DNA from: Schizochytrium sp. TIO01
Taxonomy: Eukaryota > Sar > Bigyra > Thraustochytrida > Thraustochytriidae
DNA: 64,000 bases
Assembly: GCA_004764695.1 (NCBI GenBank)
Contig: SMSO01000033.1
Span: forward strand, 573,001-637,000
Direction of reading: 5' to 3'
Positions 1 through 64,000 of this stretch are shown here, in pieces (the stretch's first letter is position 1; each line of letters begins with the position of its first letter). The notes under the pieces were generated by a model. The model saw nothing but the letters and a program-made list of their open reading frames with translations. It searched no databases and was not told the DNA's origin. Both the position numbers and the translations under genes were made by a program.

Positions 1-261
1 CTGCTTGCGTCGGGCCGCACGGAGTGAGTCTTCTTCGGCATCGATACGCAGCCGCTCGTTCTCTTGAGCATGAAGACGAGCACGGTAGTTTTCCTCCTTT
101 TTCCGCCGCTGCGCTTCAATGGTGTCCGGCCATCGTTTCATTCGTTCCTGAGACATGAGTTGTTTTTCATCCCGACGTTTGTCACCTTCAGTCTTGGCAG
201 GTGGTGCCACGAGGTCCTTGAAGGTCTCATATTGATCCAAGCTAATCCGACGCGGCGGCAT
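1..261 (-). CDS. CFAP210: CFAP210 (CCDC173)-like flagellar protein, 5' end only
   Basis: An open frame of 87 codons runs from an ATG at 259-261 to the window edge without a stop, so only the N-terminus is here. The product is charged and helical (Arg/Lys/Glu-rich). After a start reading MPPRRISLDQYETF comes the stretch ERMKRWPDTIEAQRRKKEEN, which resembles the W-P-(D/N)-T-I segment near the N-terminus of CFAP210/CCDC173. The family is a coiled-coil microtubule-inner protein of doublet microtubules in motile cilia. The identification rests on this short motif and on the helical charged composition. The gene reads away from the window, so its promoter lies in 262-1040. Other trichoplein-like coiled-coil ciliary proteins are possible alternatives. 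Confidence 0.6.
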   Translation of the reverse strand, partial: MPPRRISLDQYETFKDLVAPPAKTEGDKRRDEKQLMSQERMKRWPDTIEAQRRKKEENYRARLHAQENERLRIDAEEDSLRAARRKQ

Positions 262-1040
262 CTTACCCCTTTCTTGAGCTTGAAGTCCACTAGCAGCAGC
301 TTCCACACAACTCCTGTTCAGTCAATGCCAACGCTTGACAGGGTTTTGCAAATACGCCTTTAATAGCTGCGAGCTGACTAGCTGGCTGCCCTGTCGGCTG
401 CCTGCTTGCACCTCAGCACGCACGCTAGCACGCACGCTAGCACGCACTAGCACGCTAGCACGCTCGCTCACTTGAGGGTACTGAGCACAGCTGATGCAAA
501 ACAATGCAGATGCAAAGGCAATGATTTGCAAAGCAAGCTTAAGTACCTAGAGTCCTTGAGCCATCAGAGGAACATGAGCGCACATGTTTTGTCACTTCAA
601 CGGATCCTTTTAGAATAAGAAAACCATTTTGGTGTGTACTCGCTATTACTATGTGATGGTTGTAATCCCTACATATCACCTAGTAACAGGTACTAGTTAG
701 GCCAAGTATTAAATATTTTCTTTGTGAGATTCATGTAGAAGGTTTTAGTGCCTCTATAATGGCATACACATTTTCGCATAGGTAGAAAAATTGCTCCATA
801 AGATTGTTTTTGCTTTGTACATTTGGGACTCAATTAAGGCGAGAGATAAGCAACATCAATTTGAATTTCGTCGTAATGGTTGATAGGACGAGATGCTGAC
901 GAGATGGTCCAATTGCTCTGCAAAATCTTCATTAAGTCTTTTGGGAAAGAAATTAAAAATACTCTTGATGTCTTAATTGTGTTACTTCTTCATTTCGTGA
1001 CATAAGGTCATGACTTGAAAGCAAAAACCTAACAAACTTT
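262..1040. other. Intergenic spacer with a short GC-rich tandem repeat
   Basis: It holds the 5' flank of the CFAP210-like gene and the 3' flank of the FHA-WDR70 gene. At about 416-466 there is an imperfect tandem repeat built from the unit cacgctag, giving alternating CACGC and CTAGCA blocks. The rest is AT-rich and I see no gene in it. Confidence 0.5.
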
Positions 1041-3302
1041 TCATTGGTGACGTGGGCGTTTAGCGTTGTCCATGCGCTCTTCATCTTCTTCCATAGTTGT
1101 TGAAGCAAGGACACGCGGACCCATAATTCTTGCAGCGTGCTCGTCATCGTCATCTCTTCGATGGCTCATCAACTCAGCGCGAATATCATCTGCCGCACTA
1201 TCACGCGTGGGTTTAGGTCCGAATGACTCAGCTTTTGCGCTTGGTGGGAGATCAGGACGCTGGCTGGCCACTGGGTCCTTGCGAATTGTTCTCTCAGAAG
1301 GGCGAGAGTTGGTTCGAATATCTTTACGAAACATAGGCAACGCGTTTGGCAAGATGATATCTTCCTCTCGAATTTTGGGCGCCTCAGAAGAGGCATAGTA
1401 AGCACGTTTCGTGGAGGCACGCCGGTGACTACTCAGTAGTGCACCCTTTGATGAAAGCTCTTTGTCGAAAAGCACCACAGTAGCTCCATTACTGCAGCCG
1501 ATAAAGATTTGGTTCAATTTGTCGTGCCATTGCACAGATACAGGTTTAATCACCATGGAAGATTTTACATCCTCATCATCGTCAGCAACTACCTGATGAG
1601 CATCTTTTTCAGTCTCCTCAATAAATTCTTTTATGCTCAATCGCAATGGACGAGATTTAGGATGTTCCACAGGGAAAATCACGAGGTCACCAAACGTTGT
1701 CTCTCCTGTGATAACAAATTTCCCATTTGGACTAAAAGTTAAACCAGTGCTTGAGGAGTCATTCTCAAGCCGTTCCGATGCAGAAAAGATTTCCCGATAG
1801 TCTCCACGGCGCACAGAAGAGTCCCACAGTTTCAATGTACCGTCTTGGCTTCTTGATGCAAGTTTTTTGCCATCGGGTGAAAATTGAACGCAGGTGATTT
1901 CTTTATCTGGGCTATGCGCAGAACGTACAGTAATGTCTGGGCGAATGTATGCCGCACTTGGACTAACATTCCATATTTGTAAAGACCCGTCAGAGCAACC
2001 GGCCACAATTCGGTCTCCTGAGGGTGTCCAAGCACAGCTGTGTACAGCAACCCGGGTAGCCCTGGCGGTTTTAGTCTTAATAATGCGCAGAGACATAAGA
2101 TGAGAGTCCATGAGTGTACGCTGACTACGCTCAAGATCCCACATACGAACCGTTCCATCAATGCCACTTGTAATGAACATAGTATTGGAAACAGGGCTCC
2201 AGGCTCCGTCCGTGATCATAGATGGATGGCCTTTAGTTTTGGTCATGTCCATCAAGTAGGGATCTCCTTTGGTTGTCCGAGTTTGCTCTCTAGCATCGCG
2301 GTCATAGATCACTGCTACTGAGTCGGCTAGAATTACAAGAAAAAGTTTACCTGTAGGGCTAAAACTTAGCGCACGCACTACCTGGTCTTCTACAGGTCGT
2401 ATTTCTCGGAAGGGCTTGTTCGATTCGTTCATTCCACCGAAATCAAAAATCGAGATCTTGCAGTCATTGCCACCCACAGCAAATCTTGAGCCTGCACGGT
2501 CGATCCCGATGGCACATACAGATTTAGTTTGGGCGTTGATGCAGATGTGCTCGCTATGTGGAACACCTTGGAAGAGCTTGCCTGATGCTGCAAGCGGCTG
2601 AGGTCCTTCGCTGTCATCGTCATCTTCTTCGTCATTGATAATCGAATTGACGTTAGGTTCAGATAGAGACTCTTCTGCTGCAGCCGTTTGTTTGAGAGTC
2701 TTGTAAACTGGAGCAGACGTGCTCATTTCAAGTGCAAGGCGATTAATCTCAGCCTGGCGTTGTTCACGGGTCATGCTTTCCTCATTCATTCTGGCTTGAG
2801 AATTAGACATTGATGTTGATGTTGATGTAGAAGTGTCAGTATCTTTAGCTGAAATAGATTCGGACTTTTCATTCGCCACACTCTTAAGTTGATACAGTTT
2901 TTTACTCGTGCCAAAGCGCAGCACATCTTGGGGGCTTCTTAATGGTACTGGAACATTGGCCTCCAGACGCTCATCATTAATGAATGTGCCCTGGCTCGAG
3001 CCCAAGTCGATGACAACCAACTCCGACTTTCCTGCGTTTGTGAAAACCGGCACCAGAGCTGCATGGACCCTCGAGAGGCTTCCATGGTCCACAACAATAT
3101 CGCAGTTCTTCTCTTTCCGGCCTAGCACCACATATGGCTTCCCGTTGGACTCTGCTGGCCCATGCTTAGAGCCCGAAGCGACGGCCAGACCACCAATATC
3201 TAGTACCTCGCGAACTTCGGTCTTCTTGGGTTTCCGAACCTCTAACACAGCTCCAGACCAAACTCCGCTGGCATTGGCAGCCACTTGACTTGCGATCTCC
3301 AT
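1041..3302 (-). CDS. WDR70: FHA domain fused to WDR70/gastrulation-defective-type WD40 protein
   Basis: 753 residues from an ATG at 3302. Residues about 55-141 form an FHA domain: the GR of YVVLGRKEK (61-62), SRVH (77-80) and GTFIND (105-110) are the phosphothreonine-binding landmarks, and it looks NIPP1-like. Residues about 250-640 are WD40 repeats that follow human WDR70 order, including KGDPYLMDMTKTKGHPSMI, SGIDGTVRMWDLE and FSPDGKKLASRSQDGTLKLW. The C-terminal tail keeps the WDR70 signature ILPNALPMFRK and ends in a basic KRPRHQ segment that may be a nuclear signal. WDR70 is a nuclear protein tied to H2B ubiquitylation and DNA-break repair in fungi and animals. Animal WDR70 as I know it has no FHA domain, so this looks like a lineage-specific fusion that could add phosphopeptide recognition. 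Role is inferred from the family; the two domains are clear in one uninterrupted frame. Confidence 0.85.
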   Translation of the reverse strand: MEIASQVAANASGVWSGAVLEVRKPKKTEVREVLDIGGLAVASGSKHGPAESNGKPYVVLGRKEKNCDIVVDHGSLSRVHAALVPVFTNAGKSELVVIDLGSSQGTFINDERLEANVPVPLRSPQDVLRFGTSKKLYQLKSVANEKSESISAKDTDTSTSTSTSMSNSQARMNEESMTREQRQAEINRLALEMSTSAPVYKTLKQTAAAEESLSEPNVNSIINDEEDDDDSEGPQPLAASGKLFQGVPHSEHICINAQTKSVCAIGIDRAGSRFAVGGNDCKISIFDFGGMNESNKPFREIRPVEDQVVRALSFSPTGKLFLVILADSVAVIYDRDAREQTRTTKGDPYLMDMTKTKGHPSMITDGAWSPVSNTMFITSGIDGTVRMWDLERSQRTLMDSHLMSLRIIKTKTARATRVAVHSCAWTPSGDRIVAGCSDGSLQIWNVSPSAAYIRPDITVRSAHSPDKEITCVQFSPDGKKLASRSQDGTLKLWDSSVRRGDYREIFSASERLENDSSSTGLTFSPNGKFVITGETTFGDLVIFPVEHPKSRPLRLSIKEFIEETEKDAHQVVADDDEDVKSSMVIKPVSVQWHDKLNQIFIGCSNGATVVLFDKELSSKGALLSSHRRASTKRAYYASSEAPKIREEDIILPNALPMFRKDIRTNSRPSERTIRKDPVASQRPDLPPSAKAESFGPKPTRDSAADDIRAELMSHRRDDDDEHAARIMGPRVLASTTMEEDEERMDNAKRPRHQ

Positions 3303-6300
3303 CTTTGCAGCGCACAGTAAGAGACTCTATACGTGGATTCTGGTCGAGCTGCGACTTCCTCGCTTTCCACAACGAGGCATCGTCTTCATTCTCCCTTAGT
3401 ATCTTGGTGGTACTTAGCGATCTACACTAATTCTTTTTAAAATTGAAAATAAATAATGATAAGGTTGACTTACTTTCTGCATAGGGCTTAAGGTATCTAT
3501 CTATCTATCTATCTATCTATCAAATGACCATCATGATATGATTTTTATTATTGATGACTAAAGACTCAGGGATTGACTAAATAAAAATGTATGCTTGTGC
3601 CAAGTACGAATACAACATGGGAGAGCAAGCTCTTTTGCAAAGAAGGCTACAAATTAGCCACATGTCATCTAAGGTTTTGCGTTAGGAGCAGGTTGAGGCT
3701 CACCAACGTTGGCGAGAGCTTGTGGCTCCTGCCTTCCAATTCGAAAGATGGAGAATAACTTTGAGAGCGCTCTACTATAGTAGGTCCTTTCTAAAAAGAG
3801 TGTGGCCCAGAGTCAATGGGCCCATTGCTCAATGGACCATCGCTTCATCTGCTGGCTTGATTGCGGCATCTCAAAATTATGATTAGCTTGAAGACGTAAT
3901 ACGGACCATACGCTAAGTCACACTGACTGGCTAATGTTTGAACGCGCAGTGCTTGGGAAGAATAAGATTTTAATTTTCAGCTTCAATAAAGAACAAGAAC
4001 CATTTATAACACCCCATATGTCATCATACTGAAGAATTAGAAAGTATACGAGTATAATTTGTTAAGTTGTAGATATTAGATCACGTATCAATTATTGTAT
4101 CAAGTTCTTAGTCGTCCAGTGCAACAACCTGCAACAGGACAATATTAGAAGCTAAAGTATGACTTGAAATTCAACATTCTAAAGAAACGTAGAGTCGCAT
4201 AACCAAGCCTTCCGTTATTTTTCTTTCGAACTCAACCTTGTCGTTGTGCGCTCTCACTCAATTAGCCTTTAGGACCATATGTATGGTTCATTGTCACTTT
4301 CATCATAATAAGAGAGACCACATGACATGATAGATTTTCACACAAAATAAAAGCTACTTCTACTACAAACAAATTTGGTATGAGGATATGCGTTTTTACC
4401 ACTGGCATGTGAAATGATTTATTTAGGTTCGGATGGAGTATCTACTTTCCTGCCTAGCCTCGGTCGTTAGAGTGCAACTGGAAAAAACATCTTTGACTCG
4501 AGGAGATGTAGAGCGCTTGATACGGCACATTCAAATTTTGAGTTGGAAGCTAATTTGTAGCCTCATCATGATCATACCACATCAAAAAGGTTGTCATTGT
4601 AGTTTGATATTCTAAAAAACTAAAAGAGTTGGCCAAGTCAGGTCTTCCTAGACCCAGCCATAGAGCCCTAGCCATTCATTTTTGTAGCAGCCTGGCTGGC
4701 AGCATCAGAAACAGCTGGTGAGCTACGTTTTTGCAAAACGGAAGATACTCCGCCTCTGGCACCTTTTCAGATTCCAGCGTCGTTCGTTTGCTACGCTAGC
4801 TAGGTACTGACTGCATAGGTACCTCTAGTCTAGAGGGAGTATTTCGCCATTCTGAATTGCTGTGCCAGCGCGTGCAGAGGAAATAGAAGAAGCAGCAGAA
4901 GAAGCTCCTGAAGTCTGCAGTCGCTAACAAATTGGATAGTGGCCAATAGATTGGGTCGAATCATCCTAGTCCGTGTTCCTCATAGGGTTGTAAAAGGGTA
5001 AGATCAGCAAGAGAGTTTGAGCGAGGGATACAAAACCCTTCCAAATTACTATTGCTATCATATAGGCACCTAGTTGCTAGTCAGAACATAGGTAGTAGTA
5101 GGTGCTCTGCGAAATGCTTTTTCTGGGATTAAAAATAAACTTATAAAGCTCTGCAGACTCCAAGTGTATATTCTAATTAGAATATGGGCCCTACGAGATT
5201 ACAAAGGCTTTTCTTTGACAAGAGGCGGCAAAAGTTTCAGTGTGGCTAGTAAATCATCTAACAAGTTTGAGCCATGGACTCTCCTATTATCGTGACGCAA
5301 GACATAAAGAAAAAGGTCAAATTTTATGAAAAGTCAAGATAGTCATGGAAACTCCATACAATTGTATGCTACTACCGAGGTACTGCACTGCAAACTTCAA
5401 GCTTCATGATCGTACCTAGTGCCTAGTAGCTTCTTGCATTGACAAGAGTTGCACTCCACTGTCTCGATTGAACTTTCACACTTAGTGATTGGGTGATAAA
5501 AATAAACATTGACCCCAATGCTAAAGAGGTTACTAAATTGCTCCCGAACCACGTTGTTTCTCCGGCTTGGTCCTCGAGACCTCTATTTCTACTACTTAGC
5601 CAGTCGATGAAATAAGGGCCAAGATGCCGATTGCTCCTCGACGCTTAACGACACATGAATACTTTAGAAAGGCTCTCGTACAGGCTAACTATACGTATCT
5701 ATAGCAGTGCACGCACGTGCAAATAAGAGATTCTCAACTTGTCTGCTACAGTGAATACTGAACCTAAGGTGTCGGGGGAGTCGCCAGTTGCTTAGCGAGT
5801 TTGACATTCGAGCGGCGCTATTTCGATACTATCGATTATCTTACCATCGTCGATGAGGGTACGATTGTATCCTCACCTATTCGCAGTCAGGCACTCTGCA
5901 AATAGATAATCCTCCTGCCTCGGTGTCGCAATTGGAACTCCAAGTGCGTCTTGTGGAGAACTTCATTTTTTAAACAGTGAAGAACTGCAGTCTCACTAAT
6001 CAGAGATAATGAGTCACAACGTGAACATCTTTTGGCTTTAATCGCTCATGGAAGAACTTGAACTGTTGAAATTAGTGTGGAGGTACCCAATTATCTTTGC
6101 AGTCCGGTCCAGAGCAATAGACCAAGTCGGGCCGAGACCCCAAGTTTGTTCTCCCTACTTTCAGGTTTGCAAATCGTCATTGCAACGACAAAGGAGCTTG
6201 AAGCTGTTGCTAATCCGATCAATAAATCATTTGCTTTGGATCTGGCTGAGCATTTGATGTTGGCTTGACCAACCAAATCCTTGCTGGAATAACCTACAAT

Positions 6301-7867
6301 AATAAGAACGCTTCAAGCACGCTGACAGAACCACTTAATTTGATTAATTAATTGATTTTAAAAAATATAGTTTGTGTAGTCCACTCGAAGGTGAGGGTGA
6401 GTGACTCTGATCCAATGAAATGGGCCCGTAGACCTCAGCCTGACAACAGCCACTTTCACATGTCAGAGGTAATCATAGGTTAAAATACTGGGTGAAAACG
6501 CAAGCCCCAAATAATCATGGCCAACAGCGAGGAATATGATTTATCGTCCTACTAGTGCCTACATAGGCAGTAGTGGCGGTGCTACTGAAAAAGGTGAAAG
6601 TGCAGAATGATTGTGTTTGGTGTTGATTTATGTAGGTAGTAGGTAGTACCTATGTACACAATCAATCAATCAATCGATCCATCGATCAATCAATAAATGA
6701 ACAAAGAAATAAAGACATCTGAAACTTCTCGTTGGAATGCTTCTCGGGCTGAGCGAAGAAACAGAATGGGAGGAGCGACAAGTCAAGGTTTTTGCAAGGA
6801 CGCTCAACAGCACTGTGCACGCCCGTAGAGTACCAGCGTGTGGGTGCTGTGAAGCTTGGAAAGAGCAACTACGAGGTAGGCCGAAATCAAAGAGCCCCAC
6901 TCTCTTAAAATCCTTGAACTTGAAGTTGGGGGTTAACACTCAAGCCAAGACATTCCATTCACTCATTGCAACAGCTTGCTGCTGTAGGCAGGTAGGTAGG
7001 TAGGTACCTAGCGACGTAGTGCTGCCTTAACACGCGGTGTTCGAGTTAGATTGAATGAATGCAGTTGGGACCGGAGTGCGATTGATCTGTCTTCGTTCCG
7101 TCGTGAGTCTTTTCACTCTTCCATCTCAACTTTGCACAGTTTGATCATTCGTCGCGTGCAAAAGTGTTATAATGTTGAAGGGCCACCTGGTCCTTCAAGG
7201 AATACAAAGACCAGCTCCCTCCTTACTAGACTGAAATTCCCCGAGTGGAGAAATGTGTCAGTTTGTAACGTTAAAGAGTGCATTAAAAGTAGTAAATTTT
7301 GTTTTTCCGTGAGGGAGTTAAAAAGGGAAGTTTGCAGTGAGTATAGCTGAGTAGTGACGGAGCTTCATTATACTCAGCACGTGCCGAGTGGCAATGCTCA
7401 GTCAACACACATAATTGATTCATAGATTGATCACTAAGTCAAATCCACTACATGCTGTAATCTTTCCACGGACTGACAGAAAAGCAAAACCAAATCTCGA
7501 GCTCGCTGACGAGCGGTGTTTTGATCACTCGTCTATCTATCTATCTTTTCAGTGAGCAGCAACCTTGCTCGCTGTAACTTCGAGGTTTTCGGTCACATCA
7601 CGAATCGTGGCACGTAGTTTCACGCGCTCAGTACACAAGAAAGCCCCGTCTACACGCGAGAACTCTTGTCTGAAAGACTATCAGACAAGCAGGGCGTGGT
7701 GCAAATCGCGGAATTGTATACTGCTGGTCGAGACTTGAAAAGTCCTGACTTTGATCATTATCAACAAGCTCTTGCAGGCATATCCACAGCTTGCTTGCTC
7801 TGTGTGTTTTCAAAAGTTCTCTGTTAGTTGACTCGGTTGACTACTTTGTGTTTCTAATTTCATCAAG
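3303..7867. other. Gene-poor spacer, 4.6 kb
   Basis: It separates the FHA-WDR70 gene (transcribed leftward) from the NMA111-like gene (rightward), so both promoters must lie in it. It is AT-rich. A (CTAT)n microsatellite sits at 3494-3520 and imperfect ATCA/ATCG repeats lie near 6659-6697. GGTAGGTA-type short repeats recur (for example 6993-7010). Open frames are under 100 codons and none looks like a conserved protein. I found no tRNA or rRNA signature. Confidence 0.5.
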
Positions 7868-10800
7868 ATGGGTACTATGAAAAAGCTTTTCTGTGCTCCC
7901 GGTAGCGGGGCATCTTTGTCTCGCAACAAGGTGGAGACTGCCCCTGCCCCTACCCCAGCTGTTATTGAGCCAGGTGCTGATGCTGCTGATGAAACCCCCG
8001 AGGTTGTCGAGGCCAACGTCGGGGCCCGTGCCAGTCTTCGCAAATCTCTTTCAAAGAAGATTGGCTTGGACAGCATCGGTGGCGGCGAGAACCCTGCCGG
8101 AGATCGCTCTTCCAAGCGACTCTCTTCTCGTCTTTCTGGCCGCGGATCTCTTCGTGCTGCGTCTACTGTGATGGCATTTCCGAACTTTGAAGAGACTGTG
8201 AACCACGCTATCAACGGCATTGTGGTCCTCAATATGACCTACGAGCGCCCGTACGAGGGTGGCGGACGCGGCTGTGGTGGAGCTACAGGCTTTGTTGTCG
8301 ACAAAAAGTTGGGAATCATCCTTACTAACCGCCACGTCGTAACTGGTGCGCCAATGCGCGCAGTCGCAACCTTTCAGAGCAAGGAAGAAGTTGAACTTAC
8401 TCCAATCTACTCTGACCCCATCCATGACTTTGGATTCTTTCGTTTTGACCCGTCTGAGGTCAAGTATCAAGAGCTCGTGGAAATCCCACTCGCCCCAGAA
8501 CGTGCCAAGATTGGCACTGACATTCGCGTCTGCGGTAACGACAACGGCGAAAAGCTGGCCATTCTCAGTGGTACACTAGCTCGTCTTGACCGCAACGCAC
8601 CCATGTATGGAGGCCCGTACTCTGATCATAACACATTTTACCTCTCGGCTGCCTCAAACACCTCCGGAGGATCGTCGGGCTCTCCCGTCCTCGACAGTGA
8701 TGGTTATGCTGTAGGCCTTAATGCTGGAGGTGCATTCTTTGCTGCCTCAAGCTTTTACCTCCCCCTAGACCGTGTTGTTCGCACCTTCAAGTACATCCAG
8801 AAGGGTGAACTTCCTCCGCGCCGAACGATCCAGACAATTTTTGTGCATCAGTCTTTCGTGGAGGTAGAACGCCTCGGTCTTCCAGATAAGGAGCAGGCAG
8901 CCTTCCGCAAGAGCTTCCCGAAGTCGTCTGGTTTACTCACAGTTGACGAAGTCATTCCAGAGAGTCAGGCAGAGGCTTTGGGGCTAAAGCCTGGAGATGT
9001 ACTCATTCGCATGAATGGGAAGCGGATTTGTGATTTTGTTTCCTTTGAGGAAATCATTGACTCTAGCGAGCAAGTCACGCTCAACCTGCGCCGTGGAACT
9101 GAGGACATTGAGGTCAACCTTGACACTGAGGACCTGCATACGATGATGGCCACTGATCTCCTGGAGATCTCCAATGGTGCTCTTCACACTCTTTCCTATA
9201 TGCAAGCTGTTGCATCCCACCGCGCTGTTGGTGGTGTTATTCTTGCGCAGACTGGCTACATGTTTGACCGAGCCATGGTCCCGAGTAACATTGTCATCAA
9301 GGCGGTTGGTGACCAGCCTACGCCAGATCTCGAATCCTTCGCTCGTGCCATGGATAAGCTTAATGACCTTGACAAGGTTAGTATCACTTTCACAAGTGTC
9401 ATGGACAAGCACCGCAAGCAGGTTCGACCAATCCAGATTGAACGCCGCTGGTTCCCCTGGGTTCGTCGTGAGCGTACCTTCGAGGAGGGAGCCTGGGAGT
9501 GGAAGGAGCGCGCCTGGATCACGGAAGACGGTATCGAGGATGATACACCTGCACCGAAAAAGAAGGTTGATAACGGACCTCGCAAGGTCCAAGTGCTTGA
9601 TGAGGAGGACCCTCGCCTCTGTGTAGTTACCTTTCAGGCACCCATCCCTATCTCTGAAGTCATGTCGAACTCCTACATTGGCTGCGGTGTAATCATCGAT
9701 ACGAAAGAGGGTCTAGTGATCTGTGACCGTAACACTGTTCCTTCCACACTTGGTAATGTTTCTGTGACAATTGCCGGCACTGTGGAACTTGAAGCGAAGG
9801 TATTGTTTGTGCACCCAATGCACAACCTTGCTTTAATTCAGTACGATTCCAACAAGGTTGAGGTTGAGCTTGGTGAGAGTGAGGCTGCCACCCGTGGTCT
9901 CGGACTCGAGGCCGCAGAGCCGTCCCCAGAGGAGCTCAAAAGCGGTTCGGTGACGAAGCTGGTTGGCTTTACTGGTCAGATGCAGCAGGTCTCGCAAAAG
10001 GTCACCGTTACGGTTGTAAAGCATGTTCAATCTGGCACTGCAAACATGGACAACATGGGTGATTTCTTCCTCTTCTTTGGTGGTGGTTCCAACTTCTCTG
10101 GCGGTGCCAAGAACCAAATTACTATTGAGATAGATAACAACAACCTCGACAACGTTGGTGGAGTTTTGCTTGACGACGAAGGCCGCGTTCAGGCATTCTG
10201 GTTCGATTTCTGGGGATACAAGATGGGTGTACCAGCGTCTATTGTCTACGACGCAGTTGCCCGCTTTCGGGCTGGAGAACCTCTTCGCAGTCTTGCCTGT
10301 GAGCTTGGCACCATCCCGCTTTCCAAGGCCGCCTCTGCGCTTGGTCTCACCGATGAGTGGGTGGCTGAGTTTAGCCAGAGCTCGAAGAACCGCCATGTTC
10401 TCTCCGTTTCGACTGTTATGATTGGCTCCAAGTCCGATGGTAAACTTGAGCCTGGTGACATCATTTTGGCTATTGATGACCAGCCTATGGTAGACTACCG
10501 TGCTGTGGAGCAGGCAACCGCTGACAAAGATCAGGTCACCGTGACTGTACTTCGTGACCTGGCTGAGGAGGCGATTACCATTGATACTACAGAGCTTCCT
10601 TATGACGGCTGTACTCGTGTGGTTCTTTGGGCTGGTGCTATTCTTCAATCTGCTCCGCTTGACCTTGCTTTCCGTGGATTCCTTCCTGAGGGTTCTCAGG
10701 GCAAGGGTGTCATGTGCTCAGGTTTATACGGTGGTTCCCCTGCAAACCAGTACGGTTTGCGTACACAGGTATTCGTGACTGCAATCAACGAATTTCCCAC

Positions 10801-10981
10801 TCCCGACCTTGATTCCTTCGCAGAGGCTGTGAAGGATCTCCCTGATGACGAGTTCATTCGTGTCCATACCATGACATTTGACGGGGTCCAAGATGTCACA
10901 CCTCTCAAGCTTGATAACCTTTACTGGGAAAAACGTGAGCTTAACTACGACGAGGATACTTACAGTTGGGAATACGTATAA
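7868..10981 (+). CDS. NMA111: NMA111/DEG7-type double trypsin-like protease with PDZ domains
   Basis: 1037 residues. The first protease domain (about 110-310) has an intact HtrA-type triad: His156 in TNRHVV, Asp187 in HDFGFFRFD, and Ser270 in the GGSSGSP motif. PDZ-like segments follow near 345-430 and 435-530. A second trypsin-like half (about 590-800) is degenerate: the position of the His motif reads DRNTV and the serine loop reads NVGGVLL, so it is probably structural. Two more PDZ-like segments follow at about 830-1010. This duplicated layout and length match fungal NMA111 and plant DEG7, which act in nuclear proteolysis/apoptosis and in chloroplast repair respectively. The first 105 residues are a Ser/Arg/Lys-rich extension with several SRKS/SSKR-like sites; its role is unknown. 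The start has a favourable aagATGG context. Confidence 0.9.
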   Translation: MGTMKKLFCAPGSGASLSRNKVETAPAPTPAVIEPGADAADETPEVVEANVGARASLRKSLSKKIGLDSIGGGENPAGDRSSKRLSSRLSGRGSLRAASTVMAFPNFEETVNHAINGIVVLNMTYERPYEGGGRGCGGATGFVVDKKLGIILTNRHVVTGAPMRAVATFQSKEEVELTPIYSDPIHDFGFFRFDPSEVKYQELVEIPLAPERAKIGTDIRVCGNDNGEKLAILSGTLARLDRNAPMYGGPYSDHNTFYLSAASNTSGGSSGSPVLDSDGYAVGLNAGGAFFAASSFYLPLDRVVRTFKYIQKGELPPRRTIQTIFVHQSFVEVERLGLPDKEQAAFRKSFPKSSGLLTVDEVIPESQAEALGLKPGDVLIRMNGKRICDFVSFEEIIDSSEQVTLNLRRGTEDIEVNLDTEDLHTMMATDLLEISNGALHTLSYMQAVASHRAVGGVILAQTGYMFDRAMVPSNIVIKAVGDQPTPDLESFARAMDKLNDLDKVSITFTSVMDKHRKQVRPIQIERRWFPWVRRERTFEEGAWEWKERAWITEDGIEDDTPAPKKKVDNGPRKVQVLDEEDPRLCVVTFQAPIPISEVMSNSYIGCGVIIDTKEGLVICDRNTVPSTLGNVSVTIAGTVELEAKVLFVHPMHNLALIQYDSNKVEVELGESEAATRGLGLEAAEPSPEELKSGSVTKLVGFTGQMQQVSQKVTVTVVKHVQSGTANMDNMGDFFLFFGGGSNFSGGAKNQITIEIDNNNLDNVGGVLLDDEGRVQAFWFDFWGYKMGVPASIVYDAVARFRAGEPLRSLACELGTIPLSKAASALGLTDEWVAEFSQSSKNRHVLSVSTVMIGSKSDGKLEPGDIILAIDDQPMVDYRAVEQATADKDQVTVTVLRDLAEEAITIDTTELPYDGCTRVVLWAGAILQSAPLDLAFRGFLPEGSQGKGVMCSGLYGGSPANQYGLRTQVFVTAINEFPTPDLDSFAEAVKDLPDDEFIRVHTMTFDGVQDVTPLKLDNLYWEKRELNYDEDTYSWEYV

Positions 10982-11674
10982 ATTTGCCTTCTTCATAATG
11001 AAAATATGTTTTCTTTTTTTCTTTATTCGTATGTGCTTCTGAAAGACATGCATTGCTGCACTATATCAATGGTGCTCACTTCAAGAGACGACTTGGATGA
11101 TTGGGGTCATAGGGCACCCGCAATTACGATGTGGTTCATCGTGTAAATTAGCAATCGAAAGCTCTCCCAAGCAAGTCTGACTGTTTCGGTCGAGCATATT
11201 ATTAAATTATTATTTCGCAGGATATGATTCACTGTACTCCCTGCTCATACAAAGGAAAGGTAAAATTTGTAAAAACTTGTATCGCATAGTTTGTATATTT
11301 CACTTCTCTATCTTTGCAGAGCAAGTGTGACCGAGCGACCAGCAAGATGATAGCGTGCACTATACTTCAGTATGTCTCTTGACAAGATATAATTTCAGAA
11401 GAACATCCATCTTACCTGAGTAGGTCGTATGAACCTACCTTACCAAGCTCTCCACTCTCACTAGTTAGAAGGGAATAAGTTAAAATCTTTTAGCTTGAGA
11501 ATACAAGAATGATACGCAGAACATCTGGAACTGAAGAACTTTCATGAGTAAATAGTAGAGAGGCAGGCACAAAGACCAAAACTATTCTAGGCTTCTTTCC
11601 TCGCGAGCTTAGCAACTTTAGACCAGGCTCGAGGATACGAGAAAGGTCACTGCGTACTACGCCATTCGGGTGAC
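10982..11674. other. Intergenic spacer before GID8
   Basis: AT-rich, about 690 bases. It contains the 3' end of the protease gene (T-rich stretch at 11008-11025) and the promoter side of GID8. I see no gene or repeat array. Confidence 0.4.
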
Positions 11675-12536
11675 ATGCCTAGTGTTGGATCCCCTCGGGC
11701 CGGTAGAGGTACAATTTCACCTCGGGCCTGGGAGGACCTGCTCGATGCTGTTGCGGTTCCTAAGCGGTAAGTCCCAACGAGGTGGCCAAGACATGAGCGC
11801 CAACATATGCTTGTACGCGCTCCCGAATCAGGGAGTCACGTGCAAACTCGTTTGCGCTTTGTGACGTTGAGTAATTGTTGACGTGATTAGCGTGAACACC
11901 GAGAGTGGTAAGAGAACTAACAGATCCGTATGAATATCCAGCGTGATTAATGATCTCTTGCTTGAGTTTCTCTTGACGGAGGGCTTTGTGCGATCAGCAG
12001 AGCTTTTCCGAGAGGAAGCAAATATTGCATTTGATGAGAGTGCCGTTGAAGGGGTGCTACAGCGCAATCAAATTCGCAATGCAGTGTTGACTAAGAACAT
12101 TGAGCAGGCTATGGAGCTGACGGACGAGATTTCACCAGAAATCCTTGCAAATAACCCAAAGCTTCTATTTCGATTGAGAAAGCACATCCTTATTCGTCAT
12201 ATTCGCAATGATAATATTGGGGAGGCCATTAATTTTGCTCAGACGATGCTAGCTCCACTTGTCGAAGAAGGTGACGACGCACTGCGGCAGGATCTAGAAC
12301 AAGTTCTTGCTCTGCTCATCTTTGACAATATTGATTCCTCCCCGGTTGCGCACGTGCTGCATGCAGGGGAGGTGAGCGAGACAGCTCGTATGCTAAATGC
12401 TGCCATTCTCCGTTTTGAAGGACGAGATGATGAAGCGCGTCTCTTGAAGCTTTTGCAAGAGACACAGTGGGCTCAAGATCAGCTCGGTGAAACTGGTCTA
12501 GACTTCCCTCCTGTTATTCGTACACCAAATCTTTAA
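11675..12536 (+). CDS. GID8: GID8/TWA1, LisH-CTLH-CRA subunit of the GID/CTLH ubiquitin ligase (two exons)
   Basis: Exon 1 is 11675-11766, the intron 11767-11941, and exon 2 11942-12536. The donor is GTAAGT, the acceptor TCCAG, with a CTAAC branch site at 11917-11921. The exons join in phase (CG|C). The spliced product is 228 residues, the length I recall for human GID8. Exon 1 supplies the conserved segment with WEDLLD; exon 2 opens with VINDLLLEFLLTEGF, the LisH motif. CTLH and CRA helices follow, including FAQTMLAPL, LALLIFDN and the ending LLQETQWAQDQL. GID8 is a scaffold subunit of the GID/CTLH E3 ligase that controls metabolic enzyme turnover. Without exon 1 the gene would appear to start at GTG 11943, which would cut the LisH motif. 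Confidence 0.92.
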
Positions 12537-13013
12537 AGTTGCATCTCTTTTTTGTAGAAACATACTTATAGTCTTTGTTTCGTTAATTTCATCATGAAGC
12601 TATGTTATTCATAGGACAGTGGGGTCACTTTCACTTCCGACTCATTAATTCTACAACCTGCATAAAAAGTGTCTTCTAGTGAATCGCTATTCTACGTAAT
12701 AGTTCATAGTTCAAATTTGGAGCGCCATCAAAGGTTGCATGGATTACTTATTTAGAGGAGTTATCTATATACGAGATGTGATAACTTCCCCCACCCAAAG
12801 TTAATTTTTAAAGATACGATAGATATAAGAAAAATATATTACAGGATTGGTTCCAAGCGCAATATGATAGTATACCTTTTTCTGACCAACTACTCTTAAG
12901 CTCGTATCTGCATCCGTTTATATATTGATTTAAGCCAAGGTCTGCTCGATCGAGCAATTTCCTTTAAATGAAGGGTACGAAAGGAAAGCAGGGTTTTCTT
13001 TTTTCTATACTCA
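12537..13013. other. Convergent 3' spacer
   Basis: About 480 bases between the 3' ends of GID8 (plus) and the FN3/kelch gene (minus). It is AT-rich and presumably holds both polyadenylation regions. No gene seen. Confidence 0.4.
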
Positions 13014-16000
13014 TTAAACAAGGGCGTCCTCTTCTAATTCCATCTTTGTGCAAAGAAAAGCAAGATATAAATCAGGCCCAGTGCAATTGCTATCACATGA
13101 AAGGTCTGAAGTGGTATCGATGCCAAAACATCGCTCTCTAAGAGTATCCCTTCGTGATGTAATTCGACCAATAGACATGGTCCATGTGTCATCAAGGCTT
13201 GCAACACCTGCATAACCTCCGAACATCCATAAGGTGTCTCCATGCACCGCGATTGCGGCACCAGTGCGTGGGACAGGTACTGAGTTCTGGTCTTCAAGAG
13301 TAATTACAGTTCTTGTGCCAGAATATACATCGAGCGAGCTAAGGGGTGCAGTATGAAATGAGTCAAACATCAAAATTCTACCCAAATTCAGCATGGGAAC
13401 TACTATCTCTGTGTCTCGAAATGCATCCATGCTGACTTCCCCGCGTTGATCCCAATTATTTGTTTGGATATTATATACCCACAGGTCATTGCGCAAACCT
13501 TCATTAGGGTCTTTGCCACCAAAAATGTAGATCGCCCCATTCAGCGCGAAGCTAGAATGACTATAGCGCGCAGGAGGACCACTAGTGATGTTTGTGAGGT
13601 TGGTCCAGCTTGGTTTGGGCTCACAAGGATGGATTTCTAACTCGAGTTGCCATGAAAGAATGCCCCCAGAAGTCAATTGGTCCATTTCTTCGTCTGCACT
13701 ATATATAGACCAACCCTCAGGATTGTACAAAACACCTTCGTACACAGATATTGGGGATGAAGGGCGGTAAGTTCCGCTTGTTTGAAACGCGAAAGCTTCT
13801 CGTAATGTTGAAGACGCATCATCATTTAAAGTGAGCTGCACTGTCTTATTGCTGTTAGGATTGCAGCTTGGGCGCGCGCTACTATCGCGATCAAAGACAA
13901 GTATACCAAGGGTATCATCCACGTTTCTAGCCTCGTATCCAGCCCCCCTGAGCCATATGCGAAGTGAATTCGGACATGGGTGATCGATGACCAAGGTAAG
14001 TTGTCTCACCCTGTTAATACATAAACTACCTGATTCCATGGAATCAATTAGAGAGCCCTCTGTTTCTACTCCTGGGGAGGGTAGTAATGCACCTTCCCGA
14101 AAATCTGCGAAATATACTGGAGAAGCGCTTTCTATTACCACATTGCTTGATTGCGTTGGATCATAAACATAAAAGCTGTTTAATGAGCTTCCCCTCCAAT
14201 CTTCACTCAACGAACTTTGAGACAGTGAGCTTTTGATTGTAAAGGAAGATATACGACCAGTTGTAGGATTGCGTGTAATACTAGGGGTTTCTCCCTGTTC
14301 ATTGGTCTGTGACACCTTTTCGAGATTTAAGCCGCCAAATATGTACAGGTAGTTGTTCCACTGCACGGCCGAGTGCAAGCCTCTACCTTCCGGTAGGGTG
14401 GTTTCTGAGAAACGGGTCTCGATTGTCCAAACCTTAGCATCCGGATCATAAACCCAAAGCTCATTAGACGAGCGTCGACCTTGAACACATTTTGCAGTTC
14501 GAGCTTCCCCTGGCAGCTCGCACGAAAAGCCATCGGTGTAACCTCCAAACAGGTAGATTCTGCCATTTTCGAGCCGAGTGGCACTGTGCCCGTGGCGAGG
14601 CATCCAACGCGCATTCTCGAGTGACATTTCAGATATGTCATCATTCGCTCGCCCACTGCCACTGGCAGGATCATCAGACCATGGTGTAGACAATAAGCGT
14701 GCATCGATATCACTACTAGTACGGAAGCGTGCTTCGATAGGCATGGCGAACGGTCGAAATGGAACACTAGACCATGCTGGGTATGGTGTTTCCTTAGTTC
14801 GTACCATTAAACTATTCCCAACCATTTCTGGGCCTTCTCGAGGTGATACTGCACGGATTCTTATGGAATAAAGGGTATCCGCTGTGAGTCCCTTGAGTAC
14901 TGTTTGGTTTACGTCATCAATATTCTTGATAACTTTGAAATCTTCGTTTCCAATACCAGTTGATGCCTCAATTAAATACCCTGCGCCACTTTGTTTGCTC
15001 CATTGCAAAGTAATACTAGAATGATTCTTGTCAGCTACCCATATTTTAGGGGCGATGTAGCCATACTCAACAGCCTCAGCTTGGTTTCTTGAAAGCATCA
15101 GATATGCCGAGTTTGCAAATGAGCTTCCTCCACCGCCACCAGCTCCTTCAACTCCACTGCCGCCTCCACCGCCGCCAAAGTACCCTCCTCCACCTCCACC
15201 TCCACCTTCAAATCCTCCTGCCCCATCGCCACCAAAGTTATGTCCTCCATTTGATGCAGACGTTGCCGGTGTTGCCAGAATTGAGGCAAGACTTCCACTT
15301 TGCCCTCCTTGTCCACCAAGAATGGTGGAACCTGCGAAACCAGGAACTGCAAGGATAGAATAGTCAGCAAGTGGAGCATGGCCTATATCTTTGTTATTGT
15401 GATCAGCAAAGAGTCTTGTGTTTGGGTCTACATCATCGAGGCCTAAAAGAACCAGGCTTGAGTCTGGCGTTGAGCCACTTTGATGCGCATCCCCACCATT
15501 TGCACAACAATAGTCTGAACCACCAGCGCCTCCACCTCCTGCGGCAGTGAGAATTGGTGTATCCATAGATGAGTGTAATAAAATGGAGCTTGCTCCACCT
15601 CCACCAGCACCATGTCGCAGAACACCTTTTCCGCCAGATCCACCTCCGTTCCAGCCGCCTTGGCCTTGTGACCCCCCAGCATGGCCACCGCCACCAACCC
15701 GCACGTGTAGTGCGCCAGTAAGAATTTGCTTTGATAATGTAGCTTGCAGAAATGCGCCAGCTCCGCCATGCGCTGTCTCTGGGCTCATACCAGTGCTACC
15801 TCCACCAGCGCCCCATAATTTTACCTCTAGAGAATCAATAAGCGGGTCATTTGGTATTTCATAGACTTCCGTTGAGCCTGTATAAAAGAAAAGCTTAGCA
15901 GGCCAAAAAGACTCTGCAATTCCACTTCCCTGTAATGAACGAGGGCGAATACTCACTAAGCCCGGTCCTCCTGCGAAACCATATTGTTCGCTTCCAATCC

Positions 16001-18029
16001 CCCCAGTGTTCAATCCACCGCCAACGCCAACGCCATTGACATACTGAGGGTCATCCGCATGTGGGGCACTTCCATTGACACCAATATCAAGAATAATATT
16101 GGCTAGCGCGCGAGATCGTGCGTCGAGTAGATCTAAGTTTGGTGGAGCATCAACAAGAGTTTCTGGAGACATTTCAGTCCGAATTGGACCTACAGGATCA
16201 GTCCATGATCCTGCACTCTGCCTTCCAGAATCAGTATCAATGTGAATTTCGCGCATTCGGAAAGCGTACCATGTGTATGGTTTTAGGCCGTTCACTGTAG
16301 CATTAAGGTACTCAGACTGGGGTGCATAACGTGGTAATATACCATTTTTAATGGTTGAAACTGCCACAGGGCCACCAGGGCCAGACCAATAGCCATCAGA
16401 GTCTCGAGATATGCTTTCAGAGATGACAACAAGCGGTGGTTGATCCCCTTGATGATATATTGAGTTAAAGACAATGGTGTATGTATATCCATGTTCTGTA
16501 GTCCGAGAGCTCCGTGTGACAGATTTCGCGGTAATGCCAAGACCAGACAATGCAGTGCGTAGTGCTGAAGCAGATATATCGTACGGGAGTGCAGAAGTTG
16601 GAGACCGAGTGTCTCGAAAAGCAAGTGTAAAAGAACCCCCGTTTATTACACCTGAGCCGGGATCAATTCGAGTAGTAATAGTTTGGACTTCTGCTTGGCC
16701 AGCATAGTATGGCGGCTGACCTTCCATGTTGACATAAGACCAGAGGCTATTATCTCCATCGAGAAATTCGGTAGACCTTCGACCATCTTTCAATTCTCGT
16801 GCTTGCATTTGAAACTCCAAAACTCGGTCGTGGTTTTGCGCCCAAGTTACAAGGATGCTTTCTGGACCACTGGGATTAACACTTAGCTCAATGTCACTGC
16901 GAGATTTCTCTGCAGTATGAATTGTCTTCGTTGTGGTATGTGTTGCATCTTGACCTGGAACTAATGCTCGGACTAAGTAATCAGTATCAGCTTCTAAATT
17001 ACCAGCAACGAAGTCCGAGGAATCTCCAGATGTTGCACGAGGAAGAGTTTGCCAGACCCCAGCGCTCATCTGAATTTGTATTTTTGCCCCCTCAGGAGCA
17101 CCTTGTAGTTGAACCCGAAAATAGTCTTCGGCAATACTTATGACCTGAATATTACTAGCAGTTGCGAGTTTTCGCCCCCCCGGGATCGATATTGTTCGAG
17201 ACGGATTAGAGTAGTGTGACCATACCAAAGTCCCGCGAAGGTCGCGAACCAGTGCTCGTACACGATACAAGTAGACTTTGTAAGGCTCAACAGAAGAATC
17301 ATCGAAGAAGCATTTGTCCTTGTAGGGATCGCGTTTATCTGGGTTGTTCAAGCAGGCAAATGACGATGTTCGACCAGGACGAATTTCAGAAACCCCAACC
17401 GTGCGAATTTGGCTTCCAAGAAAGCTCGCATCTAGCGTGCTTGCGACAACTTGTAAGGCTGGATAAGCTTCGCCTGCGTCCATGAAGGTAACTGTCCATT
17501 GATAGCCGCCTTGAGCGTCTGGTCCAGAGCGTTTTACCTGAACACTTTCGATATTACCAAGACTTTCGAGTGCATTCACGATCTCTCCTTCTGAAGCACT
17601 ATAACTGATCCATGGCGTTGTAGATGGGCTTTCAGGATCTGCATCGAAGAGTCCATCCTTCTGCATCGAGAGGCGGAAGAATCCCGATGTAATTGATTGT
17701 CCCTCATCTGCACGAGTCTCAATTAGCTGGACCTCCCTTGGCTTTGCTTCATTGGTTGCCATAACTCGCCCAACCTCGGCCCATGATGAGCCTAATTCTG
17801 CCCTTTCTACAGCAAAACCTTCACCGTTAAAAATAGATTCTTCTGATGCCAGCCAATGGACTTTCACAATCTTCTTGTTCTCAGCCAACTCAGTGGTTGA
17901 AGATGTTGACAAATCTACCTCAATGTCCATGAGAGCCTCAGCGAGCCGCATATTCCACGAAAAGGCTAGCATCGCTGCTATCAAGACGCGCAACGCGAGT
18001 CCCATCCCGCCGCATCTGGGCCTCGCCAT
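13014..18029 (-). CDS. Large secreted protein: FN3-like, ALK/LTK-type glycine-rich, and kelch domains
   Basis: 1671 residues from ATG 18029 (the frame is open slightly further but only through a TTG). The N-terminus is a likely signal peptide (GLALRVLIAAMLAFSW). Two copies of a roughly 85-residue beta module with a TRSGPDxxGGYTWTVTF-like core occur near 85-200 and 455-560, the kind common in stramenopile surface proteins. FN3-like segments lie around them and near 1000-1090. Residues about 736-975 form a glycine-rich domain with VKLWGAGGG, LTAAGGGGAGG and long Gly runs (GGGGGGGGYFGGGGGG), resembling the ALK/LTK glycine-rich domain. Kelch motifs (HSATRLENGRIYLFGGY, YLYIFGG, IYIFGGK, LWMFGGY) lie at about 1140-1240 and 1490-1613, split by a proprotein-convertase P-domain-like stretch (about 1316-1456, LTLVIDHPCPNSLRIWL). 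Probably a cell-surface or matrix protein; function unknown. No membrane anchor is in this frame. Confidence 0.85.
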   Translation of the reverse strand: MARPRCGGMGLALRVLIAAMLAFSWNMRLAEALMDIEVDLSTSSTTELAENKKIVKVHWLASEESIFNGEGFAVERAELGSSWAEVGRVMATNEAKPREVQLIETRADEGQSITSGFFRLSMQKDGLFDADPESPSTTPWISYSASEGEIVNALESLGNIESVQVKRSGPDAQGGYQWTVTFMDAGEAYPALQVVASTLDASFLGSQIRTVGVSEIRPGRTSSFACLNNPDKRDPYKDKCFFDDSSVEPYKVYLYRVRALVRDLRGTLVWSHYSNPSRTISIPGGRKLATASNIQVISIAEDYFRVQLQGAPEGAKIQIQMSAGVWQTLPRATSGDSSDFVAGNLEADTDYLVRALVPGQDATHTTTKTIHTAEKSRSDIELSVNPSGPESILVTWAQNHDRVLEFQMQARELKDGRRSTEFLDGDNSLWSYVNMEGQPPYYAGQAEVQTITTRIDPGSGVINGGSFTLAFRDTRSPTSALPYDISASALRTALSGLGITAKSVTRSSRTTEHGYTYTIVFNSIYHQGDQPPLVVISESISRDSDGYWSGPGGPVAVSTIKNGILPRYAPQSEYLNATVNGLKPYTWYAFRMREIHIDTDSGRQSAGSWTDPVGPIRTEMSPETLVDAPPNLDLLDARSRALANIILDIGVNGSAPHADDPQYVNGVGVGGGLNTGGIGSEQYGFAGGPGLVSIRPRSLQGSGIAESFWPAKLFFYTGSTEVYEIPNDPLIDSLEVKLWGAGGGSTGMSPETAHGGAGAFLQATLSKQILTGALHVRVGGGGHAGGSQGQGGWNGGGSGGKGVLRHGAGGGGASSILLHSSMDTPILTAAGGGGAGGSDYCCANGGDAHQSGSTPDSSLVLLGLDDVDPNTRLFADHNNKDIGHAPLADYSILAVPGFAGSTILGGQGGQSGSLASILATPATSASNGGHNFGGDGAGGFEGGGGGGGGYFGGGGGGSGVEGAGGGGGSSFANSAYLMLSRNQAEAVEYGYIAPKIWVADKNHSSITLQWSKQSGAGYLIEASTGIGNEDFKVIKNIDDVNQTVLKGLTADTLYSIRIRAVSPREGPEMVGNSLMVRTKETPYPAWSSVPFRPFAMPIEARFRTSSDIDARLLSTPWSDDPASGSGRANDDISEMSLENARWMPRHGHSATRLENGRIYLFGGYTDGFSCELPGEARTAKCVQGRRSSNELWVYDPDAKVWTIETRFSETTLPEGRGLHSAVQWNNYLYIFGGLNLEKVSQTNEQGETPSITRNPTTGRISSFTIKSSLSQSSLSEDWRGSSLNSFYVYDPTQSSNVVIESASPVYFADFREGALLPSPGVETEGSLIDSMESGSLCINRVRQLTLVIDHPCPNSLRIWLRGAGYEARNVDDTLGILVFDRDSSARPSCNPNSNKTVQLTLNDDASSTLREAFAFQTSGTYRPSSPISVYEGVLYNPEGWSIYSADEEMDQLTSGGILSWQLELEIHPCEPKPSWTNLTNITSGPPARYSHSSFALNGAIYIFGGKDPNEGLRNDLWVYNIQTNNWDQRGEVSMDAFRDTEIVVPMLNLGRILMFDSFHTAPLSSLDVYSGTRTVITLEDQNSVPVPRTGAAIAVHGDTLWMFGGYAGVASLDDTWTMSIGRITSRRDTLRERCFGIDTTSDLSCDSNCTGPDLYLAFLCTKMELEEDALV

Positions 18030-18556
18030 GGCGGGCAATAACGAGCAGCCAGAAACCTTGGTGTTTCTAGTACCAGGATATTGTCCACAGCACAGCTCTT
18101 CAAAATTTAGTCGCCTCGGTATCCTGAGGCGAGATCCCGCACAGCCTCAAGCCCTGGCGATGTCAAATTGGGTTCGTGTTTTTGTTCAACTTCAAGTTCT
18201 GATTTCAAAACTTAAAGTCAACGGAAGCATAATAGGTTTCGATATTCCCCTAATCATAATAGTCTAGTGCTAGGCAGTACTAGTACGGATACTACTTATG
18301 GGCTCTGCGCAACCCTTCTTAACATGTGCGCAACGCATTCTGATCAGCTCATTGCTAGCTCTCTCCTCTAAGACTTATATAGAGCTTGAGATACAAGTAC
18401 ATTAGAGCTATTCTAAGGGCATAAATAGTGTATTAGTACGCTGAGTTTGCATGTGTGGATGTTTGTTTAGTTATTTGGCACGGGGAATGTAAATCAGAGT
18501 CACTATCGTGGAAGCGAAGTAGATTGCTAACAAGGTGGGATTCGAGAGTGGCAACG
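18030..18556. promoter_or_regulatory. Divergent promoter interval
   Basis: 527 bases between the start codons of the secreted kelch protein (minus) and the FDXACB1-like gene (plus). Both promoters and 5' leaders must fall here. I could not identify a specific element. Confidence 0.4.
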
Positions 18557-19870
18557 ATGATGACGGAGGGCGCCTCTGAGCTGGCCGACCTCAGGCACCT
18601 CGGGGCCCCAGACGGGTCTGTGTCGCAGCACCATGTGCGCGCTGACTTGAGTACTCTAGGCTTGCCACAGACCACTGCTGGAACTGGTGGTGCTGCGGGT
18701 GAGGGCGAGGACCGCGGTCCTTTCGTGCTCATTTGCGGTGATGGCGATTGCTCTTATACGCTTTCCTTAGCGCTGCTTTTGAGAAAGGAAAATCGTCGTG
18801 CTCGAATTGTGGGAACCACACTTGATACTCATGAGGAAATGATGAAGTACGCCAGGTTTCCAGCTATCGAGGCGCGTCTCGCCGAATTTGACAATGTTAA
18901 GCTTGTCCACGGCGTTGATGCTCGCAAGATTGAAGAAAAACGTCAGGAGATTTTTGGTAATGATGAGCCATTTGCTCAGTTTGTGCTTTTCAACTTTCCG
19001 CATTATGGTGGGCATTCGCAAGTGCAGGTGAACCGCAAATTACTTGGAGACTTCTTCCTCTGTGCTCGCCATTTAATTCGCCCTGGAGAAGGTCAGATCT
19101 GGGTAAGTCTGATTTCTGGCCAAGGAGGAACTCAGGCGGAGCGCTTTAAGCGCTTGATTTGGGCAAACACCTGGCAAGTACAGGACCAAGCTGCTCAAGG
19201 TGGTCTTCTGATGCAGGATGTGGAGCCCGCACAACCTGCCTTATATCGGCTGGCTACTATTGACTCAGAGCTTGGTTACCGCCCTCGTGGTTACAAAGAT
19301 GGAGATGCAGGATTTCACCAAATTGGTTCGATCACGCACAAGTTCACCTGGCCACATGAGACGTTCTGTCCTCGTGCGCGCTATCCAATGACCTGGGAAG
19401 GCTCGCTCGGTCTGTACCTTGACCCTGAAAACTTTCAAATGGATCAGATGTTAGACTGTTTGCGTAAGCGCCTGCCTGGTGCTCGCTTTCGCACATGGAT
19501 TTTCGATAGGTATCTTGAGCCGTGGTCTCGGCGTTTTGGCCGCACATACCGTATTGAGGTCACCTCTTTAGAGGTAGCTGTGAGTCGAATGGAGGTCCAC
19601 CGCACCATGGAAGAGTTGAAGGAAGATATGTTGGCGTTGGAGCAGCATTATTTGGATCGCTACAACTTGCGTCGTTGGTCCAAACCTGAGATGCGGGCTG
19701 CGCGGGCAGCTGGAATCCTAGACGTTCCTCGCTTGGCTGCCGAGGCCGCCTTGGAACGAATGAACCCGAAGGCCCCGATAGACGATTCTTGGCGCGAAGA
19801 AGATTACGAGGAGGAAGAAGAAAACGAAGATGCTGATCCTTTTGGTGCATTCGCGAATATGAGTCTTTGA
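18557..19870 (+). CDS. FDXACB1: FDXACB1-like: BMT5-type rRNA methyltransferase (DUF2431) fused to FDX-ACB domain
   Basis: 437 residues from the MM at 18557 (A at -3). The frame is open upstream only from a GTG. Residues about 55-250 match the DUF2431/BMT5-like methyltransferase: the SAM-binding loop LICGDGDCSYTLSLALLL corresponds to GEGDFSFSLALA, followed by TTLDTHEEM and FNFPHYGG. BMT5 methylates a uridine at N3 in 25S rRNA. Residues about 274-370 resemble the ferredoxin-fold anticodon-binding domain of phenylalanyl-tRNA synthetase: a YP start, FDRYLEPWSRRFGRTYRIEV, then EVHRTMEEL. The combination is that of vertebrate FDXACB1. The C-terminus is acidic. The target RNA cannot be told from sequence. 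Confidence 0.8.
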   Translation: MMTEGASELADLRHLGAPDGSVSQHHVRADLSTLGLPQTTAGTGGAAGEGEDRGPFVLICGDGDCSYTLSLALLLRKENRRARIVGTTLDTHEEMMKYARFPAIEARLAEFDNVKLVHGVDARKIEEKRQEIFGNDEPFAQFVLFNFPHYGGHSQVQVNRKLLGDFFLCARHLIRPGEGQIWVSLISGQGGTQAERFKRLIWANTWQVQDQAAQGGLLMQDVEPAQPALYRLATIDSELGYRPRGYKDGDAGFHQIGSITHKFTWPHETFCPRARYPMTWEGSLGLYLDPENFQMDQMLDCLRKRLPGARFRTWIFDRYLEPWSRRFGRTYRIEVTSLEVAVSRMEVHRTMEELKEDMLALEQHYLDRYNLRRWSKPEMRAARAAGILDVPRLAAEAALERMNPKAPIDDSWREEDYEEEEENEDADPFGAFANMSL

Positions 19871-20738
19871 GGTGCGAGAAGGCGATGAATACAGACCTTA
19901 TTTGAGCGAACCAAAAACATACCATGTTGGTGATATCAAAGACGTTGGAAACGATGGGCTCGTCTTTCATAATATGTTTGTTGGCTTAGGTCACAGATTA
20001 TCAAGTAAATAGGCCCTTCATTCTGTGGCAAAGGCCTTGTGTATTGTCTTCTACTTTAGACATTCATTCATCTGATCTCACAGTCTGGCTCGTCAGGATG
20101 CTCCAGCATTCACCAAACTTTAGCAACGCAACGCTCTTCTGCATATGCAGAGCTTTCAAGAATAGACCTGTGCACTTTCTCTTAGGAAGTCTTGTTTTGG
20201 TCCTGTTCAATTACCTATCATAACTGCCAGTTTGCCACAGGTTTGCGGGCATAACTACCCGCGCATCTGCGTTTTGTCGTAAATAAACAATTGTCACAAT
20301 TTTTTGAGATTCCTTCCCCCAATATAAGATTGCGGCTTTGAGAAAAGAGATCCAAAAAACCCTCTTGTTCATTTTTCTCTGGAGAAAACTGAATGTGTGT
20401 TTCAAATCACAGGATAAAATTTTCTTTACAAGCAAGATATTCGAGCTTTTCGAAAGAGAAGTAAACGGGGAAATAGAGTTGTCTGTGTGGGGGCAAGATA
20501 ACGAGAGAGAAACAAAAGAGAAGGCAGAGCAGCAACGGGACTCATAAATTGTGTTTTGTGCTGAGGTTAAGTAGGCAGAAAAGGTTATTGAATCTTGATT
20601 TAAAGCACGGTTCTGCACTTACGAGGAAGACTCACAGCAACTGTCGACCAATCCTCGGAGATGCATAGTCGAAGTCCAAAGCGGGACTTTTGATTATGCG
20701 AAAGATATGATTTGGCAGGGATGAAGACAAAAGGCAAA
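19871..20738. other. Convergent 3' spacer
   Basis: Lies between the 3' ends of the FDXACB1-like gene and SDHD. It is AT-rich. Open frames on both strands around 20211-20618 overlap each other, lack recognisable motifs and look like chance. Confidence 0.4.
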
Positions 20739-21937
20739 TTATTTGGACTCGCGCTTCTCCTTGAGCTCCTCAGGGGTAGACCAGGTGGCCTTGAGGGTGC
20801 CAACGAGGCCATCGCCAGTGATGCTGACCTTGAGGAGGCCAAGAACGGTGAGGCCGGTCACGGCGAGGAGGCCGACGCGGATGGCACTGTTGGGGGTGGC
20901 GACAGGTACATAGTCAGTGAGGATCCAGTTCATGCCGATGTGGGCGTGGAGGGGGAACACGATGGAGAGGAGAATGTCACACGGCATGGAGAGGAAGCTC
21001 GGGCTGGCAACAACGGCGATGGGTGTCAGCACAAGGGCGGCAATGCTCGTCTGGTGGAAGAGCTTCTGCACAGCGAGAGACTGGTCAGCTATTTATTCAC
21101 AAAAAAGAAAATGAAATACGAATGCTCCCATAAGAGAACATAAAGCAATATGTTAGTCATGGTTGTTTGATTTCTGTCATAGGAACGATGCATTCATTCT
21201 CAGGCGCGTTCACAATCGATTAAGTGTCTGTCTATTTCAATCTTCCATGATTTTCTATCTAAAGTCTGTCTTTGATGCACGGTAAGCAACGATCAACCTA
21301 AAGTGGGATCTGGGTTCACGTATCTGCGAAGTATAGGAAAGACTGGCTGACTGGCTCAATTGATCAAATAACTGTTGTGTCAATTTAAAAGACAAAGGGA
21401 GGGAAACTAATTCTCGAGAGGACCGTTTTGATTCAGCCATCAGTTCGCTTCGAGGTTTTCTATTTCCCATCCTCCACAGTTCACAATGTAGCCCACAGAA
21501 GTAGAAACCCTTGTTGCCCAGTCAGCGCCAAGGCTCTTCTCCTTGTTAATATAAAGGTCGGTGACACCATTTTGCCATTGCGCAAGATTGAGTGCCTCTG
21601 AATAGAAAATAGAAAGAAAAAAACAGCAGACGAACAAACCAAACGAACCAGAAGGCCAGAAGGAAATCATGAGACATAGCAAGACGACTTTCCAACACGC
21701 TCCAGATTAGCTGAGCACACATTAAGAGCAGCGCAGAGTCGAATGCTCTCCTTCGATTTTTTCAAAAAGAGGGAGATTTGAGGGAGGTTCGCCCTCGAAC
21801 TTACCGGCGACAAGGCTGAAGGGGGCGTCCGGCTTGGTGGCCATGGTGCGCACAGAGGTGGCACGGACGGCCGGGCGGGCGGAGGCGAGGCCGGCAGCGG
21901 CGACCTGGCGGCCCATGGGCATCATTGCGCGGAGCAT
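20739..21937 (-). CDS. SDHD: Succinate dehydrogenase membrane anchor subunit (SDHD/CybS), multi-exon
   Basis: Exon 1 is 21937-21805: an Arg/Ala-rich mitochondrial presequence (MLRAMMPMGRQVAAAGLASA) ending at donor G|GTAAGT in phase 1. The last exon, 21065-20739, follows a GTGCAG acceptor with a CTGAC branch site. It encodes KLFHQTSIAALVLTPIAVV (first helix), then LHAHIGMNWILTDYVP, the CybS signature with the haem-ligand histidine region and the quinone-pocket DY, then the third helix. Because the last exon reads in phase 0 there must be a middle exon. The candidate is 21597-about 21485, with acceptor TATTCAG and the start EALNLAQWQNGVTDLY, joining exon 1 in phase. Its donor is uncertain (GTGAAC at 21484 or GTTTCT at 21508 both restore frame). 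Read through, that exon ends in a stop, so a short alternative transcript is also possible. Confidence 0.78.
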
Positions 21938-22850
21938 GATTGTGTAGAGTGGCTTTGCCGTAGCGGAATGAATTCCCGGTTTCTTTCACCTTTGGTTATT
22001 ACCATTTCGTCACCATCGTCGTAGCACCGTCACATTCGCATATATCCATAACCCAAACCACAGAACGGAACGCCATTCCCCAGAAGAACAGAACGCCACA
22101 TAAGAGAAACAGAGGGAGGACAAAGAGAGCAAAGGAAGGAATAAGCGGGAAAAAGGAAATCGCAGCAGAGCAGTCGTAGCAGTCCGTAGGTGAGTGGTAC
22201 CCATAGATTAAAAGAAAGGAGAAAGAAAGAACGAAAAGGGAGAAAAGCAGGGAAATGAAATGCCGAAAAGTTTCATTCAATGAGTTGATTGAATGAATTC
22301 AAACAAAGGATCCACGATCCGCATGCGTCCGAGTCCGAAGGGCCGCCAAGAGGGTCCAAACGGAGGGTTCGCGGGCGTCAATGCACCGTCGTCGTCGTCG
22401 TAGTTGTCATGTTCACGTCAGTCTTCTGTTTCAGTCCCGTCCGCTTCGCCCGAGTCCCAGCAAGAGAGGCCTTCCTGCCTGCCTGCTTGTCTGTCTGCAT
22501 GCATGCTAAACAAGCCGCCGCTCGCGGATGTGCCCTGAGCGGCCGCAGTCCGTGCTCCAGGCCAGGCAGGACGCCTTCACAAATACAGTCTAGAAATGCA
22601 CGCATCCGCCGGGTCTCCCGGGCCGGCCCCCGTGCCGCCCTCGTCGCCATGCCCGCCCGCGCCGCTGCAGACCCGCGCCGCCTTCGCTTACCTATCGCGA
22701 TCTGCTTTTGCAGCTGCGCCTATTTTCTTCTGTCTCTCTGCTCTGTCCTAATTCCCGTAGAAAAGTAACCTAAGCAGAGCAAACTTGGTAAGAGATCAGC
22801 TAGCCAACCAGCTACCCTAAAGCCTAACCATTCCATGTAATGTAATAAAC

Positions 22851-22935
22851 AACTAACTAATTTAAATAACTAACTAATTTAAATAACCAACTAATCTAAA
22901 TAACTAACTAATTTAAATAACTAACTAATTTAAAT
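22851..22935. repeat. 17-bp minisatellite, five copies
   Basis: Five tandem copies of aactaactaatttaaat with no spacers; the third copy carries two substitutions. A partial sixth copy follows. Directly adjacent is a GTAA tetranucleotide tract. Confidence 0.9.
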
Positions 22936-22953
22936 AACTAACTAACTACTTGA

Positions 22954-22990
22954 GTAAGTAAGCTTAGTAAGTAAGTAAGTAAGTAAGTAG
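22954..22990. repeat. (GTAA)n microsatellite
   Basis: Imperfect then perfect gtaa/agta units immediately after the 17-bp minisatellite. Confidence 0.85.
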
Positions 22991-23552
22991 TAAGAGAGCG
23001 ACTAGGGGTCAGCTAGTCCTCTGTTGAACATCAGAGCCCCCTGCAAAGTGAAGTATTCCCTCACTCACTGTGGACCAAACCCATTCTTCATTCACCGCCC
23101 CTGTATACTCTACAGTGTGGCGCCCTATACTTCACTATCGCCGGCGCTGACAGCGGCATTCGGGGCCCCGCTAGAGGGCCTACGGCTTCTTACGCCGCCG
23201 CCGCTGCTGCTACTGCAAACGCTACGAGTGCTGGTACGAGTCTCTCTCTTTCTTTCTCTTTCTCTCTGTTTCTCTCTGTTTCTCTCTCACTCTCTTTTCC
23301 TGCTGCTGAGAAGCTGAAGTCCGCTTCGATCTCTCCAAGAGCGAGGCCAGTTCCGCTGCTCGCGCCGCCTCGCACAGACAGGGAAGTTCTGGCCAGGGCC
23401 TCTCGAGCATTGGCGCCGCCGCTCCTCCTCCGCCTCAGTGCCCGAAATCCGCTGTTTCCACCTTGCTGCCTGCTTTCCGTCTGTTATTTTGCTCAGCTCC
23501 CTCCAAAGCCCTTTGAAAAAGGCATAAAACTCCACAGTTCGGGCGGATTTCA

Positions 23553-23640
23553 AGAATCATAATCAGAAATAGAATCAGAATCAGAATCAGAATCAGAATC
23601 GAAATCATAATTAGAAATAGAATCAGAATCAGAATTAGAG
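23553..23640. repeat. (AGAATC)n hexanucleotide repeat
   Basis: Imperfect tandem array of agaatc units with interruptions (agaaat, gaaatc) across about 85 bases. Confidence 0.85.
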
Positions 23641-24499
23641 TTCTTCATCAACACGCCAAACTATCCCTCGAGACCCTGAGACCACCACGCGAGCGAAGGC
23701 CTCAGAGGTGGGCCTCGAAGAGCCCTGCGCCGTCTTCGTCCTTCCTTTGCCCCCTTTCTTCGCCTTTAAAGTTTGCCTCTTCTTCTTCTTCTTCTTCTTC
23801 TAAGCTGTTGCCGCTGCTTAGAGGGCCCATGTATTACCCAGCACTGTAGACACTTCACAGGAGGGCCGCGGAATTACAGGGACCGCGCTGCCCGCATTAC
23901 TTCTAGTAGCGCCACTTACGGCTTGGGCTAAGAGCGGGTAGACAGAGTAGGGGTGTCGCTAGGACACCCGCGCTGCATGTAGCAGAAGGAGGCAGGACTC
24001 TAGGACTCGGCTAGAGGCGGCGGCAGAGGCTAGAGTGCGGCCAAAAGCCAGATACGGGTTTTGAGAGGAGGAGGGAGTCCTGCGCAGTTGGGTAGCTGTT
24101 TAGTAGGAAAGGTGATAGGGTGGGCAGAGGGGGCGTTAAGCTAGTAGTAGATAAATGTGAGGTTGGAGTGAGTGTAAGGTGCTAGGGATGGAGATGTATT
24201 CCTGGATGAACTGATAAGAGACTAGATAGAGGGATAGGTAGGACATCACTGAAATCCGTAGCAATCGCAAATACGCTTGTTCCGTACGGAGGGGAAGAGA
24301 TGTTCGTTCTCTTGCTAACTTCTTAGTAGGTAGCACCGCAAAAGTAAAAAGAGAAAAGGAAACACCAAACATCACTTACGCACCATGGCAGACTCGAGAT
24401 AGAATCGTTACAACTCTCCGGTATTTGAGGCCGGATAAAGCGCGAACACTCTGGCAGTAGATACTCATAATGCTGCCTCACATTATATCGTTTGCACAG

Positions 24500-24621
24500 C
24501 TGTTGCTTTTCTGCCTGTGTTGTGCATTTCGGCCTTCTACAGCGTGAGCAATGTGGAGTATGAACTCCAGGGACGCCAGGAGCGTGAGCGTCGCGACGAG
24601 AACGAGGGAAAAGAGTCCTAG
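24500..24621 (+). other. Candidate terminal exon of a small membrane protein
   Basis: After a GCACAG acceptor with a CTCAC branch-like site, an open frame reads AVAFLPVLCISAFYSVSN, a possible membrane helix, followed by a very hydrophilic tail YELQGRQERERRDENEGKES and a stop. Codon choice (GAG, CGT, CGC, CTC) is like that of the real genes here. I found no upstream exon with a start codon in phase 1. The opposite strand also offers a donor-bearing frame (ATG near 24470, GTAAGT at about 24382-24377), so the strand is unresolved. I do not recognise a family. Confidence 0.25.
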
Positions 24622-25539
24622 CTACCGGCGAACGGACTGAGGAACACTGAGTGCCATAGTTTAACCAGGGGTGTTCTCTGGTGCAGAGGCGTTCTTTTCA
24701 TAGAGCACCGGCCTTGATTTGGTTCTTTGCAATAGCTCAAATTGAGCTGAGCTGAGGTTCGCTCTGATTTGTGGCGAGTCATCCAGGAGCAGTCAACGTG
24801 GAAGTCCCCGCATTGAAGCTGAGATGACGATCAGGACGAAGACTCAGCCCGCACATGGAATGTCTACAAGTAAATTAAAGGGTATATATATATTTATGTC
24901 GGAATGTCATTCTGAAACGAAGTGGTTATGTAGTTGAGGTCAGAGGTGACTTGCGCAGAGATGATCGCTGTTTGCCTTCGCAAGGGAAGAGAGGGAATCT
25001 AAGTATTGATGGAATTATAATTTTAAAATAGGGGTGGTAGCCAGCAGTGAGCGATGTAGAAGCATGATCTTCAATTTTATTAATAAATAAATAAAAAATT
25101 AAATTAAATTCTACAGAGAGCTGTCTTTGTAAGTCAAAAGCGATGAGGAGGAAGTCTGAAAAAAGGGTTCTCAAAGTCAGGGTCATATACTTTATTTGTT
25201 TTTACATAAAGAGAAAGATTATGCAAGCTTGGAGAGGCACTTCTGAAATGTAAATAGAGATAACCAAGGAAATGATGACTTAACGCGCAATAGTGTTTGA
25301 GATGTCGAAATATCCCAAAACATGCACGTGCACCCCCGGTTTTCTGAGCTTGTGTTTGTGGTGTTATAGTGGTGAGATTCTAACTTAATCTTTGACTAAC
25401 GATATCGCATTGACTAGTGAATGCGCTGATGTTTGTTGTGCCTATGGTTGCAAAATTAAGACAATAACCATTCAATTTCTTTTCTTTTGCTCTTGCTCTA
25501 CAGCTCATACGATAGGCCAAACACTAACTGCGTCAAAAG

Positions 25540-27558
25540 CTACTGTTGGGCAATAGCAAGCGAAGACACACATTGCGGGCTCTGAGCACGCTCAATGACC
25601 TCAGGGTCGAAAGAAATACGCACATGGCGGGAATTTTGAGGCGATTTGGTATTCATCTCGTGCTCAATGAGATCACGCCGTGTCATCAGAAGAGAAGGCT
25701 TCCGATTCAAAAGCTTTGCCTGCTGCTCAATAGCCTTAGTGTAAGTTGGGTTCATTTCAAGGCAGGATTTAAAGCGCTCAAGAGCAGCATCTTTATTACC
25801 TAGACTTGCGTGGCAAAGTCCGATGTTATGTTCTGTCACATGATGCTTTCCAACGAGGTCTGAAGACTTGGAGTAGAACACCAAGGCACGTTCGTACTCT
25901 TGAAGACCGTAATGGAACCTCCCGAGCTCAAAAGCAAAGTCCTTATCGTGTTCAAGTAGAAAATAGTTTTCCCAAGCACGCTCCATTCCACGTCGTAAAT
26001 CATCGAGAAGACGGACATTACACACTTCAAGGTTGTTCAAAAGGACATCGCGATATTTAAAAACTAGGTCTGCGTCCCAGTCGCTGAGCTGAAGTAATGC
26101 AATGACGGCCTTGACGAGCGTCTCATCTCGATCGGTCGTGGAATTCGCAAATTCGCGCTGCTGAAGGTGAAAGAAGTGATCTGGTCCAAAGCTTCCCACT
26201 GCCTCACGAAAGGCAAGTTTAAGGCTTGAAAACAGGCGTGTATGCGTTTTGGGTACTTCACCAAAGCAGTTCCACTCGCTTGTATCTACAAGAGAAGATG
26301 ATACTGCCACAGGTGTATCAATAACAAAACACGAAACCTTTAGAGACGCATCCTCAAGCGGGCAATGCAATGCAAAACCACCTTGTGCCTGAAACCACAG
26401 TCCAATTGCATGATAATTGACCATAAGCGAGAATGATCCATGGATAGCAATGTGCGGGTCACTCAAGCCGTTTTGCTGAAGCGAAATTGTGTTTGATTGA
26501 CCTTTGTCTCCAGACAGGAGCATGATGCGACCGGTGCGTGACAGGGAGCGAATTCGATCGAGGCAGCGAAAAGATTGTGTCGGGATTAAAAAGGACGCAT
26601 CAACCTTGTCAAAATGTTTTGAATACCAAGATAGCATTGCTGTCTCGATTGAGTTCCGAGATCCGTCCAAAGCTGCAGGTCTCCAAGACCACTGAGGCGT
26701 AAACCGATTTAGAATGGTTGGATCTGTTTTATCGCACTCCTCAGAAGCTGTACGAACACTGAGGAAGCCCTCGCATAACTCTCCCGATTTGACTCGAAAT
26801 GCATCTGCTGGTAACGTATCAAATAAGTAGTTTGCGACTACAATGGGCGGATTTGCCATCTCGCGAAGTTTTGTGCCACTCATCTGGAGATGAATATAGT
26901 CATCGTTGCAAGCATCAAACTTGGCAAAGTCGAGCAAGCCAGCGTTCAAGTATCTTTGCAAAGCAGGGTGAGTCCTCCAGAATCTGAACGGGGTTTCACA
27001 GAAATCTGTTAGTACATACTTGAAGCGGACCGGGGGTTCATCACCATAGAGAAGTTCCATACGTTCGACTAATGCTTTGAGAAGTAGAAATGAAAATTTG
27101 CCGGAGCCTACGCCTAACTCAATGATATAAACAGGCTCGCTTGGGTCCACTCCGTTGCGTGTGTGTAAGTCACTGAGGTAGCTCTGAATGATTTTAGCGT
27201 AGGATCGTGCGATGAATGCATTGCAAGTAATAAAGTGTGGCACAATTCCAAGAGACCAGGCGTCCACACCCTGGTCAGCATAGAACCGACGCATCATTTC
27301 CCAAAGGATACTTTGACTAAATCTAGTCTCCTTTTCAAGGATAAAGTCTCTCTTTGAGAGCTCATCCTGACTTTGCTTCTGAGAGTCTCCACAAGTCTTT
27401 TCTACCTGAGCTTCATGACCTTGAGTAAGTTGCTCTTTGCTTTCTTCAGATCGCGCAATTTCTACTTCAACACGACAGTCATCCAGTGCCTCCTCGTCTT
27501 TAGTTGACCCCTGATTCATTGTGATTGTCCCTGGGTTACTCTTGAAGGATCGTCCCAT
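25540..27558 (-). CDS. MidA-like SAM-dependent methyltransferase with C-terminal TPRs
   Basis: 672 residues. The first 75 residues are charged and probably disordered. Residues about 80-290 look like a class I methyltransferase of the MidA/NDUFAF7-like type: VYIIELGVGSGKFSFLLLKA (motif I at 147-155), a KYVLTD strand, and PIVVANYLFDTLPADAFRV, which parallels the SNE-x-FDALPV segment of MidA. The middle (about 300-530) is unassigned. Residues about 545-630 contain tetratricopeptide-type helices (FELGRFHYGLQEYERALVFY, HNIGLCHASLGNKDAALERF). MidA family members methylate arginine on complex I subunit NDUFS2. This protein is longer, TPR-bearing and lacks an evident mitochondrial presequence, so its substrate is unknown; TPRs suggest a protein target. 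Confidence 0.65.
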   Translation of the reverse strand: MGRSFKSNPGTITMNQGSTKDEEALDDCRVEVEIARSEESKEQLTQGHEAQVEKTCGDSQKQSQDELSKRDFILEKETRFSQSILWEMMRRFYADQGVDAWSLGIVPHFITCNAFIARSYAKIIQSYLSDLHTRNGVDPSEPVYIIELGVGSGKFSFLLLKALVERMELLYGDEPPVRFKYVLTDFCETPFRFWRTHPALQRYLNAGLLDFAKFDACNDDYIHLQMSGTKLREMANPPIVVANYLFDTLPADAFRVKSGELCEGFLSVRTASEECDKTDPTILNRFTPQWSWRPAALDGSRNSIETAMLSWYSKHFDKVDASFLIPTQSFRCLDRIRSLSRTGRIMLLSGDKGQSNTISLQQNGLSDPHIAIHGSFSLMVNYHAIGLWFQAQGGFALHCPLEDASLKVSCFVIDTPVAVSSSLVDTSEWNCFGEVPKTHTRLFSSLKLAFREAVGSFGPDHFFHLQQREFANSTTDRDETLVKAVIALLQLSDWDADLVFKYRDVLLNNLEVCNVRLLDDLRRGMERAWENYFLLEHDKDFAFELGRFHYGLQEYERALVFYSKSSDLVGKHHVTEHNIGLCHASLGNKDAALERFKSCLEMNPTYTKAIEQQAKLLNRKPSLLMTRRDLIEHEMNTKSPQNSRHVRISFDPEVIERAQSPQCVSSLAIAQQ

Positions 27559-29927
27559 GATCTTCTTTCCAAGTCAATGCCTACACGACACGTACAGTGA
27601 AAGATAGAAACGTGGTGAAGGCGTGCAGAGAGTAACGCAGATTTTCCAATGTATCTCCACAGACGTCAAATCGTAGGTCGCAGACTTTATGTAGCTAAGG
27701 CGCAAAGCGTGAATAGGGTTTGTCAGAAAATGAAATTGTTTTTAAGTCTAGACGGACTCGAACTCGTTAGACTGCACAGAATAAAACAACCTTGCCAAGC
27801 TTTGGCAAAGCTATGTTACCTCGATCAAGACAAGGTGTAAAGTAAGCTAGATAGCTGCACGCCAAGTCGCCAAGCTGTGCTACGCTCTTCAAGAACAGTG
27901 CACGAGGTCGATGTTTATCCTAGTTTGGTGTCTGGCCATGCACCTCTTCAACTCCTTCGTTCGCTACCAAGTTTCAAGTTGGCACCAGGTCAATATATAT
28001 TTATAATGGTACCCGGACGGGATTGACGGTGCACGTAAACACAAGTGTCGCGTGCCCCGTGTGTTCTCTTGCTTTCTGAAGAGGGCTAGTTACTATTGCG
28101 CGCTGGAGACTAAGCTTCTTGTGTTTGAGAACTAACCTCATTCACCTTAATAATTAGGATGCTCTATTACACTTTGAACCATTCAATTAAGGTGGGTCGA
28201 TGGAGCAACCCCTCTAGTGAACGGATTCGTACCGATTTTCAGGACTTTACAAAGTAAAATCACAAAATTTATACATTGCTGGGGATACTATGTTTATATC
28301 CGCTCCAGACGGCCAGGAGTAGACATAGCAACAACATGACGACCATAGTTGCTTTAAGCATCCTGTGTTGTGATATAATTTCATGAGCATTCTTTCTTTC
28401 AAGCATTAGGTCGAACAGCACAAAGGAAGAGAATAGGTCCACCTAGTACCTCGAGTTAGCGGCTATACCTCTCTTTCTTTGATAAAAGTCACTCAAGTCG
28501 AAGCATACCACTGCATACGACTCATATCATATGGTCGCTGAGTGCCTTTCTGGGCAAGACAATCATAAGAATGAATATAGCAACGACGTTTGTGCACTCA
28601 CTTACGCTTTCAATCTATTAGCTGAGGAACTCGAATTCGACGTCAATTTTTCTCGGGTGGGTTCCTTTCTTATCCCACACAAGAATAAATTACATCTTTG
28701 CCCTAGTAGGCTCTTGCACACCTTTAAGAAAAGGGAGGAGAGCTCCCGAGACGACATGACATCAAAACAGGGCAGTCTACTACTACTTACATTAAATGAC
28801 AAAATCGTATGAGAAAGATTAGGAAGGAAGTGGCGTCAACTTTGAAGATGGTTGTAGCTCTCTCTCGCAGTCTCGTGTTGGAATCTGGGAGAAATATTCA
28901 AACGAATCATGGCAAGCATCGTTCATAGAATTGTTTTCAAAGCAGCGTTGCAGACACCTAACTGCTAGAAAGTGGCACTCTCTAGTTTATGAGGAGGATA
29001 TTCTTTGAACTGCAGATCTATAAGCTTTCTTATAGAACAGTTGAAAATAATTTGTCGCGTCAAAGGACCAACGAACGGTCTTATTTATCTCATTCGATTT
29101 ATGTAAGCTGAAAAATCGGTTGTTGTGCAAGTTGGACGAGTACAGCTACTCAAAAACTTTATAAAGTGGGCCTAGTCCTAACAGATTAAAGATCTTGAAG
29201 TTGAAGAAAATAGTTTCCACCCAAATTTGACCCACAATACCATCTTTAGTTGATCTGAAGGGCTTTGACTATTGAAGTGTAACTTTAGCAACTTTCCACC
29301 ACTAGCAATTTGATGTGGCATTCATTTACCATCACGATTCATGACTGTTGAGAATCAAGCTTCAGCAATAATATGATAAGCTGGCTCACGAAACTTCTTC
29401 CTGTTGCTTTGAAGTATGACTCTCTTTGAATTATTGATGTCTGCCACACCTCTTTCCTGCTTGCCAGTGCTATGCTACTACTTCCTTTCAGTAAGAACTC
29501 TTGCTTCTTATAAAGTTAAGTTTGTTATGAATCTTGCACTTCTAAAAAGAACAAGCAGAGCCTAACATGAGGTATTAAGACCCGCGTATGCACTCTTATT
29601 GAAGCAATATCGCGCGATCACGACTCCTATTGCACACACTCTTTTCTCTGTTTGCTAGTTTATCTCGCTGAGCTTTGTTTTCCTGATATATCTTATTGGA
29701 ATCGCAAAAGACATGCCACGCTCAAGCTCTTCTGATGCCTCCTGCTAGCTACTTGCAAAGCTGTGAGGATCCTTGTGATTTTGCAGCTTATCGCACGATG
29801 AGAGAAGGTGTATTACTTTATTTATTTATTTTGTATAAATTTATTGATTGAAAATGAGAAAGGGCTAGTCAGCGCACAAGCACGCTCGAAACTGGTCATC
29901 AATAAAAAATAAGAATGTAAAACAGCA

Positions 29928-29952
29928 GTTTGTTTGTTTGTTTGTTTGTTTG

Positions 29953-30008
<56 letters not shown>
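29928..30008. repeat. Compound (TTTG)n(ATTG)n microsatellite
   Basis: About seven tttg units run directly into about thirteen attg units, with a perfect junction. Confidence 0.95.
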
Positions 30009-30009
<1 letters not shown>

Positions 30010-31354
30010 CCTCTAGCACGTATTCATTGCTTCGGAAACCGACTCTTGAAGTTCTTGCGGACGGCTGGTATTGTTCTAATTTTTCTTTTAGGACTCAGGT
30101 CATCGTCATGATCATCCAGTGATTTCCTCCTCGTTCTATAAAAGTAAACGTTTCGCATTCTTAGTTAGTTAGTAATGGGTGCCAAGGTAGATAGATATCC
30201 CTGTTCCTTTTTATTGCCGCCTATCTACCTACTTATTTAGCAAGAGTATAGAATCGCAAACTTTTCAGTCATTGTTAAAAGGTGGTGTTGGTAGAAGAAG
30301 AAGCAAAGTCGTTTACAATAGTCGTGATGACGACGATCTTGAAAATAAATATTAACAAGGTTTTATTCATTTCTAAGTTCGTTCGCTAGCTAGATGCCTA
30401 GGTAGACCCTATTCATAATACATTATTTTTAATTGAAAATATAAATAAAATATAAAAAGTACTAAGAGTACTACTTCTAGAGGTCGCGATAGCTTCTGTC
30501 AAGAACAGTTTTATTCATGAGAAGAAGCAGAAGGTAAATTGAATGACTACTCGTGAACAACGAACAAGGAGGCTCTCCCTTTTGCCACCCTCTTGCATCC
30601 CTTATTCGTTTCATCCCTCCTCCAAATCCTTTCCAGCATGAACAGCAAAGTCAAAGCCAATTGAACAGAGATAATCTCACGGGCATTATTTTATCCTGCT
30701 TCGCAATGCCGCTATATATACGTGCGTAAATATCTATTCATTTAATTTATAAAATAAAAAGATGCAAAGAATAAAATGATACTGCTGAGCAAAAGCTCCT
30801 TTCTCCAGACTCGACTTAGCCGGTTCTTCTTCTTCGCAGAGCGTGGCGTCGAAGTGCGTGACATGGATCTCAGATATCGCCACACTCGAAGAAACGTGGT
30901 GCATATCTCCACTTTGCCCACCATATCCACCCGCCCAGAGGCCAAGACTTCGAGGCGAGGAAACTAAAGCAGGACTTTTCTGTGCGGGTGGTCTGTGTGT
31001 TCAAGAGTGCTATAAGTAATTCTGAATTCTCTTTCTACTCTTCATCAAAATTAAATATTAGTCTTTTATTTATCATAGATTTATCATACATAGCAAATAC
31101 CAGCACTTAGACACTCCTACTAGTTCTCACACGATGAAGAATCACTCAAACAGCGTGAGCCGTAGCGCTCATCTTCATCATCTTCATCATCATCACCTCT
31201 GTGGATGATCAACCATTCTCTTGAAAGAAGGGCCGTTTATGAAAGGGTTCTGCTCTTCGCGGAGAAGTCTTCGCCCCCTTCCTCCATTCCTGCCCAATCA
31301 ACTGTCTTTCACCCGCCTCAGCATTAGTCTCTTCGCATTCCCCGCGTTGAATTC

Positions 31355-31448
31355 TTTGCTTTGCTTTGCTTTGCATTGCATTGCTTTGCATTGCATTCAT
31401 TACATTGCACTGCACTGCATTGCAATTTGCACAATTTGCACAATTTGC
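31355..31448. repeat. TTTGC/ATTGC pentanucleotide repeat tract
   Basis: Interspersed tttgc and attgc units, decaying into tgcac/aatttgcac units at the right end. Confidence 0.9.
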
Positions 31449-31955
31449 CACACATCTCATCGGCAGTTCAACCCTCGGAGCGAGCAATCTGTTCGTTGAT
31501 GCCAGCGATCGGCGACCTGTCCGTCTGCTCTTTCGTCTGCGCTGCCGCGTCTCTCGCGCCGCCACAGCCTTTGCGGCTGAGTCGCGCGCCGCGGTTTGTC
31601 GTTGCTTGCGCCATTGTGCTGTATGGCGCATACCTGAGCTTGTTCTTGCGTCGTTGGCCTCTCTCTTTCTCTCAGAGCGGCTGCTAGTCGCGCCTTAGCT
31701 ACTGCTAGGGTCCTTTCTCCGTTGTTCGTTCATCATTGCTGCTTTGTTTGAAAAGGTTTTCAATTGAAAGGTTGTTACTCATATTCAATTTATTTTACTT
31801 TTTAATTTAAAAAGGAGAGAAGCCACCTATTAGCACCTAATGCGCTCTATTGCGCGGAAACCACGAATAAACTTTCTTGGCAGGTGCCTAAGAGTGAAAG
31901 CAATGCAAATAGGAGCTAAGAAAGAAAGTTAATTTGTTATAATCAAATGATTAAT

Positions 31956-32020
31956 TGATTGATTGATTGATTGATTGATTGGGGAGTGAGTGAGTGAGTG
32001 AGTGAGTGAGTGAGTGAGTG
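31956..32020. repeat. (GATT)n followed by (GAGT)n
   Basis: About six gatt units, a ggg interruption, then about nine perfect gagt units. Confidence 0.95.
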
Positions 32021-33333
32021 AAAGAGGTGCCGCGAATCCTGATCTGAGGCGATGTTCCGATTGGAGGGGCTTTGAGGGATCATCTGCCCTCCATTTATGC
32101 GTCGATCGATCGATAAATCAGTCTCCAGAGATCTTCAGAGCCTGCGTCATTGAGCGACTCTGTGACAATATCGACTTCTTCTTCTTCTTCTTCTTTTTTC
32201 GCTCCTTCGAGGCTGGTAGAAGCACTATGAGTACTATGTATTTGTTTGTGCATCTCTCGATTTGCTGACTTTACTTATCTAATTATGATTAGTACATCTC
32301 TCTACTTAACCCGACTGAGTGTCGCGAAGAAATCAATCATTTCATTTCTGTTCATTTCTTTGATGGTTAAAACTAAAAACTAAAAACTTGATTGAAATGC
32401 GGATTATACAGTAGTGAGCAATACGCAAAAGTCGATCATCTGTGAACTACTGTTTGTTTAGGTGTCAGTCGCACGGAGATTGCGTGGTTTAGCTGTCTCG
32501 AGCGAGGTTTCGAGGGCATAAATCTCTAGAAGCTGGGAGAAGAGCTCTCTCTCGCCGCCAATGAGTCGGTTGCGGCTGCTCCATGTGCACCAAATCATCG
32601 GCATGCAAACGATGAGAAGGAGTCGATCGAGGGTGTGTTTGCCGAAATTAAAGAACGGCGATCATTCTCCTCATATTAAGTTCTCCTCTAAAAAGTCAGC
32701 GTTACATTTATTACATCATTTCCCTTTCTTTCTTTTACTTTCTTTCTTTTACTTCTTTCTTTTAAAATTGAAAAATTGGTGTCATGAAAACGCAGAAGAA
32801 ACAACTAAAGGCTAAAGACAGCTTCTTCCCTCAGTTGCGGAAAGAAGAAGCAGAAGTCGCAGCTGAAGGGTCAAGGTGCATGGCGAAGCAAGCTACCCTG
32901 AGAGCAGCAGCGCCGTGCTCTCTCGCCCCTTTCCTGTCCTTTCAGCGGCAGGCCGCCCGAGATCCACGCGTACGAAGGCGAATGATCCGATAAACCAAGT
33001 TGAACCAACCAACGAGAAAAGACTTTCCCCAATTTTGCTCGCCTCCTATTTCCTATCAGCAGCTAGTACTACCTATTAGCTACTAGCTAGCTAGCTAGGT
33101 GTTCGATTTTCATTTTTTCACGATTTCATTTTGAGAAATTATGCGAAACTTCGAGTTTTCGCTGCGAAGTAGTTTGACATGAATTAAAAATAATATAAAT
33201 AACCGCTATAGATAGAGACATCATCGCATGAATCATACGATATATATCCAAATGTTAAAATAAAAATAAAAATAAATGTTCAAGTAAAATGTCATGCTAA
33301 GCAGTAGGTAGGAAACTGGAGAGGAAAGAATGT

Positions 33334-33400
33334 TGTTTTGTTTTGTTTTGTTTTGTTTTGTTTTGTTTTATTTTATTTTATTTTATCTTATTTTATTTTT
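33334..33400. repeat. (GTTTT)n / (ATTTT)n pentanucleotide tract
   Basis: Seven gttttt-type gtttt units change to attttt-type atttt units. A similar gtttt tract recurs at 39859-39891. Confidence 0.95.
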
Positions 33401-34349
33401 CTGTCTGTTTTCTTTTTGGTTTTTGTTCACTTCTTTTTTCTTTCACATAATATTTATTTGTTAGTTTCTCCTCTCCCTTTCTTCCTGCCCTGCATCGCGC
33501 GGATGGATTCCTGGCACGCGGGCTCTGGTAGTGGACGCACATATTAATATAAGGTTTGAAAATGTTAACAGAATGCGTGCAGCGACAAGATGCAGCAGGC
33601 CATTGAAAGAGGAAAAGCAGGCCTTGCTTCGTTTCCTCCCTTGCCGCGTCAGCCCCTAAGGTTGTGCTATCCGCACATAGGCAAAACAACCTCGGCCAGA
33701 AATTCCTGAGCACAGAAACGTACGTTAAAACCCCCAAAGTTTAGCCGAATATCCGGGTATCCCCAACAGGCTGTGGGTGAGGTATGAGCAACCAGGGACT
33801 CGGAGAATCCTGGGAGGGGTATGAGGGGTAGGATACAAAAGAGGAGCACTGCCTGCAATGCGCTGTTGGCAAAGGCACTGCCGCCAACAAGCAACCAAAC
33901 CTCGTACGCTCAGACCTGGACACGGGAGGTAAGTGCTCCAGCGGACGCGTTGCCCCGGCCCGTCCCCGACCACCACAGAGGCACGAACGGTGCTCAGAAT
34001 AGATAAACCCTCACGCTGAGTGGCTAGTTGGCCCAACCTGGCCTTGCATGAGCTCGAGCAAGCTTTTGCTCGTGTTTCATGCACTCTGGCAGACTCGCTG
34101 CCTGTTCTGTTCATATCATATCCTTGCTTGCTCTTGCCCTCGAATTTAGTCGGTCTCTACCTACAGCGTGCAGTGCGCTGATGGGGCTAGCTTGGGCTTG
34201 GCGATCGTCAGTGGTTATGTGTGCTGTGATGTGGTTGAAATGATTGATTTTTAATTCAAGATTGGCCTGTTAGCTAACTGTGATTTGTTTATTTGATTGT
34301 TCGATGTGTGCAGAAGTAGTGCAAGTCACGAAATAAAACCAAAAGAAAG

Positions 34350-35764
34350 ATGTTCGGCCCCCTCGGTAGCATCCAGGCCCGCGTGGCCGTCGAGAAGGAG
34401 CACAAGCCCGTGCGTGCCCTCTCCGTCGCTCAGCCCGTCAAGGCCATGAGCGCCCACGAGCAGGGCCCCTTCGACCTCATGTACTTCGTCAAGGGTGCCT
34501 TCTCCGGTGTAAGTTAATCTTGAACCAAGTATCTATGAACCTGAACACATAGATCCAGTTCACGTTTTTACGTGCTAGCTTTAGTCGTTGAACTGTGTTT
34601 TTAATCCTAGACGACCTACTTGGCCATACTCTTAGTTTCCAGCAAGCGCCGGCTTGGTTTTTAAGTCTATACTATTATGGGCGGGACTAAAGTTTGGGCA
34701 TGGATCTTTTTGTGACCAGGATCTATATCATCTTGTTGTTGTCGATCAAATTTATACTAACTGCATTTCACTTCAAATCGTGTTGAATTACGTTACGTAT
34801 GTTCAATGGATTCCTTTCATTAATTCTAATCGTTGACATTGCGAATCTTCAATGCACTTTATGATGACTATTTCTAATCTTACAGGGTGTCTGCTGTGGT
34901 ATCACCCACGGTTCCCTCTGCCCCGTCGATGTCGTCAAGACCCGCATGCAGCTCGAGCCCACCAAGTACACCGGCATGATCTCTGGCTTCCGCAAGGTCA
35001 TCGCTGAGGAGGGCATGGGTGCTCTTGCCACTGGTCTCGGACCCACCGTTGTCGGCTACTTCATCCAGGGCTGGTTCAAGTTCGGTGGTGTCGAGTTCTT
35101 CAAGATCCAGCAGGCTTCTTACTTCGGTGTTGAGAAGGCCTGGGAGTACCGTTTCCCCATCTACCTTTCCTCTGCCGCCATGGCCGAGTTCATTGCTGAT
35201 ATCTTCCTCTGCCCCCTCGAGGCCACCCGCATCAAGCTCGTGTCCAACCCCAGCTACGCTTCCGGTCTTATCACTGCCTTCCCCAAGGTTATTGCTGACG
35301 AGGGCTTCTTCGCTGGCTTCTACTCTGGTTTCGTCCCCATCCTCTTCAAGCAGATCCCCTACACCATGGCTAAGTTCGCTGTCCAGGGTGCCGCCCAGGA
35401 GAAGATGTGCAACGTGTCTGGCATCGACCTCGCCACCGCCTCTGACTCTACCAAGGTTTCCCTCTCCCTCGCTTCTGGTGTGATTGCCGGTGTTGCCGCT
35501 GCCATCATCTCCCACCCCGCTGATACTCTCCTCTCCGTCATCAACAAGCCTGGTGCTGGTGGCAAGGGCTCCATGGTTGTCCGCCTCGGCCGCGTCGCCG
35601 CCGAGATGGGCCTCGTCAAGCTCTGCCTCGTTGGTCTCCCGGCCCGTTGCGTCATGATCGGTACCCTCACCGCCGGTCAGTTCGCCATCTTCGACTCCGT
35701 CATGGCTGTCACCGGTGCCGAGAAGTTCCACTTCGTCGACCCCGCCGACTTGGAGCAGAAGTAA
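34350..35764 (+). CDS. SLC25A3: Mitochondrial phosphate carrier (SLC25A3/PiC family), two exons
   Basis: Exon 1 is 34350-34508, the intron 34509-34885 (GTAAGT ... CTAATCTTACAG), and exon 2 34886-35764, joined in phase 0; 345 residues. The exons join as KGAFSG|GVCCGITHG, matching the GAISGGVVCGLTH start of the first carrier repeat in animal PiC. Carrier signatures follow: PVDVVKTRMQ, the second repeat PLEATRIKLV and the third HPADTLLSV. YFIQGWFKFGGVEFFK and QIPYTMAKF are also PiC-like. It imports phosphate with protons into the matrix for ATP synthesis. A cleavable presequence may lie in the first 40 residues. Codon use is very strongly C-ending (GCC, CTC, ATC, GTC), far more than in the neighbours, which suggests high expression. 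Confidence 0.95.
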
Positions 35765-37000
35765 ATTGCCGTGTTGTGTCTCAATTGTCTTTCACAAACC
35801 TGAAACAGCAGCACCAACTTACCGCCTGCTTCTCCTCCCCTGTCCTTTTTTCCAAATCGAAAATACATGTGATGAGAAACCCGTTTCAACCTTTATTCCT
35901 TTGTCTGCTCTGTGATTTTATAAATGTGCATGTTTGCACCCTTCTTGAGAATTCGTCCTTGTCTTAAGGTGCCCTACTGTAGCCCCTACTCTTGTTGCTC
36001 TACGTCCATCTGCATTTGCTGTGACTGTTTATTCCTTTCACAACTGAAGAGTTTAGGTGCTGATGTGAGGGATAACCCAACTAAGAAATGTTGTTTTGCT
36101 TCAGGTTTGCCTGCTTGCTTTGAAAGTGGCTTTCGAAGATTCACTGTTCTAAATATAAGTTTGCCAATCCTATTTCGAATTCGGATATATCTTAACCAAA
36201 GGGAAATGAATATCTGTGATTATATGTGTCTGGTTAGCTAAAGTACGCGATAAATAACGTCAATTTCAAAGTTTCAAGAAATTGCGTATTCTGGTGAATA
36301 CAAAGCCTCTGAGACTTCAATCACAACAACCCTTCACAATTATTCTTTAAATTATCTGCTTCATCATCATCTGATAGAAAAGCTAGTGTTGTACTTTGTA
36401 TAATTGAATGTTTGTAGTCGAGCAAGCTCAATTTACACAAGGATTTAGGTTACCGTCAGATTTGGGCATGTAACCTTAGTTTTATCACCATAACGCAGTG
36501 CGCTACTGAACCGTCTGACAAAGAGAGCCAAAAATTGAAAAAAAAAAAAAAAGAAAAAGAGGGAAGATTCAAAAAGTGCCTTAGTAAGAATATTTTCGAG
36601 TAATAGATTGTCCACGCAAAATTAGAGATGGACATCCTGTACTTTGGGATCCACTTGGTAGAGTTAAACATAGAGAAAAAACAAAAGGTGATTGGCCTGA
36701 AACGTTTGAGGTAGGAGTTCAAAAGCAAATAACGTTTCAGAGAAGAAATCATACGTCATGTAATCAACCGGTGAAGAACTAATATGACACCTGACTGTCT
36801 ACTACCTTGTGTGTGTTGTGTTTAATGGAAAGAGCGGGGGGGGGTTGACTTGTTAAGCAAAGAAGGCGAAATTCAGTAGAAATAGAGCATCGAGGTTCAT
36901 GAAAGGAACCTTTTTGAGATACTTGCTTGGAATCTCTGATGAATGATAGATATAGCGACTTAGTTGTAGAAAAAAGGACAAAACGGTGCTGTTCGTAGAA
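35765..37000. other. Convergent 3' spacer
   Basis: Between the 3' ends of the phosphate carrier and the CTR-type transporter. AT-rich, with an A-run at 36539-36552 and a G-run at 36835-36843. No gene seen. Confidence 0.4.
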
Positions 37001-38923
37001 TCACTCAGCGCAGCAGGAGTGTTTTTCCCCAACTTCTATCTTGTCTTGCTGCTGGACAACCTTGTGCTTAGCTGCAGTGGGAGTATCATCGATTTCCTCA
37101 GCAAATTGGCAACAAGGGTCAGCAGCCTGGCCCTTGGTAGAGCGTAAGTTCATGTTGAAAATAACATGTCCAGCAGCAAGGCCGAGTACCACAGCGATGA
37201 AGAGAAACGCCGAATATGTCATGATGATTAGCATAGCGAAATAACCATTCGTGACCTGGAGAATGTACATGGAGATGTACACTGAATAATTTGCAGGGGT
37301 TGACCAACGATCTTGGAGTACCTTGAGGTGGTAACGGCGAGCCCAGATCACAAATTCAACAAAAATGGCAAAAGCAAAGCTTCCGAGAAATCCAACAGCC
37401 ATCTTCCAGCGAGTATCCAAGGTCCACTTGCGGAAAAGAATATTGACACAATAATCGTCAGGGTCAATGCTGGACTGAAAGCCAGACATGTACATGACAG
37501 TGCCGTAACCATTACAAATAGATCCAGATTTAGTAGTAGTTGAGGTTGACGAAGAGTTAGATGTGCTATTGCCCGAGAGAGTGTCCGGGCAAGTCAGGGT
37601 GCACTCAGTACAGTGGGAGTCACCAAGTTCCCAAACTTCACCTGTCTCAGAGTTTGCGCATACAGCATCATCAGCAGTTGAGCTGGAGGTGCATCCATCA
37701 CCGGTTGCAATCTCCATGCAGCTCATCCAACAGTATGCTTCACCTGTGCCACAACTGGTTGCGAGGTCACGAGCCATCATATGGGGAGATTGGGCATTTG
37801 AAGAATACTCATTCGAGTATGAGCAACCGGCGCCAAATGAGTCTTTTTGGTGGGTTACTGCAGCAACACGGATTTTATCCTCCTCGCCATATGACAACTT
37901 TGAGCGCTCGTTTACGGCACTCTTCGGCTGTAAGAACATACGACCATACCATGCACGCATGATATTGTCGCCAAGCTCACAGGAAGGTTGCATCACCATT
38001 GCGTGCGGGACAGGGCGCATGGGCATGCATTTGTGACCAAACTCAGTCATTCCCTGACCCATCATAAAGAAGATAACATCACCTTCCTCTGCCAATGCGG
38101 GGCGCCCAATCTCGCCTTCAGAGCTTTCAACAAGAAAGCCCATGCCGGGCTTCGCAGAGACCTCATTGGCAGTTGAGGTGTCGTAATAAGCAGAGGGCAG
38201 AAGAGCAATGAACAAACCGACATCGGTGTGAAGGTCAAGCGCCGCAAGACCACTCTTCATCTTTGTGCTACTGCAGTTAGCTTGGTAAGCATGATAGTGC
38301 TCCAGATGAGATCCGCTTGTAAGGAATGATTGCATTGACGGGTAGTGGTCAACGCCATTGATGTGGCGCGCAAAAATTTCGCCAGCAGTGCGAGTGCCGC
38401 AAAGAGCATCGAGTTGAGCAAAAACCATAGTTGACACGCGAGTTACAAGCTCGCGAACGGCTGTGGAAGTCGCCTCGAACTGCTTGCACTCTTCCGAGAG
38501 CTCTTCGTCAGAAATGCCGAGGTGCTGCTTCATGCTTGTTTCGTAGCGTTGACCGTGCTCAATAATGCTCGCAAAGGTGTGGCGAACAGTCTCGTCAGCA
38601 AGAACGGCAGTCTTGACTTTGTCTGCTGTCATCATGCATTTGACCATCTCATGAAACATTTTCTTGCGAAGGGTCTTGAGACGGGGTACTTGGGTCACCT
38701 GAAACATGCCTTCTCGGACCACAGCTTTACGAATAGAGCTGCCATCGACATCAGTGAGGAGACTCTCGAAAGAAACCTCCTCAACCGGAACGGACTCTAC
38801 AAAGGAAGATTCATAGCCACTCAAGTGCTGAGCAGAGGTCCCTGGGATCAGGGTAGCCACGAAGAGCACAGCCGAGAGCAGTAGCAAAAGCTGCGTGGCC
38901 ACGTTCTTAGCAGCCAGCGACAT
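37001..38923 (-). CDS. Copper transporter (CTR/SLC31-like) with 2OG-oxygenase-like luminal domain
   Basis: 640 residues with a signal peptide (1-31, LLLLLSAVLFVATLIPG). Residues about 80-335 resemble an isopenicillin-N-synthase/2OG-Fe(II) double-stranded beta helix: LHTDVGLFIALL gives the H-x-D pair (His232, Asp234), His307 in VPHAMV would be the distal ligand, and Arg323 follows. A Cys/Met-rich region comes next (about 387-446, with CWMSCM at 398-403 and CTECTLTC), like the Cys-Met motif of algal CTR proteins. After a Ser/Thr linker there is an MYM motif (477-479) and three helices (about 506-526, 550-570, 571-590). These carry the family's MxxxM (Met564, Met568) and GxxxG (Gly581, Gly585) signatures. 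The tail ends in CCAE with a Cys pair. Likely high-affinity Cu(I) uptake at the plasma membrane or endosome. Whether the oxygenase-like domain is active is unknown. Confidence 0.85.
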   Translation of the reverse strand: MSLAAKNVATQLLLLLSAVLFVATLIPGTSAQHLSGYESSFVESVPVEEVSFESLLTDVDGSSIRKAVVREGMFQVTQVPRLKTLRKKMFHEMVKCMMTADKVKTAVLADETVRHTFASIIEHGQRYETSMKQHLGISDEELSEECKQFEATSTAVRELVTRVSTMVFAQLDALCGTRTAGEIFARHINGVDHYPSMQSFLTSGSHLEHYHAYQANCSSTKMKSGLAALDLHTDVGLFIALLPSAYYDTSTANEVSAKPGMGFLVESSEGEIGRPALAEEGDVIFFMMGQGMTEFGHKCMPMRPVPHAMVMQPSCELGDNIMRAWYGRMFLQPKSAVNERSKLSYGEEDKIRVAAVTHQKDSFGAGCSYSNEYSSNAQSPHMMARDLATSCGTGEAYCWMSCMEIATGDGCTSSSTADDAVCANSETGEVWELGDSHCTECTLTCPDTLSGNSTSNSSSTSTTTKSGSICNGYGTVMYMSGFQSSIDPDDYCVNILFRKWTLDTRWKMAVGFLGSFAFAIFVEFVIWARRYHLKVLQDRWSTPANYSVYISMYILQVTNGYFAMLIIMTYSAFLFIAVVLGLAAGHVIFNMNLRSTKGQAADPCCQFAEEIDDTPTAAKHKVVQQQDKIEVGEKHSCCAE

Positions 38924-39860
38924 CTTAGTTTAGTCTAGTCAGCAGCCCAACGAACGGCCAAAGGCAGCGTCTACTAAACAAGTGATAGTCCAAAACACCC
39001 CGCGCCTTCACGTCAGCGAGGGTCAAACAAAGATTCACGCCACAAAGGACAATCGAGCTTTGCCTTGCGTCGGCGGGACGCGGTGTTGGGCTTTTGTTTT
39101 CGCCGAGACCGTGAGTCTAGGTATTGTATTTCAATTAAAATTTACTCATTCACTCGTCAGTAATAATTTATTCTTTTCATTTTTCCTTCCGCACCATTTA
39201 CTTTGCTCCTTTTTCAGTAGCAGTTAGTTATCTATTCATAACATCCATTGGTCTACCATCTAAACATTTATTGTCTTTTAATATATAGGTTATTTCATAA
39301 ATTAAAAAATAAAATCTTTCAATTGTATCGTTTGGTCTATTCAAAGAGTCGTGTCGGTAAGAGCCATATATGAGTAACGACTAGCACTTCAGAGTGGAAG
39401 AAGCTTCGCAGTTTAAGTAGTAGTAGTTTAAAGTGAGATCGGCCACTCACTTTTAATTGAAAAAGGACACTTTTAGTTGAAACGAAACTAGGATGAAAGA
39501 ATCTATACAATTAGATTAGGCTTCTGCGAGGATAGAGGAAGTTCGATTAGGATGCGCGTTTAGATCACGCTTGTGAAGACTTGTAGAACGCGATATTGAT
39601 TAGGAGGAGTCATTTGAGGAGCACGGTCTAAAATGATGAGACGAAATAGACAGGAGGAACTTGAAGACTGAACATAGGAGAAGAAATTGCAGGCAAATGC
39701 GTGAGATTGTGCAGAAATTTAGCACGCGCTAAATGTAAACACGAGATGCATGACCTATACTGGATGTACACACCATACAGACTTGGACATTGTTTGTGTG
39801 ACGCAGCGGCGAATAGGCTCGGCGTAAAATGATCTCGAGGTATATTCTGGGCTGCAGTGT

Positions 39861-39891
<31 letters not shown>

Positions 39892-40990
39892 AGGATGCGC
39901 AGCACTTTGCTAAGTCTTTCAGGGAACGGAGCCCATGAAAACCAATCAAGTTTCTTTTTCTTTTTAAAGTCCTGTTTTTAAAAAATGCCAAGATCTGTCT
40001 GTGCCACTCTGTAACCCTACGAAGCGGGATTTGCTGCCAAACAATGTTGTGTCGAAAACCATAGGTTTTGGCAACTTCAAGTCTTCATTTTGAACTAAAA
40101 CTTTTCCTAGCATGCCGTCTGAAAAGCGATTGATCATGACAGGGGCAAGCTTGGACGCACAGATTCACTGTAGTATACGCAGTGCAAAGTATGAACTTCA
40201 TGGCCGCTTTGAATGGTCGATTTTATTGCGCATCGCTGGTCAAGGTGATGGCATCGTTTCAGACTTGCTTGAATAAAAACCAATTCAGAAAGAAGTTTTT
40301 ATTTATTTATAAAGTTATACCTTAGTAGTGTAGTAATAGGCAGGTACTACTATTATTCCCATGCCTAATTTCGTTACCATATCTGAAAGAAGTTATGCTA
40401 ATCTTTTTCATAGTAAGACTCTAGTGATTCAAAGTTAAACTGCGATGGGTCACCCGCATGTACGTCGCTTAACTTGGAGTATCTAATAATTCATTCTCGT
40501 AGTTAGGTAATACTAACTTCGATGTAATTCGAAATGATCGAAACTGAGTGAACGTGGCCTTGAATAGTTATTCGCTAAATCGTGAAAGCACAAGCTGTGG
40601 TTCAAGAAGTATAGGTTCAGTTTTCTAAAGCTGGTCGTAGTTCAATTTGATTTAATGATAACCCCATCTTATGAAATTGAAAGCTCTATGGACTAGATTG
40701 AATATATTTGCAACCTACGGTATTATTGAAGTAAGAGGATTGTGATGTATTCTAATTTGTAGGCTGATGGCCATGCAGCAAATACAACTTGTGGGCTATG
40801 TAACACACAGGTGTGTGATACCTACGCTTTTGAATAAAATACCAAATTGATGGATACCTTCGATGCTACCAAAAATATTTGCAAAGTTTAAATCGAACAG
40901 GGAATGGTACTCCAACTTTAAGATCAGTGTCAGTCTACCTTGACAGTGACCACCAGCAGAAGGAATTTAAAAGGACAACGTTTTTGCCAA
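38924..40990. other. Spacer, 2 kb
   Basis: Contains the promoter of the CTR-type gene and the 3' flank of CFAP161. AT-rich, with a (GTTTT)n tract at 39859-39891. No convincing coding region. Confidence 0.4.
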
Positions 40991-42145
40991 TTAACTCTTA
41001 GATTCGGGATTCAATACATAGCTAAGAAAACCTGTGATAGGGATAGCATTAGCGTTCTTCCCTGGGGCGATACTCAGGAAGTCTGAAATGATTGCGATTT
41101 CATCAGGTGACAAATCAAGACCCGCGTCCAAAAGAGCATACTTAAATTCAACTCTGTCCAGCATGTCATCATGTGCTTTGTCGTAGCTCCTGACATGATC
41201 CTCAAACTCTGAGGGTGTTGCTGAAACAATAGATGCAATATAGTCAAATACTGCATCTGAAGAAAGTTCTTGGCAGCTATCATATGTGTTCTCATAGTCT
41301 GGGGTTTCTGCGAGCTCAACAATCCATTCATTTCTCTCAAGAACCGGCACACGCTGATCAGCGATATGAGTCCCGCGTGCCTCTCGTTTTAGGACATGCA
41401 CCCGACGAGTAGGTTTGTGTAAGCAACAAAACGCATCAAGCTCCGGTCCATAATCATTGTACACAACAGAAGACGCGTCCATTGCGAGGGATTTACCTGA
41501 AGCGCAATGAATGAATTGAATGGGGTGTCCACTTGAAATGCGGAGGTCTGCTCCAAGAGGCGATGGTTGAGCTTGAAGTTCTTCAATACGCCATCGCATG
41601 TTACTTAGATCTTTCTTAGCCACTGGCTCACAAGTGACGCGTACTTCTTGCTCACCTGAGCGGCTTGTACTCCCCAAAACACTTGCCGGTGCAGACATGA
41701 CGTAGAGCTGCTTCTGGCAAAGTCCTGTGGCAGCGCTTGTGCGAAGCGCCGGTGCTGTAAGCAACAAAACCTCGTCTCCCAATTCGACAAACTCTTTCTG
41801 GCTAGAACCTGGGGCAGGCTGAATCATAAAGGATGTGCGCAAACTCTGCTCATTCACACCAGATGCCTGGTAAGCCCGTGGCTCTTTCTCGACAGAAAGG
41901 TTCCCTGCAAAATACTTCTCAGTAGCGCAGTGCTTGAGGGCGATGAAGTCTCCATATCTCAGTAGTCCATCCTCGTGGTAAGAAATCTGCGCAGGCAAGG
42001 AACCTGCAACATTTGCTGCTCGAACTTGATCAATAAGACGTTCTCCTAGCCGAGCTTTATGCTGCACTGATTTCTTGCGAATCTCGGAAAGTGCTTTGTC
42101 TTCATTCCAGTTGCCAATAAGGACTTTCTTGTTGTACCCGCTCAT
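40991..42145 (-). CDS. CFAP161: CFAP161 axonemal protein with C-terminal EF-hand-like region
   Basis: 384 residues from ATG 42145 (the upstream in-frame starts are GTG). The N-terminus carries VLIGNWNEDKALSE, the CFAP161 signature seen as VRIGNWNED in animals, and EDGLLRYGDFIALKH, matching its DGYIHYGDKVML segment. Beta-trefoil-like segments continue to about residue 290, with FIHCASGKSLAMD corresponding to the INHCHTNRGLA region and NEWIVELAETP to the end of the animal protein. The last 80 residues (FDYIASIVSATPSEFEDHVR ... MLDRVEFKYALLDAGLDLSP) look like a degenerate EF-hand pair, absent from human CFAP161 as I recall it. CFAP161 is a microtubule-inner protein of ciliary doublets. Confidence 0.85.
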   Translation of the reverse strand: MSGYNKKVLIGNWNEDKALSEIRKKSVQHKARLGERLIDQVRAANVAGSLPAQISYHEDGLLRYGDFIALKHCATEKYFAGNLSVEKEPRAYQASGVNEQSLRTSFMIQPAPGSSQKEFVELGDEVLLLTAPALRTSAATGLCQKQLYVMSAPASVLGSTSRSGEQEVRVTCEPVAKKDLSNMRWRIEELQAQPSPLGADLRISSGHPIQFIHCASGKSLAMDASSVVYNDYGPELDAFCCLHKPTRRVHVLKREARGTHIADQRVPVLERNEWIVELAETPDYENTYDSCQELSSDAVFDYIASIVSATPSEFEDHVRSYDKAHDDMLDRVEFKYALLDAGLDLSPDEIAIISDFLSIAPGKNANAIPITGFLSYVLNPESKS

Positions 42146-43235
42146 CTTGCTATGCACCACGCCGACCTAGTTTCGATTCCTGATTGTTGGCTGTGCTCTC
42201 AAATTTGTGACTCTGTCTCTTTGCTGAGTGCGGATGCAACAAAATTCCCGGAAGCTTATCAATATTTAAAATGTCGCGCAGTCGAGCAAGCCAACTTGGT
42301 TTGATACGCAACTTGGTTGTTTTATTGACACCATATACTTGATGCTGCTCTAGTTTGCATACGGAGTGCGTAACATTATTAGAAAAGTCATAGCAAATTT
42401 GATTTTGTATTCCATCTTGGCTAAGATAATTCATACTTCAAATACTAGGATTCTATTTTGGAAAAAAAGTATGATAAGATGGAGAAAAAGAAACAACAAG
42501 AACCTCGTCTGACCGGTGTGCCCCAATCCTTTATTAGTTGTAGAATGTAAACGGCCGGTAATTATTTATTTCCTCTAAATTTTACAATGCATATTTTTGG
42601 ATGACATGCAACGCATAGAAAGCCCCGCCGGCATAATTCTCTATTTTTGAAGAAAAGAGAAGAAAAAACAAAAATTGATCCGTTGAAATTACTATCAGGG
42701 AGGTGTGTACCTTGACGAATTAAGCTGACCACCTTTTCATTGACAACGGGACCAGCAACCAATTAGAACAGAAAAGCATGGTTCGAAGAGACAAGCAAGA
42801 TAAACGTGCTTTTGGTCAGGTATGGTGTTCTCTGTAGGTACAGTTTCCAATTTGCATTATCTAGTACCAAAAACAAAAAAACGTTCATAGCAAAACTACT
42901 AGTTGTACTTTTGGGAAAAGGACGAAGTCGTTGTACACGTGCGTATCCGTGGTTGTCAACAATTACTTGTATCAGGACACAAACCAAAAAAATTAAAAGA
43001 AAAAAATTAGGACATTAAGTGCTTGTCTCAGATATCATAGTGCCGGTGTAATGGTGAAGGTGCACGTTGGTGTTGAAAGACACGCTCACAATTAAGCCAT
43101 TGTCAAAGCTCTTCGAAAGTCTCGAGCTCCACTGTCTTGCTTTGCTACGACCACGTAAGACCTTGGTATTTCCCCCCTTGTGCAAGTCGAGCTTGAGAAG
43201 CTTATTGCACCAAAGATACCAGGTCCGCCTGCGTG
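42146..43235. promoter_or_regulatory. Divergent promoter interval
   Basis: About 1.1 kb between the starts of CFAP161 (minus) and the dynein-stalk-like coiled-coil gene (plus). Two possibly flagellar genes may therefore share a bidirectional control region. No specific element recognised. Confidence 0.4.
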
Positions 43236-45776
43236 ATGGATCTCCAGTATGGACGAGCTCCGCCTGGAGAGCGCAAGGTGGACTGGGTACGCGAAAAGCT
43301 TCTGGTGCCACGGCGAGAGCGAGGTCTTAAGCCGTTGCTGGCAGGCTACAAGAATGACGAGGATGATGAGGAGCGAATTGTAAGAGAGGCAGAGGCAGCG
43401 AATTCTCGTCTCAAAGCTAGCGGCCTAGATCGATGTCCGACAGGGAGGCTGCCAGGACTTGGCACGCTCAAGTCTGAGAAGGTGTTGCTCAAGCAGCAAA
43501 AAGTCGAAGCCGAAGCTGAGGCTGCAGAGCGCAAAAGAAATGCGGAAAAGGTATTCGTAGAGTGGCTGAAGAGGAAACAGGAATCAGGAGAAACGTATGA
43601 TGCAGCTGCAGAAGAACAAAAGCTCAAGAAAGCTGAGCAACAACGTACAGCTGAGCGTAAAAGGCTGGCTGAACAGAAATTCACAGAGTGGAAAGCAAAG
43701 AAGGATCGTGAGCGGCGAGAGCGTCGCAAACAAGAGGACGAAGCTCGTGCAGCAGTCCTTGCAGAAATGCTCGCGATGGGACCTAATCAAAGCTCTACCA
43801 CGGAAACAAAATCACCTACTTCGCAGAGCGCAAAATCCTCAGTTGAATTAGCTGCAAATTTGGAAATGAATCAATCTAAGAATAATCAAGACGAATCCGA
43901 AGGGTCGCCTTGTATTGATCCAGCACTACCCCCACAAGCGAGGAGCCCAATTAATGGTGTACCCAACTTGAAGCAATCAGATATGAAATGGGCGCGCGTT
44001 TATTTAGACAAGCCAATTCCCCGACCGCCCCCACAAGCAGGAGCTGCAGCATCGCCTCAGAATGGGGAACGCACATTACTAAGGCAATGCCTTCAGCGGC
44101 TCTCTCGCTGGTTGGCCAAGCCACAGTACCGATTCGACTTTGAAGACGCTTTACACCGTGCAGATCAAATCGGTAATGGGCAACTTACTGAGGAGCTCGA
44201 ATACTCTATTTTGCACGAATGCGGATTTAAAATCGGAGCCTATGAGCATAAGCTTTTGCACAGACATATTGAAAACCATTTTCATGGTCAGTGCCAACGC
44301 CTGGTTAAACATCTGATTAAAAAACGAGAACAAAGGGAGAAAGTGAGTGCAGAAACAAAGAAAAAGCACTCTGCTGTTTCCAGAGCAAATTTAAGCACAA
44401 GGGGCGCTTCGTCCCGTGGCCCAGGCGGTAGAAAGCGCCGGCCAAGTGCTGCACGGCGAAAAGCTGCTGCGCGGCGTGTTGTTCATGCAATGAACTGCGA
44501 ATCTGTTGAAGGTCTTCAAGATATTCTCCAGAGAGCAGCTTCAAATGCAGCTCAAGCAGTGGCAAATCCTAATGACCTCAGAGCCAATCTTGATTCTTTC
44601 CTGGCGGAGACCGAGCTTCGAGACATGAGTGAACTTCTCGATAAAGATCTAAATTTACTCTGTAACTTGTTCATGGAGGACGAGTTTCGACAACTTCCAA
44701 AGTCAACGTATGGCTTACTCGTATACTTGGGAGAAATTGCAGATGTGCAAGCTACTTCAGCGGGTGAAGATGGCTTGCAAGTCCAAATTACAGAAGATGT
44801 GCGGCAACCACTTCAGGCTTTGTTTCAAAGCATAAGTGACAACCCTACTCGAGCTTGTGTTGCAAACCTTTTAACGAATTGCCATGAAATGAAAGCTATC
44901 AAGGGGACCGTCTTGGTTGAGCTCTTAACTACTCACGGTGCTTCATTTATTGAGTCACTTGAATTGCAAACGATGTCTGAAACAAATAGCAAATCATCAG
45001 ATGCAAATAAAAACAGGAGTGGGGACGATTCTTCGAAAGTAATGGAAGGCCTTGTACCTGAAGAAGAATTTGTAAATTATTTCTACACCAAGTATGAGCA
45101 ATACCAAAGAGAAAGTATGGCCAAACAAAGCCCGACTATGTGTCCGACAAGCACGCGTCCCCATACCTCACGTACTCGCTCACGCCAAGGAAAACCTCAA
45201 CGTCACCGCACTAGTTCTTCACCGAGTCGAATTCGACTCGTAAAGCCACCCCGTTACTTGCAGGAAGCAAAAGCAGAACGTGATCGTAATGTGAAAGAAG
45301 CATACACTTCAGGAGAAGAACAATATATACAGGAGCGTCACAAACCTAGGGATTCTTATGTAGCTCAGCAAACAGTGCATGAACATGCAAAGAGTGCGGC
45401 GAAGAGTCTTGGTTCAGTTACCTCTGTCCAGGTTGTAGAAGTGCTTAATCTTGAGAAGCCTTCGAAAGAAATCATGCAGACAGTTGGGGCTGCATGCTTG
45501 CTGGTCGGCTTTACTCCAACTTGGAAACACGCTCGCGCTCTGTTTAAGCACTGGCCGAATTTTCTTGCTTTTGCTTCAAGTGTGACCACAACCCACGTGC
45601 CTACTCTTGACGAAGAAACAATGAATAAACTTGCGAAAGCCGTCGCACCACTTTCTGGAGAAGTCCCTCGTTTGGTGGTTGTACTGCACAAATGGGTTGC
45701 TGCTATGCACTCACTTTTGAAAATGCGAGCTGACATTAAATCCCCCAAACCCTCAGATGTAGTGCAAATTCCTTGA
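43236..45776 (+). CDS. Coiled-coil protein with C-terminal dynein-stalk/MTBD-like domain
   Basis: 846 residues. Residues about 45-180 are a long Lys/Glu/Arg-rich helix containing repeated EKVFVEWLKRK and EQKFTEWKAKK units, reminiscent of MAP9/CCDC34-type ciliary coiled coils. Residues about 275-370 include a degenerate EF-hand-like stretch (DALHRADQIGNGQLTEELEY), then a basic region (about 380-425). The C-terminus (about 726-835) reads VTSVQVVEVLNLEKPSKEI, MQTVGAACLLVGFTPTWKHA, then LHKWVAAMHSLLKM. This matches the pattern of the dynein heavy-chain stalk tip (EVKS...PP..V..V.EAV.ILLG ... WVRAM..Y..V). There is no motor. It would be a microtubule-binding flagellar or cytoskeletal protein; this is inference. 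The gene diverges from CFAP161. Confidence 0.7.
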   Translation: MDLQYGRAPPGERKVDWVREKLLVPRRERGLKPLLAGYKNDEDDEERIVREAEAANSRLKASGLDRCPTGRLPGLGTLKSEKVLLKQQKVEAEAEAAERKRNAEKVFVEWLKRKQESGETYDAAAEEQKLKKAEQQRTAERKRLAEQKFTEWKAKKDRERRERRKQEDEARAAVLAEMLAMGPNQSSTTETKSPTSQSAKSSVELAANLEMNQSKNNQDESEGSPCIDPALPPQARSPINGVPNLKQSDMKWARVYLDKPIPRPPPQAGAAASPQNGERTLLRQCLQRLSRWLAKPQYRFDFEDALHRADQIGNGQLTEELEYSILHECGFKIGAYEHKLLHRHIENHFHGQCQRLVKHLIKKREQREKVSAETKKKHSAVSRANLSTRGASSRGPGGRKRRPSAARRKAAARRVVHAMNCESVEGLQDILQRAASNAAQAVANPNDLRANLDSFLAETELRDMSELLDKDLNLLCNLFMEDEFRQLPKSTYGLLVYLGEIADVQATSAGEDGLQVQITEDVRQPLQALFQSISDNPTRACVANLLTNCHEMKAIKGTVLVELLTTHGASFIESLELQTMSETNSKSSDANKNRSGDDSSKVMEGLVPEEEFVNYFYTKYEQYQRESMAKQSPTMCPTSTRPHTSRTRSRQGKPQRHRTSSSPSRIRLVKPPRYLQEAKAERDRNVKEAYTSGEEQYIQERHKPRDSYVAQQTVHEHAKSAAKSLGSVTSVQVVEVLNLEKPSKEIMQTVGAACLLVGFTPTWKHARALFKHWPNFLAFASSVTTTHVPTLDEETMNKLAKAVAPLSGEVPRLVVVLHKWVAAMHSLLKMRADIKSPKPSDVVQIP

Positions 45777-46610
45777 TCACCACATAATTCACTGATATAC
45801 AGATTTAACCATTGATACGCCAAAGATAAAATGAAATCTTTTTGTTCACTAGGGTATTTTACAACATTTTGCTAATCTAGTTCATTGCATTTGCACCATT
45901 ATGGCTGCAGATCTTGCCCTTCAACCAAATCCGGTCAGGTTTGTTGAAATGATTTTCCCCATATCTATATCACTGAAATGGGGACACATCATATCAGTCT
46001 TTAAAGTCTCTTAATAGACCATTTTATTCGGCTCTTCCCATTGGGAAATCGGGGTGAACTTTTGCTCTTTCTTCGCGCAGCAGCAAATCCGCAATCGATC
46101 AATCAATTGTTTGACTGATAGAGAATCGTGGGCTCGACGACATTGACGGTCGAGTCTGCAAGCTATTGCTCAGGGTGAGGCAAGTTGGCGAGCAGTAGTC
46201 ATTTTGGAGAGTCACAGCTGCTAGACTGCTCGACGGCGATCCTCTGAAGAGAAGATCAGCAGCTCTCCTAGATATATCTCCGTTGCGAACTGCCAAGGTC
46301 CCAGCCGTGCATATACTTAAGTATTCTCTTCTACATAGGTGCCAACAATTACAAATCACCCATTTGTTTAATTATTGTTGTAGCTACTCGATCTTCACAG
46401 TTTGTCAGAAGCCCCTGACTTTTTCAAAAAAAAAAAAAAATCAACAACAGCAGACAGAATCTTTGGTTATTCGGAGACCTTCTAGCTTCCTCCCTCAAAG
46501 GGACTCAGTGTATTGGTTTTCTCAAGCTTTCGCTTGCTGTGTTGTCTAAAAAGAAGGCAATACACCGTTGTATCTCTAAGGTTAACTGGCCTTCGCGTTA
46601 GCTCCGCACC
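45777..46610. other. Spacer before the PEX14-N array gene
   Basis: About 830 bases of mostly AT-rich sequence with an A-run at 46426-46440. It is the promoter side of the downstream gene. No convincing gene. Confidence 0.4.
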
Positions 46611-49600
46611 ATGGATGATAACGACGCTCTCACACCAGAAACCAAGCCATCTGACCCTGCCAGCTCGCGGAAACGTCAGCGTCCCGGCGAAAGCTATGCT
46701 TCAACTTCGCCGTCTTCGGCCGATACAGTAGCCGAAGCATTTGGGAAGCCACATGTGGCCAGGCGCCACGAGCTTGGTTACGGCACCCCTGCCCTGGACC
46801 CTTATACTAGCATTCCAGAAGACGAGGACGATGAAACTGACGCCACTAATGCATCATCACATTTGCCAGGAGACTCAAATCGAGGCCAGCCGCAAAGCCT
46901 GGCAGAAGCAGAGCCCGTAGAACATGCACGAAGGCTTTACGAGAGCGTTCAAGGAGAGGATATTTTGGTACTTGAGGAGGTGCTCTCGACGTTGGACTCT
47001 TGTAAGCAGGTTTACGACCTTGAACATGTCGAATGGCTTATCACCTTGTGCCGGCGTGGAGAAGACCAACGCTTAGAAAGGATCCAGGAGGAAGCTATGC
47101 GACTTGTTGATGGGTGGGCGCGTAACTTACAAACATATATTCCTGCCGATGGTGTTCCAGTTCCAGACCCTCTGCGCGACGAGCTAATCGATAGTGCAGT
47201 CACGTTCTTGGAGGACGAACAAGTCAAAGATAGATCTGTCGATGAAAAGGTACAATTCTTGTTAGATAAAGGCTTGAATCGAACTGAAATTCGGATTGCG
47301 TGTGCTCAGGTTGGTGTGGAACCACCTAGCTCATTGCTATATTCGGAACCACTGCGCCATGAAATGGTAAAGAACGGTGCATCATTTTTAACAATTGATG
47401 ATGTGAAGGACAAACCTCTAGCGGAAAAACTGTCTTTTCTCAAATCCAAGGGCTTAGCCGATGGTGAGATCATGCGCGCCTGCGAACTTGCACGTCTGGA
47501 TCCGCTTCCTACACCTGAGGACTTGAAAGGCCTTCATGAATACCAGGAGCGCGCACCTCGTGAAGATATGGTTAAAAATGGCGCCATTTTCCTCAATCAC
47601 AAGTCAATGGCTTCAAAAACATTGCGTGAGAAGCTTGAATTCCTTAAAACTAAAGGTATGACTGCGACCGAAGTAGCCAAGGCATGCGAACGAGCAAAAG
47701 TGGATCTCCCTAGTGATCTTCGGAAAGAGTTCGCTGCTTCCACAACGACTACCACAGAAGGAGGTCGTGGCACCGGTGGTGGTAGCGACGGCTCCAAGGT
47801 AAATGAGGCGTCATCTGGCAATGCAAAATCTGGTAGATCGTCTGCTGAAGATGGCACCCCAGAGTCAGTTCGTAGTGAGATGGTTCAAAAAGGTGTTACA
47901 TTTTTGTCCCATCCTTCAGTTGTAAGCAAGCCTGTTGTCGAAAAGCTCGCATTCCTTCGGGAAAAATCTTTGACCGAAGCTGAAATCAAGCAGGCTTGCA
48001 AAGAAACGAACGTGGCATATATTGCTGGAACCGTTGGACTCTCGCAGGAGAATGTAAGAAAGGCAGTTGCATTTCTGCGTCATCCGAGTGCTCAGGGTCG
48101 TCCTTTACAGGAAAAAATAAGTTATCTTCGCTCAAAAGGCCTCTCTACAGAGGAAATTGAAGCAGCCTGTCGTCAAGTTGGTGTCCGATCAGCTGGTATT
48201 GGCATGTCCTATACCAATGCTGAATTAAACGAACCCTTTGAGGACGTCTCGGAGGAAGATGATCGTGACTCCTCTTCTAAAACTCCCAAGACACTTACAA
48301 ATGAAGAGGTAGAATCAATGCGACGTGTGCGACAAGGCCAACGCTTTCTGCTTCATGAAAAGACTCAAAAACTTGAGAATCGAGACAAAGTAAGCTTTTT
48401 GCTTGGAAAAGGCCTCTCCTTAGACGAAATTGAATCCTGTTTCGCGGTGGTTGGCCTGCCATGGGACGAAGAAGAAATGAAATCTGTGAAGCCCGAAGAT
48501 CAGTCTAAAGCGCGCATGGAGCGGGCTGAGCGATTTCTAGAAGATCAGCGAGAAAAGGTTCCTGAAGACGAAACATTTGATGCACAAAAACAGGCTCTGT
48601 TTCTTTGTCAACAAGGAATCCCCGAAAAGGAGCTTTCAAGAGTCTTTGAAAAGCTAGGCTTAGAATTGGATACCTCAAAACTTGATGAAGACATGGTTAA
48701 TATCGGTCGAACATTTGCTCAGAAGGCTGGCACGGGAGCAAAAGCTCGGAATTTCTTACAGAAAGAGAAGAATCTCTCTGAAGATCAAATTAATCGTGCC
48801 TTTCAAGGTCTCGAGAATAATCCAGTTGAGCTTGCTCGCCGGTTCCTTACAAGCTCTCAGGCTGCAAGAGAACCTCTTGCTGAACGCATCAACTACTTAC
48901 GGCAGCATCAAAATCTTTCAGATGAGCACATCCGTGAAGCCTTACAGCTAGCTGGTCTTGAAGCAACTGAACAAGACTTTCAAGATCCTGCAACTGTCGA
49001 TCCGCTCGTTGCACAAGGAGCAACGTTTTTGTCAAGTGCTGCTGCCGCCGCAGCGAGTCTGTCCCAAAAGAAAGAATTTTTGAGTAGCAAGGGTCTGTCG
49101 AAGTCTCAGATCATGGCCGCATTTCAACGTGCCGGACTTGACCCGGAAAAGGAGACTGTTCCAAGGCCTGAGGCAGATCCGTTAGTAATTCAAGGCCGTG
49201 CTTTTCTGACAAGTCCCAAAACTGCGTCTGTTTCTCTGGCAGAAAGGGCGGCTTTCCTGCGCTCAAAAGGGCTTTCTGAAGAACAGATCAAATCTGCGTT
49301 TGAGCTGTCGAATCAGGTTTTGCCATCTCAAGCTGAAGTTGAGTCTGCAAGCATTAAATCTGCACGATCACCTACGTCTAGCTCCGAGCCCTCATCTTCT
49401 AAAACATCAGAATTGGCATCCTCGGGGGATGCGCTTGTAGACCAAGGCGCTCGCTTTTTATTAAATGAACAGGCTGCTGCAGCGAGCGTCGCGGAGCGCA
49501 AATCCTTTTTGCGCAGCAAAGGACTAAGCGAAGATCAAATCCATCAAGCTTTCAAACATGCAGGTGTTAGCGAGAGCTCAATTCGAAAAGAAATGGTCGA

Positions 49601-52034
49601 TCGTGGTACTCGTTTCCTGAAAGACCCGAATACCGCAGATACACCGATCGAAGATCGTATTGAGTTTTTGAAGCAACAAGGGTTGACTGAAGACGAGGTA
49701 CTCCAAGCTGCTGTTCAAGCAAAAGTTAGTTTAGTTCCATCACATTTGTGCACGATTCCTTCTAAGCAACTTCGAGAGGATAGCAACAAGGAGTCTCTCG
49801 ACACAGAACCCTCTGGTCGTGCTTTGCAACATGCTATGAACGCCATGGTCTCTCTTTTGCCAACAGTAAAGATTCGTGCAACACCAAGTGGAAGATTTGG
49901 ATCTCGGGTTCTCATGCTCCTGGCTACTTGTTTATGTCGCAGTCGACCAGCAAGAGTGCCTGCAGCTTGTATTGCCTTTAGTTCTTTGAGCATGTCCAAG
50001 GGCCTACGAAATCATGAGGCTGCTGACATAGACCTCGCCGTTGAGTCAGATGTACAAGCTTTTCTCGAGGCTTGCGTTGAGCTTGCCGCTCGTGCTGCGC
50101 AAATAAATACTTATGCAAAAGAAGGGTTGGATCAGATGCAGCAAGTGAATTTGCATTTTATTTCTTGCGGAGATGTCGTTGGTTCTGTTCTTCGTTTTTG
50201 GCGGTCAAATTCCGCTGCGGATGTAAACGTAGATACTGGCATGATTCTTGCTCGCGCTGTTCATGGTCATTTCAGTCCCGCGGCTGCGTATCAGCCTATG
50301 AAGAGTGCAACAGAGCCAGCAATTGAAAAGGTTCTTGAGCATATGTCAACAGAGCGGCGTGGTCTTGCCCCTGTTGCTGCAGCATTCTTTGCTGCTGGCC
50401 TTTTAAGAGGCGCTCCCGACTATGCATGGGCTAACGATGTCGAGCGCAGCCCCCAACCCCGCGTTGAAGCTGGCTTTCGGCAACTTGCGCGGAAGTCTGC
50501 CAAACTTGAAGACAAGGTTGTGTCTTCCGGTTTAGGCTGCGCTATTGTGTATGCTGACACGCAGGTGTCCTGGAGTAACGCAATGACCTGGGCTGTAGCC
50601 GAATGTCTTTTTAACGAGGCACTGGGTGGTTTCTTTTTAGCATCAGGCTGTGCATCTCTTGAGGCCCGCTCGAACGCTTCTCGACGTTTCAACGAAAGAG
50701 AGATTTTTAAACTTGCGCCACAGTTGGTATCTTTGATTGTGAGCAAGCTTTCAAGCTCTCAGGCAACTTGGGCCACTCGTCGCCTTCATAAGTTTGCTGT
50801 GCATGTTCATCGTATATGTCGTGATGATGCAGAGCTCACGGGCGTTTTGGCACGCCGCACCACGTTAGCTCTCTACGGAACTGGAGAAGTGTCTACTTCA
50901 GAAGAAAATAACGTTGAGCAAGCTACGCCAGTCGACCTCGGGATCCATGCAGAGCTCGCCCGCCTTTTGCAAATGGGATATTTGACGACAATAGTAATTG
51001 GCGCAAAGACGGTGCCTCTAACTTCTGATTGGGTTCTTGTTTGGGATGCTATGGCAAACTTAAATGCATTTCAAGTGCGAGTCCAAGACACAGTAGATCT
51101 CGAAGATCTACTTAAACGTATGCTACACATGGAGGAAGAGCGTGGCGTAGGCGTACTTCTTGGACTCTTGGGAATCGGCGAGGATGACGATGGCACAGAT
51201 ATGAACGACTTCGGTGTAGCAGACCCTCGTGCTAAGGGAATGCGCCATGATGATCCAAGAAAACAGCTATATGACTGGGTCTTAGCAGGTCGCTTGGAGT
51301 TTTTACTGGACACTGGCGAAGAGTGGTTACATGATAAGCTCCCAGAAAGTGCAGCATTGGCTACACTTCTACTCGATGTAGCTGTGGCTCATCCATTTGT
51401 GCATCTCAACATGCGTGCGCATCGCTGGATTACGGATATGCTTCGAAACTATGCATCTGGTCAGTCAGAGGTAAAAGCGGACCCTCTCGGGCCGCCGCCT
51501 TTGCCTCTTGCAATTATTCCATCGTATGTTGACGCATCAATTGAGGCTCATCCCCACGCTACAGCTACACGGACTTTATCCTTTGCAATCGGTTCAACGC
51601 TAACTGCTTTGTCGAACCAACATGAAGAGCGTGCCCAACCCTTAGCTCTAATGACTCTCGAACGGCTGATGTTAGCACTTGATGATCGTATTGCAGGACG
51701 ACCGGAATTCAAGCAAGACGGGGCCATACTGGCCAAAATTCTTTTTTCTTCTTTGAAGGCAACGGCTTGGCCAATTTTCCCTATGGCTGTTGACGAGGTT
51801 GTCGACGTTATTGAGCGGGCGCCACTTACACTTTCGCAAGACCATTCAGAAGAGGTTAGTCTCTCTGATGAAAAGGATAGTGAGACACCACCCGATGGAT
51901 CGTCGCGTATTTCACGTAAGGAACTTGTAGAGCTTATGTTCAACGCTATCCAGACGACAGACGACCAACCCCGCCGCATGTATCTTGCCAAGGCATACCT
52001 TAAGCTTGTGCAATCATCAACGTGCAGGCTGTAA
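46611..52034 (+). CDS. Giant protein with 13 tandem PEX14-N-like modules and a helical C-terminal half
   Basis: 1807 residues in one exon with a clean CACCATGG start. The N-terminus is disordered and acidic, with a basic KRQRPG patch. Residues about 105-175 are a helical segment resembling TFIIS-N/LEDGF-type bundles (LEEVLSTLDS ... WLITLCRRG). Residues 187-1040 hold thirteen roughly 50-residue modules of the PEX14 N-terminal type. Each has a G/A-x-x-FL helix start, a variable loop, then K-x-x-FL-x-x-KGL-(S/T)-x-x-(E/Q)-I-x-x-A. Two low-complexity linkers (about 370-418 and 905-935) divide the array. Residues about 1070-1800 are alpha-helical without recognised motifs; there is no transmembrane segment, unlike true PEX14. 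PEX14-N binds WxxxF/Y motifs of PEX5 and PEX19 in peroxisomal import, so this may be a multivalent short-linear-motif receptor. Function unknown. Confidence 0.85.
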   Translation: MDDNDALTPETKPSDPASSRKRQRPGESYASTSPSSADTVAEAFGKPHVARRHELGYGTPALDPYTSIPEDEDDETDATNASSHLPGDSNRGQPQSLAEAEPVEHARRLYESVQGEDILVLEEVLSTLDSCKQVYDLEHVEWLITLCRRGEDQRLERIQEEAMRLVDGWARNLQTYIPADGVPVPDPLRDELIDSAVTFLEDEQVKDRSVDEKVQFLLDKGLNRTEIRIACAQVGVEPPSSLLYSEPLRHEMVKNGASFLTIDDVKDKPLAEKLSFLKSKGLADGEIMRACELARLDPLPTPEDLKGLHEYQERAPREDMVKNGAIFLNHKSMASKTLREKLEFLKTKGMTATEVAKACERAKVDLPSDLRKEFAASTTTTTEGGRGTGGGSDGSKVNEASSGNAKSGRSSAEDGTPESVRSEMVQKGVTFLSHPSVVSKPVVEKLAFLREKSLTEAEIKQACKETNVAYIAGTVGLSQENVRKAVAFLRHPSAQGRPLQEKISYLRSKGLSTEEIEAACRQVGVRSAGIGMSYTNAELNEPFEDVSEEDDRDSSSKTPKTLTNEEVESMRRVRQGQRFLLHEKTQKLENRDKVSFLLGKGLSLDEIESCFAVVGLPWDEEEMKSVKPEDQSKARMERAERFLEDQREKVPEDETFDAQKQALFLCQQGIPEKELSRVFEKLGLELDTSKLDEDMVNIGRTFAQKAGTGAKARNFLQKEKNLSEDQINRAFQGLENNPVELARRFLTSSQAAREPLAERINYLRQHQNLSDEHIREALQLAGLEATEQDFQDPATVDPLVAQGATFLSSAAAAAASLSQKKEFLSSKGLSKSQIMAAFQRAGLDPEKETVPRPEADPLVIQGRAFLTSPKTASVSLAERAAFLRSKGLSEEQIKSAFELSNQVLPSQAEVESASIKSARSPTSSSEPSSSKTSELASSGDALVDQGARFLLNEQAAAASVAERKSFLRSKGLSEDQIHQAFKHAGVSESSIRKEMVDRGTRFLKDPNTADTPIEDRIEFLKQQGLTEDEVLQAAVQAKVSLVPSHLCTIPSKQLREDSNKESLDTEPSGRALQHAMNAMVSLLPTVKIRATPSGRFGSRVLMLLATCLCRSRPARVPAACIAFSSLSMSKGLRNHEAADIDLAVESDVQAFLEACVELAARAAQINTYAKEGLDQMQQVNLHFISCGDVVGSVLRFWRSNSAADVNVDTGMILARAVHGHFSPAAAYQPMKSATEPAIEKVLEHMSTERRGLAPVAAAFFAAGLLRGAPDYAWANDVERSPQPRVEAGFRQLARKSAKLEDKVVSSGLGCAIVYADTQVSWSNAMTWAVAECLFNEALGGFFLASGCASLEARSNASRRFNEREIFKLAPQLVSLIVSKLSSSQATWATRRLHKFAVHVHRICRDDAELTGVLARRTTLALYGTGEVSTSEENNVEQATPVDLGIHAELARLLQMGYLTTIVIGAKTVPLTSDWVLVWDAMANLNAFQVRVQDTVDLEDLLKRMLHMEEERGVGVLLGLLGIGEDDDGTDMNDFGVADPRAKGMRHDDPRKQLYDWVLAGRLEFLLDTGEEWLHDKLPESAALATLLLDVAVAHPFVHLNMRAHRWITDMLRNYASGQSEVKADPLGPPPLPLAIIPSYVDASIEAHPHATATRTLSFAIGSTLTALSNQHEERAQPLALMTLERLMLALDDRIAGRPEFKQDGAILAKILFSSLKATAWPIFPMAVDEVVDVIERAPLTLSQDHSEEVSLSDEKDSETPPDGSSRISRKELVELMFNAIQTTDDQPRRMYLAKAYLKLVQSSTCRL
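47169..49730 (+). repeat. Array of 13 PEX14-N-like domain repeats within the gene
   Basis: Modules start at residues about 187, 246, 316, 419, 478, 566, 631, 692, 738, 796, 855, 939 and 990. Every module keeps both aromatic positions that form the ligand pocket in PEX14 (the F of xFL in the first helix, and F or Y of x(F/Y)L in the third). Most keep the following K-G-L. Modules 7 and 8 are the most diverged. The last modules (10-12) are nearest to each other (FLRSKGLSE in 11 and 12), suggesting recent duplication. Confidence 0.8.
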
Positions 52035-52430
52035 TAGTTACTTTATTAGATGTGTTATGTTTTTCCACCTGAGGAAACATGCGCTTCTCCTTTCTACTGC
52101 TATGTTGGGGTTCTCCTAAGATATTAGACGAATGTGAGGAATGAAATAGGGTCCAGCAACCTCTACCTTTAGTCAAGGTCTTTTGTGGATTGTTCAATTT
52201 CATCAAAAGGACACGATATAAATTATTGCACTTATTTTCCTACTAACTTTATTATTAGTTATTTCTTTAGTTGGGCTTCTGTTTTATTGATCATCGGAGC
52301 AAGCATAATCAGTATGAATCAACTATCTTTAAAATATCTTAAAGTCTTTGTAAATTGACTCTTGGAGGAGTACATTGAATTATTTTTTAATTTATTAAAA
52401 TCACGATCAATTGGCTAAAACATTCTCAGT
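52035..52430. other. Convergent 3' spacer
   Basis: About 400 AT-rich bases between the 3' ends of the PEX14-N array gene and the glutathionyl-hydroquinone reductase. No gene. Confidence 0.4.
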
Positions 52431-53576
52431 CTAGTTGGATTTCAAAGGAAATTTCTCCTCGCGATTGTGGGGGGTGTTGTAGTGGACATCATACCAGCAC
52501 TCAGGGAACTCCTTGTCAGAATTAAACTTGAAAGGGGAGATTGGGATGATGCTGAACGGATTGATATTCTTGTGACTGCAGGTGTAGTGGGTCTTAGCAT
52601 CATCAATCTCGACCGTCTCAAGAATGCCAGGCATCTGCAAGATCTCTTTGGTGTACTCGAAGAGGTTCGGGCACGTTTCAGAAATGCGGCGGATGCACTT
52701 GAAATGGGAAGCGTAGATCTCATCGAAGCGAACTGCGGTGACGAAAAGACGAATGTCAGCCTCAGTGAAGCGAGTGCCATCTCCAGCGATGTACCGCTGC
52801 TTGGAAAGAATAGCCTCAGCATCATCAAGCGCCTCCCAGACCTCATGAACAGCCTCGTTGTAGGCTTCCTGAGACTTGGCAAAGCCAGAGCGGTAGACGC
52901 CATTGTTGAACTGGTTGTAGAAAGAGTCGTTGACGGCGTCAATATCTTTCTGCAACTCTTTCGGGTACAGGTCAACTCCAGCGAGAGGGGCAGATTTGTC
53001 GGCAAACTCGTCAAACTCCTTGAGCATGCGGATAATCTCAGCAGACTCGTTAGAGACGATCTTATCTTCTTGCTTGTCAAAGAGGATAGGTACAGTGAAC
53101 TTGGTGTTGTTACCAGATTTATCGACACGTTCGTAGACATCGCGGATAGTCTTGCAGCCGTGAAGTACATCGGGGCGCTCCTCAGAGAAGACCCAGCCAA
53201 TGTGCTTGTCGTCATCATCGTCAGGGCGAGTACGCTCCATGATGGGCATGACTGGGATCATTTGGATGACATCCTGAAGGCCTAGAAGGTTGCGCACGGC
53301 GTAGACGCGGCTGGCCCAAGGGCATGCGTAGCTAAAGTACACTGCGTACCGGTCCTTTGCTGGAGGAAACTCGCCATCAGCCTTGATCCAGTTCCTGAAC
53401 TTCGACTCCGTGCGGACGAACTTGCCCTTGTCGTCCGTCTCGTCCATCGCAGTCTGTGCTTTACCCATCTTGAACTCAAGTCTTGCGCCGCACGTGCTCC
53501 TCGTCGCTAGTCTCGCCGTCTCCTCACTTCTTCTCGCAAATACTCCTGCTCCGCGCTGTGCAAGCCGTGCAAGCAT
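52431..53576 (-). CDS. Glutathionyl-hydroquinone reductase (ECM4/YqjG, Xi-class GST)
   Basis: 381 residues. The family core starts near residue 58 with FRNWIKADGEF and then YAVYFSYACPWASRVYAVRN, the catalytic Cys85 in the CPW motif that distinguishes these enzymes from ordinary GSTs. Downstream KFTVPILFDKQEDKIVSNES supplies the glutathione-binding VP and ES residues. A GST-C helical domain follows (NNGVYRSGFAKSQEAYNEAV, AGDGTRFTEADIRLFVTAVR). The reaction reduces glutathionyl-hydroquinones to free hydroquinones using glutathione. The first 36 residues are Arg/Ala-rich (MLARLAQRGAGVFARRSEET) and look like a mitochondrial presequence; Met37 would give a cytosolic form of usual length. Confidence 0.93.
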   Translation of the reverse strand: MLARLAQRGAGVFARRSEETARLATRSTCGARLEFKMGKAQTAMDETDDKGKFVRTESKFRNWIKADGEFPPAKDRYAVYFSYACPWASRVYAVRNLLGLQDVIQMIPVMPIMERTRPDDDDDKHIGWVFSEERPDVLHGCKTIRDVYERVDKSGNNTKFTVPILFDKQEDKIVSNESAEIIRMLKEFDEFADKSAPLAGVDLYPKELQKDIDAVNDSFYNQFNNGVYRSGFAKSQEAYNEAVHEVWEALDDAEAILSKQRYIAGDGTRFTEADIRLFVTAVRFDEIYASHFKCIRRISETCPNLFEYTKEILQMPGILETVEIDDAKTHYTCSHKNINPFSIIPISPFKFNSDKEFPECWYDVHYNTPHNREEKFPLKSN

Positions 53577-53831
53577 AAGCTCGTCCTCAGAGCTTCTTCA
53601 CTGCGCTGTGTCACAGGCGCCTAACTCCCTTCTTCGATTGCAGGTTTGCTGGCTGCACAAACGTCTCGCCAAGTCCCGTTTCTTCTTTTGCGCAAAGTAA
53701 CTATACTTTCAATGCTGAAGTAGGTAGTAGACTCGTACTCGCATTTGTACCTCAAGATCGATGTACATTCTTTTATTCCTTCGCTCCTGATCAGCGCTGC
53801 GTTACCCATATCTCTACCCGCACAAGAAGCT

Positions 53832-53992
53832 TCACGAGGTGTTGGCGTCGCAGAGGGAGTCGAAGGTGTCTTCAGGGCCCATGATCATCGCTGCAAGTTC
53901 TTCATCTTTTCCACCATGGTATCTCTCCCATAACAGGCACCTCAAAGTCATTCTTCATTCATCAAATCTTGAAAAGGTACTTACTTGACCAT
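53832..53992 (-). CDS. Putative 32-residue spliced microprotein
   Basis: Exon 1 is 53992-53985 (ATG GTC AA), followed by a textbook donor GTAAGTAC at 53984. Exon 2 is 53922-53832, entered after GGGAGAG|A in matching phase. The reading is MVKYHGGKDEELAAM, then MGPEDTFDSLCDANTS and a stop. Exon 2 has the codon choice and acidic composition of a real protein end. The intron would be only 62 bases and the acceptor lacks a good pyrimidine tract. An upstream exon is possible, because the ATG context is weak. I do not recognise the family. Confidence 0.4.
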
Positions 53993-55329
53993 CGAACCAA
54001 GCGCAGTTTCTTCGCTTCGCAACTCTCTCTCTCTCATCAGACCTCGCAGAGAGAGAGCTGGCTGGCTTGTGCAGTTTCCCTCAACAGCCTTGGAGTCAGA
54101 AATCAGCAGCGCCATCAGCTTGCTCGATAACCAACAAGTTCTCTCGAGTTCTCCGCCTCACATGTGGAAAGAAAGAGTTCCGTCTTTCAATGCCTCGGAA
54201 TCCGACGCTCGCGAATCCGACTGCTTGCCCTGCATGCTAGCAACACGAAGGTCAGCACGGGTGCACACCCTCCAAATTGGGAAGCTCAGGAAATGATTCG
54301 GATAATTTTAATTGCAAAAGGTAATTCATGGATGACAATTGAAAAACTAATTAACTGCGCCCTTCGAAGCTTCGAAGCTTCGAAATCAAGAGCGATGGAG
54401 GGGCAACTTTATGATTGACTTGAAGAGCTGAAGTCCAGGAGGCTCGAGATGAAGATCTGCGGTGCAGTTGCAACGCTTGGACCCTCGAGGCAGTTGTTTG
54501 GGACTGGGCGGTAAGGAACAAAGCAAGCTAGCTAGCTACCTTGAGTTTGGGAAAGGATAAATGGGAGCTGAAGAAGAAGGCACTGACTGGAGACACGGAA
54601 AAGATGCAGCCCAAAGCCGACTCTTGAGAGAGGTTTCGTTTCGGAAAAAAGACAACCGTGGGCCGAGGGACTCTGGCACTCGATTTAGGTTTGGTTGCCT
54701 GAGAGCGGAGCGACGTGGAGATGAAGTCAGAGTCGAACTTTGTCGAAGTGGGGTAAGGTGGTGCTTTCCACAGCTTCGTTCTCATTTGTGCATTCTTTCT
54801 TGCAGAAAAATGTACATTGTATCAAGACAGAGGCAAAGGAAAACACAAGAGAAAACAAAGAGATAAGATAGAAACGAAAGCGAAATTCTGGTTGTCCAAA
54901 AATACAAGATGCAGGAGACGAAGTTGATCTCACGGAGCTGAGTGGATTATCCGACGGTTAAATGGTATCACATCAGCAGAGGCTTGAGGGAGAGCGCCTG
55001 CAAAAAGCTTGAACCGTCTCACAGTCTACGCATGGTATACGGTGATTGATTGCTGCAAACGAAACCATGACTGCATTGGGCCGTGTAAATCGTACTACCA
55101 TCCATGGTCTCGAAGCGATGGCGAGGACATACAAAATAATTAATACATAGAGGGAGGATCCGGGGCGTGGGCTTAACTAAGACAAATGTAGCATCAAGTT
55201 CAGGTGACAAGGTGCATACAACTAGGTTTAACAAGTTAGTCTAAACACTAAAAAACCAGTGTTGCTTTGCTGCTATGGGCAATGTTTCTTGATTTAACCG
55301 TAGTTACCACTATCCAAGTTCTCCACTCT
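53993..55329. other. Spacer, 1.3 kb
   Basis: Mixed composition. A plus-strand frame from 54561 (MGAEEEGTDW...) ends at a possible GTAAGG donor near 54752 but has no partner exon or motif. A 27-codon frame lies at 55067-55150. Neither is convincing. The repeat gaagcttcgaagcttcgaa lies near 54365-54383. Confidence 0.35.
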
Positions 55330-55712
55330 TCATAACACATTTCCCCCAAATGTAGTATCTCCGTAGCGGAAACCAGGGGGGAGGGCTACTTGATGAATAA
55401 GCGCCTGAGATCCTGCGCCTGAGTGCGATCCACGCATAAGGGAGCTACGAAAAGTCCGGGTTTGCCTCTGAGTTGCAACATCCTCGTCTTGTTGAGGTTT
55501 CTTTCCTTTCTCTGAAGGTAGTCGTAGTGGACGTGGGCTGCAAAGCAAAGGAAGAAATTAAACAACTTAGCACTACATTAAAAACACAGAATCTGACCCA
55601 GAGTCTCATTACTGTGATTCTCTACCTACTGTCGTACCTACTGCTTCTGGTAAGGGAGAACGTAGAAAATATCCTTGCATAGATCCGGTGAACCTGTGCG
55701 AATCCCCCGCAT
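55330..55712 (-). CDS. Putative 92-residue protein, two exons
   Basis: Exon 1 is 55712-55642 (MRGIRTGSPDLCKDIFYVLP...), with donor CA|GTAGGT in phase 2. Exon 2 is 55537-55330, after a good acceptor (CTTCCTTTGCTTTGCAG), joining in phase as CA|C. The product is basic and probably extended: RPLRLPSEKGKKPQQDED in the middle and ALPPGFRYGDTTFGGNVL at the end. The PPGFxYG-type ending reminds me of short filament-like proteins that line flagellar microtubules, but that is only an impression. The exon-2 acceptor and phase agreement are the main support. An additional upstream exon cannot be excluded, because a CAG lies just before the start. Confidence 0.5.
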
Positions 55713-55808
55713 TTCCCTGAATTTTAAATTAAAGTTTAAAAAAATGAATAATTGAAAAGGTGTGCGAAACGAATATGTAATCAAGAGCTCTTAGGAGCTT
55801 TTTGCAAT
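55713..55808. promoter_or_regulatory. Very short bidirectional promoter interval
   Basis: Only 96 bases separate the start codons of two putative small genes read in opposite directions. It is AT-rich. If both models hold, they share a promoter. Confidence 0.3.
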
Positions 55809-56152
55809 ATGGCGCGTCTGTGCGGGAAAAGAGATTTTACATTTAACCTTGGTGGGAACATCGTCGAATTTGTGAAAATGGTGGTTGGGTTAGTTGTAAG
55901 TTGTTAGGTATAATCTTAACATATTAAGCCTAATTTCGCGTTAACGTACAGAATAGACGGATCGCCGCGGACATTGAAGCAGTAATCAAGGTATTATGTA
56001 TTATAAGGAGCGGGTGTGCGTTTACTTCTATTATTTGTAAGTTCTTACAATTGTTTGAAAGAAGAAAATAGAAAGAAGAGTTTAGCTCTATGGCGCGAAC
56101 GGAGAAGGTGGTTGAAGAAATCTTGGAGAGGCGTCCTCAAAGTGGATTTTGA
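55809..56152 (+). CDS. Putative 68-residue protein, three exons
   Basis: Exon 1 is 55809-55895 (MARLCGKRDFTFNLGGNIVE...), with donor GTAAGT. Exon 2 is 55952-55990 (NRRIAADIEAVIK), with acceptor CGTACAG and donor AAG|GTATTA. Exon 3 is 56072-56152 (KEEFSSMARTEKVVEEILER...), after AAAATAG. All junctions are phase 0 and the start context is good (A at -3, G at +4). The joined product is a small soluble helical protein with alternating charges. The second intron is 81 bases with a weak pyrimidine tract. I do not recognise a family. Confidence 0.5.
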
Positions 56153-56594
56153 GCTGGCTACAAGTAGCTGACTCGTTCTTTAGCGACGCTTGTTTATCTC
56201 AATACTACTACAAACTCAAGTGCTTTCTTGTACGAAAAAGGAGCATGTACCAAGAATCACTTTTCATTCAAATAACCTTTGAGTGAAAAGAGCTTGCTCA
56301 TTACCCAGCCCTGCTGTAGTCCACTTTGGCCGCGCTGTATTAGACATTGCTACTGGTTTCTGATACTATTGCTCTACAATCGTCGGAACATTATTTGCTT
56401 GCTATTGTATGTCAAAGCTTCTTTGCAGGTAAGCAAACTTTGTTAAAGGTGCAGAGCGTTGCTAACCTGCAAGCTGTTCGATTCGTCGACGAGCAGGGAA
56501 GCAAGACAACTGGCCAGACAATAAGGTCTCGTCAAGGATCAATCGGGGCAAAGCTCCAACTTCCTTTGTTGTACTTTTGCATCCTAACTCAGCC
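56153..56594. other. Spacer before the kinesin-like gene
   Basis: About 440 bases holding the 5' leader of the kinesin-like gene. A frame from 56347 is open through the leader but stops at 56598 and has no motif. Confidence 0.4.
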
Positions 56595-59500
56595 ATGAAT
56601 GTTGAGGTAGTTGTTCGTGTTGTGCCGACAGGCAAGCACGGAGATGACGGATTTGGATCTGCTTCCAGACGTGGCTCGACACTTAGCTACTATGTTGAAG
56701 AGGACGAGAGTAAGGACCATTTTGATGAGGACGGCATCGATACAGAAAAATGCGTCACAGTGTGTAATTCATCTACATTAAGATCGGGTTTCAAGGTTTT
56801 CGATGTTGATGCCATCACTGAAGTTGATATGGCCAGATGCCAGGATCGAGTGGATCTGGAGAAACTTTTTCAATCTTTCATTCGCCCTGTTGTTCAATCA
56901 AGTCACCAACTGCAACGCACTGGTCTCGTGATGATTCAAGGTTGCGCCCATCATGATGATTTTGTTTATGTATTACATCAAATTGTTGCATCTTGCCTGC
57001 ATGAAGCGGGGAGGAACATTCCCATTCGCTTGACCGGCACCGAAGTATGGAATGAAACAACGAGAGACCTTATCGCTCCTGAAACCCAGGAAGATCAAGT
57101 TTTAGCATCTAAAGGCTCGAGCGTGAAAATTCGTGCGCCAGAGGATGTCCTCGGCCTTGCTGCTCTCCTTCTGAAACGTCGAAGGCGAGCACGTGGCCAA
57201 CGCGGTTTTGTTTCTCACATGATCGTGTCTTTGACCTGGGGCAAAGGTTGTGGTCTTGACCTTGTCGACCTTGCTGAAGCCCATCATGGAGCTTCCCAGG
57301 AAATGCGTTGTATTAAAAAGTCTCGCTTAGCACTCGAAAAAGTGATATGTGCGTTAAATTCAGCAAACATGCAACGCGGAGGTCACATTCCCTTTCGGGA
57401 CTCCAAATTAACCCGCATGCTTCAACCTACTTTGTTGCAGCCATCACGTGTATTACTCCTTGCAACTGTAGGCCAATCTATGGAGGAATCGATCGGAACA
57501 CTCTCTACGCTCGAATTTTGCAACAATATCCGAAGGGGTAAACGCCAGCGACGAAATTCCAGTGTTTCACTCCAGCCTAGTCAAATTTCAAATGATGTGG
57601 AGTCTGTAAGCTCTCGGCAGTCGTTTTCGACTTTAGCTAGCGCAGATGTTAAGTCGCTTGGTCTTCCGGTTACTACTGAGCCTCCCGAGGAGAACTTCTC
57701 GCGCTTACAGCGTGATAACCGAGCCAAAGCTCGTCTCATAAATATCTTAGCCTCTGAAACAGTCGGGAAGGGTGATGCAATTAAATCGCTTGTTGAGGAA
57801 TCCCGTGACAAGCAACAAGCACTTGAAAATGCGCAAAATGAGGTTGCAGCACAGCGTGAAATTATCATGCAAATGCGCGGACAAATTGAAGAGCAGCAGC
57901 TCCGCATCGAGCAACTTGCGGAGCAAAGTCAGCGGTATCTACTTGTGACAGAGACGAGCAAGAGTGCTGCAGCCCAAGCCCATCGTGACGCAGATGCTCG
58001 TATTGCCGATCTCGAGGCAGCGAATGAACGTTTGATGGAGCGTACTGCCAACAGTGCGGAGGAGTACACTATCAAACTCAAACAACAGCTCGTATCTTTA
58101 GATAAGGTAAGCGCCGAATTGTCACAAGCTCGAGCAGAGCAAGCGGCTATGCGCGTTGAGCACGAGGCTGTACTGCACACTTTGCGAACCGATTTCAACG
58201 CAGAAAAAGCCAAACTTAAGCGGGAGGCTGTTGAGCTCGCTCATGAATGCCAAGTGCTAGAGCAGCATCATGAGCGTCTAGTGAATGAATGTAGACTTCT
58301 CGAAGATGATCACAGCAGGTTTCAAGTTGAAGTTGCTGCACATGCTCGTTCTGCTTTATGTGCCGAAATGCGAGCAGTAGTTAAAGCGCGTAAATGGCAA
58401 ATGCGTGCTCGAGCATGGGAAACAACTTGCATTGCGATGCTCAGAGCTGCTTTAAAATCACAAGAAGGACTTCGTTCAGACCTTCGAACTGTCTTAGGAA
58501 TTGCAACAGCCATTCGTTTTGCATTTGCAATTTCCCTCCAATCGAAAGCTTCAACATCAGACCAGCGTCAAGAATTTAAGGCTATGCGCTCACCGAGTTT
58601 GGACTATGAAAAGGAGTTACCAGTTGTACTGCCTGGTGATGAAGAAAAGAAAATTTCTGAAGGTGATGTGTGGAGCGCACCATCGCAGGACGATAGCGAT
58701 ATTTGCGATTACTCCCAATTTATGGATAATGTAGAACACGCTATGACTGTGGATGACTACGAAAAGGCAATGTCCTTGCAAGGCCTTGATGCGGCTTCTC
58801 TTGAAGATGACGAGCTTATTACTCAACTCGAGGATGCACGTAGTATGCAGAATGAATTAGACCAAATGCTTGAGTTAGCTTGTCAGTCGTCATTGGTGGA
58901 GTCGGTTGATATGAACGAAGGAGACAGTATTCAACAAGAGCTTGAAAGCCAGATGCATGAGCTTGACGCCGAATTAGAAGAGCTCGAAATTCGCAGTATT
59001 GGTAGCAGTCTTTATATTAGTAGCGTAGCAGACGGAGATACCGCGACAAGTAATATAATAGGTGCAAAGAACCCAGATCAAATCGAGAATTCCTCAGCAA
59101 AATGTTGTATCGAAACTGAATCTCAATTGGAAATTCAAGGCGACTATTCAGATGTTGATAAAGAAGCGTCAATGGACGAAGATAAGGTTTCTTGCCTGGA
59201 AGATCCAAATGATATGATTAAGGCTTCTTGCGAAGAATACCCAGATAATTTTGTCCCTACAAAAGAGAAAGAGGGAGACAAACAAGAATTGTCTACGGAT
59301 TGCGACTCATTGGTCGGGGCAGTTGAAATCATTCGAGTAATCCAAGATATCGTCGAAGAAGTTGTGAAAACTTCAAAGATTACAAATTTGTCTGCTTCAA
59401 TGATTGTATCAGAGAAAGCTTATGGAAATTGCCCGCAAAAGGGGATTGAAGAGAGCATCAAAAGCAAAGACAGTTCTAGGTGCCCTGAAGGGGACAGCAC

Positions 59501-60365
59501 GGGGAAGTATCATACAGAGGGTGCAAGTAACTCATCTAGCTCAGGAGACAATATTCGTGAGGTGGACTCTGAGGAGTCTTCCCACGAAGATGAACAAATT
59601 CAGGAAACTTTGACTTGTGCGGACGTTTCTAGTTCCTCTGTTCTGGTTACAAACAATGCCGATAGAATGGAGTCCGGCAGTTTTGGAGCAACAAGGTCTT
59701 GCATTAAAACACCTCTGTCCATCGAGACAAGTTCTATCGAATTATTTGTCGAAGAAGAAGCACGCATTGAGCAGGAGCTTCTTGCCAAGGTTGAGAATCT
59801 TGAAAATACAATTCGCGACCGAGATGCAACCATCGAATCTCTGGAGCGTCTCCTTCTCAGTGACACTATCGAGGAAGACTTTACTGAAAACGATCAAGAC
59901 AGTATTGCAAGTGGGTCCACGAGATCAGCGGAAGAGCTTCAGCGTCTCCAACAAGAGCTTGCTTCTGCTCGTCATGAGCTTGAAGTTGCCCATGAGGAGA
60001 GAAAGCAGACGCTTCAAGCTCTGGAGCGCAAGAGCGCTGTGATTTCCCAGCTTAGCTTGGAGCGTAACCAATTCAATGAGGATAAGAGCAGCATTCAGCG
60101 AGAAGCATTTAACATTATTTCCTGGTTACAGCGAGAGGATGATCGCAAATCCAAATTAATTGCGGCTCTTCTGAAAGAGAAGAACACAGCACCTCCAGTG
60201 TTTACTAAGCCCACGGCTGTGTCTGCTTTTACCCCAGTAGAAAATCCGTTTTTGTCCCCACCAGTTTCACCTCGTGCGCCTGAACCTACGCCTAAAGTGA
60301 ACTCAGTAGAGTCAACACAGCAGAGAGAGATGAGAATTCCTTCACCTGCGAATTCGCTCGACTAG
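56595..60365 (+). CDS. Kinesin-like protein with degenerate motor (pseudokinesin) and coiled coil
   Basis: 1256 residues from ATG 56595. A kinesin motor fold is recognisable: it starts VEVVVRVVP (for VRVRP), and has GLDLVDLAEAHHG near 220-232 at switch II (LVDLAGSE). Then come LALEKVICALNSANMQRGGH, HIPFRDSKLTRMLQPTL (264-280, almost consensus) and TVGQSMEESIGTLSTLEFCN. The P-loop GQTGxGKT is missing: the corresponding stretch reads MIQGCAHHDDFVYVL. Switch I keeps only a remnant (FVSHMIVSL instead of SSRSH). It should therefore not hydrolyse ATP. Coiled coils follow at about 385-620 and 1070-1190, separated by a long acidic Ser/Glu/Asp-rich region. Probably a non-motile microtubule or scaffold protein. 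Confidence 0.82.
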   Translation: MNVEVVVRVVPTGKHGDDGFGSASRRGSTLSYYVEEDESKDHFDEDGIDTEKCVTVCNSSTLRSGFKVFDVDAITEVDMARCQDRVDLEKLFQSFIRPVVQSSHQLQRTGLVMIQGCAHHDDFVYVLHQIVASCLHEAGRNIPIRLTGTEVWNETTRDLIAPETQEDQVLASKGSSVKIRAPEDVLGLAALLLKRRRRARGQRGFVSHMIVSLTWGKGCGLDLVDLAEAHHGASQEMRCIKKSRLALEKVICALNSANMQRGGHIPFRDSKLTRMLQPTLLQPSRVLLLATVGQSMEESIGTLSTLEFCNNIRRGKRQRRNSSVSLQPSQISNDVESVSSRQSFSTLASADVKSLGLPVTTEPPEENFSRLQRDNRAKARLINILASETVGKGDAIKSLVEESRDKQQALENAQNEVAAQREIIMQMRGQIEEQQLRIEQLAEQSQRYLLVTETSKSAAAQAHRDADARIADLEAANERLMERTANSAEEYTIKLKQQLVSLDKVSAELSQARAEQAAMRVEHEAVLHTLRTDFNAEKAKLKREAVELAHECQVLEQHHERLVNECRLLEDDHSRFQVEVAAHARSALCAEMRAVVKARKWQMRARAWETTCIAMLRAALKSQEGLRSDLRTVLGIATAIRFAFAISLQSKASTSDQRQEFKAMRSPSLDYEKELPVVLPGDEEKKISEGDVWSAPSQDDSDICDYSQFMDNVEHAMTVDDYEKAMSLQGLDAASLEDDELITQLEDARSMQNELDQMLELACQSSLVESVDMNEGDSIQQELESQMHELDAELEELEIRSIGSSLYISSVADGDTATSNIIGAKNPDQIENSSAKCCIETESQLEIQGDYSDVDKEASMDEDKVSCLEDPNDMIKASCEEYPDNFVPTKEKEGDKQELSTDCDSLVGAVEIIRVIQDIVEEVVKTSKITNLSASMIVSEKAYGNCPQKGIEESIKSKDSSRCPEGDSTGKYHTEGASNSSSSGDNIREVDSEESSHEDEQIQETLTCADVSSSSVLVTNNADRMESGSFGATRSCIKTPLSIETSSIELFVEEEARIEQELLAKVENLENTIRDRDATIESLERLLLSDTIEEDFTENDQDSIASGSTRSAEELQRLQQELASARHELEVAHEERKQTLQALERKSAVISQLSLERNQFNEDKSSIQREAFNIISWLQREDDRKSKLIAALLKEKNTAPPVFTKPTAVSAFTPVENPFLSPPVSPRAPEPTPKVNSVESTQQREMRIPSPANSLD

Positions 60366-60638
60366 GCTTAAGAAAATAAAACAAAATAGAAATAATTGAT
60401 CTTGAAAATATGTGTCATTGTTTCTGCTAAATTGTAAGACTTAACTCAATTATTCTACGTTTTCGTAGCGAGTGCCTGGACTGCAAATAAAAAGTTGCAC
60501 AAGCAAGCTGCCACATGATCTCGCGAAAACCAGGAGGTGTATCGCAATCTTACAACATTAAACCAAAGCAAACTAGACCTTGCTAATCAATTTTTGGCAC
60601 CCACAGGCCATGTCAAACTGTAGTTGTTCTCTTAGGCT

Positions 60639-61280
60639 TTAGAACTTAATCGGCGCGTGCTTGCTCCAGTAGTCCACAGACTTACGGTACTCGTCCTTGT
60701 CAAGCTTTACGCCGGATCCACCTTCATCTTTGCCGAGCGCATTGCGCAGCATTGTGATGGGTTGCATAGGTAGCTCCTGCATGGCATTCTGGGGTTTGAT
60801 AGAGATGATGCCCCACGGAGCCGGCTCAGAGGGATCGCCTTCCTCACCCATGGCTTCATTCTCCTTATTAATCTGATCCCGGGAGTACAAAATGATGTCC
60901 AAGGACTCAGCCTCTGGGACTTTGCCAATATCCTCTGCCATAAAGAAACGCTGGAGCACAGGAAGCTCATTCTCGCGGCGAGCTTCGTATGCGGTACGAA
61001 TAAGGTGCTGGTTTTCTGAAGTGATGGGCAAGTCCAGAGTCAGAGCTCCACAAAAGTTTTTCATAAAAACGTGTTTGCAAAACGGCGCATATCCGGGCTT
61101 GAGACATGCCTCAAGGCCACCTTGGTTTGCAATTTCCTCGTTGACATGGTCTTCAAAAGCCTGTTTATCGTACGCGATTTTGCCGACCGCTGAGAGATCA
61201 CTGGAGCCAGCCTCTGCGAACTGTCTGAAAGCGAACTTGTCCAGCGTCACAAACTTGCTCCGAGTCGCAGCAAACGCCAT
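60639..61280 (-). CDS. DUF3228 family protein
   Basis: 213 residues, apparently full length. Conserved blocks of this uncharacterised family are recognisable: GYAPFCKHVFMKNF, ITSENQHLIRTAYEARRENE with ELPVLQRFF, LDIILYSRDQI, and WGIISIKPQ followed by ELPMQPITMLRNALG. The Gly-rich GGSGV and a C-terminal SVDYWSKHAPI complete the pattern. Members occur in bacteria, protists and algae and have no known activity. The dense conservation and absence of signal or membrane segments suggest a soluble enzyme-like protein. The N-terminal 25 residues (MAFAATRSKFVTLDKFAFRQ) are basic and could be a mitochondrial signal. Confidence 0.75.
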   Translation of the reverse strand: MAFAATRSKFVTLDKFAFRQFAEAGSSDLSAVGKIAYDKQAFEDHVNEEIANQGGLEACLKPGYAPFCKHVFMKNFCGALTLDLPITSENQHLIRTAYEARRENELPVLQRFFMAEDIGKVPEAESLDIILYSRDQINKENEAMGEEGDPSEPAPWGIISIKPQNAMQELPMQPITMLRNALGKDEGGSGVKLDKDEYRKSVDYWSKHAPIKF

Positions 61281-61562
61281 CTTGTAGGCACAATCGATAT
61301 TAGAGACTCACTGTCGAGAGATCTCTACGAGTTTGGTTTCTCCAAATCTCTGGAGAAGGTCATCCCCAGTTTTTACTGCGTTCTCCCAAAGTTCCGCAAG
61401 GGTTCCTTTTGTTTTATTTTTGTTCTACTCGTCTTCGTTTGGTGGTTAGATTGAAAGTTGCATTTAGAGAATCTTAATTCTCGAGCATTCCATTGAGCTT
61501 TTGAAGACGCGGCAAAGACTATCCGATACATTTAATCTATCTCGGCACTTCTGCGTGGGCGC
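61281..61562. promoter_or_regulatory. Divergent promoter interval
   Basis: 282 bases between the start codons of the DUF3228 gene (minus) and the AP endonuclease gene (plus). No specific element recognised. Confidence 0.4.
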
Positions 61563-62810
61563 ATGCTACGAGCTGCTGCACGTTCTGGAGGAGTGAGGAA
61601 GTTTGGCTCGATAACACTGCGAAACATGGCAACGGCTTCGGGCTCCACCACGACCAGGACAACGCGTGCACGCAAGGTCAAAGATGATGCCGAGGTGAAA
61701 GACAAAGTCGCTGAAAGTCCCGTCAAGAAGACACGCAAGCCTTCGACAAAGAAACCCGCTGAGGAGGATAAAACTCCAACAAAGCAGACTAAAGCGACGA
61801 AGTCCAAGGCAAAAGCCGAAAAGCCCGCCGATGATGCCCCAAAGGCAAAGAAGGCTCGCAAGACCCCGGCAGAACGTGATGCTGGCAAGTCTATTTTTCC
61901 GCGTGAGGAAACCAAACGCCAACTCGTAGAAGAAGGTAGACTCGACAAAGACTTGTTCAAGGTTATTTCGTGGAATGTGAACGGGCTTCGTGCACTTACT
62001 CGTAAACAGCCCACACTTCTTCAAGAGCTTGTAGATGCTGAGAAACCTCACATTGTTTGTCTCCAGGAGACCAAGATCCAAGAAAACCACGTCGATCAAT
62101 TTGATAAGCTTGTGAAGGGTTATACGAGCTTCTGGTCATGCTCCACCGTGAAAAAGGGCTACGCAGGAACAGCAATGTTTATTTCGGAGAAATTCAAGCC
62201 TGAGGAATTTACCATCAGCTATGGTATTGGGCTTGATAAGCATGAAGGCGAGGGGCGGGCCATTACAGTTCGCCTTCCATTTTGCAATATTGTTGCACTC
62301 TATGTTCCTAATGCAGGCCAGGATCTTAAACGGCTTGATTACCGGACCAAAGAGTGGGACTTGGACTTGCGGACTTACTTGCGCGACCTTGAAACTGAGA
62401 CTGGTCGACCGTGCATTGTTTGTGGAGACCTAAATGTTGCTCACAGAGACATGGATGTCTGGAACCCCGATGCAAAGCACGTTCCAAAAACAGCAGGTAG
62501 TACACCCGAGGAAAGGGCTTCTTTTACTGAGTTTCTTGATGAGATGAAGTATGTTGATGCCTTCCGCTATTTGCATGGAGATGTGCTTGGTCATTTTACA
62601 TACTGGTCTATGAGGACAAATGGCAGACCTTTCAACCGTGGTAACCGTCTTGACTATTTTTGCATGCCTCAATCAATCGCTGACCGAGAGGCCAAAACTG
62701 AAGTTCCGGTGCGTCTTTTCGACACTTATGTCTTACATGAGCCAACTGTTGGCGTCAGTGACCATTGCCCTGTCGCTTGCATTATGGAGGTGACTGACAA
62801 AAAGGAGTAA
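61563..62810 (+). CDS. APEX1: AP endonuclease, exonuclease III/APE1 family
   Basis: 415 residues. The nuclease starts at about residue 131 (LFKVISWNVNGLRAL). Active-site residues are all visible: Asn138 in SWNVNG, Glu169 in CLQETKI (metal), Tyr248 in LYVPNAG, Asp289 and Asn291 in CGDLNVAHRDMD, and the Asp400-His401 pair in SDHCPV. LDYRTKEWD and GRPFNRGNRLDYF are also typical of APE1. The enzyme cleaves DNA 5' of abasic sites in base-excision repair. The first 22 residues (MLRAAARSGGVRKFGSITLR) look like a mitochondrial presequence, followed by a long Lys/Pro/Thr-rich linker containing several nuclear-signal-like runs. Met22 could give a nuclear form by alternative start. Confidence 0.95.
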   Translation: MLRAAARSGGVRKFGSITLRNMATASGSTTTRTTRARKVKDDAEVKDKVAESPVKKTRKPSTKKPAEEDKTPTKQTKATKSKAKAEKPADDAPKAKKARKTPAERDAGKSIFPREETKRQLVEEGRLDKDLFKVISWNVNGLRALTRKQPTLLQELVDAEKPHIVCLQETKIQENHVDQFDKLVKGYTSFWSCSTVKKGYAGTAMFISEKFKPEEFTISYGIGLDKHEGEGRAITVRLPFCNIVALYVPNAGQDLKRLDYRTKEWDLDLRTYLRDLETETGRPCIVCGDLNVAHRDMDVWNPDAKHVPKTAGSTPEERASFTEFLDEMKYVDAFRYLHGDVLGHFTYWSMRTNGRPFNRGNRLDYFCMPQSIADREAKTEVPVRLFDTYVLHEPTVGVSDHCPVACIMEVTDKKE

Positions 62811-63104
62811 ATATAGAAGTAGTCCCACATTTGCAATCATTCACTTTACATACATCTAGAAAATAAACTTATTACTAGCTTTACTTTTTGCTGAAGGGAG
62901 GAATGTATTCCAGTTTCTTGACTTGAAACCAACAACTCTGGTATTTTGGTTATACAGTACGCTTGTAGGCAAGACCGGGCTGAGTTCCTTGAGCCTCTCA
63001 GCAGGGCTTATGAAACCTTTAATACCCAGAGTTACGTGCGGTATTCTTGCACCAACTGCTCCAGCACCTTCGAAATGGAGTCTTGAGTTCTCTACACTCA
63101 ACCT
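62811..63104 (-). other. Ambiguous region with an 87-codon minus-strand frame (62856-63119)
   Basis: A minus frame from ATG 63119 to a stop at 62856 reads plausibly (LHFEGAGAVGARIPHVTLGI, RVVGFKSRNWNTFLP). Its start overlaps the start of the plus-strand frame at 63105 by 15 bases, so both are unlikely to be simple single-exon genes. No family recognised. Confidence 0.25.
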
Positions 63105-63419
63105 ATGAAGTGTCTTCATAATGAAATTTTAGGCCCGTTCATCAAGGCAAATATATTCACCAAGACAATTCTCAATTATGTGTTTCAAGTCCCTGAGTAT
63201 GATCTGAACATAAGTGGAAGCTCCAGTTCTGTGGCTTCAATTTTTAACTGGCAATGCTGCAAGCAATTTATTGGACTTCACAAAACGGCTGGAGGTTTTC
63301 CTGAAGTCCGCACATGCGAAGGAGATATGATTGCTGTTTCGGCCAAACCTGGTATCACCTTGGTCGTAAGAGATGGTCAAGGAATGGAGACCATCTTCGC
63401 TGTTGTTGAAACTAAATGA
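63105..63419 (+). CDS. Hypothetical 104-residue protein
   Basis: An open frame from ATG 63105 to TGA 63419. The second half reads well (GFPEVRTCEGDMIAVSAKPG, then DGQGMETIFAVVE), with codon choice similar to other genes here. It may be a single-exon gene, or the last exon of a longer one with its acceptor near 63187. No motif recognised. It would converge on a minus-strand frame ending at 63429. Confidence 0.35.
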   Translation: MKCLHNEILGPFIKANIFTKTILNYVFQVPEYDLNISGSSSSVASIFNWQCCKQFIGLHKTAGGFPEVRTCEGDMIAVSAKPGITLVVRDGQGMETIFAVVETK

Positions 63420-64000
63420 CCTAATCAATTAATTAGTATTAACTTTCAGCACGAATATAAAAAAAACATTTAGTGTCGATCCCAATACTTGGTCGTACGC
63501 TGCCTTTTCCATTTTATCCATCAAAAGAGTAAGACTCCCCAGATCAATTCCGACAGAACAGAGGTATTGAAAGTTGGTAGCTATCCTTTCAATTTCATTC
63601 CTCTCTTTTTCATTAAGGGCGGTGTTCTTACAAAGCTCACTAAGGCGCAAGCAACAAACTTCAAAACGAGGGAAAATCTGGCTCCAAACATCGGTTTCAA
63701 AGGGACTTAGATAGCCGCAGTCATTTGTTTTCGCGCGCAGCCTTAAAACTATTAACAAGCTTATTTAGCTTGGTTAAACCTCGACCGGGACTGAAAAGGC
63801 CATGGTCTCAGAGACATCTTTTAAAGTAGTTTCAAAACCATTTAAAAAAGTCAAACTAACTATCGACTGATTCGAATAGACCTACGATGGTATTATGCCC
63901 TTCTGAGTTGCACCCTTGCCCTTTATCTTTGCGACTTTTTTCTTCTTTCGATAGAAAAAACATTAAGTGTTGATTGTACTCCTCTATCTTCACTTTTCCG
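63420..64000 (-). other. Broken or multi-exon minus-strand coding remnant at window edge
   Basis: A minus frame from about 63757 to a stop at 63429 reads convincingly (PFETDVWSQIFPRFEVC, LNEKERNEIERIATNFQYL, LLMDKMEKAAYDQVLG) but has no ATG. The preceding coding-like piece (GRGLTKLNKLVNSFKAAREN, about 63806-63741) is in another frame and runs into a stop. So there is either a frameshift around the AAAACAAA at 63732-63739 or a missed intron. Near the edge (63949-63974) a sequence resembling 63453-63481 recurs. No family recognised; a pseudogene is possible. Confidence 0.3.

Follow-up and report, generated by a model that had tools for sequence, protein, structure and literature searches.

A Schizochytrium protein with about thirteen tandem PEX14 N-terminal domains and a consensus PTS1 end: a possible soluble hub for the import receptor PEX5

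The hub gene and its surroundings

The window analyzed here is a 64,000-nucleotide stretch of the genome of Schizochytrium sp. TIO01. It contains a single open frame, with an ATG start and zero internal stops as read from the window sequence, which encodes a large protein referred to here as the hub. The main features of the hub outside its array of PEX14-type modules are:

46611..52034, + strand: hub coding frame, a single open frame of 1,807 aa plus stop
46668..46682, + strand: basic patch RKRQR, residues 20-24, a possible nuclear signal, from the translation
46908..47144, + strand: N-terminal helical region, residues about 100-178, four predicted helices, perhaps HEAT-like (model pLDDT about 60)
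49788..52022, + strand: C-terminal half, residues 1060-1804, predicted all helical, perhaps an alpha-solenoid (low-confidence model, pLDDT 41)
52023..52031, + strand: C-terminal tripeptide CRL, a consensus PTS1, from the translation

The N-terminal helical region gave HEAT-like structural matches with Z up to 9, a value within noise for helical models. A TFIIS-N/LEDGF-like domain, suggested by eye for this region, found no support; the model here has pLDDT about 60. Pfam search of the C-terminal half returned no family, and search of the PDB sequences returned no meaningful match. The single-sequence model of this half is nearly all helical and poor (pLDDT 41), and the HEAT-type solenoids among its Foldseek matches (importin beta, CRM1 and CAND1; best E 1.6e-3) can therefore be taken as a hint only.

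When the hub protein was compared with its own genome, the matches were itself and the PEX14 module, with no others; paralogues of its N- or C-terminal parts were not found there. No relative of the whole hub was confirmed among viral contigs. The neighboring genes in the window include a kinesin, a GST, a CCDC34-like protein and a Ctr transporter, and none of the neighbors shows a peroxisomal link. The window also encodes a 1,037-aa HtrA/Nma111-like protein in which a trypsin-like domain is accompanied by several PDZ domains (7868-10981, + strand), a 1,674-aa protein combining a glycine-rich ALK/LTK-type region with fibronectin III and Kelch repeats (13014-18038, - strand), and a protein in which an FHA domain (residues 58-131) is joined to WD40 repeats (1041-3302, - strand).

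The module array

The hub matches the Pfam family PF04695 (Pex14_N) with E 3e-96 and 315 bits in 11 separate stretches, each of which individually exceeds the curated cut-off of 23.2 bits in a profile search of the organism's own genome. Only one other place in the 64 Mb genome matches this family. A custom profile combining the 11 hub stretches with the PEX14 of the same genome picks out exactly 13 places in the hub, within residues 188-1045:

47172..47336, + strand: PEX14-N module 1, residues 188-242 (profile, predicted structure)
47352..47513, + strand: PEX14-N module 2, residues 248-301 (profile, predicted structure)
47559..47717, + strand: PEX14-N module 3, residues 317-369 (profile)
47868..48029, + strand: PEX14-N module 4, residues 420-473 (profile)
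48039..48197, + strand: PEX14-N module 5, residues 477-529 (profile)
48315..48479, + strand: PEX14-N module 6, residues 569-623 (profile)
48501..48677, + strand: weak module 7, residues about 631-689, with an insertion between helices 1 and 2 (8.5 bits)
48681..48809, + strand: altered module 8, residues 691-733, with a shortened helix 1-2 loop (26.9 bits)
48813..48977, + strand: PEX14-N module 9, residues 735-789 (profile)
48996..49157, + strand: PEX14-N module 10, residues 796-849 (profile)
49173..49334, + strand: PEX14-N module 11, residues 855-908 (profile)
49428..49583, + strand: PEX14-N module 12, residues 940-991 (profile)
49581..49745, + strand: PEX14-N module 13, residues 991-1045 (profile)

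With the custom profile, modules 1-6 and 9-13 each reach 65-79 bits, and with leave-one-out profiles they still reach 38.8-72.7 bits. By the leave-one-out measure module 8 scores 26.9 bits, a score reached by 0 of 5,000 shuffles, and module 7 scores 8.5 bits, reached by 8 of 5,000. The array consists of eleven clear modules, one that is real and shortened (module 8) and one that is weak and doubtful (module 7). An earlier note on this DNA had placed thirteen tandem modules at 47169-49730; the count is confirmed, with a span of 47172-49745 and with two members (7 and 8) that are degenerate.

Pairwise identity between modules is 13-48%, and no DNA-level tandem repeat was found in the array. Recent tandem duplication of the DNA is thus rejected, and the array is taken to be old, since no such repeat remains. 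Module 4 is nearest to the single-domain PEX14 of this genome (41%). The position equivalent to human F67 is Cys in modules 1-5 and Phe in modules 6-8 and 10-12, a pattern suggesting that local duplication occurred more than once. Support in the module tree is low and no conclusion is drawn from it. The hub is an extra PEX14 paralogue, because the only other Pex14_N gene of the genome is an ordinary single-domain PEX14. The Pex14_N domain itself is already known; its arrangement as an array is undescribed in the papers searched, though unnamed orthologues may still sit in databases.

Fold and pocket of the modules

The hub modules are PEX14 N-terminal domains by profile, by fold and by pocket residues. 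All 12 PDB sequences that match the hub with E better than 0.1 are PEX14, and module 12 is the best match to the human protein. The structure predicted for modules 1 and 2 has block pLDDT values mostly of 75-91, and superimposes on the crystal structure of the PEX14 N-domain (6zfw) as the same three-helix fold, with Z 11.5 and an rmsd of 1.6 Å over 66 residues. The high-probability Foldseek matches of the predicted modules are all PEX14. The PEX14-N identity proposed in the earlier note is therefore upheld by the PF04695 profile, by sequence and by structure; assignment to another helical fold, which the note had named as what would overturn it, was not obtained, as profile and structure both give PEX14.

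The aromatic residues F35 and F52 determine the shape of the surface on which PEX14 binds peptides. Alignment of the modules with human and T. cruzi PEX14 shows that the equivalent of human F35 is F in 13/13 modules, that of F52 is F or Y in 13/13, and that of K56 is K or Q in 13/13. The two aromatic positions, recognized from the outset as kept in all thirteen modules, are also more constrained than any other position of the module, core positions included. Positions 31, 34, 38, 41 and 48 near the pocket are variable, so the pockets may differ in preference. Modules 7 and 8 may not bind, because the loop joining helices 1 and 2 carries an insertion in module 7 and is partly missing in module 8.

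The C-terminal tripeptide

The hub ends in ...KLVQSSTCRL, and CRL fits the PTS1 consensus [SAC][KRH][LM]. The chance of a PTS1-consensus end is 0.37% for proteins of the hub's composition; the match was noticed after the fact and is therefore a lead, not proof. Mammalian malate dehydrogenase 1x (MDH1x) enters peroxisomes via CRL, which is less efficient in this protein than SRL (PMC5133446). The PTS1 route is in use in this organism, since one acyl-CoA oxidase and the malate synthase of the genome both end in SKL; no CRL end was seen among the few enzymes sampled in this genome. The CRL end favors a peroxisomal location, probably in the matrix, over a nuclear one.

Peroxin genes elsewhere in the genome

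The hub co-occurs with a single-domain PEX14, a PEX5 and three Pex2/Pex12-family genes. The canonical PEX14 (contig C3:1577220-1577351 and downstream) has one Pex14_N domain followed by a hydrophobic transmembrane segment, and its frame spans 545 aa, counted from the first in-frame Met up to where the stretch read ends. PEX5 lies on the minus strand at contig C30:5035500-5040500, and its TPR part is 58% identical to a fragment of the human TPR region used as query. Pfam PEX13_N gave no match in the genome, which divergence or introns may explain and which does not imply absence. The genome also carries genes matching the omega-3 PUFA synthase PfaA, in keeping with a thraustochytrid.

The readable N-terminal exons of PEX5 contain 11 tryptophan-centered motifs. 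Only one (WINDF) is a strict WxxxF/Y, and most of the others are Wxx(E/Q)x, which suggests a relaxed W motif in this lineage. The idea of a multivalent hub for WxxxF/Y-like peptides is compatible with the conserved pocket residues and with the 11 W motifs of this PEX5, although just 1/11 is strict.

A proposed role in receptor handling

Under normal conditions the N-domain of PEX14 is lumenal (PMC12925559; PMC9795577). In a proposed model, avid binding of the W motifs of PEX5 by PEX14 N-domains retains the receptor and gives import its direction (PMC9795577). Our tentative preference, held with somewhat less than even confidence, is that the hub is a PEX14 paralogue that is imported by its PTS1 into the peroxisome matrix, where it traps PEX5 by avidity and holds it or hands it on. 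The PEX14 N-terminal domain would have been amplified into about thirteen copies, with the large helical C-terminal half attached to them. PEX5 itself would most likely carry the hub into the matrix via the PTS1-type tripeptide. Once inside, the module array could bind the many W motifs of PEX5 by avidity and pull the receptor off the import pore, and the hub might then hold PEX5 or pass it to the export ligase Pex2/10/12. The C-terminal half may also have a role in this handling. By analogy, such a hub would combine the lumenal avidity of PEX14 with receptor handling of the Pex8 kind.

Several observations tell against a matrix hub. The CRL match is post hoc, CRL was weaker than SRL in one direct comparison, and it is unseen on the few enzymes sampled; only 1/11 of the PEX5 W motifs is a strict WxxxF/Y; and the protein has both borderline hydrophobic stretches in its C-terminal half, a possible link to a membrane, and the N-terminal basic patch, which leaves room for a nuclear role. 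A further difficulty is that newly made hub meets PEX5 in the cytosol, where it could occupy the docking motifs and jam import unless it is regulated or its assembly is ordered.

Alternatively, the hub might be cytosolic or peripherally peroxisomal, clustering cargo-loaded PEX5 before docking or buffering free PEX5, with a CRL end that is due to chance or masked. This accords with modules that adjoin no membrane segment and with the multivalency of both the modules and the PEX5 W motifs; moreover, PEX13 condensates formed in vitro take up the N-domain of human PEX14 along with PEX5 (PMC11024197). However, a PTS1-type end arises by chance in only about 0.4% of cases for such a composition, and a cytosolic sink that uses the same pocket would compete with PEX14. 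We regard a hub of this kind as unlikely.

The basic patch had raised the idea of a nuclear role. The patch is there, but the CRL end points to the peroxisome instead. In a broader form of this idea, the PEX14-N fold has been reused away from peroxisomes in a scaffold, nuclear or cytosolic, whose ligands are other peptides of the W or F type, and the variable near-pocket positions (31, 34, 38, 41 and 48) could then reflect other ligands. Such reuse is rather improbable, as the pocket aromatics and the basic or polar K56 position are kept in every module, the C-terminus is a consensus PTS1, and the papers searched give no non-peroxisomal Pex14_N protein.

The hub had also been described as having no membrane anchor. 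This holds for the array, as no hydrophobic segment of the PEX14 transmembrane kind lies beside or between the modules, but it is less certain for the C-terminal half, where borderline stretches equal the PEX14 transmembrane segment in hydrophobicity on two simple scales. Residues 1706-1724 have a Wimley-White octanol sum of -4.1, and residues 1581-1599 have a mean hydropathy of 1.64; the PEX14 of this genome gives -3.0 and 1.32, respectively, for its transmembrane segment. These values would suit a second PEX14-type docking protein anchored through its C-terminal half, with the array facing the lumen or the cytosol. However, charged residues occur in both segments, and the region that holds them is predicted to be entirely helical, as a soluble solenoid would be; such a solenoid therefore seems likelier than a membrane anchor. 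Nor are the segments adjacent to the modules. An anchored docking protein is accordingly given little credence. Least probable is a helical spacer or rod whose modules retain the fold and have lost binding: modules 7 and 8 are indeed degenerate, but in the array as a whole the two pocket aromatics are constrained above every core position.

Comparison with known peroxins

With PEX14 the hub shares the N-terminal domain profile, the three-helix fold and the pocket residues F35, F52 and K56. PEX14 has one such domain, whereas the hub has about thirteen, together with a large helical C-terminal half, a CRL end and no transmembrane segment beside the domains. The hub as a whole is not a PEX14, because the layout of one Pex14_N domain followed by a transmembrane segment is not found in it. 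Fungal PEX33 is likewise a paralogue of PEX14 that coexists with it in one genome, but it is assigned to the membrane docking complex, and no domain array is described there (PMC8172628).

Fungal Pex8 is a soluble, PTS1-bearing HEAT-repeat protein of the matrix; it binds PEX5 and directs the receptor to the Pex2-10-12 ligase (PMC13015374). It has a mass of 65 kDa, is described only as a HEAT-repeat solenoid and does not generally occur outside fungi (PMC13015374). The features of the hub that might correspond are the CRL end, which fits the PTS1 consensus and works in mammals, and a C-terminal half predicted all helical, whose best Foldseek matches are HEAT proteins (model pLDDT 41). The comparison concerns only how the proteins would work; the C-terminal half of the hub has no Pfam or PDB sequence match. 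The matrix reading can be sharpened into a non-fungal, soluble peroxin of the matrix that has not been described before, in which an array of PEX14 N-domains, carried on a helical solenoid and tagged with a PTS1, would act as a lumenal ratchet that pulls PEX5 in by avidity and hands it to the export ligase. In this specific form the proposal is doubtful.

Implications

A hub that couples a repeated PEX14 N-domain to a matrix-type tag would be a natural experiment on the PEX5-avidity model of import (PMC9795577). If the matrix reading is true, it would suggest that soluble receptor factors of the matrix, until now represented by fungal Pex8, have a counterpart in a non-fungal lineage. Should the proposed location prove wrong, the array would still show that the PEX14 N-terminal domain can be used as a multivalent peptide-binding module away from its membrane anchor.
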